Made by a program: the position numbers and the translations under genes | Notes under the pieces: generated by a model | What the model was told of the DNA's origin: nothing | The model's input: the letters and a program-made list of their open reading frames with translations, nothing else | Database searches by the model: none | Shown here: piece by piece, positions 1 to 27,901 of the stretch | Numbering within the stretch: the first letter of the stretch is position 1 | How the letters are laid out: the number at the start of each line of letters is the position of its first letter | IMG/VR virus record: IMGVR_UViG_3300021598_000241 | Location: 3,861 to 31,761 of that record | Reading direction: 5' to 3' (one strand) | Length of the DNA stretch: 27,901 nucleotides | From: a virus

Positions 1-309
1 ACCGCTTTGTACACGAAATAACTGCGTGTCACTGCCGGCACTCGATCCAGTACCGTTGTTATATAATTGTATGACATCTGAGGTAGTTCCGTAGATAGCA
101 TCTAGCTGAATAACTGCTGTGGGACTGATTGCCAATGGTTCGCCAAATGCTGATACCTGTCCTGCAATACTAGGACCGGACAATGACGCAGCGACTCGCA
201 ACAATGGTTTACCAGCAAGGTTATACTCCATGGCCTTGTGAATGTTTAGGAGATTGCTCTCCTGCGGATGCTCGTAGTTTGTGGTATTGCTTTGATTGCG
301 TTCAGCCAT
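1..309 (-). CDS. Virion-associated protein, N-terminal part (cut by window edge)
   Basis: The reading frame starts at an ATG (309-307) and stays open to the window edge, giving 103 residues of a longer protein. It opens MAERNQSNTTNYEHPQES and contains NLLNIHKAMEYN, FGEPLAISPTAVIQLDAIYG. From memory, this 'NLLNIHKAMEYN ... GE ... PVIQLDGIYG' pattern is the N-terminus of a long structural protein widespread in marine and freshwater myoviruses; its exact place in the virion is not known to me. It lies 3 bp downstream of the GLEYA-like gene and in the same orientation, so both are probably co-transcribed as late genes. No strong Shine-Dalgarno is visible (only GGAC). Confidence 0.75.
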   Translation of the reverse strand, partial: MAERNQSNTTNYEHPQESNLLNIHKAMEYNLAGKPLLRVAASLSGPSIAGQVSAFGEPLAISPTAVIQLDAIYGTTSDVIQLYNNGTGSSAGSDTQLFRVQSG

Positions 310-312
310 TGA

Positions 313-936
313 TTAATGTCCGTTGGTAGCCGAGTTATGAAATATTCTACCCGTCCATGTTGATGTTTTAGTAATAGTAGGTGTAGAATAACTTACAATC
401 ATAGTGCCTGGGCCAGTATTATTACCAAACATAATTCTAATTGGGTAGTAAACATTTTGTATTAAACTAATAGTACCGCTTTGTTCAGTAGTACCATGTA
501 GGCCACCGTTTTGTACAACTGCGTTAGTATGAGTGTACCCTGAGATAGCATCTGGACCTATCCACATGTAACTGGCATCGTCTGTATTGGTGAAAAAGGT
601 ATATGTTTCTGTTGTTGGGGCAAGGAAATATCCTAGCAACATAATAGAATTGTATTGAGGCTGCGAAGTGATATTCAATGATACTATAGTGCCTTGTGTT
701 TCAGTCACAGGAGCAACTACAGGATTGTCGAAGAATGTTAGATCATCGTTAGTGGGGGTAAAGTCAAGCCCAAAATAACCGTTAGCATTATTAGTGCCAA
801 CTCTGTTATAAAAGTAAATGTCTGGAGTAAATGTAATACCTGCAACGTTAATCCAGGGACGTCCCTGGATTAATCCTCCAACGTTAGGATTGTCAACTAT
901 TGAATTGCCTGAATACTTTGTGGGAAGATTGTCTAT
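313..936 (-). CDS. GLEYA/PA14-like putative carbohydrate-binding virion protein, non-standard start (ATA) or frameshift product
   Basis: The frame is open from 975 down to the stop at 313-315 but has no ATG, GTG or TTG until a GTG at 708, which would cut the protein in half. An ATA codon at 936-934 lies 7 nt after a perfect AGGAG, so I take ATA as the start (207 aa). The C-terminal half (about residues 95-200) has the pattern of GLEYA/PA14 sugar-binding beta-sandwiches: GYFLAPTTETYTFFTNTDDA, then YMWIGPDA, then YYPIRIMFGNN and a final beta strand. Such domains bind glycans, so a tail-fibre or adhesin role is likely but inferred. The same frame is also reached by a +1 shift at GAG TTT TAA at the end of the upstream gene, so a fusion product is the alternative. 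Confidence 0.6.
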   Translation of the reverse strand: MDNLPTKYSGNSIVDNPNVGGLIQGRPWINVAGITFTPDIYFYNRVGTNNANGYFGLDFTPTNDDLTFFDNPVVAPVTETQGTIVSLNITSQPQYNSIMLLGYFLAPTTETYTFFTNTDDASYMWIGPDAISGYTHTNAVVQNGGLHGTTEQSGTISLIQNVYYPIRIMFGNNTGPGTMIVSYSTPTITKTSTWTGRIFHNSATNGH

Positions 937-937
937 T

Positions 938-1237
938 TTAAAACTCCTGTTGATTAGGATACATGCTTGGATCTTTTACTCTTAGATCTGCAGGATGTTT
1001 AGGACCGTTAACTCCTCCACCAGCGTCTACTGTCACAGCATCAACATCTGTAATTTTTTCATTAGGAGAGTTTGTCCATCCGTCTGTGTCATTTTGTGTA
1101 AGATCTACAATATGTTTAAATCGTCGGATTTCGTCAGCATTGCCTTGTATTTCTACGCTGGCTTCAATTGGTTTACTAACAGCATCGATACCATCAATGA
1201 TGTCTAGAATGTTTCTAATTATTTCAGTTGCTCTCAT
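938..1237 (-). CDS. Conserved hypothetical phage protein, 99 aa
   Basis: I chose the ATG at 1237 (MRATEIIRNILDIIDGID) because the longer frame from 1300 adds only low-complexity residues. The N-terminal half is helical; the C-terminal half is acidic, then has DAGGGVNGPKHPADLRVKDP, a pattern I associate with T4-like aquatic phages but cannot name. It ends in AGGAG TTT TAA, which serves either as ribosome-binding site for the next gene's ATA start or as a +1 frameshift site. A late-promoter-like GATAAATA on the minus strand (1289-1282) lies about 45 bp upstream of the start. It is divergent from the aminolevulinate synthase gene. Function unknown. Confidence 0.7.
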   Translation of the reverse strand: MRATEIIRNILDIIDGIDAVSKPIEASVEIQGNADEIRRFKHIVDLTQNDTDGWTNSPNEKITDVDAVTVDAGGGVNGPKHPADLRVKDPSMYPNQQEF

Positions 1238-1281
1238 AATGTTGGTATTCCGTGTAGTGTCATGATATTTCCTAGTATTGA

Positions 1282-1289
1282 TATTTATC
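1282..1289 (-). promoter_or_regulatory. Late-type promoter-like motif GATAAATA
   Basis: Reads GATAAATA on the minus strand, close to the T4/cyanophage late -10 element (NATAAATA). It lies upstream of the 99-aa gene and the virion-type genes after it. There is no TTGACA at -35 distance. Assignment is by pattern only. Confidence 0.45.
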
Positions 1290-1297
1290 GTTAAATA
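1290..1297 (+). promoter_or_regulatory. Late-type promoter-like motif GTTAAATA
   Basis: GTTAAATA ends 5 nt before the ATG of the aminolevulinate synthase gene, and no TTGACA -35 is present. The same TTAAATA-then-ATG arrangement occurs at 6015-6022 and 17886-17893. If it is a -10 element, the transcript would begin at or next to the start codon. Confidence 0.4.
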
Positions 1298-1302
1298 CAA
1301 AC

Positions 1303-2496
1303 ATGATAAACAAAACTCCTTTTGAACTAAAGATACAGGATCTAAAAGATTCTGGCAAATATCGTGTATTCAACGATATTTTGCGAGAGCGCGGCAAGTT
1401 TCCCAAAGCAATTTGGTATGGAAAGTACAGCATAAAAGAAATTGTAAACTGGTGCTCAAACGATTACTTAGGTATGGGGCAGCATAAAATAGTTATTGAT
1501 GCTATGCATACTGCTCTAGATCAAACAGGCGCTGGCAGTGGAGGTACACGCAACATAGGCGGTACCAGTCACTATCACGTTGCCCTAGAACTTGAGCTCG
1601 CTAGCCTACACAAAAAGGAACGAGCTCTACTATATACGTCCGCCTATGTTGCAAATGAATGGACGTTGGTTGCTCTTAAACAGATCATTCCTGACATTGT
1701 GTTTCTAAGTGATAGTAAGAACCACGCAAGCCTCATACAAGGAATTAGACACAGTGGTGCTGACAAGGTGGTTTGGCAGCACAATGATTTGAGCGACTTG
1801 GAGCAGAAGCTAAAGAACGTGAAAGGCACGCCCTGCGTGGTTTTTGAGTCCGTGTATAGCATGGATGGTGACGTTTCGCCTATGCTTGACATTTGCAACC
1901 TTTGTGATCGTTACGGTGCAATGACATATATCGATGAAGTACATGCAGTAGGACTCTACGGAGAACATGGCGGTGGCAAGCTAGAACAACTGGGCTTGCA
2001 AGATAGAGTAGACATAGTCAACGGTACTCTAGGCAAAGCGTTTGGAGTCCAAGGTGGCTATATTGCTGCCGATAGTGTAGTCATTGATGCTGTAAGATCT
2101 GTAGCCAGCGGATTTATCTTTACAACAAGTATGAGCCCTGTTACCTGTGCTGGAGCACTAGCCAGTGTCAAGTATCTAAAAGACCATCACGAACTTAGAG
2201 AACAACATCAAAGTGTTAAGTCCCAATTGATGTATTTGCTGAACAAAGCTAATATACCTATTCACCATGATGCATGTAGTCACATAGTACCTGTAATGGT
2301 ACGCGATGCTAAAAAATGTAAAGCTATGAGTGATAGATTGTTAAACGAGTATGGTATCTACATACAACCTATTAACTATCCAACAGTTGATGTAGGTCAG
2401 GAACGACTACGTATTGCCCCTACACCATTGCATACAGATGCAATGCTGTATGATTTAGTAAAAGCTCTTAAAGAGGTATTTGATGAACATTCGTAA
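1303..2496 (+). CDS. hemA: 5-aminolevulinate synthase (ALAS)
   Basis: Condenses glycine with succinyl-CoA to 5-aminolevulinate, CO2 and CoA: the committed, PLP-dependent first step of heme synthesis in the C4 (Shemin) route, in the cytosol. At 397 aa it is close to alphaproteobacterial enzymes and appears complete. Visible family motifs are R21 near the N-terminus, CSNDYLGM (51-58), [17 protein letters not shown] (76-92), [22 protein letters not shown] (182-190), [10 protein letters not shown] with the PLP-ring aspartate D211, the PLP lysine K245 in [13 protein letters not shown], and IQPINYPTV near the end. The TLGKAFG and YPTV motifs favour ALAS over the related KBL/BioF enzymes. It has no clear ribosome-binding site; TTAAATA lies just before the ATG. 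It overlaps the following membrane-protein gene by 14 bp, so the two form an operon. It sits among virion-type genes on the opposite strand and probably came from a host as an auxiliary metabolic gene. Confidence 0.95.
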
Positions 2497-2899
2497 ACTA
2501 TTCTGGAACATACTAGGCTTTATTAGTCTAGGACTTGCATACGTAGGAGTTGTTACTCCAGGCATGCCCTATTCAATCTTTGTAGTGTTTGCCGCATATT
2601 GCTTTAGCAAGGGCAGTGAACGTATGCATCGTTGGATCTACAATCACAAACTGTTTGGACCGTTCCTAACCAATTGGGGGCAGAAGCGTGTGTTCCCAAC
2701 TAAGATGAAATTCTTTATGTTAGCTATGATGAGTTCTAGTTTAGTCATCATGTACTTCACTGGAGTGAAGCCTATAGGTATCTTAAGTACCGCATGCTTT
2801 ATGGCACTGGTTGCTGTATGGGCTTGGAGGTTTCCAGGTAGTGTTGAAGAACACCAGCGCCGTGTAGACACTGGTGCTCGTATAGGCTGGTTTAAGTAG
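2483..2899 (+). CDS. DUF454/YbaN-family inner membrane protein
   Basis: 138 aa. I chose the ATG at 2483, which has GAGG about 8 nt upstream; a TTG directly before it is the alternative. The pattern [20 protein letters not shown] then [19 protein letters not shown], then [12 protein letters not shown], is that of the DUF454 (YbaN) family of small bacterial inner-membrane proteins. Three or four membrane segments are visible: residues about 8-25, 30-43, 72-90 and 95-112. The biochemical role of the family is not known to me. It starts inside the aminolevulinate synthase gene, so translation of the two is coupled; this suggests acquisition as a unit and possibly a link to heme metabolism, which is inference. 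Its 3' end overlaps the convergent HNH gene by 8 bp. Confidence 0.85.
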
Positions 2900-3422
2900 C
2901 AGACATTTCCAAATCAAGCCACTGGTACCAGCTAGGGTGCTTGACATCAAATCCCATCTGTTTGCGCTTACGCACAAGTTCATAGTATCCAGGCTTGTAA
3001 GGCTTGTACTCAGGACGCATGCTCATGCTGTTACCTTTCCTTGCATTACAAGGACCGCATGCTGTTACAATGTTTTCCCAATTGGTCTTACCACCCTTAC
3101 TGATTGGTAATACATGATCCATTGTACCTGTGTTAGATGTAACACTGTCTTTGCAATAGAGGCAATGATACTGATCTCGTAAGAATAGATTTCCTTTTGA
3201 AAACCGTGGCTCTCTTGTGCGTCTTAGATAATCTTTAAGCATGATAACCGCAGGCACACGAGTCTCCCATGAAGCACTATGCACCACCCAGTCATCGTAC
3301 CATTCAAGCACATTGCACTTGTCTAGGTACATATAGGTGATTGCTTCTTTCCATTGGACAGCACTCAGGGGCAGATAGCTCACTGGCTGTCCGTCTGCGT
3401 TGATTACTAGTGTGTCGCTCAC
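2892..3422 (-). CDS. HNH endonuclease
   Basis: 176 aa with a textbook HNH (McrA-like) domain at about residues 78-130: the zinc pair CLYC (C87, C90), the catalytic DH (D102-H103) in GTMDHVLPISKGG, N117 in WENIVTAC, and the second zinc pair CGPC (C122, C125) followed by NARKG. Such proteins cut or nick DNA in a metal-dependent way. The N-terminal 75 residues (NADGQPVSYLPLSAVQWKEA) match a wider group of free-standing HNH proteins common in phages and bacteria. It may be a homing-type or recombination/packaging nuclease; the sequence does not decide. Convergent with the DUF454-type gene. Confidence 0.9.
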   Translation of the reverse strand: MSDTLVINADGQPVSYLPLSAVQWKEAITYMYLDKCNVLEWYDDWVVHSASWETRVPAVIMLKDYLRRTREPRFSKGNLFLRDQYHCLYCKDSVTSNTGTMDHVLPISKGGKTNWENIVTACGPCNARKGNSMSMRPEYKPYKPGYYELVRKRKQMGFDVKHPSWYQWLDLEMSAT

Positions 3423-3448
3423 TTTGTACTTCCTTCGTTTGATTTGGA

Positions 3449-4000
3449 TTAGATGTATCGATTAAACATTTGTTTGCTGGAGAGGTCAACGGCTCTTTCC
3501 CATTGTCTTTCTCCATCATATGTGAATATTATATCTTCATTTGACTTGCATGTCAACCAGCTATTTTCAGGAAGGTAGGGCGCTTGCCCTTTCAATTCCA
3601 TTTCTAGTTGTCCAGGTTGCCAAGCACATATGCCTCCCATCATGCGCCAATACGTGGGCTGATGTCCGTGTGATAACTTTTCTAGCATAAACTCGTCGCT
3701 AGAAATACGCAAGCCTTTACAGATATCTACAGTATTTGACGAAGACCAATCATCAGTGTGCAACATTAGTAGTGCCTTTTCATTAACTGGGCCACCTGCT
3801 CTAATGTAATCTTTGGTTAATGGATATCCAATTCCTCTTGTTTCTGCTAGGTCACTCATAGTGAATCTAGTCGGCTTATTGATCATGAGACCAGTAACCC
3901 CTTGCGGCGAGTCAGAGTATATGAATATTACGCTTTTATGAAAAATACTGCTCACTGGCAGTTTTGGGTGTGCTATGAGCAGTTTCCCTACCCGGCTCAT
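3449..4000 (-). CDS. YqgE/AlgH-family (UPF0301) protein
   Basis: 183 aa from the ATG at 4000 (MSRVGKLLIAHPKLP); a TTG six codons earlier is less likely. The family pattern is clear: GKLLIAHP, SVIFIYSDSPQGVTGLMINK, GGPVNEKALLMLHTDDW, and the hallmark W..M.GICAWQPGQLEMEL. In bacteria the family is linked by name to alginate regulation (AlgH), but its molecular activity is not settled. Finding it inside a phage late-gene block is unusual. Its start lies 2 bp past the stop of the cell-wall hydrolase gene, so it is co-transcribed with it. A host-derived regulatory or structural role is possible. Confidence 0.88.
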   Translation of the reverse strand: MSRVGKLLIAHPKLPVSSIFHKSVIFIYSDSPQGVTGLMINKPTRFTMSDLAETRGIGYPLTKDYIRAGGPVNEKALLMLHTDDWSSSNTVDICKGLRISSDEFMLEKLSHGHQPTYWRMMGGICAWQPGQLEMELKGQAPYLPENSWLTCKSNEDIIFTYDGERQWERAVDLSSKQMFNRYI

Positions 4001-4001
4001 G

Positions 4002-5423
4002 TTAGGTAACGGTTCCAAAAACGGTTCCGCCGATGACTTTGCCTCCCTGGGCTAGCATCTTATCTCTAAAGCCAATGTTGGTTCCAACACCGTACGCTGC
4101 TGAACTTGCGGCAGTAAAGTTTAGCCATTGTTTGTTAGCAGATGGCAGATGATCAGTAAGTGCTTTTGAAATTCTAGCTAACTCGTTTGGTGCCAGTCCG
4201 CCTCTAGCAAAACTGCCTTCGGGTCCAGTCCATTTTCCATTTATTTTCTTACCTGTAACTGGCTGGAACTGTCCTTTCTGATGCACCACAGCATAAACAT
4301 CATCTGGGAATTGCGGAGATCTAACTCTGTTTAGTATCACTGCTGCCACCTGCGCAATTTCCTGCGGATTAGAAGTTGATTCAGCAAGCGTTACCCTAGC
4401 CAATAGCACAAACTCATCAGGGGTTAGGGCTCTGCCTAAGAAATTACTTGCAATCTTCATTGTTTCTTTTATGCCTTCTTCACTGGTTAACTTTGCAACT
4501 TCTTCTGGGTCCATACCTGACGTGCGAGGTTGATTCTCAGTTGGTGTAGGAGTTTTTACTTTTGCAATCTTTGTACCAACACCTGCTAAAGTTTCTAGTT
4601 CTTTGGTTGATACAGACAAGGCTGAGCTACTAATCTCATAATCTTTCTTGAATGCTGCAACTGCTCTAGTAGTTCTAGGACCGTACTTACCGTCAATGCC
4701 TGTATCACCTACAGAGTAACCTATCTTCTCAAGTTTTCTTTGTAGGTCTCTCACAGCGTTCATGTAGGTTTCTTCACGTGGATAAGGCGGACCAGCTTTA
4801 AGTCCGTCTACTACTTCAGCAGTTTGCCCAGTACTGTCTGCGTCAGCACTACCAGTCTTACTAGATGCTCCAGCACTACCTGCTTGATACAGTTTTTTAT
4901 ATCCGCCAAACGGATGTAGGCCATCACCATTACCGCTGTGCATGTTTGGATCAAATTGTTCTAGGGGTCCTAAAAATTTAGCACCATTTGCCCTTGCAGC
5001 TTGCTCTAACTGATCATTTAATCCTGTTGGATCAACTCTATACCTAACTTTTTTAGTCCATGAAGTTCCTGGGAACCACGTAGACTTTTTAGATGGTGCA
5101 CCAACAACAGCTACTTTAGCACCAGCTGCAACTAATGCTCTAACTTGTTGTGCTGGATAGGTTCCTAATCTGCTTGGAATTTCTCCACCGTCCTCTAATT
5201 CAAATCTTGCGCTATTTCCTGCGCCAGTACTTAATATAACTGTAGCGCCTTTGGCTTTTCCTGTTTGTATAAAACTGTTTACTCTATTAAGAACTTCTTG
5301 CGCACTAATTCCACCTTGTGCATACGGACCAGCACCGCCTATACCAACAGCAATACTATCCCCAATAACAACTACGTTACCCTGTTCCGTTTCTATTAGT
5401 TTTTTAATTTCATAAAATCTCAT
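4002..5423 (-). CDS. SGNH hydrolase / peptidoglycan-binding / SleB-type cell-wall hydrolase fusion
   Basis: 473 aa with three parts. Residues about 14-180 look like an SGNH (GDSL-type) esterase: GDSIAVGIGG with the nucleophile S23, a Gly block GAGNSA, and DGLHP with the D167/H170 pair. Residues about 220-285 look like a PG_binding_1 domain (AVRDLQRKLEKIGY, then GIDGKYGPRTTRAVAAFKKD). Residues about 335-470 look like the Hydrolase_2/SleB amidase or transglycosylase fold (LARVTLAEST with E348, VAAVILNRVRSPQFPDD, GQFQPV). A low-complexity Ser/Gly/Ala linker (181-205) and a Pro/Thr linker (288-305) separate them. It probably deacylates and cuts surface glycans or peptidoglycan during entry or lysis. 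No signal peptide is visible, so a virion-borne enzyme is more likely than a secreted lysin. GGAG lies 5 nt before the ATG. Confidence 0.88.
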   Translation of the reverse strand: MRFYEIKKLIETEQGNVVVIGDSIAVGIGGAGPYAQGGISAQEVLNRVNSFIQTGKAKGATVILSTGAGNSARFELEDGGEIPSRLGTYPAQQVRALVAAGAKVAVVGAPSKKSTWFPGTSWTKKVRYRVDPTGLNDQLEQAARANGAKFLGPLEQFDPNMHSGNGDGLHPFGGYKKLYQAGSAGASSKTGSADADSTGQTAEVVDGLKAGPPYPREETYMNAVRDLQRKLEKIGYSVGDTGIDGKYGPRTTRAVAAFKKDYEISSSALSVSTKELETLAGVGTKIAKVKTPTPTENQPRTSGMDPEEVAKLTSEEGIKETMKIASNFLGRALTPDEFVLLARVTLAESTSNPQEIAQVAAVILNRVRSPQFPDDVYAVVHQKGQFQPVTGKKINGKWTGPEGSFARGGLAPNELARISKALTDHLPSANKQWLNFTAASSAAYGVGTNIGFRDKMLAQGGKVIGGTVFGTVT

Positions 5424-5424
5424 C

Positions 5425-5673
5425 TTAACTCCAATCAGGCAATTTGCCGCCGTATTTTTGACCTTTTAATTTTTTCCCGCCTACTTTAACTCGTGACTTA
5501 GGTGACTTACCTAGCTTATGACTCTTGTTGCCTTCTCGGCGTCTAAGACCTTGACTCTTGCAACTTGCAAGCGCACTTGCTCCTAGTTTTGAATTAGGAG
5601 TTGAGCTTTTGCAGAGCTTGGCTGTGGCCTTTGCTTCTGCTAATAATTGTGGGTCTAGGTCTTCAATGCGCAT
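5425..5673 (-). CDS. Small very basic protein, 82 aa
   Basis: Starts MRIEDLDPQLLAEAKATAKL and becomes strongly basic (LRRREGNKSHKLGKSPKSRV, GGKKLKGQKYGGKLP). I recall similar small lysine/glycine-rich ORFs near structural genes of aquatic T4-like phages, without known function. Nucleic-acid binding or a capsid-internal role would fit its charge. The stop is 1 bp from the ATG of the cell-wall hydrolase gene; its 3' end supplies the GGAG ribosome-binding site for that gene. Confidence 0.7.
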   Translation of the reverse strand: MRIEDLDPQLLAEAKATAKLCKSSTPNSKLGASALASCKSQGLRRREGNKSHKLGKSPKSRVKVGGKKLKGQKYGGKLPDWS

Positions 5674-5685
5674 GTAGTATTTAGC

Positions 5686-5901
5686 TTACCTATATTTGTC
5701 TGCTGGGTTTTCATAGTACTGTTCAGATTGCTCGCACAGTTTAAATGTTAGTACTTTCCTGGGTCCACGAGTGGTGTTTATTTCTAATTCTCCAGTCTTT
5801 TCATGAAACTCGATCTTAGTTATCTTTGCACGATCATTGTTTGGGCCAACTAGGATCTCTTGCCCTAATTCTAGATTAAGGTTAACGTGTTTCAGTGTCA
5901 T
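5686..5901 (-). CDS. Small conserved hypothetical protein, 71 aa
   Basis: MTLKHVNLNLELGQEILVGP, then a likely small beta-barrel (RAKITKIEFHEKTGELEINT, RGPRKVLTF) and a polar tail. I do not recognise the family. It has a good ribosome-binding site (AAGGAG, 6 nt before the ATG). It is the first gene of the minus-strand block and follows the AATAAATA late-type motif at 5947-5940. It is divergent from the 59-aa gene at 6027, with paired GGCCCCGCTGT repeats between them. Confidence 0.7.
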   Translation of the reverse strand: MTLKHVNLNLELGQEILVGPNNDRAKITKIEFHEKTGELEINTTRGPRKVLTFKLCEQSEQYYENPADKYR

Positions 5902-5939
5902 GGAATTCTCCTTTGCGAACAGCAGACTTGCTGTAGTGA

Positions 5940-5947
5940 TATTTATT
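5940..5947 (-). promoter_or_regulatory. Late-type promoter-like motif AATAAATA
   Basis: Reads AATAAATA on the minus strand, about 40 bp upstream of the 71-aa gene that opens the minus-strand virion/lysis block. It resembles the T4/cyanophage late -10 consensus. The following bases (ATATCACTAC) resemble those after the 1282-1289 motif (ATATCAATAC). Confidence 0.5.
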
Positions 5948-5954
5948 ATACACA

Positions 5955-5965
5955 GGCCCCGCTGT
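5955..5965 (+). repeat. GGCCCCGCTGT repeat, copy 1
   Basis: The 11-mer GGCCCCGCTGT, here within AGGCCCCGCTGTG, recurs exactly at 5989, 17797 and 17847. Each pair lies in a divergent intergenic region ahead of a TTAAATA motif and an ATG. Likely binding sites for a regulator or part of a promoter. Confidence 0.7.
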
Positions 5966-5988
5966 GTGGTCTAGCGATAACGAGCATA

Positions 5989-5999
5989 GGCCCCGCTGT
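5989..5999 (+). repeat. GGCCCCGCTGT repeat, copy 2
   Basis: Second copy, 34 bp from copy 1 and embedded in the same 13-mer AGGCCCCGCTGTG. It lies 27 bp before TTAAATA and 38 bp before the ATG of the 59-aa gene. Confidence 0.7.
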
Positions 6000-6014
6000 G
6001 CAGTCTGTACTAGG

Positions 6015-6022
6015 CTTAAATA
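6015..6022 (+). promoter_or_regulatory. Late-type promoter-like motif CTTAAATA
   Basis: CTTAAATA ends 4 nt before the ATG at 6027. It has the same layout as 1290-1297 and 17886-17893. No TTGACA lies at -35 distance. Confidence 0.4.
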
Positions 6023-6026
6023 CAAG

Positions 6027-6206
6027 ATGAGATACCAAATTCATCCCTGCGACGACGGAAGATTCTTCGTGCTAGACACTTGCACGGACTCAGTAATGTG
6101 TTATGTAGGATGTGAGCTGGTTGCCCAAAAGACCGCTAGGTTGTTGAACGCATCTTGTGAGGATTTGGACAGTTACTCGGGCCTCAATTCTACCAAACTT
6201 CATTGA
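6027..6206 (+). CDS. Small Cys-containing hypothetical protein, 59 aa
   Basis: MRYQIHPCDDGRFFVLDTCT then MCYVGCELVAQKTARLLNAS. A longer frame begins at 5964, but it would translate the GGCCCCGCTGT repeat, so I use the ATG at 6027. Four cysteines are present without a clear zinc-binding spacing. No ribosome-binding site is seen; the ATG directly follows TTAAATACAAG, so the mRNA may be leaderless. The TGA stop lies within the TTGACA -35 box of the next promoter. Function unknown. Confidence 0.55.
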   Translation: MRYQIHPCDDGRFFVLDTCTDSVMCYVGCELVAQKTARLLNASCEDLDSYSGLNSTKLH

Positions 6207-6231
6207 CACCTTACTCAAATCACAGTATACT
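6203..6231 (+). promoter_or_regulatory. Sigma-70 promoter (lipoprotein pair)
   Basis: TTGACA at 6203, 17-bp spacer, TATACT at 6226. It drives the entericidin-like gene and the 94-aa lipoprotein gene. The -35 box contains the TGA stop of the preceding gene. Confidence 0.85.
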
Positions 6232-6263
6232 ACAAACTCCTAAGGCAACTTTGAAAGGCACAT

Positions 6264-6386
6264 ATGAAACTCGTAATAACAATTCTTACAGCATTTGCAC
6301 TTACAGCTTGTGGCACCTTTGGTGGAGCAGTAAGCGGAGCTGGACAAGACCTGTCCAAAGCCGGTGAGTGGATCAGAAACCGATGA
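6264..6386 (+). CDS. Entericidin-like small lipoprotein, 40 aa
   Basis: This short frame encodes MKLVITILTAFALTACGTFG, a signal peptide with lipobox (LTAC, lipidated Cys16), followed by GAVSGAGQDLSKAGEWIRNR, a short amphipathic mature part. The C..T..G.V.G.G.D..K.G pattern matches the entericidin A/B family, envelope lipoproteins known from enterobacterial toxin/antidote pairs. GAAAGG provides the ribosome-binding site. It overlaps the next lipoprotein gene by ATGA. In a phage it could perturb the envelope at lysis or alter the surface early in infection; both are inference. Confidence 0.75.
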   Translation: MKLVITILTAFALTACGTFGGAVSGAGQDLSKAGEWIRNR

Positions 6387-6667
6387 ACAAGCTCGCTATC
6401 ATTGGTGCTCTAATGCTGTTATCTGGCTGTGCTTCTGCACCCCCAGAGTGGCTCAAGACAGACTCTTGTCGTTCTATTGGCTGTGGTAAGGACCTTACCT
6501 TCTATCCTAATGAGCGTGGTGGAGCCTCTAGACAAGCTCGTGATTGGCATGGATTTGAATGGGGTAAAACTTCTAGCGCCTGTCGCCAAAACGATCCAAA
6601 ATGTCAAGCCCTGCGTGAAAAAGAAATTGAGCAAAAGCAAACTCCGTGGCATTGGAACAACAGATAA
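6383..6667 (+). CDS. Small lipoprotein, 94 aa
   Basis: Signal peptide MNKLAIIGALMLLSGCASAP with a lipobox LSGC (Cys16), then a polar mature domain with Cys pairs (SCRSIGCGKD, SACRQNDPKCQAL) and a basic C-terminus. I prefer the ATG at 6383, overlapping the preceding stop as ATGA, over the upstream GTG because the signal peptide then starts correctly. Translationally coupled to the entericidin-like gene. Function unknown; export and lipidation are well supported. Confidence 0.8.
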   Translation: MNKLAIIGALMLLSGCASAPPEWLKTDSCRSIGCGKDLTFYPNERGGASRQARDWHGFEWGKTSSACRQNDPKCQALREKEIEQKQTPWHWNNR

Positions 6668-6748
6668 GTCTTTTCAACAATCCAAAATTATAGCACCTTT
6701 CAAACCTAAAAGCAACCAAAATTTGGTAAACCTTTGGTAAGAAAGAGG

Positions 6749-6777
6749 TTGACTGCAACCCCTGTTGAGCATATAAT
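6749..6777 (+). promoter_or_regulatory. Sigma-70 promoter
   Basis: TTGACT at 6749, 17-bp spacer, TATAAT at 6772. The expected start lies at an ATG (6784) of a short out-of-frame ORF; the real gene starts at 6810 with AGAGGG. Confidence 0.85.
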
Positions 6778-6809
6778 AATAATATGTTCAACGCAAGAGG
6801 GTTTCAAAA

Positions 6810-7043
6810 ATGCTTAAATTTTATGAATACAAGGGCAAGCGTTTCGCACAAGAACACGGTAATCCCTTTGACAGAGGTTCCGCTGACAGTTGGTATCACA
6901 GAGAGCGTGATCCACATTGCTGGCCTGATGGCACTTATAATGGCACTAAGGTTGGAGCACAAGACATGACTGCGGATCAGCTTGAAGCATATCACGCAGG
7001 CTATGATTATAACGAAGAATTTGGTGGCAAGAAAGAATGGTAA
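6810..7043 (+). CDS. Hypothetical protein, 77 aa
   Basis: MLKFYEYKGKRFAQEHGNPF with a tryptophan-, tyrosine- and histidine-rich centre (SWYHRERDPHCWPDGTYNG) and an acidic helix. AGAGGG lies about 8 nt before the start. I do not recognise the family. It forms a single-gene cassette with its own promoter. Confidence 0.75.
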   Translation: MLKFYEYKGKRFAQEHGNPFDRGSADSWYHRERDPHCWPDGTYNGTKVGAQDMTADQLEAYHAGYDYNEEFGGKKEW

Positions 7044-7051
7044 AATAGAGG

Positions 7052-7080
7052 TTGACTGTGAAGGCAGTTGACACTATAAT
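7052..7080 (+). promoter_or_regulatory. Sigma-70 promoter (operon 7111-8286)
   Basis: TTGACT at 7052, 17-bp spacer, TATAAT at 7075. A second TTGACA-like stretch (7068) lies in the spacer. It drives five closely packed small genes. Confidence 0.85.
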
Positions 7081-7110
7081 ATACTTACACTGACACACAA
7101 GGAGAGCGAT

Positions 7111-7374
7111 ATGTTTACTGTTGAAATCTACAAATTGGACAAGCGAACCAAAAAAGGCGAGCGTTTGGTATCTAAGACAGACTACGATACAGACAACCTC
7201 TCCATGCTGGAGCATACTGTCAAGCATACATGGCGAGCAAGCCAAGGCTTCCGTTACAAAATTCACGAGACTTATGTAACTCGCACCAACCTAATGGGCG
7301 GTAAGGAGTTCAAAGAACGCTATGACACTCCTTACTATTGCTCTCCTTCATCTGAATCTTACTGGAGTATGTAA
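7111..7374 (+). CDS. Hypothetical protein, 87 aa (paralog of the 25799 gene)
   Basis: MFTVEIYKLDKRTKKGERLV, SMLEHTVKHTWR, GFRYKIHETYVTR, and the end YCSPSSESYWSM. It is about 70% identical over its full length to the protein at 25799-26062. A 35-nt block (7201-7235) coding for SMLEHTVKHTWR is identical at DNA level in both copies, although the flanks have diverged. Strong AAGGAG ribosome-binding site. First gene of a five-gene operon. Family and function unknown to me. Confidence 0.85.
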   Translation: MFTVEIYKLDKRTKKGERLVSKTDYDTDNLSMLEHTVKHTWRASQGFRYKIHETYVTRTNLMGGKEFKERYDTPYYCSPSSESYWSM

Positions 7375-7375
7375 A

Positions 7376-7606
7376 ATGGCTAAAACAATTTTTGAAACAT
7401 TCCCTGGCATTATGGTTCTTGACACTGAGCCTGTAATAATTCGTAATCCATTTTCTGGCGAAGAGTGTATGCTAGAGCCAGAGGCTGTGGCGGTTTATGA
7501 TTACCTAAAAGGTTGCGAACTGATGGGCGACTATGCTACACTTCGCAAGTGCTTGGATTGGTTCATGACGAATCACCCAGACGAATATATGACGCTGTTG
7601 GACTAA
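7376..7606 (+). CDS. Hypothetical protein, 76 aa
   Basis: I use the ATG at 7376 (MAKTIFETFPGIMVLDTEPV), which follows the previous stop by 1 bp, with GGAG upstream inside the preceding gene. It contains IRNPFSGEECMLEPEAVAVY and an amphipathic helix (TLRKCLDWFMTNHPDEY). I recall 'IRNPF(S/T)GE...L..EAVAVYD' as a recurring small phage protein without known function. Second gene of the operon. Confidence 0.75.
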   Translation: MAKTIFETFPGIMVLDTEPVIIRNPFSGEECMLEPEAVAVYDYLKGCELMGDYATLRKCLDWFMTNHPDEYMTLLD

Positions 7607-7625
7607 ATGTTGAAAGGAAAACAAA

Positions 7626-7817
7626 GTGGTTTTTGAGCTCTACGAAGTGTGGGCAGAAGATGACACGGGGCATCAAGAATTGATTGATACGACTAAAAGT
7701 CGTTCCCATGCAATGCAGTTGGCAGAACAAACGCTGGCGAGCGGATTATGGGTAATAGCCACCGTCTATCAGGAAACTGAAGACGGTGATTTAGAACTTG
7801 TGAAGGAATTTGTATAA
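7626..7817 (+). CDS. Hypothetical protein, 63 aa (GTG start)
   Basis: GTG at 7626 with AAAGGAAA 5-12 nt upstream. The protein MVFELYEVWAEDDTGHQELI then SHAMQLAEQTLASGLWVIAT has a beta-alpha-beta look (strand, helix with repeated Ala/Leu, strand). It ends TAATG, overlapping the next start by 1 bp, so translation is coupled. Function unknown. Confidence 0.7.
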   Translation: MVFELYEVWAEDDTGHQELIDTTKSRSHAMQLAEQTLASGLWVIATVYQETEDGDLELVKEFV

Positions 7818-8089
7818 TGGCAAAGATCGTTAAAGTAATGCACTCGGACCCAGGCCATGCGTGGCTGGCTGTGAAATTGAGCGAGATTGAAATGTTGGGC
7901 ATCCAAACAGAAATCAGCACCTACTCCTATGTCAAAGGCAAGACTGCCTACTTGGAGGAAGACTGTGATGCACCTAAGTTCATTCAAGCCATGCGAGCCA
8001 AGGGTATTGAGGTCGAAGTCAAAGACGGTGCTTGCCGCCCTCGTTCTCCAATTCGTTATTTCAAAATGTATTCTCCGGAAATTGTATGA
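7817..8089 (+). CDS. Hypothetical protein, 90 aa
   Basis: MAKIVKVMHSDPGHAWLAVK, with LGIQTEISTYSYVKGKTAYL, a DAPKFIQAM helix and a basic C-terminus (RPRSPIRYFKMY). The GHAWL(A)V..SE...LGI...IS.YSY..G...YLEED.D pattern is one I associate with small conserved phage/plasmid proteins of unknown role. It overlaps the previous gene (TAATG) and the next (ATGA). Confidence 0.75.
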   Translation: MAKIVKVMHSDPGHAWLAVKLSEIEMLGIQTEISTYSYVKGKTAYLEEDCDAPKFIQAMRAKGIEVEVKDGACRPRSPIRYFKMYSPEIV

Positions 8090-8286
8090 GCGATACAATT
8101 AAACTTGTAGGTCTAGTTGGCCTATTGATCCTGCTCATTGTATTCAGTCCGCTGATCACCCTCTGGGCATTGAATACTCTGTTCAACTTGGGTATCGCCT
8201 ACACCATTTGGACCTGGCTTGCAACTGCATGGTTGAGTCTGGTTACCTTTGGGTCAGTGACATCAGCAATTAGCAAAAAGAATTGA
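8086..8286 (+). CDS. Small membrane protein, 66 aa
   Basis: I use the ATG at 8086 (MSDTIKLVGLVGLLILLIVF), which overlaps the preceding TGA by ATGA. Two hydrophobic segments, about residues 6-32 and 38-60, predict an inner-membrane hairpin protein, with a Lys-Lys-Asn tail. Last gene of the operon that starts at 7111. Function unknown. Confidence 0.75.
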   Translation: MSDTIKLVGLVGLLILLIVFSPLITLWALNTLFNLGIAYTIWTWLATAWLSLVTFGSVTSAISKKN

Positions 8287-8297
8287 GTAGATTAAGG

Positions 8298-8325
8298 TTG
8301 ACAGAAATGCTGTGTGCTGTATAAT
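8298..8325 (+). promoter_or_regulatory. Sigma-70 promoter (RNA ligase operon)
   Basis: TTGACA at 8298, 16-bp spacer, TATAAT at 8320. It drives the RNA ligase gene and the four small genes that follow. Confidence 0.85.
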
Positions 8326-8358
8326 ACAGGCATAGAACAACTGTTTTAAGGAATAAAA

Positions 8359-9387
8359 ATGCGTAAGATGGCAACTTTGCGTCGAATTGACGCTGTCAAT
8401 CCTATCCCAGATGCTGACGCTATTGAAGTGGCGTCTGTAGGCGGCTGGCGTGTGGTTACTAAAAAGGGCGAGTTCGCTCCTGGTGACTTGGCCATCTACT
8501 GCGAAATTGACTCTTGGATTCCTCACGAGTTGGCTCCATTCCTATCTAAGGGCACTGAGCCTCGTGAATACGGCGGAGTTAAAGGCGAGCGTCTACGAAC
8601 TGTTAAACTGCGTGGTCAAGTATCGCAAGGTTTACTGTTGCCGCTGGGCATTGGTGTGTATGACGTTAATGCTGATCTAGGTGAAGGCTCAGATGTTTCT
8701 GAACGCCTAAACATTCAGAAATGGGAAGCTCCTATTCCGGCTCAGTTGGCAGGTGAAGTGCGTGGCGTGTTTCCAGGCTTTATCCCCAAGACGGATCAAG
8801 AGCGTATCCAGAACCTTACTGCTGAATTTGCTGACTGGACTGAGCGTAAGCTACACTGGGAAGTGACTGAGAAGTTGGACGGTTCGTCAATGACTGTTTA
8901 TGTGTTTGACGAAGACGAAGGTGTTTGCTCACGCAACCTAAACCTGCGTGAAACACCAGGCAACTCACTGTGGACTGTGGCACGGCGCAATGACTTGATT
9001 GGCAAGATCCGTTCTACTGGACAGAACCTTGCGTTTCAAGGCGAGCTGATTGGTGAAGGCATCCAAGGTAACCCTTACAAGATCAAGGGCCAAGAGTTCT
9101 ACCTCTTTGACATCTATGACATTGGTGCAGGCCGTTACTTGCTTCCGCTTGAAAGGCAGGCCCTTGCGGCTCGTCTGCGAGTGCTGTGTGTTCCAACGGT
9201 CGCGGCTCATGCTAACCCCTACGATACTTTGGGCATTGCAGACATTGCTCAAATGTTAAAGTTTGCAGAAGGCAAGTCGACACTGATGAACACTACTGAA
9301 CGCGAAGGATTGGTGTTCAAGGGTCACGAAGAGGCTGTATCGTTCAAAGCTATTTCAAACAAGTTTCTACTCAAAGGTGGCAACTAA
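8359..9387 (+). CDS. RNA ligase, DRB0094/Rnl5-like family
   Basis: 342 aa. ATP-dependent RNA ligases seal nicked RNA through a lysyl-AMP intermediate; in phages they typically repair tRNAs cut by host defences. The nucleotidyltransferase core is visible: motif I EKLDGSS with the adenylated lysine K172, motif III region LAFQGELIGEG, motif IV REGLVFKG (315-322), and motif V SFKAISNKFLLK (K330, K335). The N-terminal part (MATLRRIDAVNPIPDADAIE, RTVKLRGQVSQGLLLPL) is the OB-fold-like region typical of the DRB0094 family rather than T4 Rnl1. AAGGA precedes the ATG at 8359; a second in-frame ATG at 8368 is possible. First gene of an operon ending at 10378. The tRNA genes at 22258-22505 are possible partners, by inference. 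Confidence 0.92.
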   Translation: MRKMATLRRIDAVNPIPDADAIEVASVGGWRVVTKKGEFAPGDLAIYCEIDSWIPHELAPFLSKGTEPREYGGVKGERLRTVKLRGQVSQGLLLPLGIGVYDVNADLGEGSDVSERLNIQKWEAPIPAQLAGEVRGVFPGFIPKTDQERIQNLTAEFADWTERKLHWEVTEKLDGSSMTVYVFDEDEGVCSRNLNLRETPGNSLWTVARRNDLIGKIRSTGQNLAFQGELIGEGIQGNPYKIKGQEFYLFDIYDIGAGRYLLPLERQALAARLRVLCVPTVAAHANPYDTLGIADIAQMLKFAEGKSTLMNTTEREGLVFKGHEEAVSFKAISNKFLLKGGN

Positions 9388-9593
9388 TGGCAATGAAGTA
9401 TATCAAGCCTAGTAAAATGAACTACCCACTTGAGTTAAGTGAGTCTGATATCAAACGCATCAATGCGGTGATACAAGGCAAGCTGGCTCAAAAGTGGGTT
9501 AGTTTTGAAGAGATTGAGGCATATCATGACTTGCTTTATGATGAGATTGCCGCTAAAATACAAACACACGAGGGCAGTCTTGCCCTACAATAA
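9387..9593 (+). CDS. Hypothetical protein, 68 aa
   Basis: MAMKYIKPSKMNYPLELSES followed by two helices (DIKRINAVIQGKLAQKWVSF, EIEAYHDLLYDEIAAKI). The start overlaps the RNA ligase stop (TAATG); a second ATG lies two codons later. Function unknown. Confidence 0.7.
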   Translation: MAMKYIKPSKMNYPLELSESDIKRINAVIQGKLAQKWVSFEEIEAYHDLLYDEIAAKIQTHEGSLALQ

Positions 9594-9600
9594 GGACACA

Positions 9601-9762
9601 ATGAAAAATTCTCGTTTTAGACATTGGCTCAATGAGAAATGGTTTGAGCACAAAGACGAAGTCTTATTGTATGGCGGCGAACCTTTTGCAGATTCAGGTG
9701 CATATTTTAGAAAATACAAATGGTGGCTCAAATCCATTTATCGACGAGAACATAAAAGATGA
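9601..9762 (+). CDS. Small basic hypothetical protein, 53 aa
   Basis: I use the ATG at 9601 (MKNSRFRHWLNEKWFEHKDE) with AAGGA 5 nt upstream; the longer frame from 9505 overlaps the previous gene too far. Trp/Lys/Arg-rich, ending IYRREHKR. Its TGA overlaps the ATG of the next gene. Function unknown. Confidence 0.65.
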   Translation: MKNSRFRHWLNEKWFEHKDEVLLYGGEPFADSGAYFRKYKWWLKSIYRREHKR

Positions 9763-9956
9763 TGGATGACACAACACTTTGGTTTTTTGGTTCGTATGTG
9801 GTAGGCAGTGTAGTAGGGTTGATATTTGGCTATGCGGCCGGTGCCCGCAACGCTATCAGCACGACCATTGATCAATTAGTAAAAAACGGTTTTCTCCGAC
9901 ACCGTAAAAACAAAGACGGTGATATTGAAATTCTTAAACTTAACCAAGAGGACTGA
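9759..9956 (+). CDS. Small single-span membrane protein, 65 aa
   Basis: One membrane segment (about residues 7-28, WFFGSYVVGSVVGLIFGYAA), then a cytoplasmic part with DQLVKNGFLRHRKNKDGDIE, which reads like a short hinge and beta hairpin. Starts inside the preceding stop (ATGA). I recall similar 60-70 aa phage proteins ending 'FLR.....G..EI...'; function unknown. Confidence 0.7.
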   Translation: MMDDTTLWFFGSYVVGSVVGLIFGYAAGARNAISTTIDQLVKNGFLRHRKNKDGDIEILKLNQED

Positions 9957-9958
9957 CC

Positions 9959-10378
9959 ATGTTTGACGAAGTAAAAAGCACAGAAGACAAGATCGAATTT
10001 TATAAACGAGATATCGATAATCCACACTCAGTGAACGGATTCCGAGGCACTTGGAACTTTTCAGATCATACTCTGATTCCAAATACCCTATACGGATTTA
10101 TTACTCGATATTTTGGCCAAGCCAAACTGCGTCGAATTCCGTTGGATCGTATCAACCAGATTATGAACGAAGTCTGGGAAGGCCCAGGTTCTTTGGAAAA
10201 ACTATTCCGTATGGAATTGGAGATGCGCCAGTCTGGCAAGCTGATCAAATTTGATTCGAACGATTTCAAAGACAAGAAGAAAGCGGACGAAGAAGAAGAA
10301 CTTGACATTCCTTTGAGTATGTTTGGCAACGAAGATTTGGAAGTGGGCAATTTTGAAAAAGAAATTGACGACAACTAA
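9959..10378 (+). CDS. Hypothetical acidic protein, 139 aa
   Basis: MFDEVKSTEDKIEFYKRDID, an aromatic-rich centre (GFRGTWNFSDHTLIPNTLYG) and a charged C-terminal third dominated by Asp/Glu/Lys (DFKDKKKADEEEELDIPLSM). The tail could mediate protein contacts or mimic nucleic acid; that is speculation. Last gene of the RNA ligase operon, 2 bp after the preceding stop. Confidence 0.75.
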   Translation: MFDEVKSTEDKIEFYKRDIDNPHSVNGFRGTWNFSDHTLIPNTLYGFITRYFGQAKLRRIPLDRINQIMNEVWEGPGSLEKLFRMELEMRQSGKLIKFDSNDFKDKKKADEEEELDIPLSMFGNEDLEVGNFEKEIDDN

Positions 10379-10394
10379 TTTGGTAAAATAGTGG

Positions 10395-10423
10395 TTGACA
10401 TCCTTGGTGATTGAGACTATAAT
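10395..10423 (+). promoter_or_regulatory. Sigma-70 promoter
   Basis: TTGACA at 10395, 17-bp spacer, TATAAT at 10418. It opens the cluster 10460-11509. The predicted +1 coincides with an in-frame ATG at 10430. Confidence 0.88.
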
Positions 10424-10459
10424 TATACTATGTTCAACAGTAAAAGAGAAGGGCATTTT

Positions 10460-10750
10460 ATGAGCAATTTAGTTACCCGTGCAGTCGAACTTATCTACCA
10501 AATGGATAATGCACAGATCAACGAAGTTATCGAGGCAGTCAAACTCAAACGTCAGCATCTAGCTCGTCAGGCGACTCGTGCAGTCATCCTAGGCGACATG
10601 GTTGAATTTGATGCTCGAGGACGCACGGTTGTGGGCAAGGTGACCAAGGTCAACCAAAAAACTCTCCAGGTCCGCGAAGACCGCGGTGGACTTGTTTCTA
10701 CCAATTGGAAAGTTACTGCAAGTCTTGTTCGTAAGGTAGAGCTGGTTTGA
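10460..10750 (+). CDS. Small KOW/SH3-like conserved protein, 96 aa
   Basis: I use the ATG at 10460 (MSNLVTRAVELIYQMDNAQI) because AGAAGGG lies 7 nt upstream; the in-frame ATG at 10430 falls at the predicted +1 and could give a 106-aa leaderless form. An N-terminal helix (INEVIEAVKLKRQHLARQAT) is followed by a likely small beta-barrel (LGDMVEFDARGRTVVGKVTK, TNWKVTASLVRKVELV) of the kind found in RNA-binding KOW/SH3-type domains. Similar small proteins are common in phages. Nucleic-acid binding is inferred. Confidence 0.75.
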   Translation: MSNLVTRAVELIYQMDNAQINEVIEAVKLKRQHLARQATRAVILGDMVEFDARGRTVVGKVTKVNQKTLQVREDRGGLVSTNWKVTASLVRKVELV

Positions 10751-10752
10751 GC

Positions 10753-10956
10753 ATGGGTCCATATTCAGAACTCCGGCAGGCAGAACGCAGACATAGAATT
10801 CTGCAGATACTTGCCAATCCTTCGTTAAAAGAGGATGCTCGGCGTATCTGGACCCTGCATCTTGCAAGGCTTGCGACTTCAGAAGAGCAATACAATGCTC
10901 GGGTCCAGGCCACTTATTCAAAAATGATACTTGATAAAGACTTTGGAGATGAATAA
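10753..10956 (+). CDS. Hypothetical helical protein, 67 aa
   Basis: MGPYSELRQAERRHRILQIL and KEDARRIWTLHLARLATSEE predict an all-helical, basic protein. The start could be ATG 10753 or the TTG at 10747 overlapping the previous stop. It ends TAATG, overlapping the SWIM-domain gene by 1 bp, so the two are coupled. Function unknown. Confidence 0.65.
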   Translation: MGPYSELRQAERRHRILQILANPSLKEDARRIWTLHLARLATSEEQYNARVQATYSKMILDKDFGDE

Positions 10957-11297
10957 TGGAGGCTGTGCGTGAAGTCACTGTTTGGAAAGTGGAATACAAG
11001 ACCCCCAACCACGACTACCTACTCGACGGGGATCGAGTGGTTGCCTACAGGCCTTGGGGCACAGGCGACATCATCCCCTGCTCGGGCAAGCTCAAAATTA
11101 ATCGCAGAGGCCGAAAGTTCATCAAGTTGGTTCCCAGCCCGTTCGAAGAATTTGATAAAAAAGAAAAACAGCCAATGGTGGTAGAAGTCAAAGGTAGCAA
11201 GGGTAATTCTTACTTCGTTAATCTAGAGGAAAAGACCTGCACCTGCCCTGGCTATACTTTCCGTGGCGCTTGTAAACACATTCAGGAGGTAGCATGA
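10956..11297 (+). CDS. SWIM zinc-finger protein, 113 aa
   Basis: The C-terminus holds a SWIM motif, CxCx8CxH: C95-T-C97, then C106-K-H108 in FVNLEEKTCTCPGYTFRGAC followed by KHI. SWIM fingers bind zinc and contact DNA or proteins, and occur in transposases, helicases and recombination mediators. The N-terminal 65 residues (WKVEYKTPNHDYLLDGDRVV) form a separate beta-rich part that I cannot assign. A stand-alone 113-aa SWIM protein is short. It is linked by overlaps to both neighbours (TAATG, ATGA) in an operon of small genes. Confidence 0.82.
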   Translation: MEAVREVTVWKVEYKTPNHDYLLDGDRVVAYRPWGTGDIIPCSGKLKINRRGRKFIKLVPSPFEEFDKKEKQPMVVEVKGSKGNSYFVNLEEKTCTCPGYTFRGACKHIQEVA

Positions 11298-11509
11298 GCG
11301 GATGGCACAGTAAAAAGGCAATGTCTAACCTTAGATTCAGCTGGACTCAGCCCTACTCGATTCAGCCTATTCAATATAGCCCTGTAAGCAAAGAAATGGC
11401 TGTTATCGAAGCTATTGATTGTTTGGTAGAATCGGGGTTGACACATCCACTCGCAGACTCTATAATTAAACGCATCACTAACAACTCTAGGAGTAATCCA
11501 AATGTTTAA
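11294..11509 (+). CDS. Hypothetical protein, 71 aa, with an internal promoter at its 3' end
   Basis: MSGWHSKKAMSNLRFSWTQP then SKEMAVIEAIDCLVESGLTH. The ATG overlaps the SWIM gene stop (ATGA). A consensus promoter (11438-11466) is written into its last 24 codons, and the 43-aa membrane-protein gene begins inside it. The C-terminal residues (ADSIIKRITNNSRSNPNV) may therefore be shaped by the promoter rather than by function. Family unknown. Confidence 0.65.
   Translation: MSGWHSKKAMSNLRFSWTQPYSIQPIQYSPVSKEMAVIEAIDCLVESGLTHPLADSIIKRITNNSRSNPNV
11438..11466 (+). promoter_or_regulatory. Sigma-70 promoter inside a coding region
   Basis: TTGACA at 11438, 17-bp spacer, TATAAT at 11461, within the 3' part of the 71-aa gene. 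It drives the membrane-protein cluster from 11502. Confidence 0.85.
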
Positions 11510-11633
11510 ATTCATTGCTGGTATTGTTGTCACCCTTGCTGTGCTGTATCCTGTGGTAACCAAAGAGGTATTTGGTACTGCTGTAGATGTAACCAATTCT
11601 ACTGTAATCAGTGTAATGGAGAAGGCTAAATGA
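11502..11633 (+). CDS. Single-span membrane microprotein, 43 aa
   Basis: Encodes MFKFIAGIVVTLAVLYPVVT then KEVFGTAVDVTNSTVISVME: one membrane helix (about residues 4-20) and a short amphipathic tail. TAGGAG lies 7 nt before the ATG, and a strong promoter stands 36 bp upstream. I recall similar 40-45 aa phage proteins with the same 'FI.G.VV...LYP.VT' start. It ends ATGA, overlapping the next membrane-protein gene. Confidence 0.75.
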   Translation: MFKFIAGIVVTLAVLYPVVTKEVFGTAVDVTNSTVISVMEKAK

Positions 11634-11902
11634 TTAAGAGTTCTACTGTATTCAAAAGAATGGTCTCTAAGAATTGGCGGCCTTTTGCAGGAGCGGCTCT
11701 GTTCGTTGCTGCCTTAACTGTTGCAAGTCGTCTTGCAGAACATATGTTTGGGTATGATGCGTTCACCGTTTATTGGTCTTTGGCATTTGTCTGCTTTGTT
11801 GGATTCGCACTCAAGTGGAGTTACGATTGGAACAAGCTAGAGATTCAACATGAGCAAGATCGAATACTGCGAGACCTAGGAAAACAAAATGATAAAAATT
11901 GA
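11630..11902 (+). CDS. Two-span membrane protein, 90 aa
   Basis: Basic N-terminus (MIKSSTVFKRMVSKNWRPF), two membrane helices (about residues 19-38 and 46-64), and a charged cytoplasmic helix (KLEIQHEQDRILRDLGKQND). The start overlaps the preceding stop as ATGA, and the 3' end overlaps the next gene by 14 bp. Function unknown. Confidence 0.72.
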   Translation: MIKSSTVFKRMVSKNWRPFAGAALFVAALTVASRLAEHMFGYDAFTVYWSLAFVCFVGFALKWSYDWNKLEIQHEQDRILRDLGKQNDKN

Positions 11903-12113
11903 AGATGTTGTTGCAGGCAAGAGTTATGCCTGCAAATTTAGAATTCCTGGTCCAGGTGCCTATGAGGGCATTGGTGTGATCGTACAAAGAGATCTAACAA
12001 ATAAAATGGTTCGGTTGGTCGACAAAGATACCCTTATGGGTTTCGCTGTTTCTTTTGATGATATATGGGATGTTGATGATGTCGTCTGGACCAATACTCC
12101 GCAAGAGCCCTGA
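11889..12113 (+). CDS. Hypothetical beta-rich protein, 74 aa
   Basis: MIKIEDVVAGKSYACKFRIP, GIGVIVQRDLTNKMVRLVDK and DIWDVDDVVWTNTPQEP suggest a compact SH3-like beta fold. GGAAAA lies upstream within the previous gene. The 3' end overlaps the following gene. Function unknown. Confidence 0.7.
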   Translation: MIKIEDVVAGKSYACKFRIPGPGAYEGIGVIVQRDLTNKMVRLVDKDTLMGFAVSFDDIWDVDDVVWTNTPQEP

Positions 12114-12594
12114 TCGCTACACCTTTCAAATTGAGGCTTACAAAGAACGCAAGGCTCAAGAAGGCAAGACTGCTGACAACGACGATAACACTCGTGCCAT
12201 GACAGAGTTTTATGCTTCCTTTGCGAAGCGTGACGAAGATAATGAAGCTGACCCCAAATGGCGCAAGAACAACCTTGAGTGGGATCTTCGCACCTCGGAT
12301 AAACTCTGTGCCAAAGTCCTAGACGATGTGTATGCTGGCAAGCTCTACTCTGCTCTGTGCAACACTGATTGGATTCCTATTGAGGTAATCCCTTTACTGC
12401 GACAAGACCCTGACAAAGATATGTGGTCCTGCTCTTGGCGCTATGCCGGAGGCATCGTTGCTCATATGCGTGAGAAAGGTGATTACATGGATTGGTACTG
12501 TCACGGCATGGAGGGTTTCATTGACCCTGAGATCGCGGCAGATTTAAAAGAACTAGGTTGGCAAGGTGTCGACAGTGAAGGAGTATGGGCATAA
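12076..12594 (+). CDS. Conserved hypothetical protein, 172 aa
   Basis: Tandem ATGs at 12076/12079 are the likeliest starts; an earlier TTG at 12055 is possible. The protein is rich in charged and aromatic residues, with RYTFQIEAYKERKAQEGKTA, EWDLRTSDKLCAKVLDDVYA, MWSCSWRYAGGIVAHMREKG and YMDWYCHGMEG. I recall this as a recurring family in large aquatic phages, without a known activity. It ends TAATG against the next gene. The long overlap with the previous gene (38 bp) leaves the exact start uncertain. Confidence 0.75.
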   Translation: MMSSGPILRKSPDRYTFQIEAYKERKAQEGKTADNDDNTRAMTEFYASFAKRDEDNEADPKWRKNNLEWDLRTSDKLCAKVLDDVYAGKLYSALCNTDWIPIEVIPLLRQDPDKDMWSCSWRYAGGIVAHMREKGDYMDWYCHGMEGFIDPEIAADLKELGWQGVDSEGVWA

Positions 12595-12989
12595 TGGATA
12601 TTGGACCTTACAGTAGAAAACAGGTAATGACCACTTTTGTTCAGTGGGATGTGCCCAAAGAATATGCAGACCCGTTTTACAATTATCTTGTCTATGGGTA
12701 TTCACCCGGTGGCTTTTTCACTTCTGTGCTAGCCAACGATTGGAGTGGGGCAGTCATGCGTTCGCATCCGTCCAACACTATTGAAGCTCTCAAAGCGATC
12801 ACAGGTTGGATTAGAGATTATATTCCTAGCCAGGCTCGAGGCAGCTATCCAGCTGTGGAGCATTGGTGTCGACTAGACTCGGACACACGGACAAAGATAC
12901 TGTTAGAACATAATCTTATCCTGCCCTCTAAGACAGAAGTGTTCAAAGCACTCAAAGGCGAATCAGCCAATGATCCGTTTTTATATTAA
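12594..12989 (+). CDS. Conserved hypothetical protein, 131 aa
   Basis: I use the ATG at 12594 (MDIGPYSRKQVMTTFVQWDV), overlapping the previous TAA. Contains YGYSPGGFFTSVLANDWSGA, a SNTIEALKAITGWIRDYIPS helix and a C-terminal SKTEVFKALKGES. A recurring phage family of unknown role, probably co-expressed with the 172-aa protein before it. Confidence 0.75.
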   Translation: MDIGPYSRKQVMTTFVQWDVPKEYADPFYNYLVYGYSPGGFFTSVLANDWSGAVMRSHPSNTIEALKAITGWIRDYIPSQARGSYPAVEHWCRLDSDTRTKILLEHNLILPSKTEVFKALKGESANDPFLY

Positions 12990-13026
12990 AATGAACAAAC
13001 AAATAGAGTAATGTGTTCAATTAGTA

Positions 13027-13055
13027 TTGCATTATATTTCTAGTTATAGTATAAT
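13027..13055 (+). promoter_or_regulatory. Sigma-70 promoter (HTH gene)
   Basis: TTGCAT at 13027, 17-bp spacer, TATAAT at 13050. A 5-bp inverted repeat TGCGA...TCGCA (13065-13080) starts about 10 bp after the -10 box and could be an operator or leader hairpin. Confidence 0.75.
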
Positions 13056-13110
13056 AGATTGTAATGCGATAGGTTTCGCAGACAATTCTAACTTGAAAGA
13101 GGCTAATAAA

Positions 13111-13392
13111 ATGAAAAGATTTAATCCAGAAACTAAAACCTACAAGGTTTTCAACGCACTTTACAATGGCGAAGCTCTTACTGCCGCTCAGGCTCGTAAG
13201 CGTTTTGGTGTTGGCAACTTGAGTGCTGAAGTATCACGCATCCGTCACAACGGTTATGCTGTATATGGCAATCAGCGTGTCGCAGGCAACGGCGTTACCG
13301 TTACTGAATACGAGATGGGTCGTCCTTCACGCGAGATCGTTGCTCTTGGCTACAAGGCCAAAGCCGCTGGTCTTACACTAGACACTATCTAA
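13111..13392 (+). CDS. Small helix-turn-helix protein, 93 aa
   Basis: I use the ATG at 13111 with AAAGAGG 8 nt upstream. Residues about 8-55 (TYKVFNALYNGEALTAAQAR, then KRFGVGNLSAEVSRIRHNGY, then AVYGNQRV) read as a winged helix: recognition helix around NLSAEVSRIRHNG and a wing YAVYGNQR. The remainder (VTEYEMGRPSREIVALGYKA) is basic. It probably binds DNA as a transcription regulator or recombination accessory factor. It is monocistronic, with its own promoter and a strong terminator right after it, and the inverted repeat at 13065-13080 is a candidate self-binding site. Confidence 0.8.
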   Translation: MKRFNPETKTYKVFNALYNGEALTAAQARKRFGVGNLSAEVSRIRHNGYAVYGNQRVAGNGVTVTEYEMGRPSREIVALGYKAKAAGLTLDTI

Positions 13393-13411
13393 ACCCTAAA
13401 AAGGTTATGAC

Positions 13412-13447
13412 AGGGTGTGTTGTATTCGTGCAACACACCTTTTCTTT
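13412..13447 (+). terminator. Rho-independent terminator
   Basis: GGTGTGTTG (13414-13422) pairs perfectly with CAACACACC (13431-13439) around an 8-nt loop, followed by a T-rich tract TTTTCTTTT. It ends the HTH-gene transcript. Confidence 0.88.
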
Positions 13448-13461
13448 TGGCTAAAAAATGG

Positions 13462-13489
13462 TTGACATATAGCCTAGTGATGCTATAAT
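13462..13489 (+). promoter_or_regulatory. Sigma-70 promoter
   Basis: TTGACA at 13462, 16-bp spacer, TATAAT at 13484. It drives the 49-aa and 75-aa genes. Confidence 0.85.
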
Positions 13490-13514
13490 AGTTCTATATT
13501 GAGGAGCAAGGACT

Positions 13515-13664
13515 ATGAAGATCACAATTAAATTGAAGCAACCAAAACAACGCAATCTTATTGCTCGTGCCGTTTTGGACCCAAACAGCGTGTTTCGTCC
13601 AAAGAGCGAACGAGATCGTACCAAATACAATCGCAAAGCCAAACACCCCAACAAGGAGCAATGA
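13515..13664 (+). CDS. Small basic protein, 49 aa
   Basis: Encodes MKITIKLKQPKQRNLIARAV, then FRPKSERDRTKYNRKAKHPN. Very rich in Lys/Arg. A GAGGAG ribosome-binding site is present. I recall the ending 'RDRTKYNRK.KH' from many phage genomes as a short conserved protein, probably binding nucleic acid. Its last codons supply AAGGAG for the next gene, 1 bp downstream. Confidence 0.78.
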   Translation: MKITIKLKQPKQRNLIARAVLDPNSVFRPKSERDRTKYNRKAKHPNKEQ

Positions 13665-13665
13665 A

Positions 13666-13893
13666 ATGGGCTATACCGTGCTACCCGAATTTGATCGCAA
13701 AGTCTACACTGACCTCAGCAAAGAGGGCCTGGAGGGTCCGTTCGTGTTCCAAACTGGAGCCGTGTTCTACTATGACCCTCGCGAAGGCAAATACTACGAT
13801 CGTAGGACTGATATGTTCATCTCCAACAAAGACATGATGATCCACTACGGTTTGGTAGACGCTGATCACTACAATCCTTTCAAAGAAGTTTGA
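13666..13893 (+). CDS. Hypothetical protein, 75 aa
   Basis: I use the ATG at 13666 (MGYTVLPEFDRKVYTDLSKE), since AAGGAG precedes it by 7 nt; the longer frame from 13561 runs over the previous gene. Contains PFVFQTGAVFYYDPREGKYY then DRRTDMFISNKDMMIHYGL. Beta-rich N-terminal part, function unknown. Confidence 0.75.
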   Translation: MGYTVLPEFDRKVYTDLSKEGLEGPFVFQTGAVFYYDPREGKYYDRRTDMFISNKDMMIHYGLVDADHYNPFKEV

Positions 13894-13904
13894 ACAAATA
13901 GAGG

Positions 13905-13933
13905 TTGACCTAGAGTTCAATCTTTGCTATAAT
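13905..13933 (+). promoter_or_regulatory. Sigma-70 promoter
   Basis: TTGACC at 13905, 17-bp spacer, TATAAT at 13928, followed by TAACACATG. The predicted +1 matches an in-frame ATG at 13940. Confidence 0.85.
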
Positions 13934-13963
13934 TAACACATGAAACAACAAATAGGAGTAGCT

Positions 13964-14407
13964 ATGGAAAACACTTATTGGAATGGTCAGGGCAAGTTTC
14001 AAGCAGGATACAATGAGCTGATCAAGCTGATGCCTCCATCGGGCCGGGCAGACACAGTGGCTGGTGAAATGATTCGAGCAGTGAGCCGCTTGGGCTATGA
14101 CTTCTACAACAACGGTATGGGCAACAACACCTCTGGTGCTGTGAACTTCCTGCGTGACAAGAGTGCCATTGACCCTGAGACCTATGCTACAATCTACGAA
14201 TACACCCGAGGCCAACTGTATCGTGGACGCTACAACGGCGACAGCCTGCAACAGGCTATTGAACGGGCCACGGACATGACAGTGGAGATGATCACTCGAA
14301 ATCCTGTGTTGATCACCCTCGCCAACACCCAAGATATGTTCGACTTCGAAGATGCTGAAGAGCATTACGAATACGACGAAGACTACGACGAAGAAGAATT
14401 TCGGTAA
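13964..14407 (+). CDS. Conserved hypothetical protein, 147 aa
   Basis: AGGAG lies 6 nt before ATG 13964 (MENTYWNGQGKFQAGYNELI); the in-frame ATG at 13940 could add eight residues as a leaderless start. Helical core with MPPSGRADTVAGEMIRAVSR, LGYDFYNNGMGNNTSGAVNF and ETYATIYEYTRGQLYRGRYN, and an acidic Tyr-rich tail (HYEYDEDYDEEEFR). A recurring phage family without known function, to my memory. Confidence 0.8.
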   Translation: MENTYWNGQGKFQAGYNELIKLMPPSGRADTVAGEMIRAVSRLGYDFYNNGMGNNTSGAVNFLRDKSAIDPETYATIYEYTRGQLYRGRYNGDSLQQAIERATDMTVEMITRNPVLITLANTQDMFDFEDAEEHYEYDEDYDEEEFR

Positions 14408-14415
14408 AATACAGG

Positions 14416-14444
14416 TTGACAGAGCCTGTGCTTTGTCATATAAT
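14416..14444 (+). promoter_or_regulatory. Sigma-70 promoter
   Basis: TTGACA at 14416, 17-bp spacer, TATAAT at 14439. It drives the 14472-15667 operon. Confidence 0.88.
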
Positions 14445-14471
14445 ATACACAACGCAACTAAGGAGTATCTC

Positions 14472-14963
14472 ATGAACTGTTCACCCACACTTACCGCAGA
14501 AGAGTTTAAGACTGTCCACAACGCCCTTTGGGAATTGGATTGTGTGACCCAACAACTTGAAGATGTTCTCAAGCCTGAACTGTATGTTAAACTGGCCCAT
14601 GCTGCCAGCACTATCCGACAGGGCCTCACAGGCGCTTACGAGCAGGACAATAGTGCTTTCGATCGCAAGAATGATCACTTCACTGCCGTGCAGAGCCAAG
14701 AACAGTTTAGGTCTATTTGGAGCCTCTATGAGATTGATGATCTTGACGCAGAGCATCCTTACCCTGCAGACAGTGTGGTAATGTATAGTCAGCATTGGGG
14801 TGAAAAGGGTCCTGTGCATTGTGCAGTATATGGTAAGACCTGGCGTGATCTATATCGTGCCGCTGACAACTGTATCAAACTCAGCGGAGACCAGCATCAT
14901 GTGTTTATTGAGTCGTTCACTCTAAAAAACGGCAACGAACTTAACCTTTCAACTGGGAGCTAA
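14472..14963 (+). CDS. Hypothetical protein, 163 aa
   Basis: I use the ATG at 14472 (MNCSPTLTAEEFKTVHNALW) with AAGGAG 7 nt upstream. N-terminal helices (DVLKPELYVKLAHAASTIRQ) are followed by a mixed C-terminal part (YGKTWRDLYRAADNCIKLSG, HHVFIESFTLKNGNELNL). Family unknown. First gene of a four-gene operon. Confidence 0.78.
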   Translation: MNCSPTLTAEEFKTVHNALWELDCVTQQLEDVLKPELYVKLAHAASTIRQGLTGAYEQDNSAFDRKNDHFTAVQSQEQFRSIWSLYEIDDLDAEHPYPADSVVMYSQHWGEKGPVHCAVYGKTWRDLYRAADNCIKLSGDQHHVFIESFTLKNGNELNLSTGS

Positions 14964-14965
14964 TT

Positions 14966-15181
14966 ATGGGTATGGAAAAACGAGTATTGAACGAGCTGGA
15001 CGAAGAATTGAATGTGCAGGATGTGTATTTTGCCTATGGCAATCTTCATGTGCTGAACGGATACGATCTTAAAAGTGTGGTGGGCTATATGCTGGTCAAC
15101 TACCCTGACGTCAAGGTTATTCTTGACGAAGAAGACTATCAAATTGAAGCGTTCAATCCATACGATACGGTGAACAGCTAA
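14966..15181 (+). CDS. Hypothetical acidic protein, 71 aa
   Basis: MGMEKRVLNELDEELNVQDV, LKSVVGYMLVNYPDVKVILD. GGGAG lies 7 nt before the ATG at 14966; a second ATG two codons later is possible. Negatively charged, alpha/beta pattern, function unknown. Confidence 0.72.
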   Translation: MGMEKRVLNELDEELNVQDVYFAYGNLHVLNGYDLKSVVGYMLVNYPDVKVILDEEDYQIEAFNPYDTVNS

Positions 15182-15182
15182 C

Positions 15183-15392
15183 ATGAAACTCACAGGTCTA
15201 GCAGTGATCCTAGTGGACCTATGCCTACTACCAGGGTGTGGCACCACTGGCAAGAACTCTATCCAAACAGTTAATCTGATACGGGGCCTTGACTCAGGCA
15301 GCTACAGTGGCCCGGGTCTCAATGAGCGTGTGATCAACTGCTTTGTGGCCACTGTGGACACCAACAATCGCGGGGGCCCATGCAGTCGTTAA
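15183..15392 (+). CDS. Putative small lipoprotein, 69 aa
   Basis: Begins MKLTGLAVILVDLCLLPGCG: a signal peptide whose LPGC looks like a lipobox (Cys19), followed by TTGKNSIQTVNLIRGLDSGS and two further cysteines. The Asp inside the hydrophobic core is a weak point. The start is 1 bp after the previous stop, and the 3' end overlaps the next gene by 13 bp. Third putative lipoprotein in the window; role unknown. Confidence 0.62.
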   Translation: MKLTGLAVILVDLCLLPGCGTTGKNSIQTVNLIRGLDSGSYSGPGLNERVINCFVATVDTNNRGGPCSR

Positions 15393-15667
15393 GGGCTACC
15401 CTAGAGTGGATTCGAGCAGACTATCGCACCAACCCCCTACGCTTCTGCATAGAGGCCTGGGCTTGGGCATTCAGTATTGGTGCGGCTGTGCTGTTCGCCG
15501 CAACTGTGCCCAATTTACCCTATGTGCCCTACTTGATCATCACTGTGACAAACTGTGCTCTTTATGCTTGGGCTAGTTGGAGCAGGGGATCATTTGGGCT
15601 CTTGGCCAATTATCTGCTTCTAACCACAATTGATACCATTGCGTTGATTCGAGCAGTCCTAGCCTAA
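15380..15667 (+). CDS. Three-span membrane protein, 95 aa
   Basis: MQSLRATLEWIRADYRTNPL, then membrane helices at about residues 24-44, 48-66 and 72-92, with the end NYLLLTTIDTIALIRAVLA. The layout (three spans under 100 aa, a conserved Asn in the last span) resembles the 72-73-aa membrane proteins at 20507 and 27270, although sequence similarity is low. Small three-helix transporters such as SemiSWEET share this size, but I see no PQ motif. Function unknown. Confidence 0.68.
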   Translation: MQSLRATLEWIRADYRTNPLRFCIEAWAWAFSIGAAVLFAATVPNLPYVPYLIITVTNCALYAWASWSRGSFGLLANYLLLTTIDTIALIRAVLA

Positions 15668-15683
15668 ATTGGCTAGATCAAGG

Positions 15684-15712
15684 TTGACACTCCCTGGGTG
15701 GGATGTTATACT
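15684..15712 (+). promoter_or_regulatory. Sigma-70 promoter (Api92-like gene)
   Basis: TTGACA at 15684, 17-bp spacer, TATACT at 15707. A perfect hairpin follows at 15726-15745. Confidence 0.85.
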
Positions 15713-15725
15713 GTATACACAGTAA

Positions 15726-15745
15726 GGAACAAGGGGGCTTGTTCC
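15726..15745 (+). promoter_or_regulatory. 5'-leader hairpin
   Basis: GGAACAAG-GGGG-CTTGTTCC: a perfect 8-bp stem with a GGGG loop, starting about 7 nt after the predicted +1. It may protect the mRNA 5' end or bind a regulator. Confidence 0.65.
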
Positions 15746-15777
15746 ACTGCAACTAAACAAGGAAAGAGGGTAACACT

Positions 15778-16401
15778 ATGCCAAATTGGTGCAACAACAA
15801 CGTCACAATCAGTCACACAGACCCAACCAAAATAGAGGCTCTTGCAGCCGCTGTGCGTGAGGGCAAGTTCTGCAATTTCGTAAAGCCAGTGCCAGCGAGC
15901 CTGCACATCGTAGCAGGACGAGTTGGGGATGACAACGATCCTGAGCAGATCAAACTGCATGAACAAACCATGAACAATCTTAGCGTCTACGGCTATGCTA
16001 CATGGTATGACTTCTGTGTGAACGAATGGGGCACCAAGTGGGATGTAGACTCTTACGAAGGGGAGAATACCCAGGTGGAGAACGGTGTGCTAGAGTTTGG
16101 CTTTGACTCAGCTTGGAGCCCTCCTGTGTTCGTGTATGAAGCATTGGTAGATCAGGGATATGCTGTGATCGCATACTACAACGAACCCGGTATGGGCTTT
16201 GTGGGCAAGTGGGACAATGGTGTAGATGATTGCGTTGAATACCACGGCCAAACCAGTGACACTGTGCGTGATTACATTGGTGAAGAACTGGACGATATGT
16301 ATGCCATCTCAGAGACCATGGCAGAATACGAAGACTTTGAAAATCAAGAGATTGACCTCGATGGGGGAGCAAGTGCAACCAATGAACAAGTCAAGGATTA
16401 A
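15778..16401 (+). CDS. Api92/YubB-like ferredoxin-fold protein, 207 aa
   Basis: Opens MPNWCNNNVTISHTDPTKIE, the hallmark 'MPNWC.N...I.G' start of a phage/plasmid family containing a ferredoxin-like YubB/Api92 domain. The W-rich centre fits it too (YDFCVNEWGTKWDVDSYEGE, FGFDSAWSPPVFVYEALVDQ), as does YAVIAYYNEPGMGFVGKWDN. The biochemical role of the family is not established to my knowledge; these genes are usually in early accessory regions. GAGGG lies 7 nt before the ATG. The C-terminal 35 residues are acidic. Confidence 0.82.
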   Translation: MPNWCNNNVTISHTDPTKIEALAAAVREGKFCNFVKPVPASLHIVAGRVGDDNDPEQIKLHEQTMNNLSVYGYATWYDFCVNEWGTKWDVDSYEGENTQVENGVLEFGFDSAWSPPVFVYEALVDQGYAVIAYYNEPGMGFVGKWDNGVDDCVEYHGQTSDTVRDYIGEELDDMYAISETMAEYEDFENQEIDLDGGASATNEQVKD

Positions 16402-16405
16402 GCTG

Positions 16406-16600
16406 ATGCCCGGAACATTCGAACTCGCAGCCATTCTGCGTGTGCAGGGCTTTCTCTCAGCCTACGACACAGATCAACCCGCAGAAATCCTAGCTGACAT
16501 CATGCACTACTGCAACTCTGCAGGCATCAACTTCCTAGGACAGGTTCACCTAGCAGAAAGCTATGTAGTAGAAGAGCTCAGTGCAGACTCAGAGGCCTAG
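16406..16600 (+). CDS. Hypothetical protein, 64 aa
   Basis: I prefer the ATG at 16406 (MPGTFELAAILRVQGFLSAY), because AAGGA lies 8 nt upstream and it starts 4 bp after the previous stop; the in-frame ATG at 16382 is the alternative. Mostly helical with acidic ends (DQPAEILADIMHYCNSAGIN, SYVVEELSADSEA). Co-transcribed with the Api92-like gene. Function unknown. Confidence 0.68.
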   Translation: MPGTFELAAILRVQGFLSAYDTDQPAEILADIMHYCNSAGINFLGQVHLAESYVVEELSADSEA

Positions 16601-16607
16601 TCAAAAG

Positions 16608-16615
16608 TGTAAATA
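16608..16615 (+). promoter_or_regulatory. Late-type promoter-like motif TGTAAATA
   Basis: TGTAAATA upstream of the 105-aa gene, which lacks a TTGACA promoter. It resembles TATAAATA at 22222-22229 (both are followed by CT). Pattern only. Confidence 0.3.
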
Positions 16616-16616
16616 C

Positions 16617-16643
16617 TGGGAAGGCAGAAATTAAGCCTTCCCA
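16617..16643 (+). promoter_or_regulatory. 5'-leader hairpin
   Basis: TGGGAAGGC pairs with GCCTTCCCA around a 9-nt loop (9-bp stem). It is not followed by a T tract, so it is a leader or processing hairpin, 17 nt before the ATG of the acidic 105-aa protein. Confidence 0.6.
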
Positions 16644-16659
16644 ACTCAAAGGTATTAGC

Positions 16660-16977
16660 ATGGATGACCAGGACGATGACGAATTTGAAGGCACAGATGA
16701 TGTTGTGCCTGTATACACAGTTGATGAAGAAACCAGAAGTATCATAGAAGCGGCACTGAACTGCATGGTCAGCCTTTCCGAAGCACAGATCTCAGAAGAA
16801 GCGGCACAGAGTGTCCTAGCCCTCGCAGACGATCTAGCCATTAGATTCAATATAAATCGCATTGAAGTAGAGCAAGAAGTGCATACAGAGGACGGTGTTG
16901 ATGAAGTGATCTACCGTCCCAAGAACAGCATTTTCAAGAGCAAGCTACTGGACGATGACGACCCCGAAGCCCAGTAG
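16660..16977 (+). CDS. Acidic hypothetical protein, 105 aa
   Basis: MDDQDDDEFEGTDDVVPVYT at the N-terminus, a helical centre (EAQISEEAAQSVLALADDLA) and an acidic end (SKLLDDDDPEAQ). The high Asp/Glu content could reflect DNA mimicry, a known phage anti-defence strategy, but nothing in the fold proves it. AAAGG ribosome-binding site. The 3' end overlaps the next gene by 23 bp. Confidence 0.75.
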   Translation: MDDQDDDEFEGTDDVVPVYTVDEETRSIIEAALNCMVSLSEAQISEEAAQSVLALADDLAIRFNINRIEVEQEVHTEDGVDEVIYRPKNSIFKSKLLDDDDPEAQ

Positions 16978-17440
16978 TCTTTGGAAAGGACAGCTACGAG
17001 TCGCCAGCACCGCTGTGCAGGATTATGCACATCTTGTAGCGAATTCAATACCTCCTGAAGACTCAGAGCGTTTTGCTCGCAAAATGATCTACTGGCTGAC
17101 CCACGAGCCCCTGCATCCCATTATACTCACAGCAGAACCCGAAGGGATACTCACTATAGCACGAGGACAGAGCAGATTCCTAGCCGCTGTGATTCTGGGC
17201 AAAAGTTGGCCCTGTAGAGTGTTTGCTTATCACAAGCCCAACTCAGATCCCAGCAGTTGGTTAGAGCAGATACTGACCAAAACCAAGCAGTGTACGGTCA
17301 GAGCTAAACTGCCCGAAGACCCACAGGATCCTATACTGGGATTCAAACTTGCACTGAATCAAATAGCTCTGCCCTCACGGTTGCCCACTAACTACGCAGA
17401 GTGGTGCGAATTTCTGGACAGAGCAAGGTTAGCCCTCTAA
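16955..17440 (+). CDS. Hypothetical protein, 161 aa, weak ParB-N-like pattern
   Basis: MTTPKPSSLWKGQLRVASTA, then HPIILTAEPEGILTIARGQS followed by RFLAAVILGKSWPCRVFAY. The last stretch resembles the strand-helix 'G..R..AA..LG...V.V' of the ParB/sulfiredoxin nuclease fold, and the C-terminus has NYAEWCEFLDRARLAL. This is a suggestion, not a firm assignment. No good ribosome-binding site; it overlaps the acidic gene by 23 bp, so expression is probably coupled to it. Confidence 0.65.
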   Translation: MTTPKPSSLWKGQLRVASTAVQDYAHLVANSIPPEDSERFARKMIYWLTHEPLHPIILTAEPEGILTIARGQSRFLAAVILGKSWPCRVFAYHKPNSDPSSWLEQILTKTKQCTVRAKLPEDPQDPILGFKLALNQIALPSRLPTNYAEWCEFLDRARLAL

Positions 17441-17483
17441 TCCGCAGAGCGGTGCAAAAAAAATTTAACACCCAGTTAGGATT

Positions 17484-17732
17484 CTAAGCGGCATTGAGCA
17501 GATAGTAGGGTTTACCAATCGCACTAACCCACGAACTAAACTGTAGCAAGAACAAGCTACGCACAGGTGTATCCTCTAGCTCTATGACCCATCCTGTGTT
17601 ACTGAGACTGATACGAGTTCTATACATGGGCACACTACGACCCTCAAACTGACACCACAGCCACATACGATTGATATGATCGTAGTTGGTGGTTTGAACT
17701 AGATAGTATTCAACTGCCCTGATATTAGCCAT
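17484..17732 (-). CDS. Hypothetical protein on the minus strand, 82 aa
   Basis: One of very few minus-strand genes in the right part. MANIRAVEYYLVQTTNYDHI, NRMWLWCQFEGRSVPMYRTR and RSLFLLQFSSWVSAIGKPYY give a beta-rich, aromatic protein. The start lies after a short direct repeat GGGCAAATGGGCAAATGG, where AAGGG can serve as ribosome-binding site. It is convergent with the gene ending at 17440 and divergent from the gene at 17899, with an inverted repeat and paired GGCCCCGCTGT repeats between. Function unknown. Confidence 0.6.
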   Translation of the reverse strand: MANIRAVEYYLVQTTNYDHINRMWLWCQFEGRSVPMYRTRISLSNTGWVIELEDTPVRSLFLLQFSSWVSAIGKPYYLLNAA

Positions 17733-17770
17733 TTGCCCATTTGCCCTTGTGCAATAGTATATATCGAATC

Positions 17771-17786
17771 TATGCTATAAAGCATA
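17771..17786. promoter_or_regulatory. Inverted repeat TATGCT-N4-AGCATA
   Basis: A perfect 6-bp inverted repeat with a 4-bp spacer in the divergent intergenic region between the genes at 17732 and 17899. A plausible operator for a dimeric regulator. Confidence 0.45.
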
Positions 17787-17796
17787 CGCACCTACT

Positions 17797-17807
17797 GGCC
17801 CCGCTGT
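17797..17807 (+). repeat. GGCCCCGCTGT repeat, copy 3
   Basis: Exact copy of the 11-mer seen at 5955 and 5989, again between divergent genes. Confidence 0.7.
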
Positions 17808-17846
17808 AAGCATATTGGACACACGCACTAGAACACTTATAGTATA

Positions 17847-17857
17847 GGCCCCGCTGT
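17847..17857 (+). repeat. GGCCCCGCTGT repeat, copy 4
   Basis: Fourth exact copy, 50 bp from copy 3 and 40 bp before TTAAATA at 17887. It shares ATAGGCCCCGCTGT with copy 2. Confidence 0.7.
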
Positions 17858-17885
17858 AGGGTTCTAGGCATTCTAGGTGCAGAGT

Positions 17886-17893
17886 CTTAAATA
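17886..17893 (+). promoter_or_regulatory. Late-type promoter-like motif CTTAAATA
   Basis: Same 8-mer as at 6015-6022, also downstream of a GGCCCCGCTGT pair; the ATG follows 5 nt later. Confidence 0.45.
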
Positions 17894-17898
17894 AGTGT

Positions 17899-18111
17899 AT
17901 GAGCAAGCAAGAACACAACAAGGCGAGTATTGAACTGGTGACTGCACTACTGCGTCTAGCGCCTAGTAGATACACCACTGAAAAGGGTCGTTGGGTATGG
18001 GTGGCAGGCAGGTTAGCTTCAATGATTATACGCTGGAGCAGACTGGACATGACTGTGCGTCAAGAAGTTGAGGGACTACTTAGAGATAGTAGGAGACGGG
18101 GCAGTGAGTAA
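17899..18111 (+). CDS. Hypothetical basic protein, 70 aa
   Basis: MSKQEHNKASIELVTALLRL, then VWVAGRLASMIIRWSRLDMT and a basic end LLRDSRRRGSE. Mostly helical. No ribosome-binding site; the ATG directly follows TTAAATAAGTGT, as for the 6027 gene, which has the same upstream repeat pair. The two may therefore share a regulator. Function unknown. Confidence 0.6.
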   Translation: MSKQEHNKASIELVTALLRLAPSRYTTEKGRWVWVAGRLASMIIRWSRLDMTVRQEVEGLLRDSRRRGSE

Positions 18112-18331
18112 CGGAATGGTAGATGAAATGGTAAATGAAATGGTAAAAGTATTTGAACTATGCCTCTCGTCACCTCGACCTTGCCAATCTTTTCCACGCT
18201 TGTAGAGGCCGATTTGCGTCCTTGATCAGACGGTTCTAATACACCACCTCACCATAGGACCACCATTGTAGACGGTTTTTAACGCCCTGCAACCGGCCTT
18301 AAATGGTGGTTCTACTCTGACTCTACTGTGA

Positions 18332-18386
18332 AGTCTACTATAGACTAAGCTGTGATCACACTGTGTGACTCTACTATACTGTATAG
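18332..18386. repeat. Cluster of short perfect palindromes
   Basis: AGTCTA-CTA-TAGACT (18332-18346), TGTGATCACA (18351-18360), CACAC-T-GTGTG (18357-18367) and CTATAC-T-GTATAG (18374-18386) lie back to back, about 70 bp before the DnaA-box array. They could be binding sites for an initiator or repressor, or hairpins in a transcript. Confidence 0.6.
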
Positions 18387-18458
18387 ACCTAGACCACTAT
18401 TAACCCTAGTGTCAACCAGGTCTTTCTTTTTTGTGGCTTTTATGCAACGGATTTGCCC

Positions 18459-18552
18459 TGTGGATAAGCTGTGGATAAGCTGTGGATAACTTTGGCCCGT
18501 GCTTGTGGATAAGCTGTGGATAACTTTGACATTGTGGATAACCTGTGGATAA
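18459..18552 (-). other. Array of seven DnaA boxes (TTATCCACA): candidate origin or DnaA-binding locus
   Basis: TGTGGATAA (the complement of the consensus DnaA box TTATCCACA) occurs at 18459, 18470, 18481, 18504, 18515, 18533 and 18544, all in one orientation. Start-to-start distances are 11, 11, 23, 11, 18 and 11 bp, so boxes lie on nearly the same helix face. In bacteria and plasmids such arrays bind the host initiator DnaA. A T-rich tract (18420-18442) next to it could be an unwinding element. Either a replication origin or a site that titrates DnaA is possible. Confidence 0.8.
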
Positions 18553-18606
18553 CCTGGGGTCTCGCGCCTGCCCCTGTTCGTTCGGATTCGGTCCTAAACC
18601 GCCGCC

Positions 18607-18625
18607 CACCCTCCACGTCCACCCC
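18607..18625 (-). repeat. 19-nt repeat CACCCTCCACGTCCACCCC, copy 1
   Basis: Identical to 26215-26233. In both places it lies downstream of a minus-strand sigma-70 promoter, so it would be transcribed as GGGGTGGACGTGGAGGGTG. Confidence 0.75.
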
Positions 18626-18690
18626 GGAATTGTAGTCCTTCGACGCTATGCAGGGGTCTTCTTGTTGTGCCTTGCCCTTACTGTTCTTAC

Positions 18691-18719
18691 AGTATAACGC
18701 CTTTTGGCTTTTGAGTCAA
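18691..18719 (-). promoter_or_regulatory. Minus-strand sigma-70 promoter
   Basis: Read on the minus strand: TTGACT (18719-18714), 17-bp spacer, TATACT (18696-18691). It points left, away from the 18820 gene, through the 19-nt repeat and towards the DnaA boxes. No convincing protein gene lies downstream; a small RNA or priming transcript is possible. Confidence 0.7.
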
Positions 18720-18746
18720 CCGTTTTTTGGTGTCCAGGTCCAGTGT

Positions 18747-18770
18747 AGGGTCTTTATATTTTGGTTGACA
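18747..18770 (+). repeat. Repeated promoter-upstream block, copy 1
   Basis: A 24-nt block beginning AGGGTCTTTATATTTTGG and ending in the -35 box is identical to 19101-19124. The shorter AGGGTCTTT also precedes the promoters at 26330 and 26887. Confidence 0.75.
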
Positions 18771-18793
18771 TGAGGGGCACTTTGCGCTATAAT
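18765..18793 (+). promoter_or_regulatory. Sigma-70 promoter
   Basis: TTGACA at 18765, 17-bp spacer, TATAAT at 18788. Confidence 0.88.
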
Positions 18794-18819
18794 TAACACT
18801 TCGGAACAAAGGAAACACA

Positions 18820-19080
18820 ATGCAAGCACTACGCAAAAGCCCAATCAAATTTACATTTAATAATGTACAGTATAAGGTCCCTGTTAATAACTTTGTCCCC
18901 GCAAAAGGTTATGTTAATGTGTTAGCTATTAGTCCTAGTATAGTAGACGAAAATACAGATAACCCTGCTATTAGAATATTTGTACAATGTAATAAAAACA
19001 GCCAACAAAATGGTCGTCAATATGCTTTGTTTTATAATATTAATAAACGTCAATTTGACGGACATTTTACAGTAAACTAA
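18820..19080 (+). CDS. Hypothetical protein, 86 aa
   Basis: MQALRKSPIKFTFNNVQYKV, NVLAISPSIVDENTDNPAIR, QYALFYNINKRQFDGHFTVN: an all-beta pattern. AAAGGAA ribosome-binding site. Its codons are clearly more AT-rich than those of its neighbours, suggesting separate origin. A single-gene cassette. Function unknown. Confidence 0.75.
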   Translation: MQALRKSPIKFTFNNVQYKVPVNNFVPAKGYVNVLAISPSIVDENTDNPAIRIFVQCNKNSQQNGRQYALFYNINKRQFDGHFTVN

Positions 19081-19100
19081 ACAATAGCCCTTCGCAACGG

Positions 19101-19124
19101 AGGGTCTTTATATTTTGGTTGACA
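19101..19124 (+). repeat. Repeated promoter-upstream block, copy 2
   Basis: Identical 24-nt copy of 18747-18770, ending in the -35 box of the next promoter. Confidence 0.75.
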
Positions 19125-19147
19125 GTTTGGGCTAGAGGTAGTATACT
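19119..19147 (+). promoter_or_regulatory. Sigma-70 promoter
   Basis: TTGACA at 19119, 17-bp spacer, TATACT at 19142. Confidence 0.88.
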
Positions 19148-19170
19148 GTAAACACTAAGGAGAGCAAGCT

Positions 19171-19431
19171 ATGACGCAGAAGACATTCAGATTTGTAGGG
19201 GTCAGTACACTGAACGGTGTGACTGCTGTGCGCTATGCTAACGAGAAGGGCCGTGCTCGTGTACTAGAGCGCAACGGACACTTGGATGTGGTGCTAGTAG
19301 ACGCAGAGGAAGCACTACACCAGATGGACTTGGTGGACCTGCTGTTGACCCGTGCAGAGGCGGGGGAGTTTGATACACCTGCGGTTGAGGCTATAGGTGC
19401 AGAAGCGCGGCGCTTGGGCTTTGTAGTATAA
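19171..19431 (+). CDS. Hypothetical protein, 86 aa (paralog of the 21811 gene)
   Basis: MTQKTFRFVGVSTLNGVTAV, RYANEKGRARVLERNGHLDV. The N-terminal half shares GVST..GVT.VR.AN......L..N.H with the 113-aa protein at 21811; the rest is helical (EEALHQMDLVDLLLTRAEAG). The two probably arose by duplication. A recurring early-region phage protein of unknown role. AAGGAG ribosome-binding site. Confidence 0.8.
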   Translation: MTQKTFRFVGVSTLNGVTAVRYANEKGRARVLERNGHLDVVLVDAEEALHQMDLVDLLLTRAEAGEFDTPAVEAIGAEARRLGFVV

Positions 19432-19455
19432 CCTTACAGGGCACAGGGCTTTTGG

Positions 19456-19484
19456 TTGACAGTTTGGATTTGTCGTGCTATAAT
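19456..19484 (+). promoter_or_regulatory. Sigma-70 promoter
   Basis: TTGACA at 19456, 17-bp spacer, TATAAT at 19479. The start of the spacer (GTTTGG) repeats that of the promoter at 19119. Confidence 0.88.
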
Positions 19485-19514
19485 ATAGGTACAGTAAATA
19501 ACAAGGAGTTAAAA

Positions 19515-19712
19515 ATGACTACATTAAAAGATAAGTTAGGCCGTACTGTAACAGTGGGTGACCGGATAGCGTATGCTTCCTTTCACAACCTAGGAATGAC
19601 GATTGGTACTATCACTAAGCTAGGCCGTCTCCGCGCCGAAGTAATTGCAGAAGATACTAGTTTTAGCGATCGGTCAGAATCTTTACTCACCACTGAATTG
19701 ATCAAGATTTAA
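19515..19712 (+). CDS. Small SH3-like hypothetical protein, 65 aa
   Basis: I use the ATG at 19515 (MTTLKDKLGRTVTVGDRIAY) with AAGGAG 7 nt upstream; the longer frame begins inside the promoter. A beta-barrel-like pattern (VGDRIAYASFHNLGMTIGTI, KLGRLRAEVIAE) suggests a small SH3/KOW-type fold. Function unknown. Confidence 0.75.
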   Translation: MTTLKDKLGRTVTVGDRIAYASFHNLGMTIGTITKLGRLRAEVIAEDTSFSDRSESLLTTELIKI

Positions 19713-19717
19713 AACGG

Positions 19718-19746
19718 TTGACAGCATCTGAGAACGGTGCTATACT
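19718..19746 (+). promoter_or_regulatory. Sigma-70 promoter
   Basis: TTGACA at 19718, 17-bp spacer, TATACT at 19741. It drives 19779-20441. Confidence 0.88.
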
Positions 19747-19778
19747 ATTAACACTGAAACATTAAGAGGGCAATCAAA

Positions 19779-20117
19779 ATGCGTGAATTCAACAGTATGC
19801 AGGACTTGGCAGACGAAGTGCAGGATCTCGTAGAACGCCAGGTGCAGGGGATGCGCTGGGTTAGTGCTAGCGAGTTAGGCCTGGACAATCGTTGTGGTCG
19901 TGCTTATGTAGACGAGAACATGGACTGTATCGTTGTTGACTCAGACCGTGCTCGCAGTTATAACTATTACGGTGGCTTCGAATACATCGACGCTGAGGAT
20001 ATCCGTACACTGGGAGACTATGTGATCTACTTGGACACCTCGGATCGTGTGCGGGACGCACTAGAGGCTCTTATGGAGCGGGATGGTGTTTGCGAATCGG
20101 AGAAAGAAGATGCTTAA
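19779..20117 (+). CDS. Acidic hypothetical protein, 112 aa
   Basis: MREFNSMQDLADEVQDLVER, RWVSASELGLDNRCGRAYVD, YYGGFEYIDAEDIRTLGDYV and an acidic end. Strong AAGAGGGCA ribosome-binding site, which matches the complement of the GTGCCCTC loops at 24690 and 24772. First gene of a short operon. Function unknown. Confidence 0.78.
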   Translation: MREFNSMQDLADEVQDLVERQVQGMRWVSASELGLDNRCGRAYVDENMDCIVVDSDRARSYNYYGGFEYIDAEDIRTLGDYVIYLDTSDRVRDALEALMERDGVCESEKEDA

Positions 20118-20196
20118 GGATACACTTAGGATGCTGGTGCAGGCCGTTGTGATCTATGCTGTCTTGCTGGGAGCCTATTGGGGATTCATAGCATGA
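20110..20196 (+). CDS. Membrane microprotein, 28 aa
   Basis: A 28-codon frame overlaps the previous gene by 8 bp and the next by ATGA: MLKDTLRMLVQAVVIYAVLL then GAYWGFIA. It is a basic/polar start followed by one membrane helix, exactly filling the gap between two genes. The double coupling supports a real gene, although no strong ribosome-binding site is seen (GAAAGAAG only). Confidence 0.55.
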   Translation: MLKDTLRMLVQAVVIYAVLLGAYWGFIA

Positions 20197-20441
20197 ACTC
20201 AGTCCTGAACACCAGGGTGCGGCCCACAGTGGTATTCAATGTGCGCAACTCAGAGCACCGTCGCTATGCTTGGCAGTTTATGAAGGTGCGCACCTGGCGC
20301 GACTGCCCTGTGATCTTTGCTCTGCCCAACGGCGAACCCTCTGTGTCCACGCTGATAGCCCGAGAGCTGTCGGAGTACTATGCAGACCTGGAGTTCAGCT
20401 CTGTGGCTACACCGCAGAAGCGCATCCGAGCTGTGTTGTAA
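20193..20441 (+). CDS. Hypothetical protein, 82 aa
   Basis: I use the ATG at 20193 (MNSVLNTRVRPTVVFNVRNS), overlapping the microprotein stop. Contains EHRRYAWQFMKVRTWRDCPV, an IARELSEYYADLE helix and a basic end. Alpha/beta pattern, function unknown. Last gene of its operon. Confidence 0.72.
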   Translation: MNSVLNTRVRPTVVFNVRNSEHRRYAWQFMKVRTWRDCPVIFALPNGEPSVSTLIARELSEYYADLEFSSVATPQKRIRAVL

Positions 20442-20471
20442 AAAAACAACAACTTCTTGGTAAAAAAGAGG

Positions 20472-20500
20472 TTGACAATTTGGTAGTTCGGTAGTATACT
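20472..20500 (+). promoter_or_regulatory. Sigma-70 promoter
   Basis: TTGACA at 20472, 17-bp spacer, TATACT at 20495. The ATG of the next gene is the 7th base after the -10 box. Confidence 0.88.
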
Positions 20501-20506
20501 ATACAC

Positions 20507-20728
20507 ATGAACTTAGAAAACACAGCAAAGAATTTGGGCTTGGTCGCTACCCTAAGCGGTGCGATCGCTACTAGCCTAGCAATGGATCCCCTGAACATAT
20601 GGCTTCTGAACGCAGGCGCTGTGCTGTACTTGTTCTGGAGTCTACGTGTTCGGGACTGGAATTTGGTGGCAGTGAACGCAGGGTTGTTGACAATCTATGC
20701 GATTGGTGCTATAATTAGGCTTGTTTAA
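20507..20728 (+). CDS. Three-span membrane protein, 73 aa, probably leaderless
   Basis: MNLENTAKNLGLVATLSGAI then ATSLAMDPLNIWLLNAGAVL, YLFWSLRVRDWNLVAVNAGL: three membrane segments (about residues 10-26, 30-46, 50-70). It is clearly homologous to the 27270 protein (shared NI.LLNAGA.LYL.WS.R.R.W.LV..NAGLL.IY). The ATG lies at the predicted transcription start with no ribosome-binding site, so translation is probably leaderless. The promoter of the next gene is written into its last codons (LLTIYAIGAIIRLV). Role unknown; a small transporter-like fold is possible. Confidence 0.75.
   Translation: MNLENTAKNLGLVATLSGAIATSLAMDPLNIWLLNAGAVLYLFWSLRVRDWNLVAVNAGLLTIYAIGAIIRLV
20687..20715 (+). promoter_or_regulatory. 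Sigma-70 promoter inside a coding region
   Basis: TTGACA at 20687, 17-bp spacer, TATAAT at 20710, entirely within the 3' end of the 73-aa gene. Confidence 0.85.
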
Positions 20729-20739
20729 GAGAGGGCACA

Positions 20740-20994
20740 ATGGCTAAATCCGCACAGCAGAAGTTCAACGAATACATGGACGAATGTCGCGAGACAGGGG
20801 ACTCCGTGAATCAATTGGTAGACCGTAGCTTTGATGCGAATGGTTCTTATGCGTATGCCGCAGGCTTCCTGGGGTCTATTCTAAAAGAAGTGATCGCAGA
20901 GCTGCCCAAACAGCGCCGGGCGGACTACCGCAACAGGCTCTACAGGCAAGCGCAAGAGTTTAAAAACAAAATGGTTGACAAAGTCACAGTTTGA
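20740..20994 (+). CDS. Hypothetical helical protein, 84 aa
   Basis: MAKSAQQKFNEYMDECRETG, YAYAAGFLGSILKEVIAELP, KQRRADYRNRLYRQAQEFKN. Almost entirely helical, basic towards the end. The ribosome-binding site GAGGGCAC is the exact complement of the GTGCCCTC loops at 24690 and 24772. Its last codons contain the -35 box of the next promoter. Function unknown. Confidence 0.78.
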   Translation: MAKSAQQKFNEYMDECRETGDSVNQLVDRSFDANGSYAYAAGFLGSILKEVIAELPKQRRADYRNRLYRQAQEFKNKMVDKVTV

Positions 20995-21003
20995 TCGTAT
21001 AAT
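20975..21003 (+). promoter_or_regulatory. Sigma-70 promoter overlapping a gene end
   Basis: TTGACA at 20975, 17-bp spacer, TATAAT at 20998. The -35 box and most of the spacer encode the C-terminus (MVDKVTV) of the 84-aa protein. Confidence 0.85.
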
Positions 21004-21030
21004 TAACACATGTTCAAAAAAGGAGCTATC

Positions 21031-21171
21031 ATGCAAAAGTCCATTCCGTCCTCCACTGGCGGCACTATTACTTTCACCAAAACTGGCTTGATCCACAAGA
21101 GCGGCAATGCCTACTCGGGCAAGATTGCAGCCGTTGAAGCTAAACAGAAACCCGTAGCCCAAAAGGGTTAA
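21031..21171 (+). CDS. Hypothetical protein, 46 aa
   Basis: Encodes MQKSIPSSTGGTITFTKTGL then IHKSGNAYSGKIAAVEAKQK. AAGGAG lies 6 nt before the ATG at 21031; an in-frame ATG at 21010 sits at the predicted +1 and could add seven residues. Basic, with Ser/Thr/Gly-rich first half. Function unknown. Confidence 0.68.
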   Translation: MQKSIPSSTGGTITFTKTGLIHKSGNAYSGKIAAVEAKQKPVAQKG

Positions 21172-21174
21172 TGG

Positions 21175-21203
21175 TTGACAGGGCATCCAAACCCTGTTAT
21201 AAT
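21175..21203 (+). promoter_or_regulatory. Sigma-70 promoter
   Basis: TTGACA at 21175, 17-bp spacer, TATAAT at 21198. CAGGG-N8-CCCTG (about 21179-21196) is a small inverted repeat inside the promoter and may be an operator. Confidence 0.88.
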
Positions 21204-21235
21204 AAACACTTAAACACATTAAGAGGGCAATCTAA

Positions 21236-21691
21236 ATGGCAACACGAAGCACAATCGCATTGGAATTCGCAGACGGCACAGTCCAGCAGGTCTACTGCCA
21301 CTGGGACGGCTACTTGGATCACAACGGTAAGATCCTGCAGGAGCACTATGCAGACCCGTTCAAACTGCGTGACTTGATCGACTTGGGCGACATTAGTTCA
21401 CTCAAGCCTACTGTGGGCACCAAGCACGCCTTTAGTCAGTTTGAAGTTCCAATGGACGGCGAAGCCTACGACAAGCTCTACGGCAACATGACTACCTTCT
21501 ACGGACGCGATCGCGGCGAAACAGGCGTGGGTCCTAAGAGCTTCAAAGACTATGCGGACTATGTAGAGAACTTCCAGCACGAGGAATATGCTTACATTCT
21601 GCGTACGGACGGTGTTTGGTATGTCAAGTGCCACTCAGCGGACTTTGTGACATTGGCGGAAGCCTTTGAAGCAGAGAAGGAAACGGCATAA
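21236..21691 (+). CDS. Conserved phage/plasmid hypothetical protein, 151 aa
   Basis: Opens MATRSTIALEFADGTVQQVY followed by CHWDGYLDHNGKILQEHY, a pattern I recall from many phage and plasmid early regions ('MATRSTIA...DG....YCHWDGY...NG..L...Y'). It then has DLGDISSLKPTVGTKHAF and AYILRTDGVWYVKCHSADFV. No function is known to me; the conserved Cys/His/Trp/Asp block could be an active or binding site. AAGAGGGCA ribosome-binding site. Confidence 0.85.
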   Translation: MATRSTIALEFADGTVQQVYCHWDGYLDHNGKILQEHYADPFKLRDLIDLGDISSLKPTVGTKHAFSQFEVPMDGEAYDKLYGNMTTFYGRDRGETGVGPKSFKDYADYVENFQHEEYAYILRTDGVWYVKCHSADFVTLAEAFEAEKETA

Positions 21692-21721
21692 CATTTTGGA
21701 CAGACTGTCTTCAGAAAAAGG

Positions 21722-21750
21722 TTGACAGTCAATCCAAATGAGTGCATAAT
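21722..21750 (+). promoter_or_regulatory. Sigma-70 promoter
   Basis: TTGACA at 21722, 17-bp spacer, CATAAT at 21745. A leader hairpin AGTGCT-N8-AGCACT follows (21757-21776). Confidence 0.8.
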
Positions 21751-21756
21751 ATACAC

Positions 21757-21776
21757 AGTGCTTGAGAAATAGCACT
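21757..21776 (+). promoter_or_regulatory. 5'-leader hairpin
   Basis: AGTGCT pairs with AGCACT around an 8-nt loop, beginning at the predicted +1. It is similar in position to the hairpin at 15726-15745. Confidence 0.5.
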
Positions 21777-21810
21777 TTAAATCAAACTTAACTTTTAAAG
21801 GCAAACTAAA

Positions 21811-22152
21811 ATGGCAACTTCAAAAACTTATAGCGTAGCAGGCGTTTCAACCCACAAAGGCGTGACCAAGGTCCGTTTTGCAAATGACTTCGTGAATCGT
21901 ATCAAGATTCTGCAGAAGAACGATCACACTGCGATCGAGTTGATCGAGTTGGACACTGAGCTGACTAAAGAAGACATCTGCAAGATGTTGATGGATCACC
22001 CCAAGTTCCAAAACGAAGCCGCTCAAGGCGCGATTGCTGAGTATGTTACTCGCAATGTCAAGGTCGAAGCTCCTAAGGCTAAGACTCCTAAAGCCAAGGC
22101 TCCTAAGGCTACAGCAGTTCAAGTAGAGAACGCAGAACCTGCGTTGATGTAA
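21811..22152 (+). CDS. Hypothetical protein, 113 aa, with Lys/Pro/Ala repeat tail (paralog of the 19171 gene)
   Basis: MATSKTYSVAGVSTHKGVTK, VRFANDFVNRIKILQKNDHT, ELTKEDICKMLMDHPKF. The first half is homologous to the 86-aa protein at 19171. The C-terminus adds a repeat (APKAKTPKAKAPKA), like nucleic-acid-binding tails of histone- or HU-type proteins. An AAAGG ribosome-binding site lies about 9 nt upstream. This extension could tether the protein to DNA or RNA; that is inference. Confidence 0.8.
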   Translation: MATSKTYSVAGVSTHKGVTKVRFANDFVNRIKILQKNDHTAIELIELDTELTKEDICKMLMDHPKFQNEAAQGAIAEYVTRNVKVEAPKAKTPKAKAPKATAVQVENAEPALM

Positions 22153-22167
22153 TTGGACTTCTCGGGC

Positions 22168-22187
22168 GGAGAGCTTCACGGCTCTCC
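22168..22187 (+). terminator. Hairpin between the 113-aa gene and the tRNA cluster
   Basis: GGAGAGC-TTCACG-GCTCTCC: a 7-bp perfect GC-rich stem 16 nt after the stop codon. No T tract follows, so it may be an RNA-processing or stability element rather than a true terminator. Confidence 0.5.
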
Positions 22188-22221
22188 CTGCTCAGGGTAG
22201 CGGTGGGGACCCTAGGCAATC

Positions 22222-22229
22222 TATAAATA
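22222..22229 (+). promoter_or_regulatory. Late-type promoter TATAAATA ahead of the tRNA cluster
   Basis: A perfect match to the T4 late -10 consensus TATAAATA, 28 bp before the first tRNA gene. No TTGACA promoter precedes the tRNAs. Confidence 0.5.
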
Positions 22230-22257
22230 CTTCCTCGATGCTCTTTTAAATTCAAAT

Positions 22258-22334
<77 letters not shown>

Positions 22335-22338
22335 TATC

Positions 22339-22423
22339 GCGACTGTGGTGAAATAGGTAGACACAAGAGACTTAAAATCTCTCGCTTTCGGGCGTGCCGG
22401 TTCGATTCCGGCCAGTCGCACCA
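22339..22423 (+). tRNA. tRNA-Leu (TAA)
   Basis: 85 nt, class II with a long variable arm. Acceptor GCGACTG/CAGTCGC is perfect, anticodon stem GAGA/TCTC with loop CTTAAAA (anticodon TAA), T-loop TTCGATT, CCA encoded. It starts 4 nt after the previous tRNA. It reads UUA/UUG codons. Confidence 0.93.
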
Positions 22424-22429
22424 TCCAAT

Positions 22430-22505
22430 CTGCCCGTAGCTCAGTGGATAGAGCAACAGCCTTCTAAGCTGTGGGTCGGAGGTTCGATCCCTCCCGGGCA
22501 GGCCA
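22430..22505 (+). tRNA. tRNA-Arg (TCT)
   Basis: 76 nt. Acceptor CTGCCCG/CGGGCAG is perfect, with TAGCTC at positions 8-13; anticodon stem CAGCC..../GCTG with loop around TTCTAA, anticodon TCT; T-arm GGAGG-TTCGATC-CCTCC; discriminator G and encoded CCA. It reads AGA/AGG, codons often rare in hosts but common in phages. Confidence 0.93.
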
Positions 22506-22506
22506 T

Positions 22507-22531
22507 TGTTGTAAAAATACAACACTCTTTT
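22507..22531 (+). terminator. Terminator after the tRNA cluster
   Basis: TGTTGTA-AAAA-TACAACA-type hairpin (22507-22524) directly after the last tRNA, followed by a short T-rich tract (CTCTTTT). Moderately strong. Confidence 0.6.
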
Positions 22532-22533
22532 GG

Positions 22534-22562
22534 TTGACAGGGTCTTTGTTTGGTGCTATACT
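22534..22562 (+). promoter_or_regulatory. Sigma-70 promoter
   Basis: TTGACA at 22534, 17-bp spacer, TATACT at 22557. Confidence 0.88.
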
Positions 22563-22592
22563 AGAGGCATAGTAAGAAACAAGGAGCAGAAA

Positions 22593-22922
22593 GTGAACTA
22601 CGAAAACATGATGAACACCGCACAAGGACTAGAGCTGATGAAGGGTTTGACTTTCGTCAAGGTCGAAGGCGCTGTGGGCTCAGACGAGATGCTGTTCGAA
22701 ACCGCAGAGGGTGCTCGATTTGTGTTTGGTCACTATCAGAACTGCTGTGAGAGAGTAGACATCAACGACATCACAGGGGACCTTGAAGACCTCGTAGGTG
22801 AGCCGCTCCTGATCGCAGAAGAAGTATCCGGTGTAGACCTGTTCGTAGAGGGTGTGACTGTGGCAGAAAAGCCACAGCCCAGCCGTCGGCTGAGCCAATT
22901 GTTGCAAGGCAAGATCGGTTGA
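22593..22922 (+). CDS. DUF7448-like protein, 109 aa (GTG start)
   Basis: GTG at 22593 with AAGGAG 6 nt upstream; the longer frame begins in the promoter. Contains LMKGLTFVKVEGAVGSDEML, FETAEGARFVFGHYQNCCER, VDINDITGDLEDLVGEPLLI. The pattern 'D...F.T..G....H.Q.CCE.V...D..GDL.DL.G.P...AEE' is that of a domain family (DUF7448) common in phages; its conserved His and CysCys could bind metal. Function unknown. Its TGA stop lies in the -35 box of the next promoter. Confidence 0.82.
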   Translation: MNYENMMNTAQGLELMKGLTFVKVEGAVGSDEMLFETAEGARFVFGHYQNCCERVDINDITGDLEDLVGEPLLIAEEVSGVDLFVEGVTVAEKPQPSRRLSQLLQGKIG

Positions 22923-22947
22923 CAGGTAGCTGATTTGGTTGTATAAT
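22919..22947 (+). promoter_or_regulatory. Sigma-70 promoter
   Basis: TTGACA at 22919 (containing the TGA stop of the previous gene), 17-bp spacer, TATAAT at 22942. Confidence 0.88.
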
Positions 22948-22979
22948 AAACACATACACTAGCAAAACAGGAGCAACAA

Positions 22980-23357
22980 ATGGAAGATTTCAAAAGCTGG
23001 GAAGAGATGAGCACTTTGGAACAGTATGCTTGCCAGTTCTGGGATATGTACAAGGATGCCTACGGCCATCGCCCACGCGGTATTGATACCAGCTCCTGGA
23101 CTGAAGCTGACTTCGAAGCTGAGTTCGTTCAGCTGGGTATAGTCATTGCCGAGGAAGACCGCATTCGCAAGGAATCCCAAGAGAAGGCCGCACACGACTT
23201 TGAAATGCGAGTGCTGAGCCTGCTCCAGACAGGTGCTAAGGATCGCGAGATGGCCCTGCGTTGGATCCACGAGGCAGAGGGTAGCGATGGTGACGACGAG
23301 TACCTGTGCTTCCTAGTTGGCCTTCCATATCGTTATTTCATTAAGGAGATTGCATAA
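22980..23357 (+). CDS. Hypothetical acidic protein, 125 aa
   Basis: MEDFKSWEEMSTLEQYACQF then WDMYKDAYGHRPRGIDTSSW, TEADFEAEFVQLGIVIAEED. The 'Q...F..MYKDAYG.RPRGI....WT..DFEAEF' segment is one I recall from small conserved phage proteins. The rest is helical and acidic, with DDEYLCFLVGLPYRYFIKEI. AGGAG ribosome-binding site. Coupled to the next gene by TAATG. Confidence 0.8.
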   Translation: MEDFKSWEEMSTLEQYACQFWDMYKDAYGHRPRGIDTSSWTEADFEAEFVQLGIVIAEEDRIRKESQEKAAHDFEMRVLSLLQTGAKDREMALRWIHEAEGSDGDDEYLCFLVGLPYRYFIKEIA

Positions 23358-23575
23358 TGGCTAGTATCATCGACAACCCAATCCCACGCAACGGTCTGTT
23401 CGCTACACCCGAGAGCGCAGAAGCCTTCGCAGAGTATCTGATGCAGTTCTCAGGAGCAGAGCGCACGGTGGCCTTCACTGTGGCACAGATGGCGTTCAAC
23501 CTAGCACATCAGCTGGTGCAGAACGAGATTGAGGCTTGGCCAAAGGTTGAATCTTTTGGCTATCACGGGGCTTGA
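23357..23575 (+). CDS. Hypothetical protein, 72 aa
   Basis: MASIIDNPIPRNGLFATPES, AEAFAEYLMQFSGAERTVAF, TVAQMAFNLAHQLVQNEIEA: helical, mildly acidic. The start overlaps the previous stop, and its own TGA is part of the next promoter's TTGACA. Function unknown. Confidence 0.75.
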   Translation: MASIIDNPIPRNGLFATPESAEAFAEYLMQFSGAERTVAFTVAQMAFNLAHQLVQNEIEAWPKVESFGYHGA

Positions 23576-23600
23576 CAGCAAGGGCAATTGCTGTTATAAT
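23572..23600 (+). promoter_or_regulatory. Sigma-70 promoter (AAA+ gene)
   Basis: TTGACA at 23572, 17-bp spacer, TATAAT at 23595; contains the stop codon of the preceding gene. Confidence 0.88.
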
Positions 23601-23636
23601 TAATGCTTGTAAACGTTAACTAAGAGGGATTTTTAC

Positions 23637-24650
23637 ATGGGCAAGAACATTCGTATTTTAAATGGCAGTTACAAGATCCGCGGCAAAGATGTAGATCTTG
23701 CAGGTATGGTATTTCCACTAGTAGAAGGCTTCAAGGTGGGTGCTAAGGGCGGGTACGTAACCGTTGATGGTAAGTCAGTAGCAGGGTTCCCAGATCGTAA
23801 TATTAAGATTGCATGCGACAGCGAGGATGCATACGAAGACGCAGGCGCGGCTCGTGTGACCAAGCGTGAAGAGTCAGATGAAGATGTGATCGAACGCATG
23901 CGTGAGCGTTTCCAGATGCTGGAAGACATGACGCGAGCATGCAAGAAGGGTTCTGTGCGAGCAATGATTGTATCAGGACCCCCAGGCGTTGGCAAGAGCT
24001 TTGGTGTTGAGAAGGTCTTGGGCAAGCACGATCTGTTGGCAGACATTGCTAACGATCAGAAGCTCAAGAAGTACGAAGTGGTCAAGGGTGCAATGAGTGC
24101 AATCGGTCTCTATTGCAAGCTGTTCCAATACGCAGACAAAGACTGTGTGATTGTGTTCGATGACTGTGATAGTGTACTCCTGGACGACCTGAGCTTGAAC
24201 ATCTTGAAGGCTGCGCTAGACTCTAAGAAGAATAGACGCATCTGCTGGAACACTGACAGCTTCAAGTTGAAGAACGAAGGCGTGCCAGACAGCTTCGAGT
24301 TCAAAGGCAGTGCGATCTTTATTACCAACATCAAGTTCGATAACGTTAAGAGCAAGAAGCTGCGTGATCACCTTGAGGCATTGGAGAGTCGTTGCCACTA
24401 CATTGACTTGACCATTGACAGCGAGCGTGATAAGATCCTGCGCATCAAGCAGATCACCAAAGATGGTATGTTGGATACCTATGAGTTTGAAGATGGCATG
24501 AGTGATGACATCTTAGAGTTTATTGAAACAAACAAGAAGCGACTACGTGAACTGAGCTTGCGCACAGTACTTAAGGTCGCCGATTTAGCCAAAGCATTCC
24601 CCGATCGTTGGGAAGCTATGGCGGAGAACACTGTGATGAAACGTGGCTAG
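23637..24650 (+). CDS. AAA+ family ATPase, 337 aa
   Basis: Walker A GPPGVGKS (residues 114-121), Walker B VIVFDDCD (171-178), a sensor-1-type Asn in AIFITN (N231) and an Arg in LESRCHYIDL (R252) that may act in trans. The N-terminal 100 residues (MGKNIRILNGSYKIRGKDVD, GFKVGAKGGYVTVDGKSV) form a phage-specific domain. The architecture matches stand-alone AAA+ ATPases frequent in phage early regions. Roles in remodelling replication or host complexes are possible; the substrate is not evident. AAGAGGG lies 9 nt before the ATG. It is monocistronic and followed by three hairpins ending in a strong terminator. Confidence 0.9.
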   Translation: MGKNIRILNGSYKIRGKDVDLAGMVFPLVEGFKVGAKGGYVTVDGKSVAGFPDRNIKIACDSEDAYEDAGAARVTKREESDEDVIERMRERFQMLEDMTRACKKGSVRAMIVSGPPGVGKSFGVEKVLGKHDLLADIANDQKLKKYEVVKGAMSAIGLYCKLFQYADKDCVIVFDDCDSVLLDDLSLNILKAALDSKKNRRICWNTDSFKLKNEGVPDSFEFKGSAIFITNIKFDNVKSKKLRDHLEALESRCHYIDLTIDSERDKILRIKQITKDGMLDTYEFEDGMSDDILEFIETNKKRLRELSLRTVLKVADLAKAFPDRWEAMAENTVMKRG

Positions 24651-24676
24651 CCCCTCTATGCCACGCACAGTGAATG

Positions 24677-24708
24677 ACAGTACTCCTCGGTGCCCTCCGA
24701 GATACTGT
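24677..24708 (+). ncRNA. 3'-region hairpin 1 with GTGCCCTC loop
   Basis: ACAGTA (24677-24682) pairs with TACTGT (24703-24708), and CTCGG with CCGAG inside, leaving a TGCCCT loop. First of three hairpins between the AAA+ stop and the terminator. Together (24677-24799) they could form a stable 3'-derived small RNA. No separate promoter is visible. Confidence 0.45.
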
Positions 24709-24711
24709 TTG

Positions 24712-24751
24712 GGAAGCAGGCAGCTCTCTTAGCCCTTAACGCTCTGCTTCC
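24712..24751 (+). ncRNA. 3'-region hairpin 2
   Basis: GGAAGCAG pairs with CTGCTTCC (8 bp) around a 24-nt loop. Lies between hairpin 1 and the terminator. Confidence 0.4.
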
Positions 24752-24760
24752 TTTGTTGGA

Positions 24761-24799
24761 CCCCTAGGATTGTGCCCTCGATCCTAGGGGGTTTTTTTT
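24761..24799 (+). terminator. Strong rho-independent terminator with GTGCCCTC loop
   Basis: CCCCTAGGAT-N10-ATCCTAGGGG: a perfect 10-bp stem followed by G and eight Ts. The 10-nt loop TGTGCCCTCG contains GTGCCCTC, the same 8-mer as in hairpin 1. Confidence 0.95.
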
Positions 24800-24834
24800 G
24801 GCTTGAATAACCCTACACTTCGATCGGGTATTGG

Positions 24835-24863
24835 TTGACAAATGGCTAGAATGAGGTTATAAT
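24835..24863 (+). promoter_or_regulatory. Sigma-70 promoter
   Basis: TTGACA at 24835, 17-bp spacer, TATAAT at 24858. Confidence 0.88.
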
Positions 24864-24893
24864 AACTACATACAAACACAAAGAGGGCTCAAA

Positions 24894-25136
24894 ATGCAAA
24901 CTGCTTTTAATACACTTGCTCGCGCAAAACTAGTTAAAATTAAAAAAACGGGCTTATTTAAATTTGTTGCCGCTTTTAATGTTACTCGCAGAAGCGAGGT
25001 AACAGGCAAGTATATATTCCCCTCTGAGGCAAAATGCGATTTTGTAAGCGGGCATATCTCTGTTACAGATCTCCCTCGCATAATGCAAGATGCCGTTGCC
25101 GTGTTAAGAACTAATCGCATTGAGCTAGAGGGCTAA
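24894..25136 (+). CDS. Hypothetical protein, 80 aa
   Basis: MQTAFNTLARAKLVKIKKTG, LFKFVAAFNVTRRSEVTGKY, DLPRIMQDAVAVLRTNRIEL. A basic beta-rich first half and a C-terminal helix; layout and the start MQT are like the 76-aa protein at 26386. Codons are AT-rich relative to neighbours. AAGAGGGC ribosome-binding site. DnaA-box sequences follow 1 bp after the stop. Function unknown. Confidence 0.75.
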   Translation: MQTAFNTLARAKLVKIKKTGLFKFVAAFNVTRRSEVTGKYIFPSEAKCDFVSGHISVTDLPRIMQDAVAVLRTNRIELEG

Positions 25137-25137
25137 G

Positions 25138-25172
25138 TTATCCACAGGTTATCCACAGGGGGCTGTGGATAA
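25138..25172. repeat. Three DnaA boxes, forming a perfect inverted repeat
   Basis: TTATCCACA at 25138 and 25149 (again 11 bp apart) and TGTGGATAA at 25164. GTTATCCACAG-GGGG-CTGTGGATAAC is a perfect 11-bp inverted repeat (25148-25173), so as RNA it would fold into a strong hairpin. It could be a second DnaA-binding site or end the upstream transcript. Confidence 0.75.
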
Positions 25173-25191
25173 CTATTTGGCAAAAAAGAGG

Positions 25192-25220
25192 TTGACAGGG
25201 CACCCAAAAGGTCTTATAAT
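25192..25220 (+). promoter_or_regulatory. Sigma-70 promoter
   Basis: TTGACA at 25192, 17-bp spacer, TATAAT at 25215. It drives the gp88-like gene and the 87-aa gene. Confidence 0.88.
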
Positions 25221-25253
25221 AGATACATAGGGTAAACAAACGAGGGCAAAACG

Positions 25254-25799
25254 ATGTTCAAACTATTAAGTACCGCAAATCCAAAGATCCAAAAGGGCAC
25301 CAAATATGGCTATCTATCTTTCATCCTACACTTGGCACCCGCAGACCTTAGTGGACGTGAAGTCTGCCCTAAACGGACTGCCGGTTGTACCCAGGCTTGT
25401 CTTAACACCGCAGGGCGCGGTGGTATGTTCCGCAAAGGCGAGAACACCAATGTCATCCAGCAGGCTCGCATCCGCAAGACTAAGATGTACTTTGAGCAAC
25501 GGGAAGAGTTCCTTGACGCCCTGCGCAAAGACATCAAGCTGGGCATCAAGCAGGCAGCTCGTTTGGGTTTGACGCCCGTGTTCCGCTTGAATGGTACTAG
25601 CGACTTGGCTTGGGAAAAGACAGGCATTTTTGATGAGTTCCCTAGTGTACAATTTTACGACTACACCAAAGTCCTGGGTCGTAAGGTTGCTGGCATTAAG
25701 AACCCTAAGAACGTGATTGCAGGACTTAAGGCCAAGGGTCGTGCTAAAAAGGACACTACAGGTTTCGTTCGTAAGACTATCATGATGGAGGTTGCATAA
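25254..25799 (+). CDS. Phage gp88-like protein, internally shortened, 181 aa
   Basis: Matches the 'gene product 88' family by LSTANPKIQKGTKYGYLSFI, LHLAPADLSGREVCPKRTAG, CTQACLNTAGRGGMF, FRLNGTSDLAW and VQFYDYTKVLGRK, then NVIAGLKAKGRAKKDTTGFV. From memory, full members have another 50-100 residues between 'YDYTK...R' and '...GLKAKG' (including a 'NYHLTFS' segment). Here the two blocks are joined directly (about residues 144-152), with both ends intact, so an in-frame internal deletion is likely. Conserved cysteines C38, C45 and C49 remain. Function of the family unknown. GAGGGCA ribosome-binding site. Confidence 0.85.
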   Translation: MFKLLSTANPKIQKGTKYGYLSFILHLAPADLSGREVCPKRTAGCTQACLNTAGRGGMFRKGENTNVIQQARIRKTKMYFEQREEFLDALRKDIKLGIKQAARLGLTPVFRLNGTSDLAWEKTGIFDEFPSVQFYDYTKVLGRKVAGIKNPKNVIAGLKAKGRAKKDTTGFVRKTIMMEVA

Positions 25800-26062
25800 T
25801 GTACACGGTTATCATTTATAAAGCAGACAAGCGAACCAAGTCGGGAGAGCGTCAGGTGCTCTACAAGGACTATGACACTACCGACAGGTCCATGCTGGAG
25901 CATACTGTCAAGCATACATGGCGCACGAGTGCAGGATTCCGCTATGAGATCCACGAGACTATGGTTGAGCGGGTCAACATGATGGGTGGTGCCAAATACA
26001 TGGAGCGGTTTGATACGCCCAGGTACTGTAGCCCTAGCTCAGAAGCCTACTGGAGTATGTAA
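25799..26062 (+). CDS. Hypothetical protein, 87 aa (paralog of the 7111 gene)
   Basis: MYTVIIYKADKRTKSGERQV, SMLEHTVKHTWR, and the end YCSPSSEAYWSM. Same length as the 7111 protein and about 70% identical; the 35-nt DNA stretch 25889-25923 is identical in both genes. It starts 1 bp into the previous stop (TAATG), so it belongs to the gp88 operon. Function unknown. Confidence 0.85.
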   Translation: MYTVIIYKADKRTKSGERQVLYKDYDTTDRSMLEHTVKHTWRTSAGFRYEIHETMVERVNMMGGAKYMERFDTPRYCSPSSEAYWSM

Positions 26063-26151
26063 CGAATTAGCGGGTGGGGACAAGTGCGTTCCCGTAGAGC
26101 AGACTATAGGTCCGCCGCTATATAAACCCTCTACGAAAAAGGCTAGTCAAT

Positions 26152-26186
26152 ACCGGGTGCGACTTACCAAAACCATCCCGGTTTTT
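26152..26186 (+). terminator. Probable terminator
   Basis: ACCGGG (26152-26157) pairs with CCCGGT (26177-26182), followed by TTTTT and a further T-rich tract. It ends the gp88 operon transcript. It lies in the 323-bp gene-free stretch 26063-26385, which also carries the 19-nt repeat, a minus-strand promoter and the next plus-strand promoter. Confidence 0.7.
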
Positions 26187-26214
26187 CATTTTGTCAACCT
26201 CAAGAACCGGCAGG

Positions 26215-26233
26215 CACCCTCCACGTCCACCCC
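26215..26233 (-). repeat. 19-nt repeat CACCCTCCACGTCCACCCC, copy 2
   Basis: Identical to 18607-18625, again downstream of a minus-strand promoter (26280-26252). A 15-codon minus-strand frame MSNKGGWTWRVPAGS runs through it, starting 5 nt after the -10 box. Confidence 0.75.
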
Positions 26234-26251
26234 CCTTTGTTCGACATTGTT

Positions 26252-26280
26252 AGTATAACAAAACCCACCCAAGCAGTCAA
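26252..26280 (-). promoter_or_regulatory. Minus-strand sigma-70 promoter
   Basis: Read on the minus strand: TTGACT (26280-26275), 17-bp spacer, TATACT (26257-26252). It is divergent from the promoter at 26330 and points into the 19-nt repeat; same layout as 18691-18719. Confidence 0.7.
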
Positions 26281-26329
26281 CCAATCTAGAAATACCCGAG
26301 TAGTCTGTAGGGTCTTTGGGCCCAAACGG

Positions 26330-26358
26330 TTGACATTTTGGACAGCCTGCGCTATACT
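26330..26358 (+). promoter_or_regulatory. Sigma-70 promoter
   Basis: TTGACA at 26330, 17-bp spacer, TATACT at 26353. The stretch 26351-26381 (-10 to ribosome-binding site) is identical to 27506-27536. AGGGTCTTT precedes it at 26309. Confidence 0.88.
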
Positions 26359-26385
26359 ATAGGCTAAGTTAACAAGGAGCGCACA

Positions 26386-26616
26386 ATGCAAACAAACTGC
26401 ACATTACTTGCAAAAGTTACAGTAAACAAAAAACTACAAACCCTGCGTATTGTTTTTAGTTTCGACCAGCACAATCGTGTTACAGTTAAAAACGCAGCGT
26501 ATGTTACAGGAGACATCTGTCCTGTAGACTATGCTAACGCAGACGCAGAAGTTGCAAAAGCAATAGCATACGCAAAAGCCCTGCTGCGCACAGACAATGT
26601 GCAGTTTGTTGCTTAA
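26386..26616 (+). CDS. Hypothetical protein, 76 aa
   Basis: MQTNCTLLAKVTVNKKLQTL, RIVFSFDQHNRVTVKNAAYV, and a C-terminal helix rich in Ala (DAEVAKAIAYAKALL). A beta-then-helix layout like the 80-aa protein at 24894, suggesting distant paralogs. AAGGAG ribosome-binding site. Function unknown. Confidence 0.75.
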   Translation: MQTNCTLLAKVTVNKKLQTLRIVFSFDQHNRVTVKNAAYVTGDICPVDYANADAEVAKAIAYAKALLRTDNVQFVA

Positions 26617-26621
26617 CGCAC

Positions 26622-26650
26622 TTGACATTTTGGGCAGAGTCTGCTATAAT
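26622..26650 (+). promoter_or_regulatory. Sigma-70 promoter
   Basis: TTGACA at 26622, 17-bp spacer, TATAAT at 26645. Nearly identical to the promoter at 26887 (TTGACATTTTGG, GCTATAATAAGTTTTTA). Confidence 0.88.
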
Positions 26651-26677
26651 AAGTTTTTACAGTGAAAGAGAGCGAAA

Positions 26678-26869
26678 ATGAGTAAAGCATACATTGTGCA
26701 AATACAGGGCTGGGGTGACAGCGAAGACGAGTTTTACAATATGGGAGCGTACAGCACTAGGGCCAAAGCGGAAGCGGCACTAGAGGAAATGCTACAGCAA
26801 TGGGAAGCAGATGGCGGCGACCGTGCGGATGTAGTGTACGAGATAGAGCCAATGACCATAGACGCATAA
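26678..26869 (+). CDS. Hypothetical protein, 63 aa
   Basis: MSKAYIVQIQGWGDSEDEFY, then KAEAALEEMLQQWEADGGDR, ADVVYEIEPMTIDA: a beta-alpha-beta pattern in which a helix with a conserved 'A..AL..M' lies between strands. AAAGAGAG ribosome-binding site. Function unknown. Confidence 0.75.
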   Translation: MSKAYIVQIQGWGDSEDEFYNMGAYSTRAKAEAALEEMLQQWEADGGDRADVVYEIEPMTIDA

Positions 26870-26886
26870 GGGTCTTTAGCACACAC

Positions 26887-26915
26887 TTGACATTTTGGAT
26901 AGTGTGTGCTATAAT
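26887..26915 (+). promoter_or_regulatory. Sigma-70 promoter
   Basis: TTGACA at 26887, 17-bp spacer, TATAAT at 26910. AGGGTCTTT lies 18 bp before it (26869), and GTGTGTGC fills the spacer end. Confidence 0.88.
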
Positions 26916-26938
26916 AAGTTTTTAAACAGGAGCGAACG

Positions 26939-27277
26939 ATGTACCAAGTAACAGCAACACTAAACACAAACGGCAACGGCTATTGGAGCCGCAAAGCTAC
27001 AGCAGTAGAGATTACGGGCTTGCAACTAAGCTACACAAACGACGAACTGGACTTTGGCGAGTTGCGTGTATTTTTTAACACAAACACATGGGACACGCAC
27101 AAAGACGGTCTTATATACACAGACAAACAGTTTATGCGAGATCTTAAAGAGCTGTTAACTGCTAAGGGCTTTGACGCTAGCGATGTGTCGTATAGCGAGC
27201 AGGGTATGCAGGGCGACACTTATGTGTCTTGCGATGTTGGCGAGTGCTTTATTAATACATTTATGCAAAATGCTTAA
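26939..27277 (+). CDS. Hypothetical protein, 112 aa
   Basis: MYQVTATLNTNGNGYWSRKA, VFFNTNTWDTHKDGLIYTDK, FMRDLKELLTAKGFDASDVS, and an end rich in Cys (TYVSCDVGECFINTFM). The middle 'W.....GLIYTD..F...L...L...G' is one I recall from small phage proteins. AGGAG ribosome-binding site. The 3' end overlaps the next gene by 8 bp. Function unknown. Confidence 0.78.
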   Translation: MYQVTATLNTNGNGYWSRKATAVEITGLQLSYTNDELDFGELRVFFNTNTWDTHKDGLIYTDKQFMRDLKELLTAKGFDASDVSYSEQGMQGDTYVSCDVGECFINTFMQNA

Positions 27278-27488
27278 CAACATACTAAAGTGGGTGGCCT
27301 GTGCGGTCACCCTCAGTGGGGCACTATGCACAGCCCTACGCATAGACCCTATGAACATATACTTGCTGAACGCGGGTGCATTTTTGTATCTAGTTTGGAG
27401 TGTACGTATACGCGAGTGGAGCTTGGTTACTATTAATGCAGGCCTATTAGCCATATACGTAGTAGGGTTATTTTATACCCCAGGTTGA
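27270..27488 (+). CDS. Three-span membrane protein, 72 aa (paralog of the 20507 gene)
   Basis: I use the ATG at 27270 (MLNNILKWVACAVTLSGALC). Shared with the 20507 protein are DP.NI.LLNAGA.LYL.WS.R.R.W.LV and NAGLL.IY. Three membrane segments fill nearly the whole chain. Coupled to the preceding gene by an 8-bp overlap. Its TGA stop lies in the next promoter's -35 box. Function unknown. Confidence 0.75.
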   Translation: MLNNILKWVACAVTLSGALCTALRIDPMNIYLLNAGAFLYLVWSVRIREWSLVTINAGLLAIYVVGLFYTPG

Positions 27489-27513
27489 CACTTCGGGCAA
27501 GATTTGCTATACT
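27485..27513 (+). promoter_or_regulatory. Sigma-70 promoter
   Basis: TTGACA at 27485 (containing the TGA stop of the previous gene), 17-bp spacer, TATACT at 27508. Stretch 27506-27536 is identical to 26351-26381. Confidence 0.88.
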
Positions 27514-27540
27514 ATAGGCTAAGTTAACAAGGAGCGAATA

Positions 27541-27810
27541 ATGTTAAACATAGACAAGATTGCAAAAGTCTACAACGGCCGGATTGGTTGTATGTGCGGG
27601 TGCAAAGGCAAGTACAGCTACACCCAGGACGGTGCAGTCAACCATAACCCAGGCTACAATGTAGACGACAGCGTTAACGAGCGCAGCGTTCGCATTATCG
27701 CTAAAAAGGTTCTCGCCAACCCAAATTGCAAATGGGAAGACAACATTGCGTTCGTAGAGGACCGTGTAGCAAACAAAATCCAAGTTATTTTCTTTAAGGA
27801 GCAAGCATGA
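27541..27810 (+). CDS. Hypothetical Cys-containing protein, 89 aa
   Basis: MLNIDKIAKVYNGRIGCMCG followed by CKGKYSYTQDG, then RSVRIIAKKVLANPNC and VEDRVANKIQVIFFKEQA. The CMCGCKG cluster (C17, C19, C21) could bind a metal. I recall 'GCMCGC.G.Y....' from phage proteins of unknown function. AAGGAG ribosome-binding site; ends ATGA against the next gene. Confidence 0.78.
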   Translation: MLNIDKIAKVYNGRIGCMCGCKGKYSYTQDGAVNHNPGYNVDDSVNERSVRIIAKKVLANPNCKWEDNIAFVEDRVANKIQVIFFKEQA

Positions 27811-27901
27811 AAGTCGCAGATTTGATTGAGGCCCTGCAGGGCATGGACCCTACCCTGGACGTTCACTTTGCCTATGGCTATGGTGACCACTGGCGCACAG
27901 A
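27807..27901 (+). CDS. Hypothetical protein, N-terminal part (cut by window edge)
   Basis: Starts at the ATG overlapping the previous stop, with AAGGAG 8 nt upstream. Visible residues are MKVADLIEALQGMDPTLDVH then FAYGYGDHWRT. The 'K..DLI..LQ..DP...V.F.Y.YGDHWRT' start is familiar from small phage proteins without known function. Continues past the window. Confidence 0.75.
   Translation, partial: MKVADLIEALQGMDPTLDVHFAYGYGDHWRT

Follow-up and report, generated by a model that had tools for sequence, protein, structure and literature searches.

A phage-encoded 5-aminolevulinate synthase gene overlapping a DUF454 gene: a possible heme and iron supply cassette of a T4-like virus

Gene content and phage origin of the locus

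The stretch of viral DNA analysed here, which we call the window, comprises 27,901 nucleotides (bases 3861–31761 of a 31,761-base virus record, IMGVR_UViG_3300021598_000241) and carries a gene for 5-aminolevulinate synthase (ALAS) that runs into a gene for a small predicted membrane protein of the DUF454 family (Table 1). A preliminary description of this DNA reported a 14-base overlap between the two, which is correct for the ATG start of DUF454 at 2483; an alternative TTG at 2480 would extend it to 17 bases. The same description placed this plus-strand pair among minus-strand virion genes. The genes on either side are indeed on the minus strand, but those on the right encode an HNH endonuclease, a YqgE/AlgH-like protein and an endolysin-like protein rather than virion components. 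No PHROG match was found for the phage-borne YqgE/AlgH-like gene. The window also encodes an RNA ligase, a GP88-like protein and three tRNAs. Left of the window, an open reading frame of about 345 amino acids (L082:288-1325, minus strand) looks radical SAM-like by eye, going by what we take to be the cysteine motif of that family. Matches in the window to the late-promoter motif, in the form that we presume it to have, were near chance (36 against a mean of 25.8), and predicted sigma-70 promoters and terminators were at chance in a scan of positions 900–3100.

Table 1 Features of the ALAS–DUF454 locus (window coordinates)
Feature	Position	Strand	Details
Small ORF, phage cluster 11	938–1300	−	Divergent; present in 52 of 107 ALAS viral loci
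5-Aminolevulinate synthase (viral AlaS)	1303–2496	+	ATG start, 397 aa; K245, D211; K338 at the position of Rhodobacter capsulatus His342
AGAGG, likely ribosome-binding site of DUF454	2472–2476	+	Inside the ALAS coding sequence; predicted from sequence
DUF454 (PF04304) small predicted membrane protein	2483–2899	+	138 aa from ATG 2483
HNH endonuclease	2892–3422	−	Convergent with DUF454; family in 69 of 107 ALAS viral loci
YqgE/AlgH-like (DUF179) protein	3449–4018	−	Family in 70 of 107 ALAS viral loci
Endolysin-like protein	4002–5423	−	Hydrolase_2 and peptidoglycan-binding domain

Between positions 937 and 12493, the latter being the end of the comparison because the loci compared stop there, the window is 100% identical to two other viral contigs (L002 and L003) from two differently numbered datasets, and both gene junctions are covered. 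Left of base 937, identity is 94–96% (window 292–936 against L002; 305–936 against L003) and is lost before about position 292. This drop possibly marks a recombination or hypervariable border within the virion genes next to ALAS. In the near-identical relative L003, the virion protein adjoining ALAS shares about 49–59% identity with cyanophage proteins and with that of one environmental phage among the 15 matches listed; T4-like is our label for this phage group. Judged by its sequence, the DNA comes from an uncultured T4-like phage that infects aquatic bacteria.

The linkage of ALAS to phage genes could in principle be a misassembly of phage and bacterial DNA. Two further viral contigs with 100% identity across both junctions make such a chimera unlikely; moreover, relatives of this ALAS are encoded in over 500 viral stretches, and viral ALAS proteins form a clade of their own. 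We therefore consider an assembly artefact ruled out for practical purposes, its probability being close to nil, and the original view of the ALAS gene as phage-borne stands, with a T4-like virion neighbour in L003 and no sign of a chimera.

A conserved ALAS with an intact active site

In an HMM search with curated cutoffs, the ALAS protein scored 564 bits against TIGR01821 (cutoff 338.55), whereas its scores against BioF (TIGR00858, 314 bits) and KBL (TIGR01822, 264 bits) lay under the cutoffs of those models, and none of the SPT models rose above cutoff. These scores rule out a BioF or KBL identity and agree with the initial assignment as a real ALAS. Its nearest solved chains, 7x98 and 2bwn, are both ALAS. 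By residue numbering counted by hand from the alignment, the counterparts of K245 and D211 in 2bwn, which we take to be the R. capsulatus enzyme, are K248 and D214. Across 114 viral and 55 bacterial ALAS sequences, the viral set including six from metagenome-assembled genome (MAG) or DUF454-query loci that we classed as phage, all 13 of the active-site columns that were checked are identical, the PLP lysine included. These columns, which follow the site as we take it to be and were positioned from the 2bwn alignment, include K245, D211, H214, R370, T82 and N84, and the catalytic residues are thus intact, as first proposed.

The residues associated with heme feedback present a different pattern. 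Where R. capsulatus has the heme-regulatory His342, 111 of the 114 viral sequences carry one of four common residues, none of which is His. A Cys is present within the last 15 residues of 20 of the 114 viral enzymes; the window ALAS has none there. The known contacts for feedback by heme are thus probably missing from the window enzyme. Median dN/dS values of 0.081 for ALAS and 0.094 for DUF454 (12 pairs of relatives each) are those of genes under constraint; ALAS is, on these estimates, under purifying selection, and the window copy is apparently a working gene. Together with the curated HMM matches of both proteins and the recurrence of their gene order in many phages, these values speak against a chance arrangement.

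The preliminary description had proposed a tree with bacterial and viral sequences. In a carefully built tree, the viral ALAS proteins, together with one bacterial sequence described below, form a separate clade, sister to the ALAS of Pelagibacteraceae (100/98). Relatives were found in 522 stretches of viral contigs, or at least 558 with an alignment query. Among 50,697 records of cultured phages, no ALAS relative exceeded 34% identity and no DUF454 relative exceeded 35%; the annotated matches are BioF, KBL or bacterial YbaN, and several of the records are unannotated.

One bacterium also carries an ALAS of this viral clade: Neisseriaceae bacterium PsAf (L166:8001-9188; WNLJ01000010.1), a betaproteobacterial louse symbiont whose host is Polyplax serrata (PMC9376444). 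The PsAf protein is nested inside the viral clade (100/98 and 99/93) and has most of the viral signature residues; an AU test of the viral rows kept apart from PsAf was borderline (p 0.0495). Its gene lies in a chromosomal setting on a 96-kb contig, between patatin-like and efflux genes and near amgK, lptD and pdxA. In the PsAf draft genome, hemB is present and neither hemA nor hemL scored above cutoff. Within the family, hemA is above cutoff in 79 of 83 genomes, three others besides PsAf being without it, and the other 82 genomes contain no ALAS-like match above 36% identity. A C4 enzyme of phage lineage may, on this evidence, have replaced the C5 pathway in PsAf; the matches listed in a literature search, seen as excerpts, included no paper on ALAS in this bacterium. 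Auxiliary genes of phages may thus give rise to a permanent switch of bacteria from the C5 to the C4 route, as had been speculated from the window sequence.

DUF454 is a frequent companion of phage ALAS

Among 107 ALAS viral loci, a sample biased toward relatives of the window, DUF454 lies directly downstream on the same strand in 63, elsewhere in the DNA examined in 27 (including L047, where it would be downstream and overlapping if the longest starts were used) and nowhere in 17, of which 4 have ALAS at a contig end. Reduced to 78 non-redundant loci (<97% ALAS identity), the set has DUF454 adjacent downstream in 46, upstream within 1 kb in 4, separated by one intervening gene in 5, elsewhere in 10 and absent from the DNA examined in 13. 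The search of viral contigs for the pair that had been suggested at the outset therefore finds it to be recurrent. The 46 adjacent pairs occur in several settings: 26 have a convergent HNH gene, 14 have no HNH gene within 2.5 kb, 3 have nrd genes upstream and in 3 the setting extends beyond the DNA examined. Five MAG contigs, assigned to Flavobacteriales, Neomarinimicrobiota and Rhodobacteraceae bins (L163, L164, L165, L169 and L220), also carry both genes; they share gene clusters with viral contigs and therefore look like misbinned phage DNA.

Phage ALAS ('valaS') has been described and assayed before by Wegner et al. 2024 (PMC11480375). In 50 whole valaS records, a mostly longer subset of the 107 loci, DUF454 is present in 45 and heme oxygenase, the known partner, in 14, a roughly threefold difference. 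DUF454 is the most frequent companion of phage ALAS, one that earlier work seems to have passed over; the matches listed in a literature search, seen as excerpts, included no description of the pair, and the companion appears to be a new part of the phage ALAS locus. Cellular ALAS loci outside a phage setting, 58 as counted from rows, include none with DUF454.

Whether this proximity reflects a shared task is a separate matter. ALAS could be a functional auxiliary gene and DUF454 a protein of unrelated role, kept adjacent by ancestry and genome compactness. Overlaps are common in these genomes (412 of 1219 same-strand neighbours), and the HNH and YqgE genes are syntenic too. Against mere adjacency, ALAS and DUF454 overlap in 52 of the 63 adjacent pairs, and the pair recurs in several settings, in both gene orders and with DUF454 proteins of different clades, as well as in most of the whole valaS records. 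Co-occurrence points the same way: among 59 phages matched by virion gene (from 80 loci found with that gene; at least 4 kb of upstream sequence), 6 have both genes, 10 ALAS only, 1 DUF454 only and 42 neither (Fisher p 0.001, with relatedness ignored). In this set, 10 of the 16 ALAS phages have no DUF454 in the DNA examined.

DUF454 also accompanies ribonucleotide reductase genes

The view of the two genes as a unit suggested that DUF454 is tied to ALAS. That part found no support, for many related phages have DUF454, in nrd clusters, but no ALAS in the DNA examined. A DUF454 query returned 80 loci, namely a near-copy of the window (L083) and 79 others (L084-L162), 78 of which have no ALAS in the DNA examined. 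A small-chain ribonucleotide reductase (RNR; nrdB-like) cluster is present in 70 of the 79, glutaredoxin in 69 and a large-chain cluster in 55, these names coming from Pfam matches of members in L055. Such gene company favours the account in which DUF454 is only a neighbour of ALAS, which we nevertheless judge rather unlikely given the recurrence described above. Three viral contigs (L055, L056 and L075) and three of the MAG loci (L165, L169 and L220) have ALAS and DUF454 lying together with nrd genes. A 2OG-Fe(II) oxygenase family follows DUF454 in several nrd-type phage loci.

Endolysin-like genes (phrog_894, CHAP) often stand immediately before DUF454 in the nrd-type phages, the two overlapping by 4 bases in L105 and L091, and the neighbours of DUF454 are therefore not heme-specific. 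This position, the endolysin gene three genes away in the window and the small, helical and hydrophobic character of the protein would suit a holin-like or lysis-regulating membrane protein. Typical holins are not known to be strongly conserved with low dN/dS, as DUF454 is. The protein is, furthermore, homologous to a widespread bacterial family that includes the Fur-controlled ybaN, and its best fold matches are not significant. We consider a lysis role improbable.

In a tree made by a quick method, with many weak branches, phage DUF454 proteins separate from bacterial ones (98), and that of the window falls in a 20-row clade (100) in which it is the only ALAS-adjacent member, the rest being 10 of nrd type, 7 ALAS-distant ones and 2 others. 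By this tree the window DUF454 belongs to an nrd-type clade, which differs from that of the DUF454 in most ALAS pairs; the pair was therefore probably assembled more than once, and that of the window probably separately from most others.

DUF454 family membership and links to iron

The window DUF454 matches PF04304 with 102.8 bits (cutoff 35.1) and reaches 61.8 bits against the YbaN equivalog model NF007818, under its cutoff of 163. Its AlphaFold model is all-helical (mean pLDDT 87), with hydropathy peaks at residues 6–41 and 77–117, and a fold search of PDB and BFVD returned nothing at E <= 0.001. The phage DUF454 proteins and most of their bacterial counterparts share H49, W51, H55, G59 and W65. 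Bacterial members were found at E <= 0.001 in 157 of 563 genomes of two proteobacterial classes. For 80 bacterial DUF454 loci, chosen in the main among the best-scoring matches in 102 and 55 genomes, 137 of the 160 immediately adjacent proteins were scanned, the remainder being long proteins and those of the last few loci, and no heme or iron family dominated; this, too, is what a neighbour of unrelated role would lead one to expect.

Outside hints point to iron. Published studies list E. coli ybaN among Fur-regulated genes (PMC7157518, PMC10164565), report induction of DUF454 by iron restriction in Avibacterium (PMC7970244) and record DUF454 alongside T11SS genes (118 of 1,111), with haem oxygenase likewise near T11SS genes (PMC12282271). 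A role of DUF454 in heme or iron metabolism is plausible in the light of these reports; the bacterial gene neighbourhoods scanned here gave it no confirmation.

A proposed heme and iron supply cassette

The two genes, we propose with a probability of roughly 0.55, constitute an auxiliary metabolic cassette carried by a T4-like aquatic phage. Because the heme feedback contacts are probably missing, ALAS would keep the supply of ALA and heme up in the infected cell. DUF454 would be made from the same message through its overlapping start, the overlap being evident and the coupling presumed, and would act as an inner-membrane protein. That it helps the infected cell to manage iron or heme is the weakest step, which we would put somewhat short of an even chance, while the overlap and recurrence of the genes suggest, short of proof, a joint task in heme or iron metabolism. 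Phages keep DUF454 beside ALAS or beside an RNR operon. A more specific form, in which the two genes make up a phage heme and iron supply module, DUF454 being an inner-membrane partner for the use or tolerance of extra heme or iron where ALAS or an iron-dependent RNR creates the demand, is likewise rather less likely than not. If true, it would provide a first functional context for the uncharacterised DUF454/YbaN family, which is widespread in bacteria; its retention in phages beside ALAS or an RNR makes the iron or heme hypothesis testable.

Comparison with known systems

One phage homologue, CB_2 AlaS, functions in E. coli, where it complements a strain auxotrophic for 5-ALA (PMC11480375). 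Since phage ALAS has been published and shown to be active, the window ALAS is not a discovery in itself; it is a further member of valaS, with which it shares phage DNA, evident from the virion neighbour in L003, and a place in the viral ALAS clade of the trees. Like the published members, it belongs to phage-borne ALAS on Myoviridae-type contigs with conserved catalytic residues, heme-feedback residues missing in many members, and a distinct viral clade near Pelagibacterales, with which our tree agrees. By contrast, valaS was reported alone or with hemO and pcyA/X, an optional cassette for which a heme oxygenase search of L002, the longer relative of the window (38.6 kb), found no heme oxygenase, and both L002 and the window may be incomplete; the main text of that study makes no mention of DUF454. 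Wegner et al. mention an exception, which may correspond to the Rhodobacteraceae bin among our MAG contigs.

Bacterial ALAS (R. capsulatus 2bwn; 7x98) resembles the window enzyme in sequence family, active-site residues and length, whereas the latter lies in the viral clade and has no His at the 342 position; a Gly before the PLP lysine is found in 114 of 114 viral and 11 of 55 bacterial sequences. The E. coli YbaN/DUF454 family likewise shares with the window protein a PF04304 score above cutoff and Pro, Gly, His and Trp positions, whereas the window protein scores under the YbaN cutoff and the phage DUF454 proteins form a clade of their own.

What the first reader, a model, noticed from the sequence alone, without database searches (positions are those of the whole stretch)
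18459..18552. Seven helically phased DnaA boxes in a 0.7-kb gene-free region
Seven exact TGTGGATAA sequences in one orientation with 11, 11, 23, 11, 18 and 11 bp steps cannot be chance, and lie in the longest non-coding stretch of the window beside a T-rich tract. T4-like phages normally start replication without DnaA, so a consensus DnaA array suggests either a host-DnaA-dependent origin or a locus that titrates DnaA to block host replication.
Basis: partly seen in the sequence, partly recalled or inferred. Interest (0 to 1): 0.85.

Follow-up and report, generated by a model that had tools for sequence, protein, structure and literature searches.

The report
Host DnaA-binding array in jumbo phage
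A large T4-like virus of aquatic bacteria carries seven perfect docking sites for its host's DNA-replication starter protein in a gene-free stretch; relatives fill the same stretch with docking sites for other host chromosome proteins, which suggests a virus-borne trap for host factors rather than a replication start site.

Summary
The array is real: seven exact TGTGGATAA boxes at 18459-18552, one orientation, steps 11/11/23/11/18/11, in the window's longest gene-free gap (708 bp). Three more lie at 25138-25172, just upstream of a perfect sigma70 promoter. The contig is a fragment of a T4-type jumbo phage: relatives of 262 and 358 kb carry gp23 and a DnaB-family helicase, and no DnaA, integrase, ParA or HU/IHF match. 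The gap is a conserved hub with a 41-bp element at its left edge, found in 20 viral contigs. Hub content is modular: DnaA arrays, paired XerCD dif sites, IHF sites, Fur-like boxes, or none. Spacers between related hubs do not align, yet the boxes stay exact. Across 85 array loci from viral contigs, boxes are 378:9 co-oriented and helically phased. Bacterial arrays are 579:255 and usually flanked by AT-rich DNA; viral arrays mostly are not, and neither GC skew nor strand-corrected skew switches at the array. I therefore favour a datA-like DnaA-binding decoy over a DnaA-dependent origin. Control of phage genes by DnaA (as CtrA does in alphaproteobacterial phages) and a T5-type injection-stop element remain open. 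No binding or function has been shown.

The parts
18138..18178 (+). Conserved left-edge element of the hub (core AGTATTTGAACTATGCCTCTCG, 18148-18169)
   Evidence: 93% identical in G001 and 90% in G002 over 41 bp, 90% in L161 over 31 bp; core found in 20 viral contigs
18255..18314 (.). Imperfect inverted repeat (arms 18255-18278 and 18291-18314, ACCACCATT / AATGGTGGT); similar CCACCATT motifs in relatives
   Evidence: seen by eye in G001 and G002
18369..18431 (.). Least stable segment left of the boxes and T-rich 13-mer-like tract GGTCTTTCTTTTT (18419-18431); the only DUE-like feature
   Evidence: 97th percentile of duplex instability; 9 of 11 match to the oriC 13-mer, 6 such windows in the whole 27.9 kb
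18459..18467 (+). DnaA box 1 TGTGGATAA
18470..18478 (+). DnaA box 2
18481..18489 (+). DnaA box 3
18504..18512 (+). DnaA box 4
18515..18523 (+). DnaA box 5
18533..18541 (+). DnaA box 6
18544..18552 (+). DnaA box 7
18616..18650 (+). Conserved element CGTCCACCCCGGAATTGTAGTCCTTCGACGCTATG right of the array, nearly unchanged in relative L485; role unknown
18765..18793 (+). Perfect sigma70-type promoter (TTGACA-17-TATAAT) of the first gene right of the hub (ORF 18820-19080)
   Evidence: 12 of 12
25138..25172 (.). Second cluster: two boxes on - (25138-25146, 25149-25157) and one on + (25164-25172), ending 20 bp before a TTGACA-17-TATAAT promoter (25192-25220) of the gp88-like gene 25254-25799

Best explanation
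The array is a platform that collects host DnaA on phage DNA, working like E. coli datA (a titration/inactivation locus) and not as a start of phage replication. Co-oriented consensus boxes about one helical turn apart would let DnaA load side by side as one ordered oligomer. As phage genomes multiply, 7-10 boxes per copy would tie up the host's DnaA, stop new host initiation and disturb DnaA-controlled promoters. It is one module of a gene-free hub at the head of a run of small genes with strong host-type promoters; in relatives the same hub carries XerCD dif pairs, IHF sites and Fur-like boxes, so the hub as a whole looks like a decoy for host DNA-binding proteins. Shown: anatomy, conservation, modularity, enrichment, lack of a skew switch and of a general unwinding element. 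Inferred: DnaA binding, oligomer formation, titration, and its benefit to the phage.
For: Exact boxes kept while spacers turn over between related hubs. Hub modular across 20 contigs: DnaA, dif, IHF, Fur-like or none. In 85 viral array loci boxes are 378:9 co-oriented, 92 of 125 spacings not imposed by the search lie within 1.6 bp of a multiple of 10.5 (35% expected). IHF sites 5.3-fold denser near arrays (47 against 11 for the reversed motif), dif 9 near and 0 elsewhere, Fur-like 7 against 0; same against non-coding background in G002. No phage DnaA, tyrosine recombinase or HU/IHF match. A DnaB-family helicase in seven of eight relatives and a B-family polymerase in two. Bacterial arrays differ (mixed orientation, AT-rich flanks). 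Arrays also sit in phages of T7 and T5 type, whose replication is not known to need DnaA (own knowledge). datA is a box cluster plus IHF site that lowers active DnaA (PMC4585315).
Against: No binding data. The window's own hub has no IHF consensus or dif, so datA-type hydrolysis is less likely here than plain sequestration. One genome carries only 10 boxes, too few to titrate DnaA before replication. Several relatives keep the hub without boxes. A T-rich, unstable segment does sit left of box 1.
Confidence: 0.42

Rival explanations
1. Regulation: host DnaA bound at the boxes controls nearby phage genes, so that the phage reads the host's replication or cell-cycle state, as CtrA does in alphaproteobacterial phages.
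For: The 25138-25172 cluster ends 20 bp before a perfect promoter. The main array lies about 210 bp before another. Precedent: CtrA sites packed in large intergenic regions of several unrelated phages, with CtrA binding and regulation shown (PMC9437464).
Against: The main array is far from any promoter in the window and in G002. Neighbouring genes each have their own consensus promoter. dif sites are not known regulators of transcription.
Confidence: 0.22
2. Origin: DnaA opens DNA beside the array and starts an early round of phage replication.
For: Consensus boxes, a T-rich 13-mer-like tract and a segment at the 97th percentile of instability left of box 1 in the order seen at E. coli oriC (oriC order from own knowledge); IHF sites in relatives.
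Against: No switch of raw or strand-corrected skew at the array; the corrected minimum lies 47-49 kb away in both long relatives. AT-rich flank in 21% of viral arrays and 0 of 4 here, against 60% of bacterial arrays. Box number varies from 7 to 0 in homologous hubs. T4-type replication genes present.
Confidence: 0.15
3. Entry element: host proteins bound at the hub pause or anchor the incoming genome, as proposed for the T5 injection stop signal.
For: T5 iss is a gene-free region with repeats and DnaA boxes (PMC13250531); on inspection it has co-oriented box-like sites and Fur-like boxes. Arrays lie in terminal repeats of T7-type phiEap-1 and of Vibrio phage VF16.
Against: Needs a fixed virion end near the hub. 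The hub lies 11.4 kb from one contig end in G001 but 61.5 kb in G002, and T4-type phages normally package permuted genomes (own knowledge). Virion ends are unknown.
Confidence: 0.13
4. Plasmid-like maintenance: boxes, IHF and dif form a replicon with dimer resolution for a carrier state.
For: Boxes, IHF and dif together resemble plasmid control regions; dif occurs only near arrays among the array loci.
Against: No ParA or integrase match. The dif pairs have unequal central hexamers (TGTGTA and AATATA in G002). No dif in the window.
Confidence: 0.06

Closest known systems
E. coli datA (DnaA titration and DnaA-ATP hydrolysis locus)
   Same: Non-coding cluster of DnaA boxes outside an origin; IHF sites nearby in relatives, some close to the datA IHF site TATCAATAGGTTA
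   Different: On a phage genome; more, exact and co-oriented boxes; no IHF consensus in the window's own hub
Bacteriophage T5 injection stop signal (iss)
   Same: Gene-free phage region with DnaA boxes and repeats; T5 iss also has Fur-like boxes, as G002 does
   Different: T5 has one exact box there and three with one mismatch; fixed virion end; no dif; unrelated phage
CtrA-site-rich intergenic regions of alphaproteobacterial phages (lytic deferment, PMC9437464)
   Same: Large phage intergenic region packed with sites of a host cell-cycle regulator, arisen in several lineages
   Different: DnaA instead of CtrA; main array not at a promoter; sites of several host factors in relatives
oriC-type DnaA-dependent origins
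   Same: Consensus boxes with helical spacing; a T-rich tract beside the first box
   Different: No general unwinding element, no skew switch, boxes in one orientation
dif / XerCD sites of bacterial chromosomes and plasmids
   Same: Both XerC and XerD arms nearly perfect in relatives
   Different: Paired 70-110 bp apart with unequal central hexamers, beside DnaA boxes, in phages with no tyrosine recombinase match

Membership tests
DnaA-dependent origin (oriC-type) | Cluster of consensus DnaA boxes in non-coding DNA | tested here: met
DnaA-dependent origin (oriC-type) | AT-rich unwinding element next to the boxes | tested here: inconclusive
   Window: 97th-percentile unstable segment and a 9/11 13-mer; lineage 0 of 4, viral arrays 21%, bacterial 60%
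DnaA-dependent origin (oriC-type) | Strand-composition switch at the site | tested here: not met
DnaA-dependent origin (oriC-type) | Replication starts there (read-depth peak) | not testable with these tools
   no reads held
datA-type locus | DnaA-box cluster away from the replication origin | tested here: inconclusive
   boxes shown; the phage's real origin is unknown, skew minimum about 48 kb away
datA-type locus | IHF site among or beside the boxes | tested here: not met
   none by strict consensus in the window; present in G001, G002, L161, L165
datA-type locus | Lowers active DnaA and delays initiation | not testable with these tools
   needs experiment; not filed as a datA member, only as working like one
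T5-type injection stop signal | Gene-free region with DnaA boxes and inverted repeats | tested here: met
T5-type injection stop signal | Lies at the inner edge of a first-entering terminal segment | tested here: inconclusive
   no end repeats found in G001 or G002, hub 11.4 and 61.5 kb from a contig end
Host-regulator-rich phage intergenic region (CtrA type) | Regulator sites concentrated in one intergenic region | tested here: met
   G001: 5 of 9 exact boxes within 105 bp of 357 kb
Host-regulator-rich phage intergenic region (CtrA type) | Sites in promoter regions that regulate phage genes | tested here: inconclusive
   only the second cluster abuts a promoter; regulation not testable here

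The most novel reading that the evidence does not exclude
T4-type jumbo phages carry a modular decoy hub that mimics control sites of the host chromosome (DnaA boxes, XerCD dif, IHF, Fur) at the head of a run of small host-promoter genes; different lineages swap modules, and phage copy number turns the hub into a sponge that captures several host chromosome-maintenance proteins at once.
Probability: 0.33. Interest if true: 0.85.

Novelty: new variant of a known kind. Interest (0 to 1): 0.68.

Why it matters
If right, virulent phages would use DNA itself, not a protein, to capture the host replication initiator, and in relatives XerCD, IHF or Fur. It would also offer a reading of why T5 iss and other phage non-coding regions hold DnaA boxes in phages not thought to need DnaA. 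Co-oriented, phased arrays in some 85 separate viral loci are a signature that can be scanned for, and the idea can be tested with a plasmid in a laboratory strain.

Tried and rejected
Chance: rejected. Coding explanation: the small frames across the array (18412-18609, 18440-18622, 18545-18697) have no support and the hub diverges between relatives like non-coding DNA. Phage-encoded DnaA, tyrosine recombinase or HU/IHF using the sites: no match in eight records. KOPS near arrays: as frequent as the reversed motif. FNR, ArgR, Cra, SlmA, matS, Tus, LexA, PurR: no enrichment. DnaA-trio reading of the CTACTATA segment: judged by eye to be on the wrong strand and dropped. Known structured RNA families: only tRNAs. 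PA5oct, a named jumbo phage sharing the nrdC.10-type gene, has no box pair anywhere. Literature searches for DnaA boxes in jumbo phages, as decoys, or in T5-like phages gave nothing direct. A script failed on a tie between clusters and was corrected.

Full report
Observation. The window has 10 exact copies against 0.38 expected and at most 3 in 100 shuffles. The other three form an inverted cluster at 25138-25172 that ends 20 bp before a perfect sigma70 promoter of a gp88-like gene. The gap 18112-18819 is the longest in the window and is closed on the right by a TTGACA-17-TATAAT promoter.

What carries it. The window is 27.9 kb of a 31,761-bp IMG/VR contig. Its AAA ATPase at 23637-24650 belongs to phrog_1250 and has relatives in PA5oct-type and T4-type phages, where it is called nrdC.10. 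A search with it gave two long relatives, G001 (357,559 bp) and G002 (261,806 bp), which share the window's left cassette (ALA-synthase-like aminotransferase, DUF454, HNH, AlgH). Both carry gp23 major capsid and DnaB-family helicase genes; G001 also a B-family polymerase. None of eight records searched has a match to the DnaA C-terminal domain, tyrosine recombinase, HU/IHF or ParA families. If the sites are read by proteins of those families, these must be the host's.

The hub in relatives. G001, G002, L161 and L165 have their boxes in the syntenic gap 5-7 kb left of the nrdC.10-type gene and in the same orientation. In G001 this gap is the largest gene-free gap of the whole record. A 41-bp element at its left edge is 90-93% identical in G001 and G002; its core is present in 20 viral contigs. 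What follows it is modular: seven boxes in copies of the window phage, five in L493 and G001, four plus two inverted in L485, three exact among six TGTGNATAA in G002, two dif sites without a nearby box in L494, IHF sites alone in L490 and L492, none of these in L486, L487 and L496. Aligning window, L493, L485 and G001 leaves spacers with little resemblance while the boxes stay exact, which argues for selection on the 9-mer itself.

Sites of other host factors. G002, L161/L303, L165, L029 and L494 carry two sites each with both the XerC and XerD arms of the dif consensus (0 to 4 mismatches in 22 arm positions), 70-110 bp apart, with unequal central hexamers. An unrelated GC-rich viral group has a similar pairing, boxes at -136 to -102 and often +89/+111 of one dif. 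The consensus sequences used for dif, IHF and Fur are from my own knowledge of E. coli. Over 85 de-duplicated array loci, IHF consensus sites within 500 bp are 5.3 times as dense as elsewhere (47 against 11 for the reversed motif), dif occurs 9 times near and never elsewhere, and a Fur-like 15-mer 7 times against none for the reversed motif; most other regulators show nothing. Against non-coding background only, G002 has IHF 3 in 1.07 kb against 0 in 12.9 kb and dif 2 against 0; G001 has 5 boxes in 0.69 kb against 0 in 19.8 kb. The window's own hub has neither dif nor an IHF consensus.

Origin or not. Viral arrays are 378:9 co-oriented, three per locus being imposed by the search pattern; spacings not imposed peak at 11-12, 19-22 and 32-34 bp. 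The same scan of bacterial genomes gave 119 arrays, 44 of them with dnaA-like or rpmH-like sequence nearby; their boxes are 579:255, and 60% have an AT-rich flank above the 97.5th percentile of random windows, against 21% of viral arrays and 0 of 4 in this lineage. Cumulative GC skew follows gene strand and turns near the divergent gene switch left of the hub, not at the array; strand-corrected third-position skew has its minimum at 60 kb in G001 and 108 kb in G002, 47-49 kb from the array in both. The window does have a T-rich, 97th-percentile unstable segment left of box 1, so an origin is disfavoured, not excluded.

Mechanism. Even spacing and one orientation are what an ordered DnaA oligomer needs (inference from what is known of DnaA). 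E. coli datA, a box cluster with an IHF site, lowers active DnaA (PMC4585315; sequence checked). I therefore propose a datA-like decoy whose dose rises with phage copy number, within a hub that in relatives also displays sites for XerCD, IHF and Fur. Binding, titration and benefit are not shown. Two documented precedents keep rivals alive: alphaproteobacterial phages concentrate CtrA sites in large intergenic regions and CtrA regulates phage genes there (PMC9437464), and T5 iss is a gene-free region with DnaA boxes (PMC13250531) that on inspection also holds Fur-like boxes.

Limits. The viral and genome scans stopped at about 120 rows, so they are samples. De-duplication was by shared 14-mers near the array. 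Some array contigs may be prophage or bacterial DNA. Completeness and topology of G001 and G002 are unknown, and so is the host.

Noticed in passing
window 1303-4018: Cassette of an ALA-synthase-like aminotransferase, DUF454 (YbaN-like), HNH endonuclease and AlgH-like protein, kept in order in G001 and G002. Phage-borne ALA synthase has been described from aquatic metagenomes (PMC11480375).
   Followed up: partly
window 25138-25172: Second DnaA-box cluster (two -, one +) 20 bp before a perfect sigma70 promoter; looks like a regulatory site.
   Followed up: partly
window 18765-19746: Successive small genes right of the hub each have a near-perfect sigma70 promoter, a pattern that suggests early genes read by host RNA polymerase.
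   Followed up: no
window 22258-22505: Three tRNA genes in a row (Met, Leu-TAA, Arg-TCT).
   Followed up: no
L276 1287-1420; L303 7602-7734; L494; L029 277-400; L165 959-1060: Pairs of near-perfect dif sites with unequal central hexamers in hubs of T4-type jumbo phages without a tyrosine recombinase match.
   Followed up: partly
L500 (T5) 1141-2150; L357 1736-3497: The T5 iss and a related Salmonella phage region hold a row of Fur-like boxes (TGAGAATGATTCTCA type) next to DnaA boxes, and many GTGCAAATCCGACA repeats.
   Followed up: partly
L015, L066, L077, L108, L252, L280 and similar: GC-rich (about 65%) viral group with four co-oriented DnaA boxes beside a dif-like site AGTGCGTATAACACCCATTATGTTAAAT in well over 20 contigs.
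   Followed up: no
L361 71-174 and its copy at record positions 39009-39112: T7-type phage phiEap-1 has five co-oriented DnaA boxes at 21, 22, 30 and 21 bp steps near both genome ends.
   Followed up: no
proteins next to arrays in L008-L121 (alignment A1): Terminase large subunits are the commonest named neighbours of the viral arrays (at least 9 of 148 proteins), and ferrochelatase turns up twice.
   Followed up: no
L355 15040-15658 (PA5oct): PA5oct has an RNA-seq-supported non-coding RNA in the gene-free stretch left of its nrdC.10-type gene, roughly where the hub lies here, but no DnaA boxes.
   Followed up: no
G001 about 60 kb; G002 about 108 kb: Strand-corrected third-position skew minimum 47-49 kb right of the hub in both genomes; a candidate for the real origin region.
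   Followed up: no
L493 hub: Many ACCGGT...ACCGGT repeats fill the hub of this relative beside its five DnaA boxes; binding protein unknown.
   Followed up: no

Follow-up and report, generated by a model that had tools for sequence, protein, structure and literature searches.

A predicted multi-loop anti-Shine-Dalgarno RNA in the 3'UTR of an AAA+ ATPase gene of aquatic T4-like phages

The window, by which we mean the whole stretch of 27,901 nucleotides analysed here, is part of a 31.8-kb IMG/VR virus record, and it raises the question of why an AAA+ ATPase gene should end in hairpins whose loops mirror the ribosome-binding sites of neighbouring genes. A preliminary description had proposed a 3' small RNA repressing the translation of many early genes at once. 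Comparison with related sequences supports this interpretation: the AAA+ 3'UTR probably gives rise to a multi-loop anti-Shine-Dalgarno (anti-SD) RNA, which would shut off a tagged, probably early, set of phage genes.

The AAA+ 3'UTR and the tagged genes of the window

The locus comprises the following features.

23572..23600, + strand: sigma70-type consensus promoter of the AAA+ gene (TTGACA-17-TATAAT, 12/12)
23624..23628, + strand: GAGGG ribosome-binding site of the AAA+ gene 23637
23637..24650, + strand: AAA+ ATPase gene, homologue of T4 nrdC.10 (Pfam AAA_16/AAA, phrog_1250, tblastn matches annotated nrdC.10)
24651..24799, + strand: predicted RNA within the 3'UTR of the AAA+ gene, with three hairpins and an intrinsic terminator
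24676..24709, + strand: hairpin 1, loop UGCCCU at 24691-24696, inside GTGCCCTC at 24690-24697
24711..24751, + strand: hairpin 2, an altered copy of the AGCCCUCAC loop of relatives
24761..24799, + strand: hairpin 3, the terminator, loop UGCCCU at 24773-24778, inside GTGCCCTC at 24772-24779, then T8

The three hairpins reported between the AAA+ gene and its terminator were borne out by both sequence and fold, the 191-nt stretch giving a fold z of -3.5 with an equally good fold in 0 of 200 shuffles. The stem-loop of hairpin 3 spans 24761-24790, is followed by T8 at 24792-24799 and is present as a terminator call in the prediction list, while the only strong promoter of the RNA is that of the AAA+ gene itself (23572..23600, + strand). 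An 8-mer common to loops 1 and 3 had also been claimed; GTGCCCTC is indeed located at both tips, but in the predicted fold the loop proper is only the 6-nt UGCCCU, while the first and last bases of the 8-mer, G and C, form the closing pair. Concerning hairpin 2, it does not contain GCCCTC in the window and reads AGCCCTTAAC, its counterpart loop being AGCCCTCAC in many relatives. Its GCUCUCUU is complementary to AAGAGAGC before gene 26678, which could be a chance match. Ten bases in the leader of 18820 are complementary to the UUCCUUUGUU that follows; this leader (18800-18820, AACAAAGGAA) pairs with the stem end of hairpin 2 and the linker (24750-24759, TTCCTTTGTT), and this ten-base match may likewise be due to chance.

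An Rfam search of the window returned three tRNAs and nothing else. For five loci of this RNA no score came near threshold and no family reached its curated score, and the c4-type antisense RNA model matched neither the window nor these loci. No DNA similarity of the window to cultured phages was detected. The window additionally bears a tRNA-Met(CAT), tRNA-Leu(TAA) and tRNA-Arg(TCT) cluster at 22258-22505, an RNA ligase gene (phrog_968) at 8359-9387 and, at 18460-18560 and 25135-25175, intergenic runs of TTATCCACA/TGTGGATAA words, which resemble what we take to be the DnaA box consensus.

Apart from the AAA+ gene, the sequences complementary to the loops, hereafter tags, are established at these positions.

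19766..19772, + strand: tag GAGGGCA before gene 19779-20117, 7-nt complement to the RNA
20731..20738, + strand: tag GAGGGCAC before gene 20740-20994, 8-nt complement to the RNA
21223..21229, + strand: tag GAGGGCA before gene 21236-21691
24883..24888, + strand: tag GAGGGC before gene 24894-25136
25242..25248, + strand: tag GAGGGCA before gene 25254-25799 (GP88 family)

Five window genes (19779, 20740, 21236, 24894 and 25254) thus have GAGGGC(A) as their ribosome-binding site. The complement of the loop 8-mer had been assigned to the ribosome-binding region of gene 20740, where GAGGGCAC lies exactly at 20731-20738, and the GAGGGCA reported before 19779, 21236 and 25254 was found at 19766, 21223 and 25242; as for the several other genes said to carry GAGGG, we identified GAGGG before 23637 and the longer GAGGGC before 24894. 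Overall, the window has 11 copies of GAGGGCA where 3.3 are expected, a number that none of 100 shuffles attains; two of these copies are the RNA loops themselves, read on the opposite strand. The full GTGCCCTC has 3 copies in the 27.9-kb window (0.78 expected), a number that 4 of 100 shuffles reach, and the loop-tag match from the window alone is therefore suggestive only; because this count is within reach of shuffles, relatives were needed to decide.

The + strand of the window harbors, between 18765 and 27513, eighteen promoters at 11-12/12 of the sigma70 consensus, an unusual density. The leaders of these 18 genes (from 18.7 kb on) carry GAGGGC in five cases, GAGGG in one, GGAGCG in three and other sequences in nine. 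Duplex energies of the five GAGGGC leaders with the loop octamer range from -12.4 to -16.6 kcal/mol, against -6.3 to -8.8 kcal/mol with what we take to be the 16S anti-SD decamer. The three GGAGCG leaders (26386, 26939, 27541) bear the tag of another clade, clade C, and the contig has no matching loop; that of 27541 closely resembles a leader in the clade C contigs L116 and L129, and the three look like imports from clade C phages.

Loops and tags among relatives

An AAA+ protein search led to 80 loci. Clade A consists of thirty-eight loci (L002-L039, with L002 and L003 near-copies of the window), nearly all of which have an RNA of the same kind at the same place, while none was seen there in the inspected 3' regions of clade B (loci with a 60%-identical AAA+ protein). 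L077 presented a different loop, and a search with it yielded the freshwater clade C (80 loci in all). Clade E, with 4 distinct contigs, was reached via a GTDB contig, and group F holds the more distant AAA+ relatives (usable leader in 50 of 53). Near-duplicates were removed before counting (A, 37 to 33; C, 80 to 60; B, 41 to 15; F, 77 to 53), L002 was excluded from the clade A counts, and all members are metagenomic contigs. Host assignment through MAG bins was tried and rejected: clade A and E contigs fell in Neomarinimicrobiota, Flavobacteriaceae, Porticoccaceae and Euryarchaeota bins, which are mutually inconsistent. In the tree, B joins A and only 3 changes of RNA state suffice, so the independent tag switches are few.

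The loop motif was found in 31 of the 33 deduplicated clade A 3'UTRs as GCCCTC (61 copies against 1.9 expected), the remaining two being the diverged L034 and L019, whose UTR was cut short and in whose fuller sequence two GTGCCCTC were seen. Fifty of these 61 copies are centred in a predicted hairpin loop, with an unpaired probability of 0.81 against 0.42 elsewhere. Clade C 3'UTRs contain TTCGCTCC in 59 of 60 cases (108 copies where 0.1 would be expected, 87 of which fall in hairpin loops; unpaired probability 0.87 against 0.36 elsewhere), the exception, L160, having the variant GAATCGCTCCC instead. For clade E, AACCTCTC is present in the 3'UTR of all 4 distinct contigs. At the RNA level the loop motifs are GUGCCCUCG/GCCCUC in A, AUUCGCUCC in C and AACCUCUC in E; none of the 60 clade C 3'UTRs contains GCCCTC, and none of the 33 of clade A contains TTCGCTCC. 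A DNA pattern with both loops detected 71 stretches; with a single loop, the matches listed are probably mostly chance.

Kept stems with changing loops had been named beforehand as the pattern that would speak against such an RNA, and the opposite was found. The loop motif is invariant, stem positions mostly hold 0.0-0.3 bits (somewhat higher beside the loop), and the 12-nt 5' flanks have a mean identity of 29% in A and 44% in C, while the stems still pair: the duplex energy with their own flank is -18.2 against -8.8 kcal/mol with swapped flanks in clade A (42 copies), and -14.1 against -7.1 kcal/mol in clade C (85 copies). A conserved loop on a freely changing paired stem looks like the pattern of selection on the loop. 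Additionally, no promoter of at least 10/12 was detected from 250 nt before the AAA+ stop codon to the RNA in 33 clade A, 60 clade C and 4 clade E loci; with no separate promoter in these 97 loci, the RNA would arise with the AAA+ mRNA. Two traits of a 3'UTR-derived sRNA are present, as it has no promoter of its own and its terminator is common with the gene.

The tags differ together with the loops. Among leaders behind promoters of at least 10/12, clade A has GAGGGC in 157 of 279 and GGAGCG in 1, clade C has GGAGCG in 226 of 435 and GAGGGC in none, and neither occurs in the 58 of clade B; clade E leaders bear AGAGAGGT or AGAGAGG. When the AAA+ strand is scanned, an ORF's ATG follows within 1-12 nt at 163 of the 184 clade A sites with GAGGGCA and at 254 of the 271 clade C sites with GGAGCGA, and 25 of 26 AGAGAGG sites in clade E precede an ATG. 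Complementary runs of at least 7 between RNA and leader are found for 57% (n=286) in A, 58% (n=428) in C and 67% (n=39) in E within the own clade, against 3-14% when A, C and E are crossed and 8-13% with shuffled leaders; clade B, represented by 6 of its 15 contigs, gave 10-18% for its leaders with the RNAs and 10% with itself. All 60 shuffles were beaten in a per-contig 8-mer test in 4 of 33 A, 31 of 60 C and 2 of 4 E contigs, a test that is weak for A, where the loop-tag match is only 6-7 nt with variable flanking bases. GAGG is followed by GC in 137 of 169 clade A leaders and GGAG by CG in 181 of 256 clade C leaders, although bases beyond the SD core contribute nothing to pairing with what we take to be the 16S 3' end. 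RNA-tag pairing would account for the SD extensions GAGGGCA, GGAGCGAA and AGAGAGGU, which ribosome pairing does not. The tag is present in only about half of promoter-led leaders; outside core and tag the leaders mostly hold <1 bit per position, and within a clade they could be partly copied cassettes.

Loop-SD covariation among relatives, for which the preliminary description had asked, is present between the three clades and within orthologous genes, which carry the tag that fits the loop of their own clade. Specifically, AAA+ leaders have GAGGGC in 24 of 32 clade A and GGAGCG in 55 of 60 clade C contigs, with neither in the 15 of clade B (AGGGC in 5 of them). For the c1957 family the figures are GGAGCG in 38 of 45 (C) and GAGGGC in 17 of 24 (A); for GP88, GAGGGC in 2 of 2 (A) and GGAGCG in 5 of 5 (C); and for the 21236 family, GAGGGC in 9 of 10 (A) and GGAGC or GGAGCG in 12 of 15 (C). 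The 21811 family (small protein, 21811-22152 in the window) is a possible exempt gene, as its leaders are untagged in 12 of 20 clade A contigs (plain SD) and in all 29 of clade C, reading AAAGGC or AAGGAAA in A and C alike. At the level of sequence, it can be taken as established that loops and leaders are complementary, that this complementarity is conserved and changes along with the tags, and that the motif sits in loops. The sequence traits of a trans-acting anti-SD sRNA were found together, namely accessible conserved bases, complementarity to several SD regions and covariation.

Genomic context, distant relatives and cultured phages

Six clade A and C contigs of 262-383 kb were searched whole. 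Many tagged starts lie within about 12 kb of the RNA and the remainder are scattered; nine of the 11 in G006 are within 7 kb beside the RNA, and nine of the 19 in G002 within 11 kb, with no cluster of the other clade's tag near the RNA. The 20-kb neighbourhood of the RNA in G002 has 25 host-type promoters on a single strand; the other stretches of G002 examined have 4-8 per strand. Clustering of the tagged genes near the RNA, and the lack of a separate promoter for it, are direct readings of sequence. A T4-type gp23 capsid protein is encoded in five of the six, and in the gp23 region of two large contigs the sites are plain AAGGAGA, the capsid gene being untagged. The RegA family (PF01818) was detected in none of the six but in two of the three cultured phages used for comparison, which are Straboviridae. 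RegB (PF10715) had no match anywhere searched, which says nothing on its absence. The word TATAAATA, which we take to be the T4 late-promoter word, gave no useful pattern.

Among the 50 group F members with a usable leader, 12 have a 3'UTR run of at least 9 bases complementary to their own AAA+ leader, against 1.4% in shuffled UTRs, and the best 8-mer pairs with at most one leader in nearly all. The pairings are of several unrelated sequences (TTTGCGTGGAAT; ATTGCCTAGT; CTCCCACAG; TCTCACTCC) and extend over 9-13 bases in L455, L468, L471, L473, L475, L476 and L453, the last having a compensatory version, TCGCGTGGG/CCCACGCGA, of the TTTGCGTGGAAT pairing. The match of L441 is A+T-rich and may be chance. 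These data suggest that the autoregulatory 3'UTR is older and that the regulon-wide tags were added in clades A, C and E.

Concerning cultured phages, every AAA+ match by protein was below 60% identity, and the 1234 records with a match were only sampled, leader and 3' region being compared in ten phages. No such RNA was seen in these (PA5oct, Cassandra, LPCS28, ZZ1, VS1, RcRudolph, XaC1, Kaldavass, D508 and T4); PA5oct and Cassandra have a small 3' hairpin that matches their own leader over 8 nt, a level close to chance. The AAA+ protein of PA5oct as an IMG/VR query gave no match.

Proposed mechanism, alternatives and significance

In the mechanism that we propose, a large T4-like phage would make a regulatory RNA from the 3' end of its AAA+ mRNA, with hairpin loops complementary to a barcode in the SD region of neighbouring genes, the AAA+ gene included, which are transcribed from near-identical host-type promoters. 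As the AAA+ transcript accumulates, the 3' RNA, processed free or still attached, would pair with the barcode, block the 30S subunit and turn the gene set off together. Since GAGGG precedes the AAA+ gene (GAGGGC in most clade A orthologues, as given above), the RNA could also feed back on its own gene. From the host-type consensus promoters and the untagged gp23 capsid gene we infer that the targets would be early genes; a stable RNA, a repressive effect and a shut-off timed to early genes are part of the proposal. Pairing of loop and SD that excludes the ribosome is the most likely mode of action by analogy with the similarly built NfeR1.

It is unlikely that the RNA acts on its own mRNA only, with the 3'UTR pairing to the AAA+ 5' leader and the tags of other genes representing copied promoter-leader cassettes. 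Such autogenous control would agree with group F, where 3'UTRs match at most their own leader, far more often than shuffled ones, through several unrelated sequences and with one compensatory change, and also with same-clade leaders being alike beyond the tag. However, in A, C and E the tag precedes many unrelated genes, orthologues bear the one proper to their clade, redundant loops persist in number, and outside core and tag the leaders are mostly of low information. Whether the effect is negative or positive does not follow from pairing as such, and the CCUC or CUCC in the loops could pair with host SD sites; an RNA that protects or activates mRNAs, or that mainly targets host mRNAs or host small RNAs, is nevertheless quite improbable, because the paired bases are the SD core 1-12 nt ahead of the ATG, a stretch that initiation requires to be free, and the tag bases beyond the core fit the phage's own leaders clade by clade. 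Finally, an ordinary terminator with mRNA-end hairpins that match by chance would suit the good terminator formed by the third hairpin and the count of GTGCCCTC in the window, which alone is not far beyond chance. This explanation is extremely improbable and already contradicted, as loops and not stems are kept in 93 deduplicated loci, loop and tag change together, and a fixed 6-9 nt loop is unnecessary for a terminator.

The preferred reading, a multi-loop RNA directed at tagged phage genes, belongs to a kind already known in bacteria, the multi-hairpin anti-SD RNA. The ar14/'cuckoo' sRNA NfeR1 of Sinorhizobium is described as having three hairpins with the same unpaired anti-SD motif in each and highly different stems, its redundant motifs silencing translation by pairing at the initiation region (PMC10746234). 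The preliminary description had named repeated C-rich loops against SD sequences as a known bacterial sRNA design. The architecture is shared, several hairpins having one anti-SD loop motif on divergent stems (in the window, two of three hairpins), but ar14/cuckoo RNAs are bacterial stress sRNAs with the fixed motif CCUCCUCCC, not found here, whereas the present RNA is phage-borne, lies in an AAA+ 3'UTR and has clade-specific motifs matching a barcode in the phage's own leaders. Listeria LhrC, Staphylococcus RsaE and Helicobacter RepG also direct C-rich unpaired motifs at the G-rich initiation regions of multiple targets; these are bacterial, and their motifs have no link to a self-written barcode. 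The c4 antisense RNA of P1/P7, whose complementary bases are probably in loops, pairs at a phage ribosome-binding site (PMC12197685). Unlike c4, which has one target mRNA, the RNA described here has many predicted targets, repeated loops and changing motifs. As far as searched, its phage origin, the self-written barcode on a gene set, the clade-wise co-difference of loop and tag and the apparent growth from autoregulation are new, and no report of this RNA was found in the open-licence PMC literature.

In T4, about 30 mRNAs are subject to competition between RegA and the ribosome, and RegB cuts GGAG sites, mostly in early-gene initiation regions (PMC3014915). The predicted RNA would similarly target the ribosome-binding regions of many early mRNAs, although RegA and RegB are proteins. 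A wider scenario, which we put forward tentatively and hold to be possible rather than probable, is that aquatic T4-like phages carry a private SD barcode on their early set and an RNA reading it at the end of that set, a self-regulating 3'UTR having grown into a switch for a whole regulon, and at least three clades each having a barcode of their own. With so little cross-matching of barcodes from clade to clade, superinfection exclusion is a further possibility: the RNA could silence an incoming phage whose barcode is the same, a pressure under which barcodes would diverge. If the preferred reading is right, the RNA would be a counterpart of the T4 protein control of early translation, set in widespread aquatic phages of lakes and seas with large genomes and no RegA detected. 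It would also be a case of visible joint change in a small RNA and the genes it targets, which allows the target set to be read straight from the sequence.
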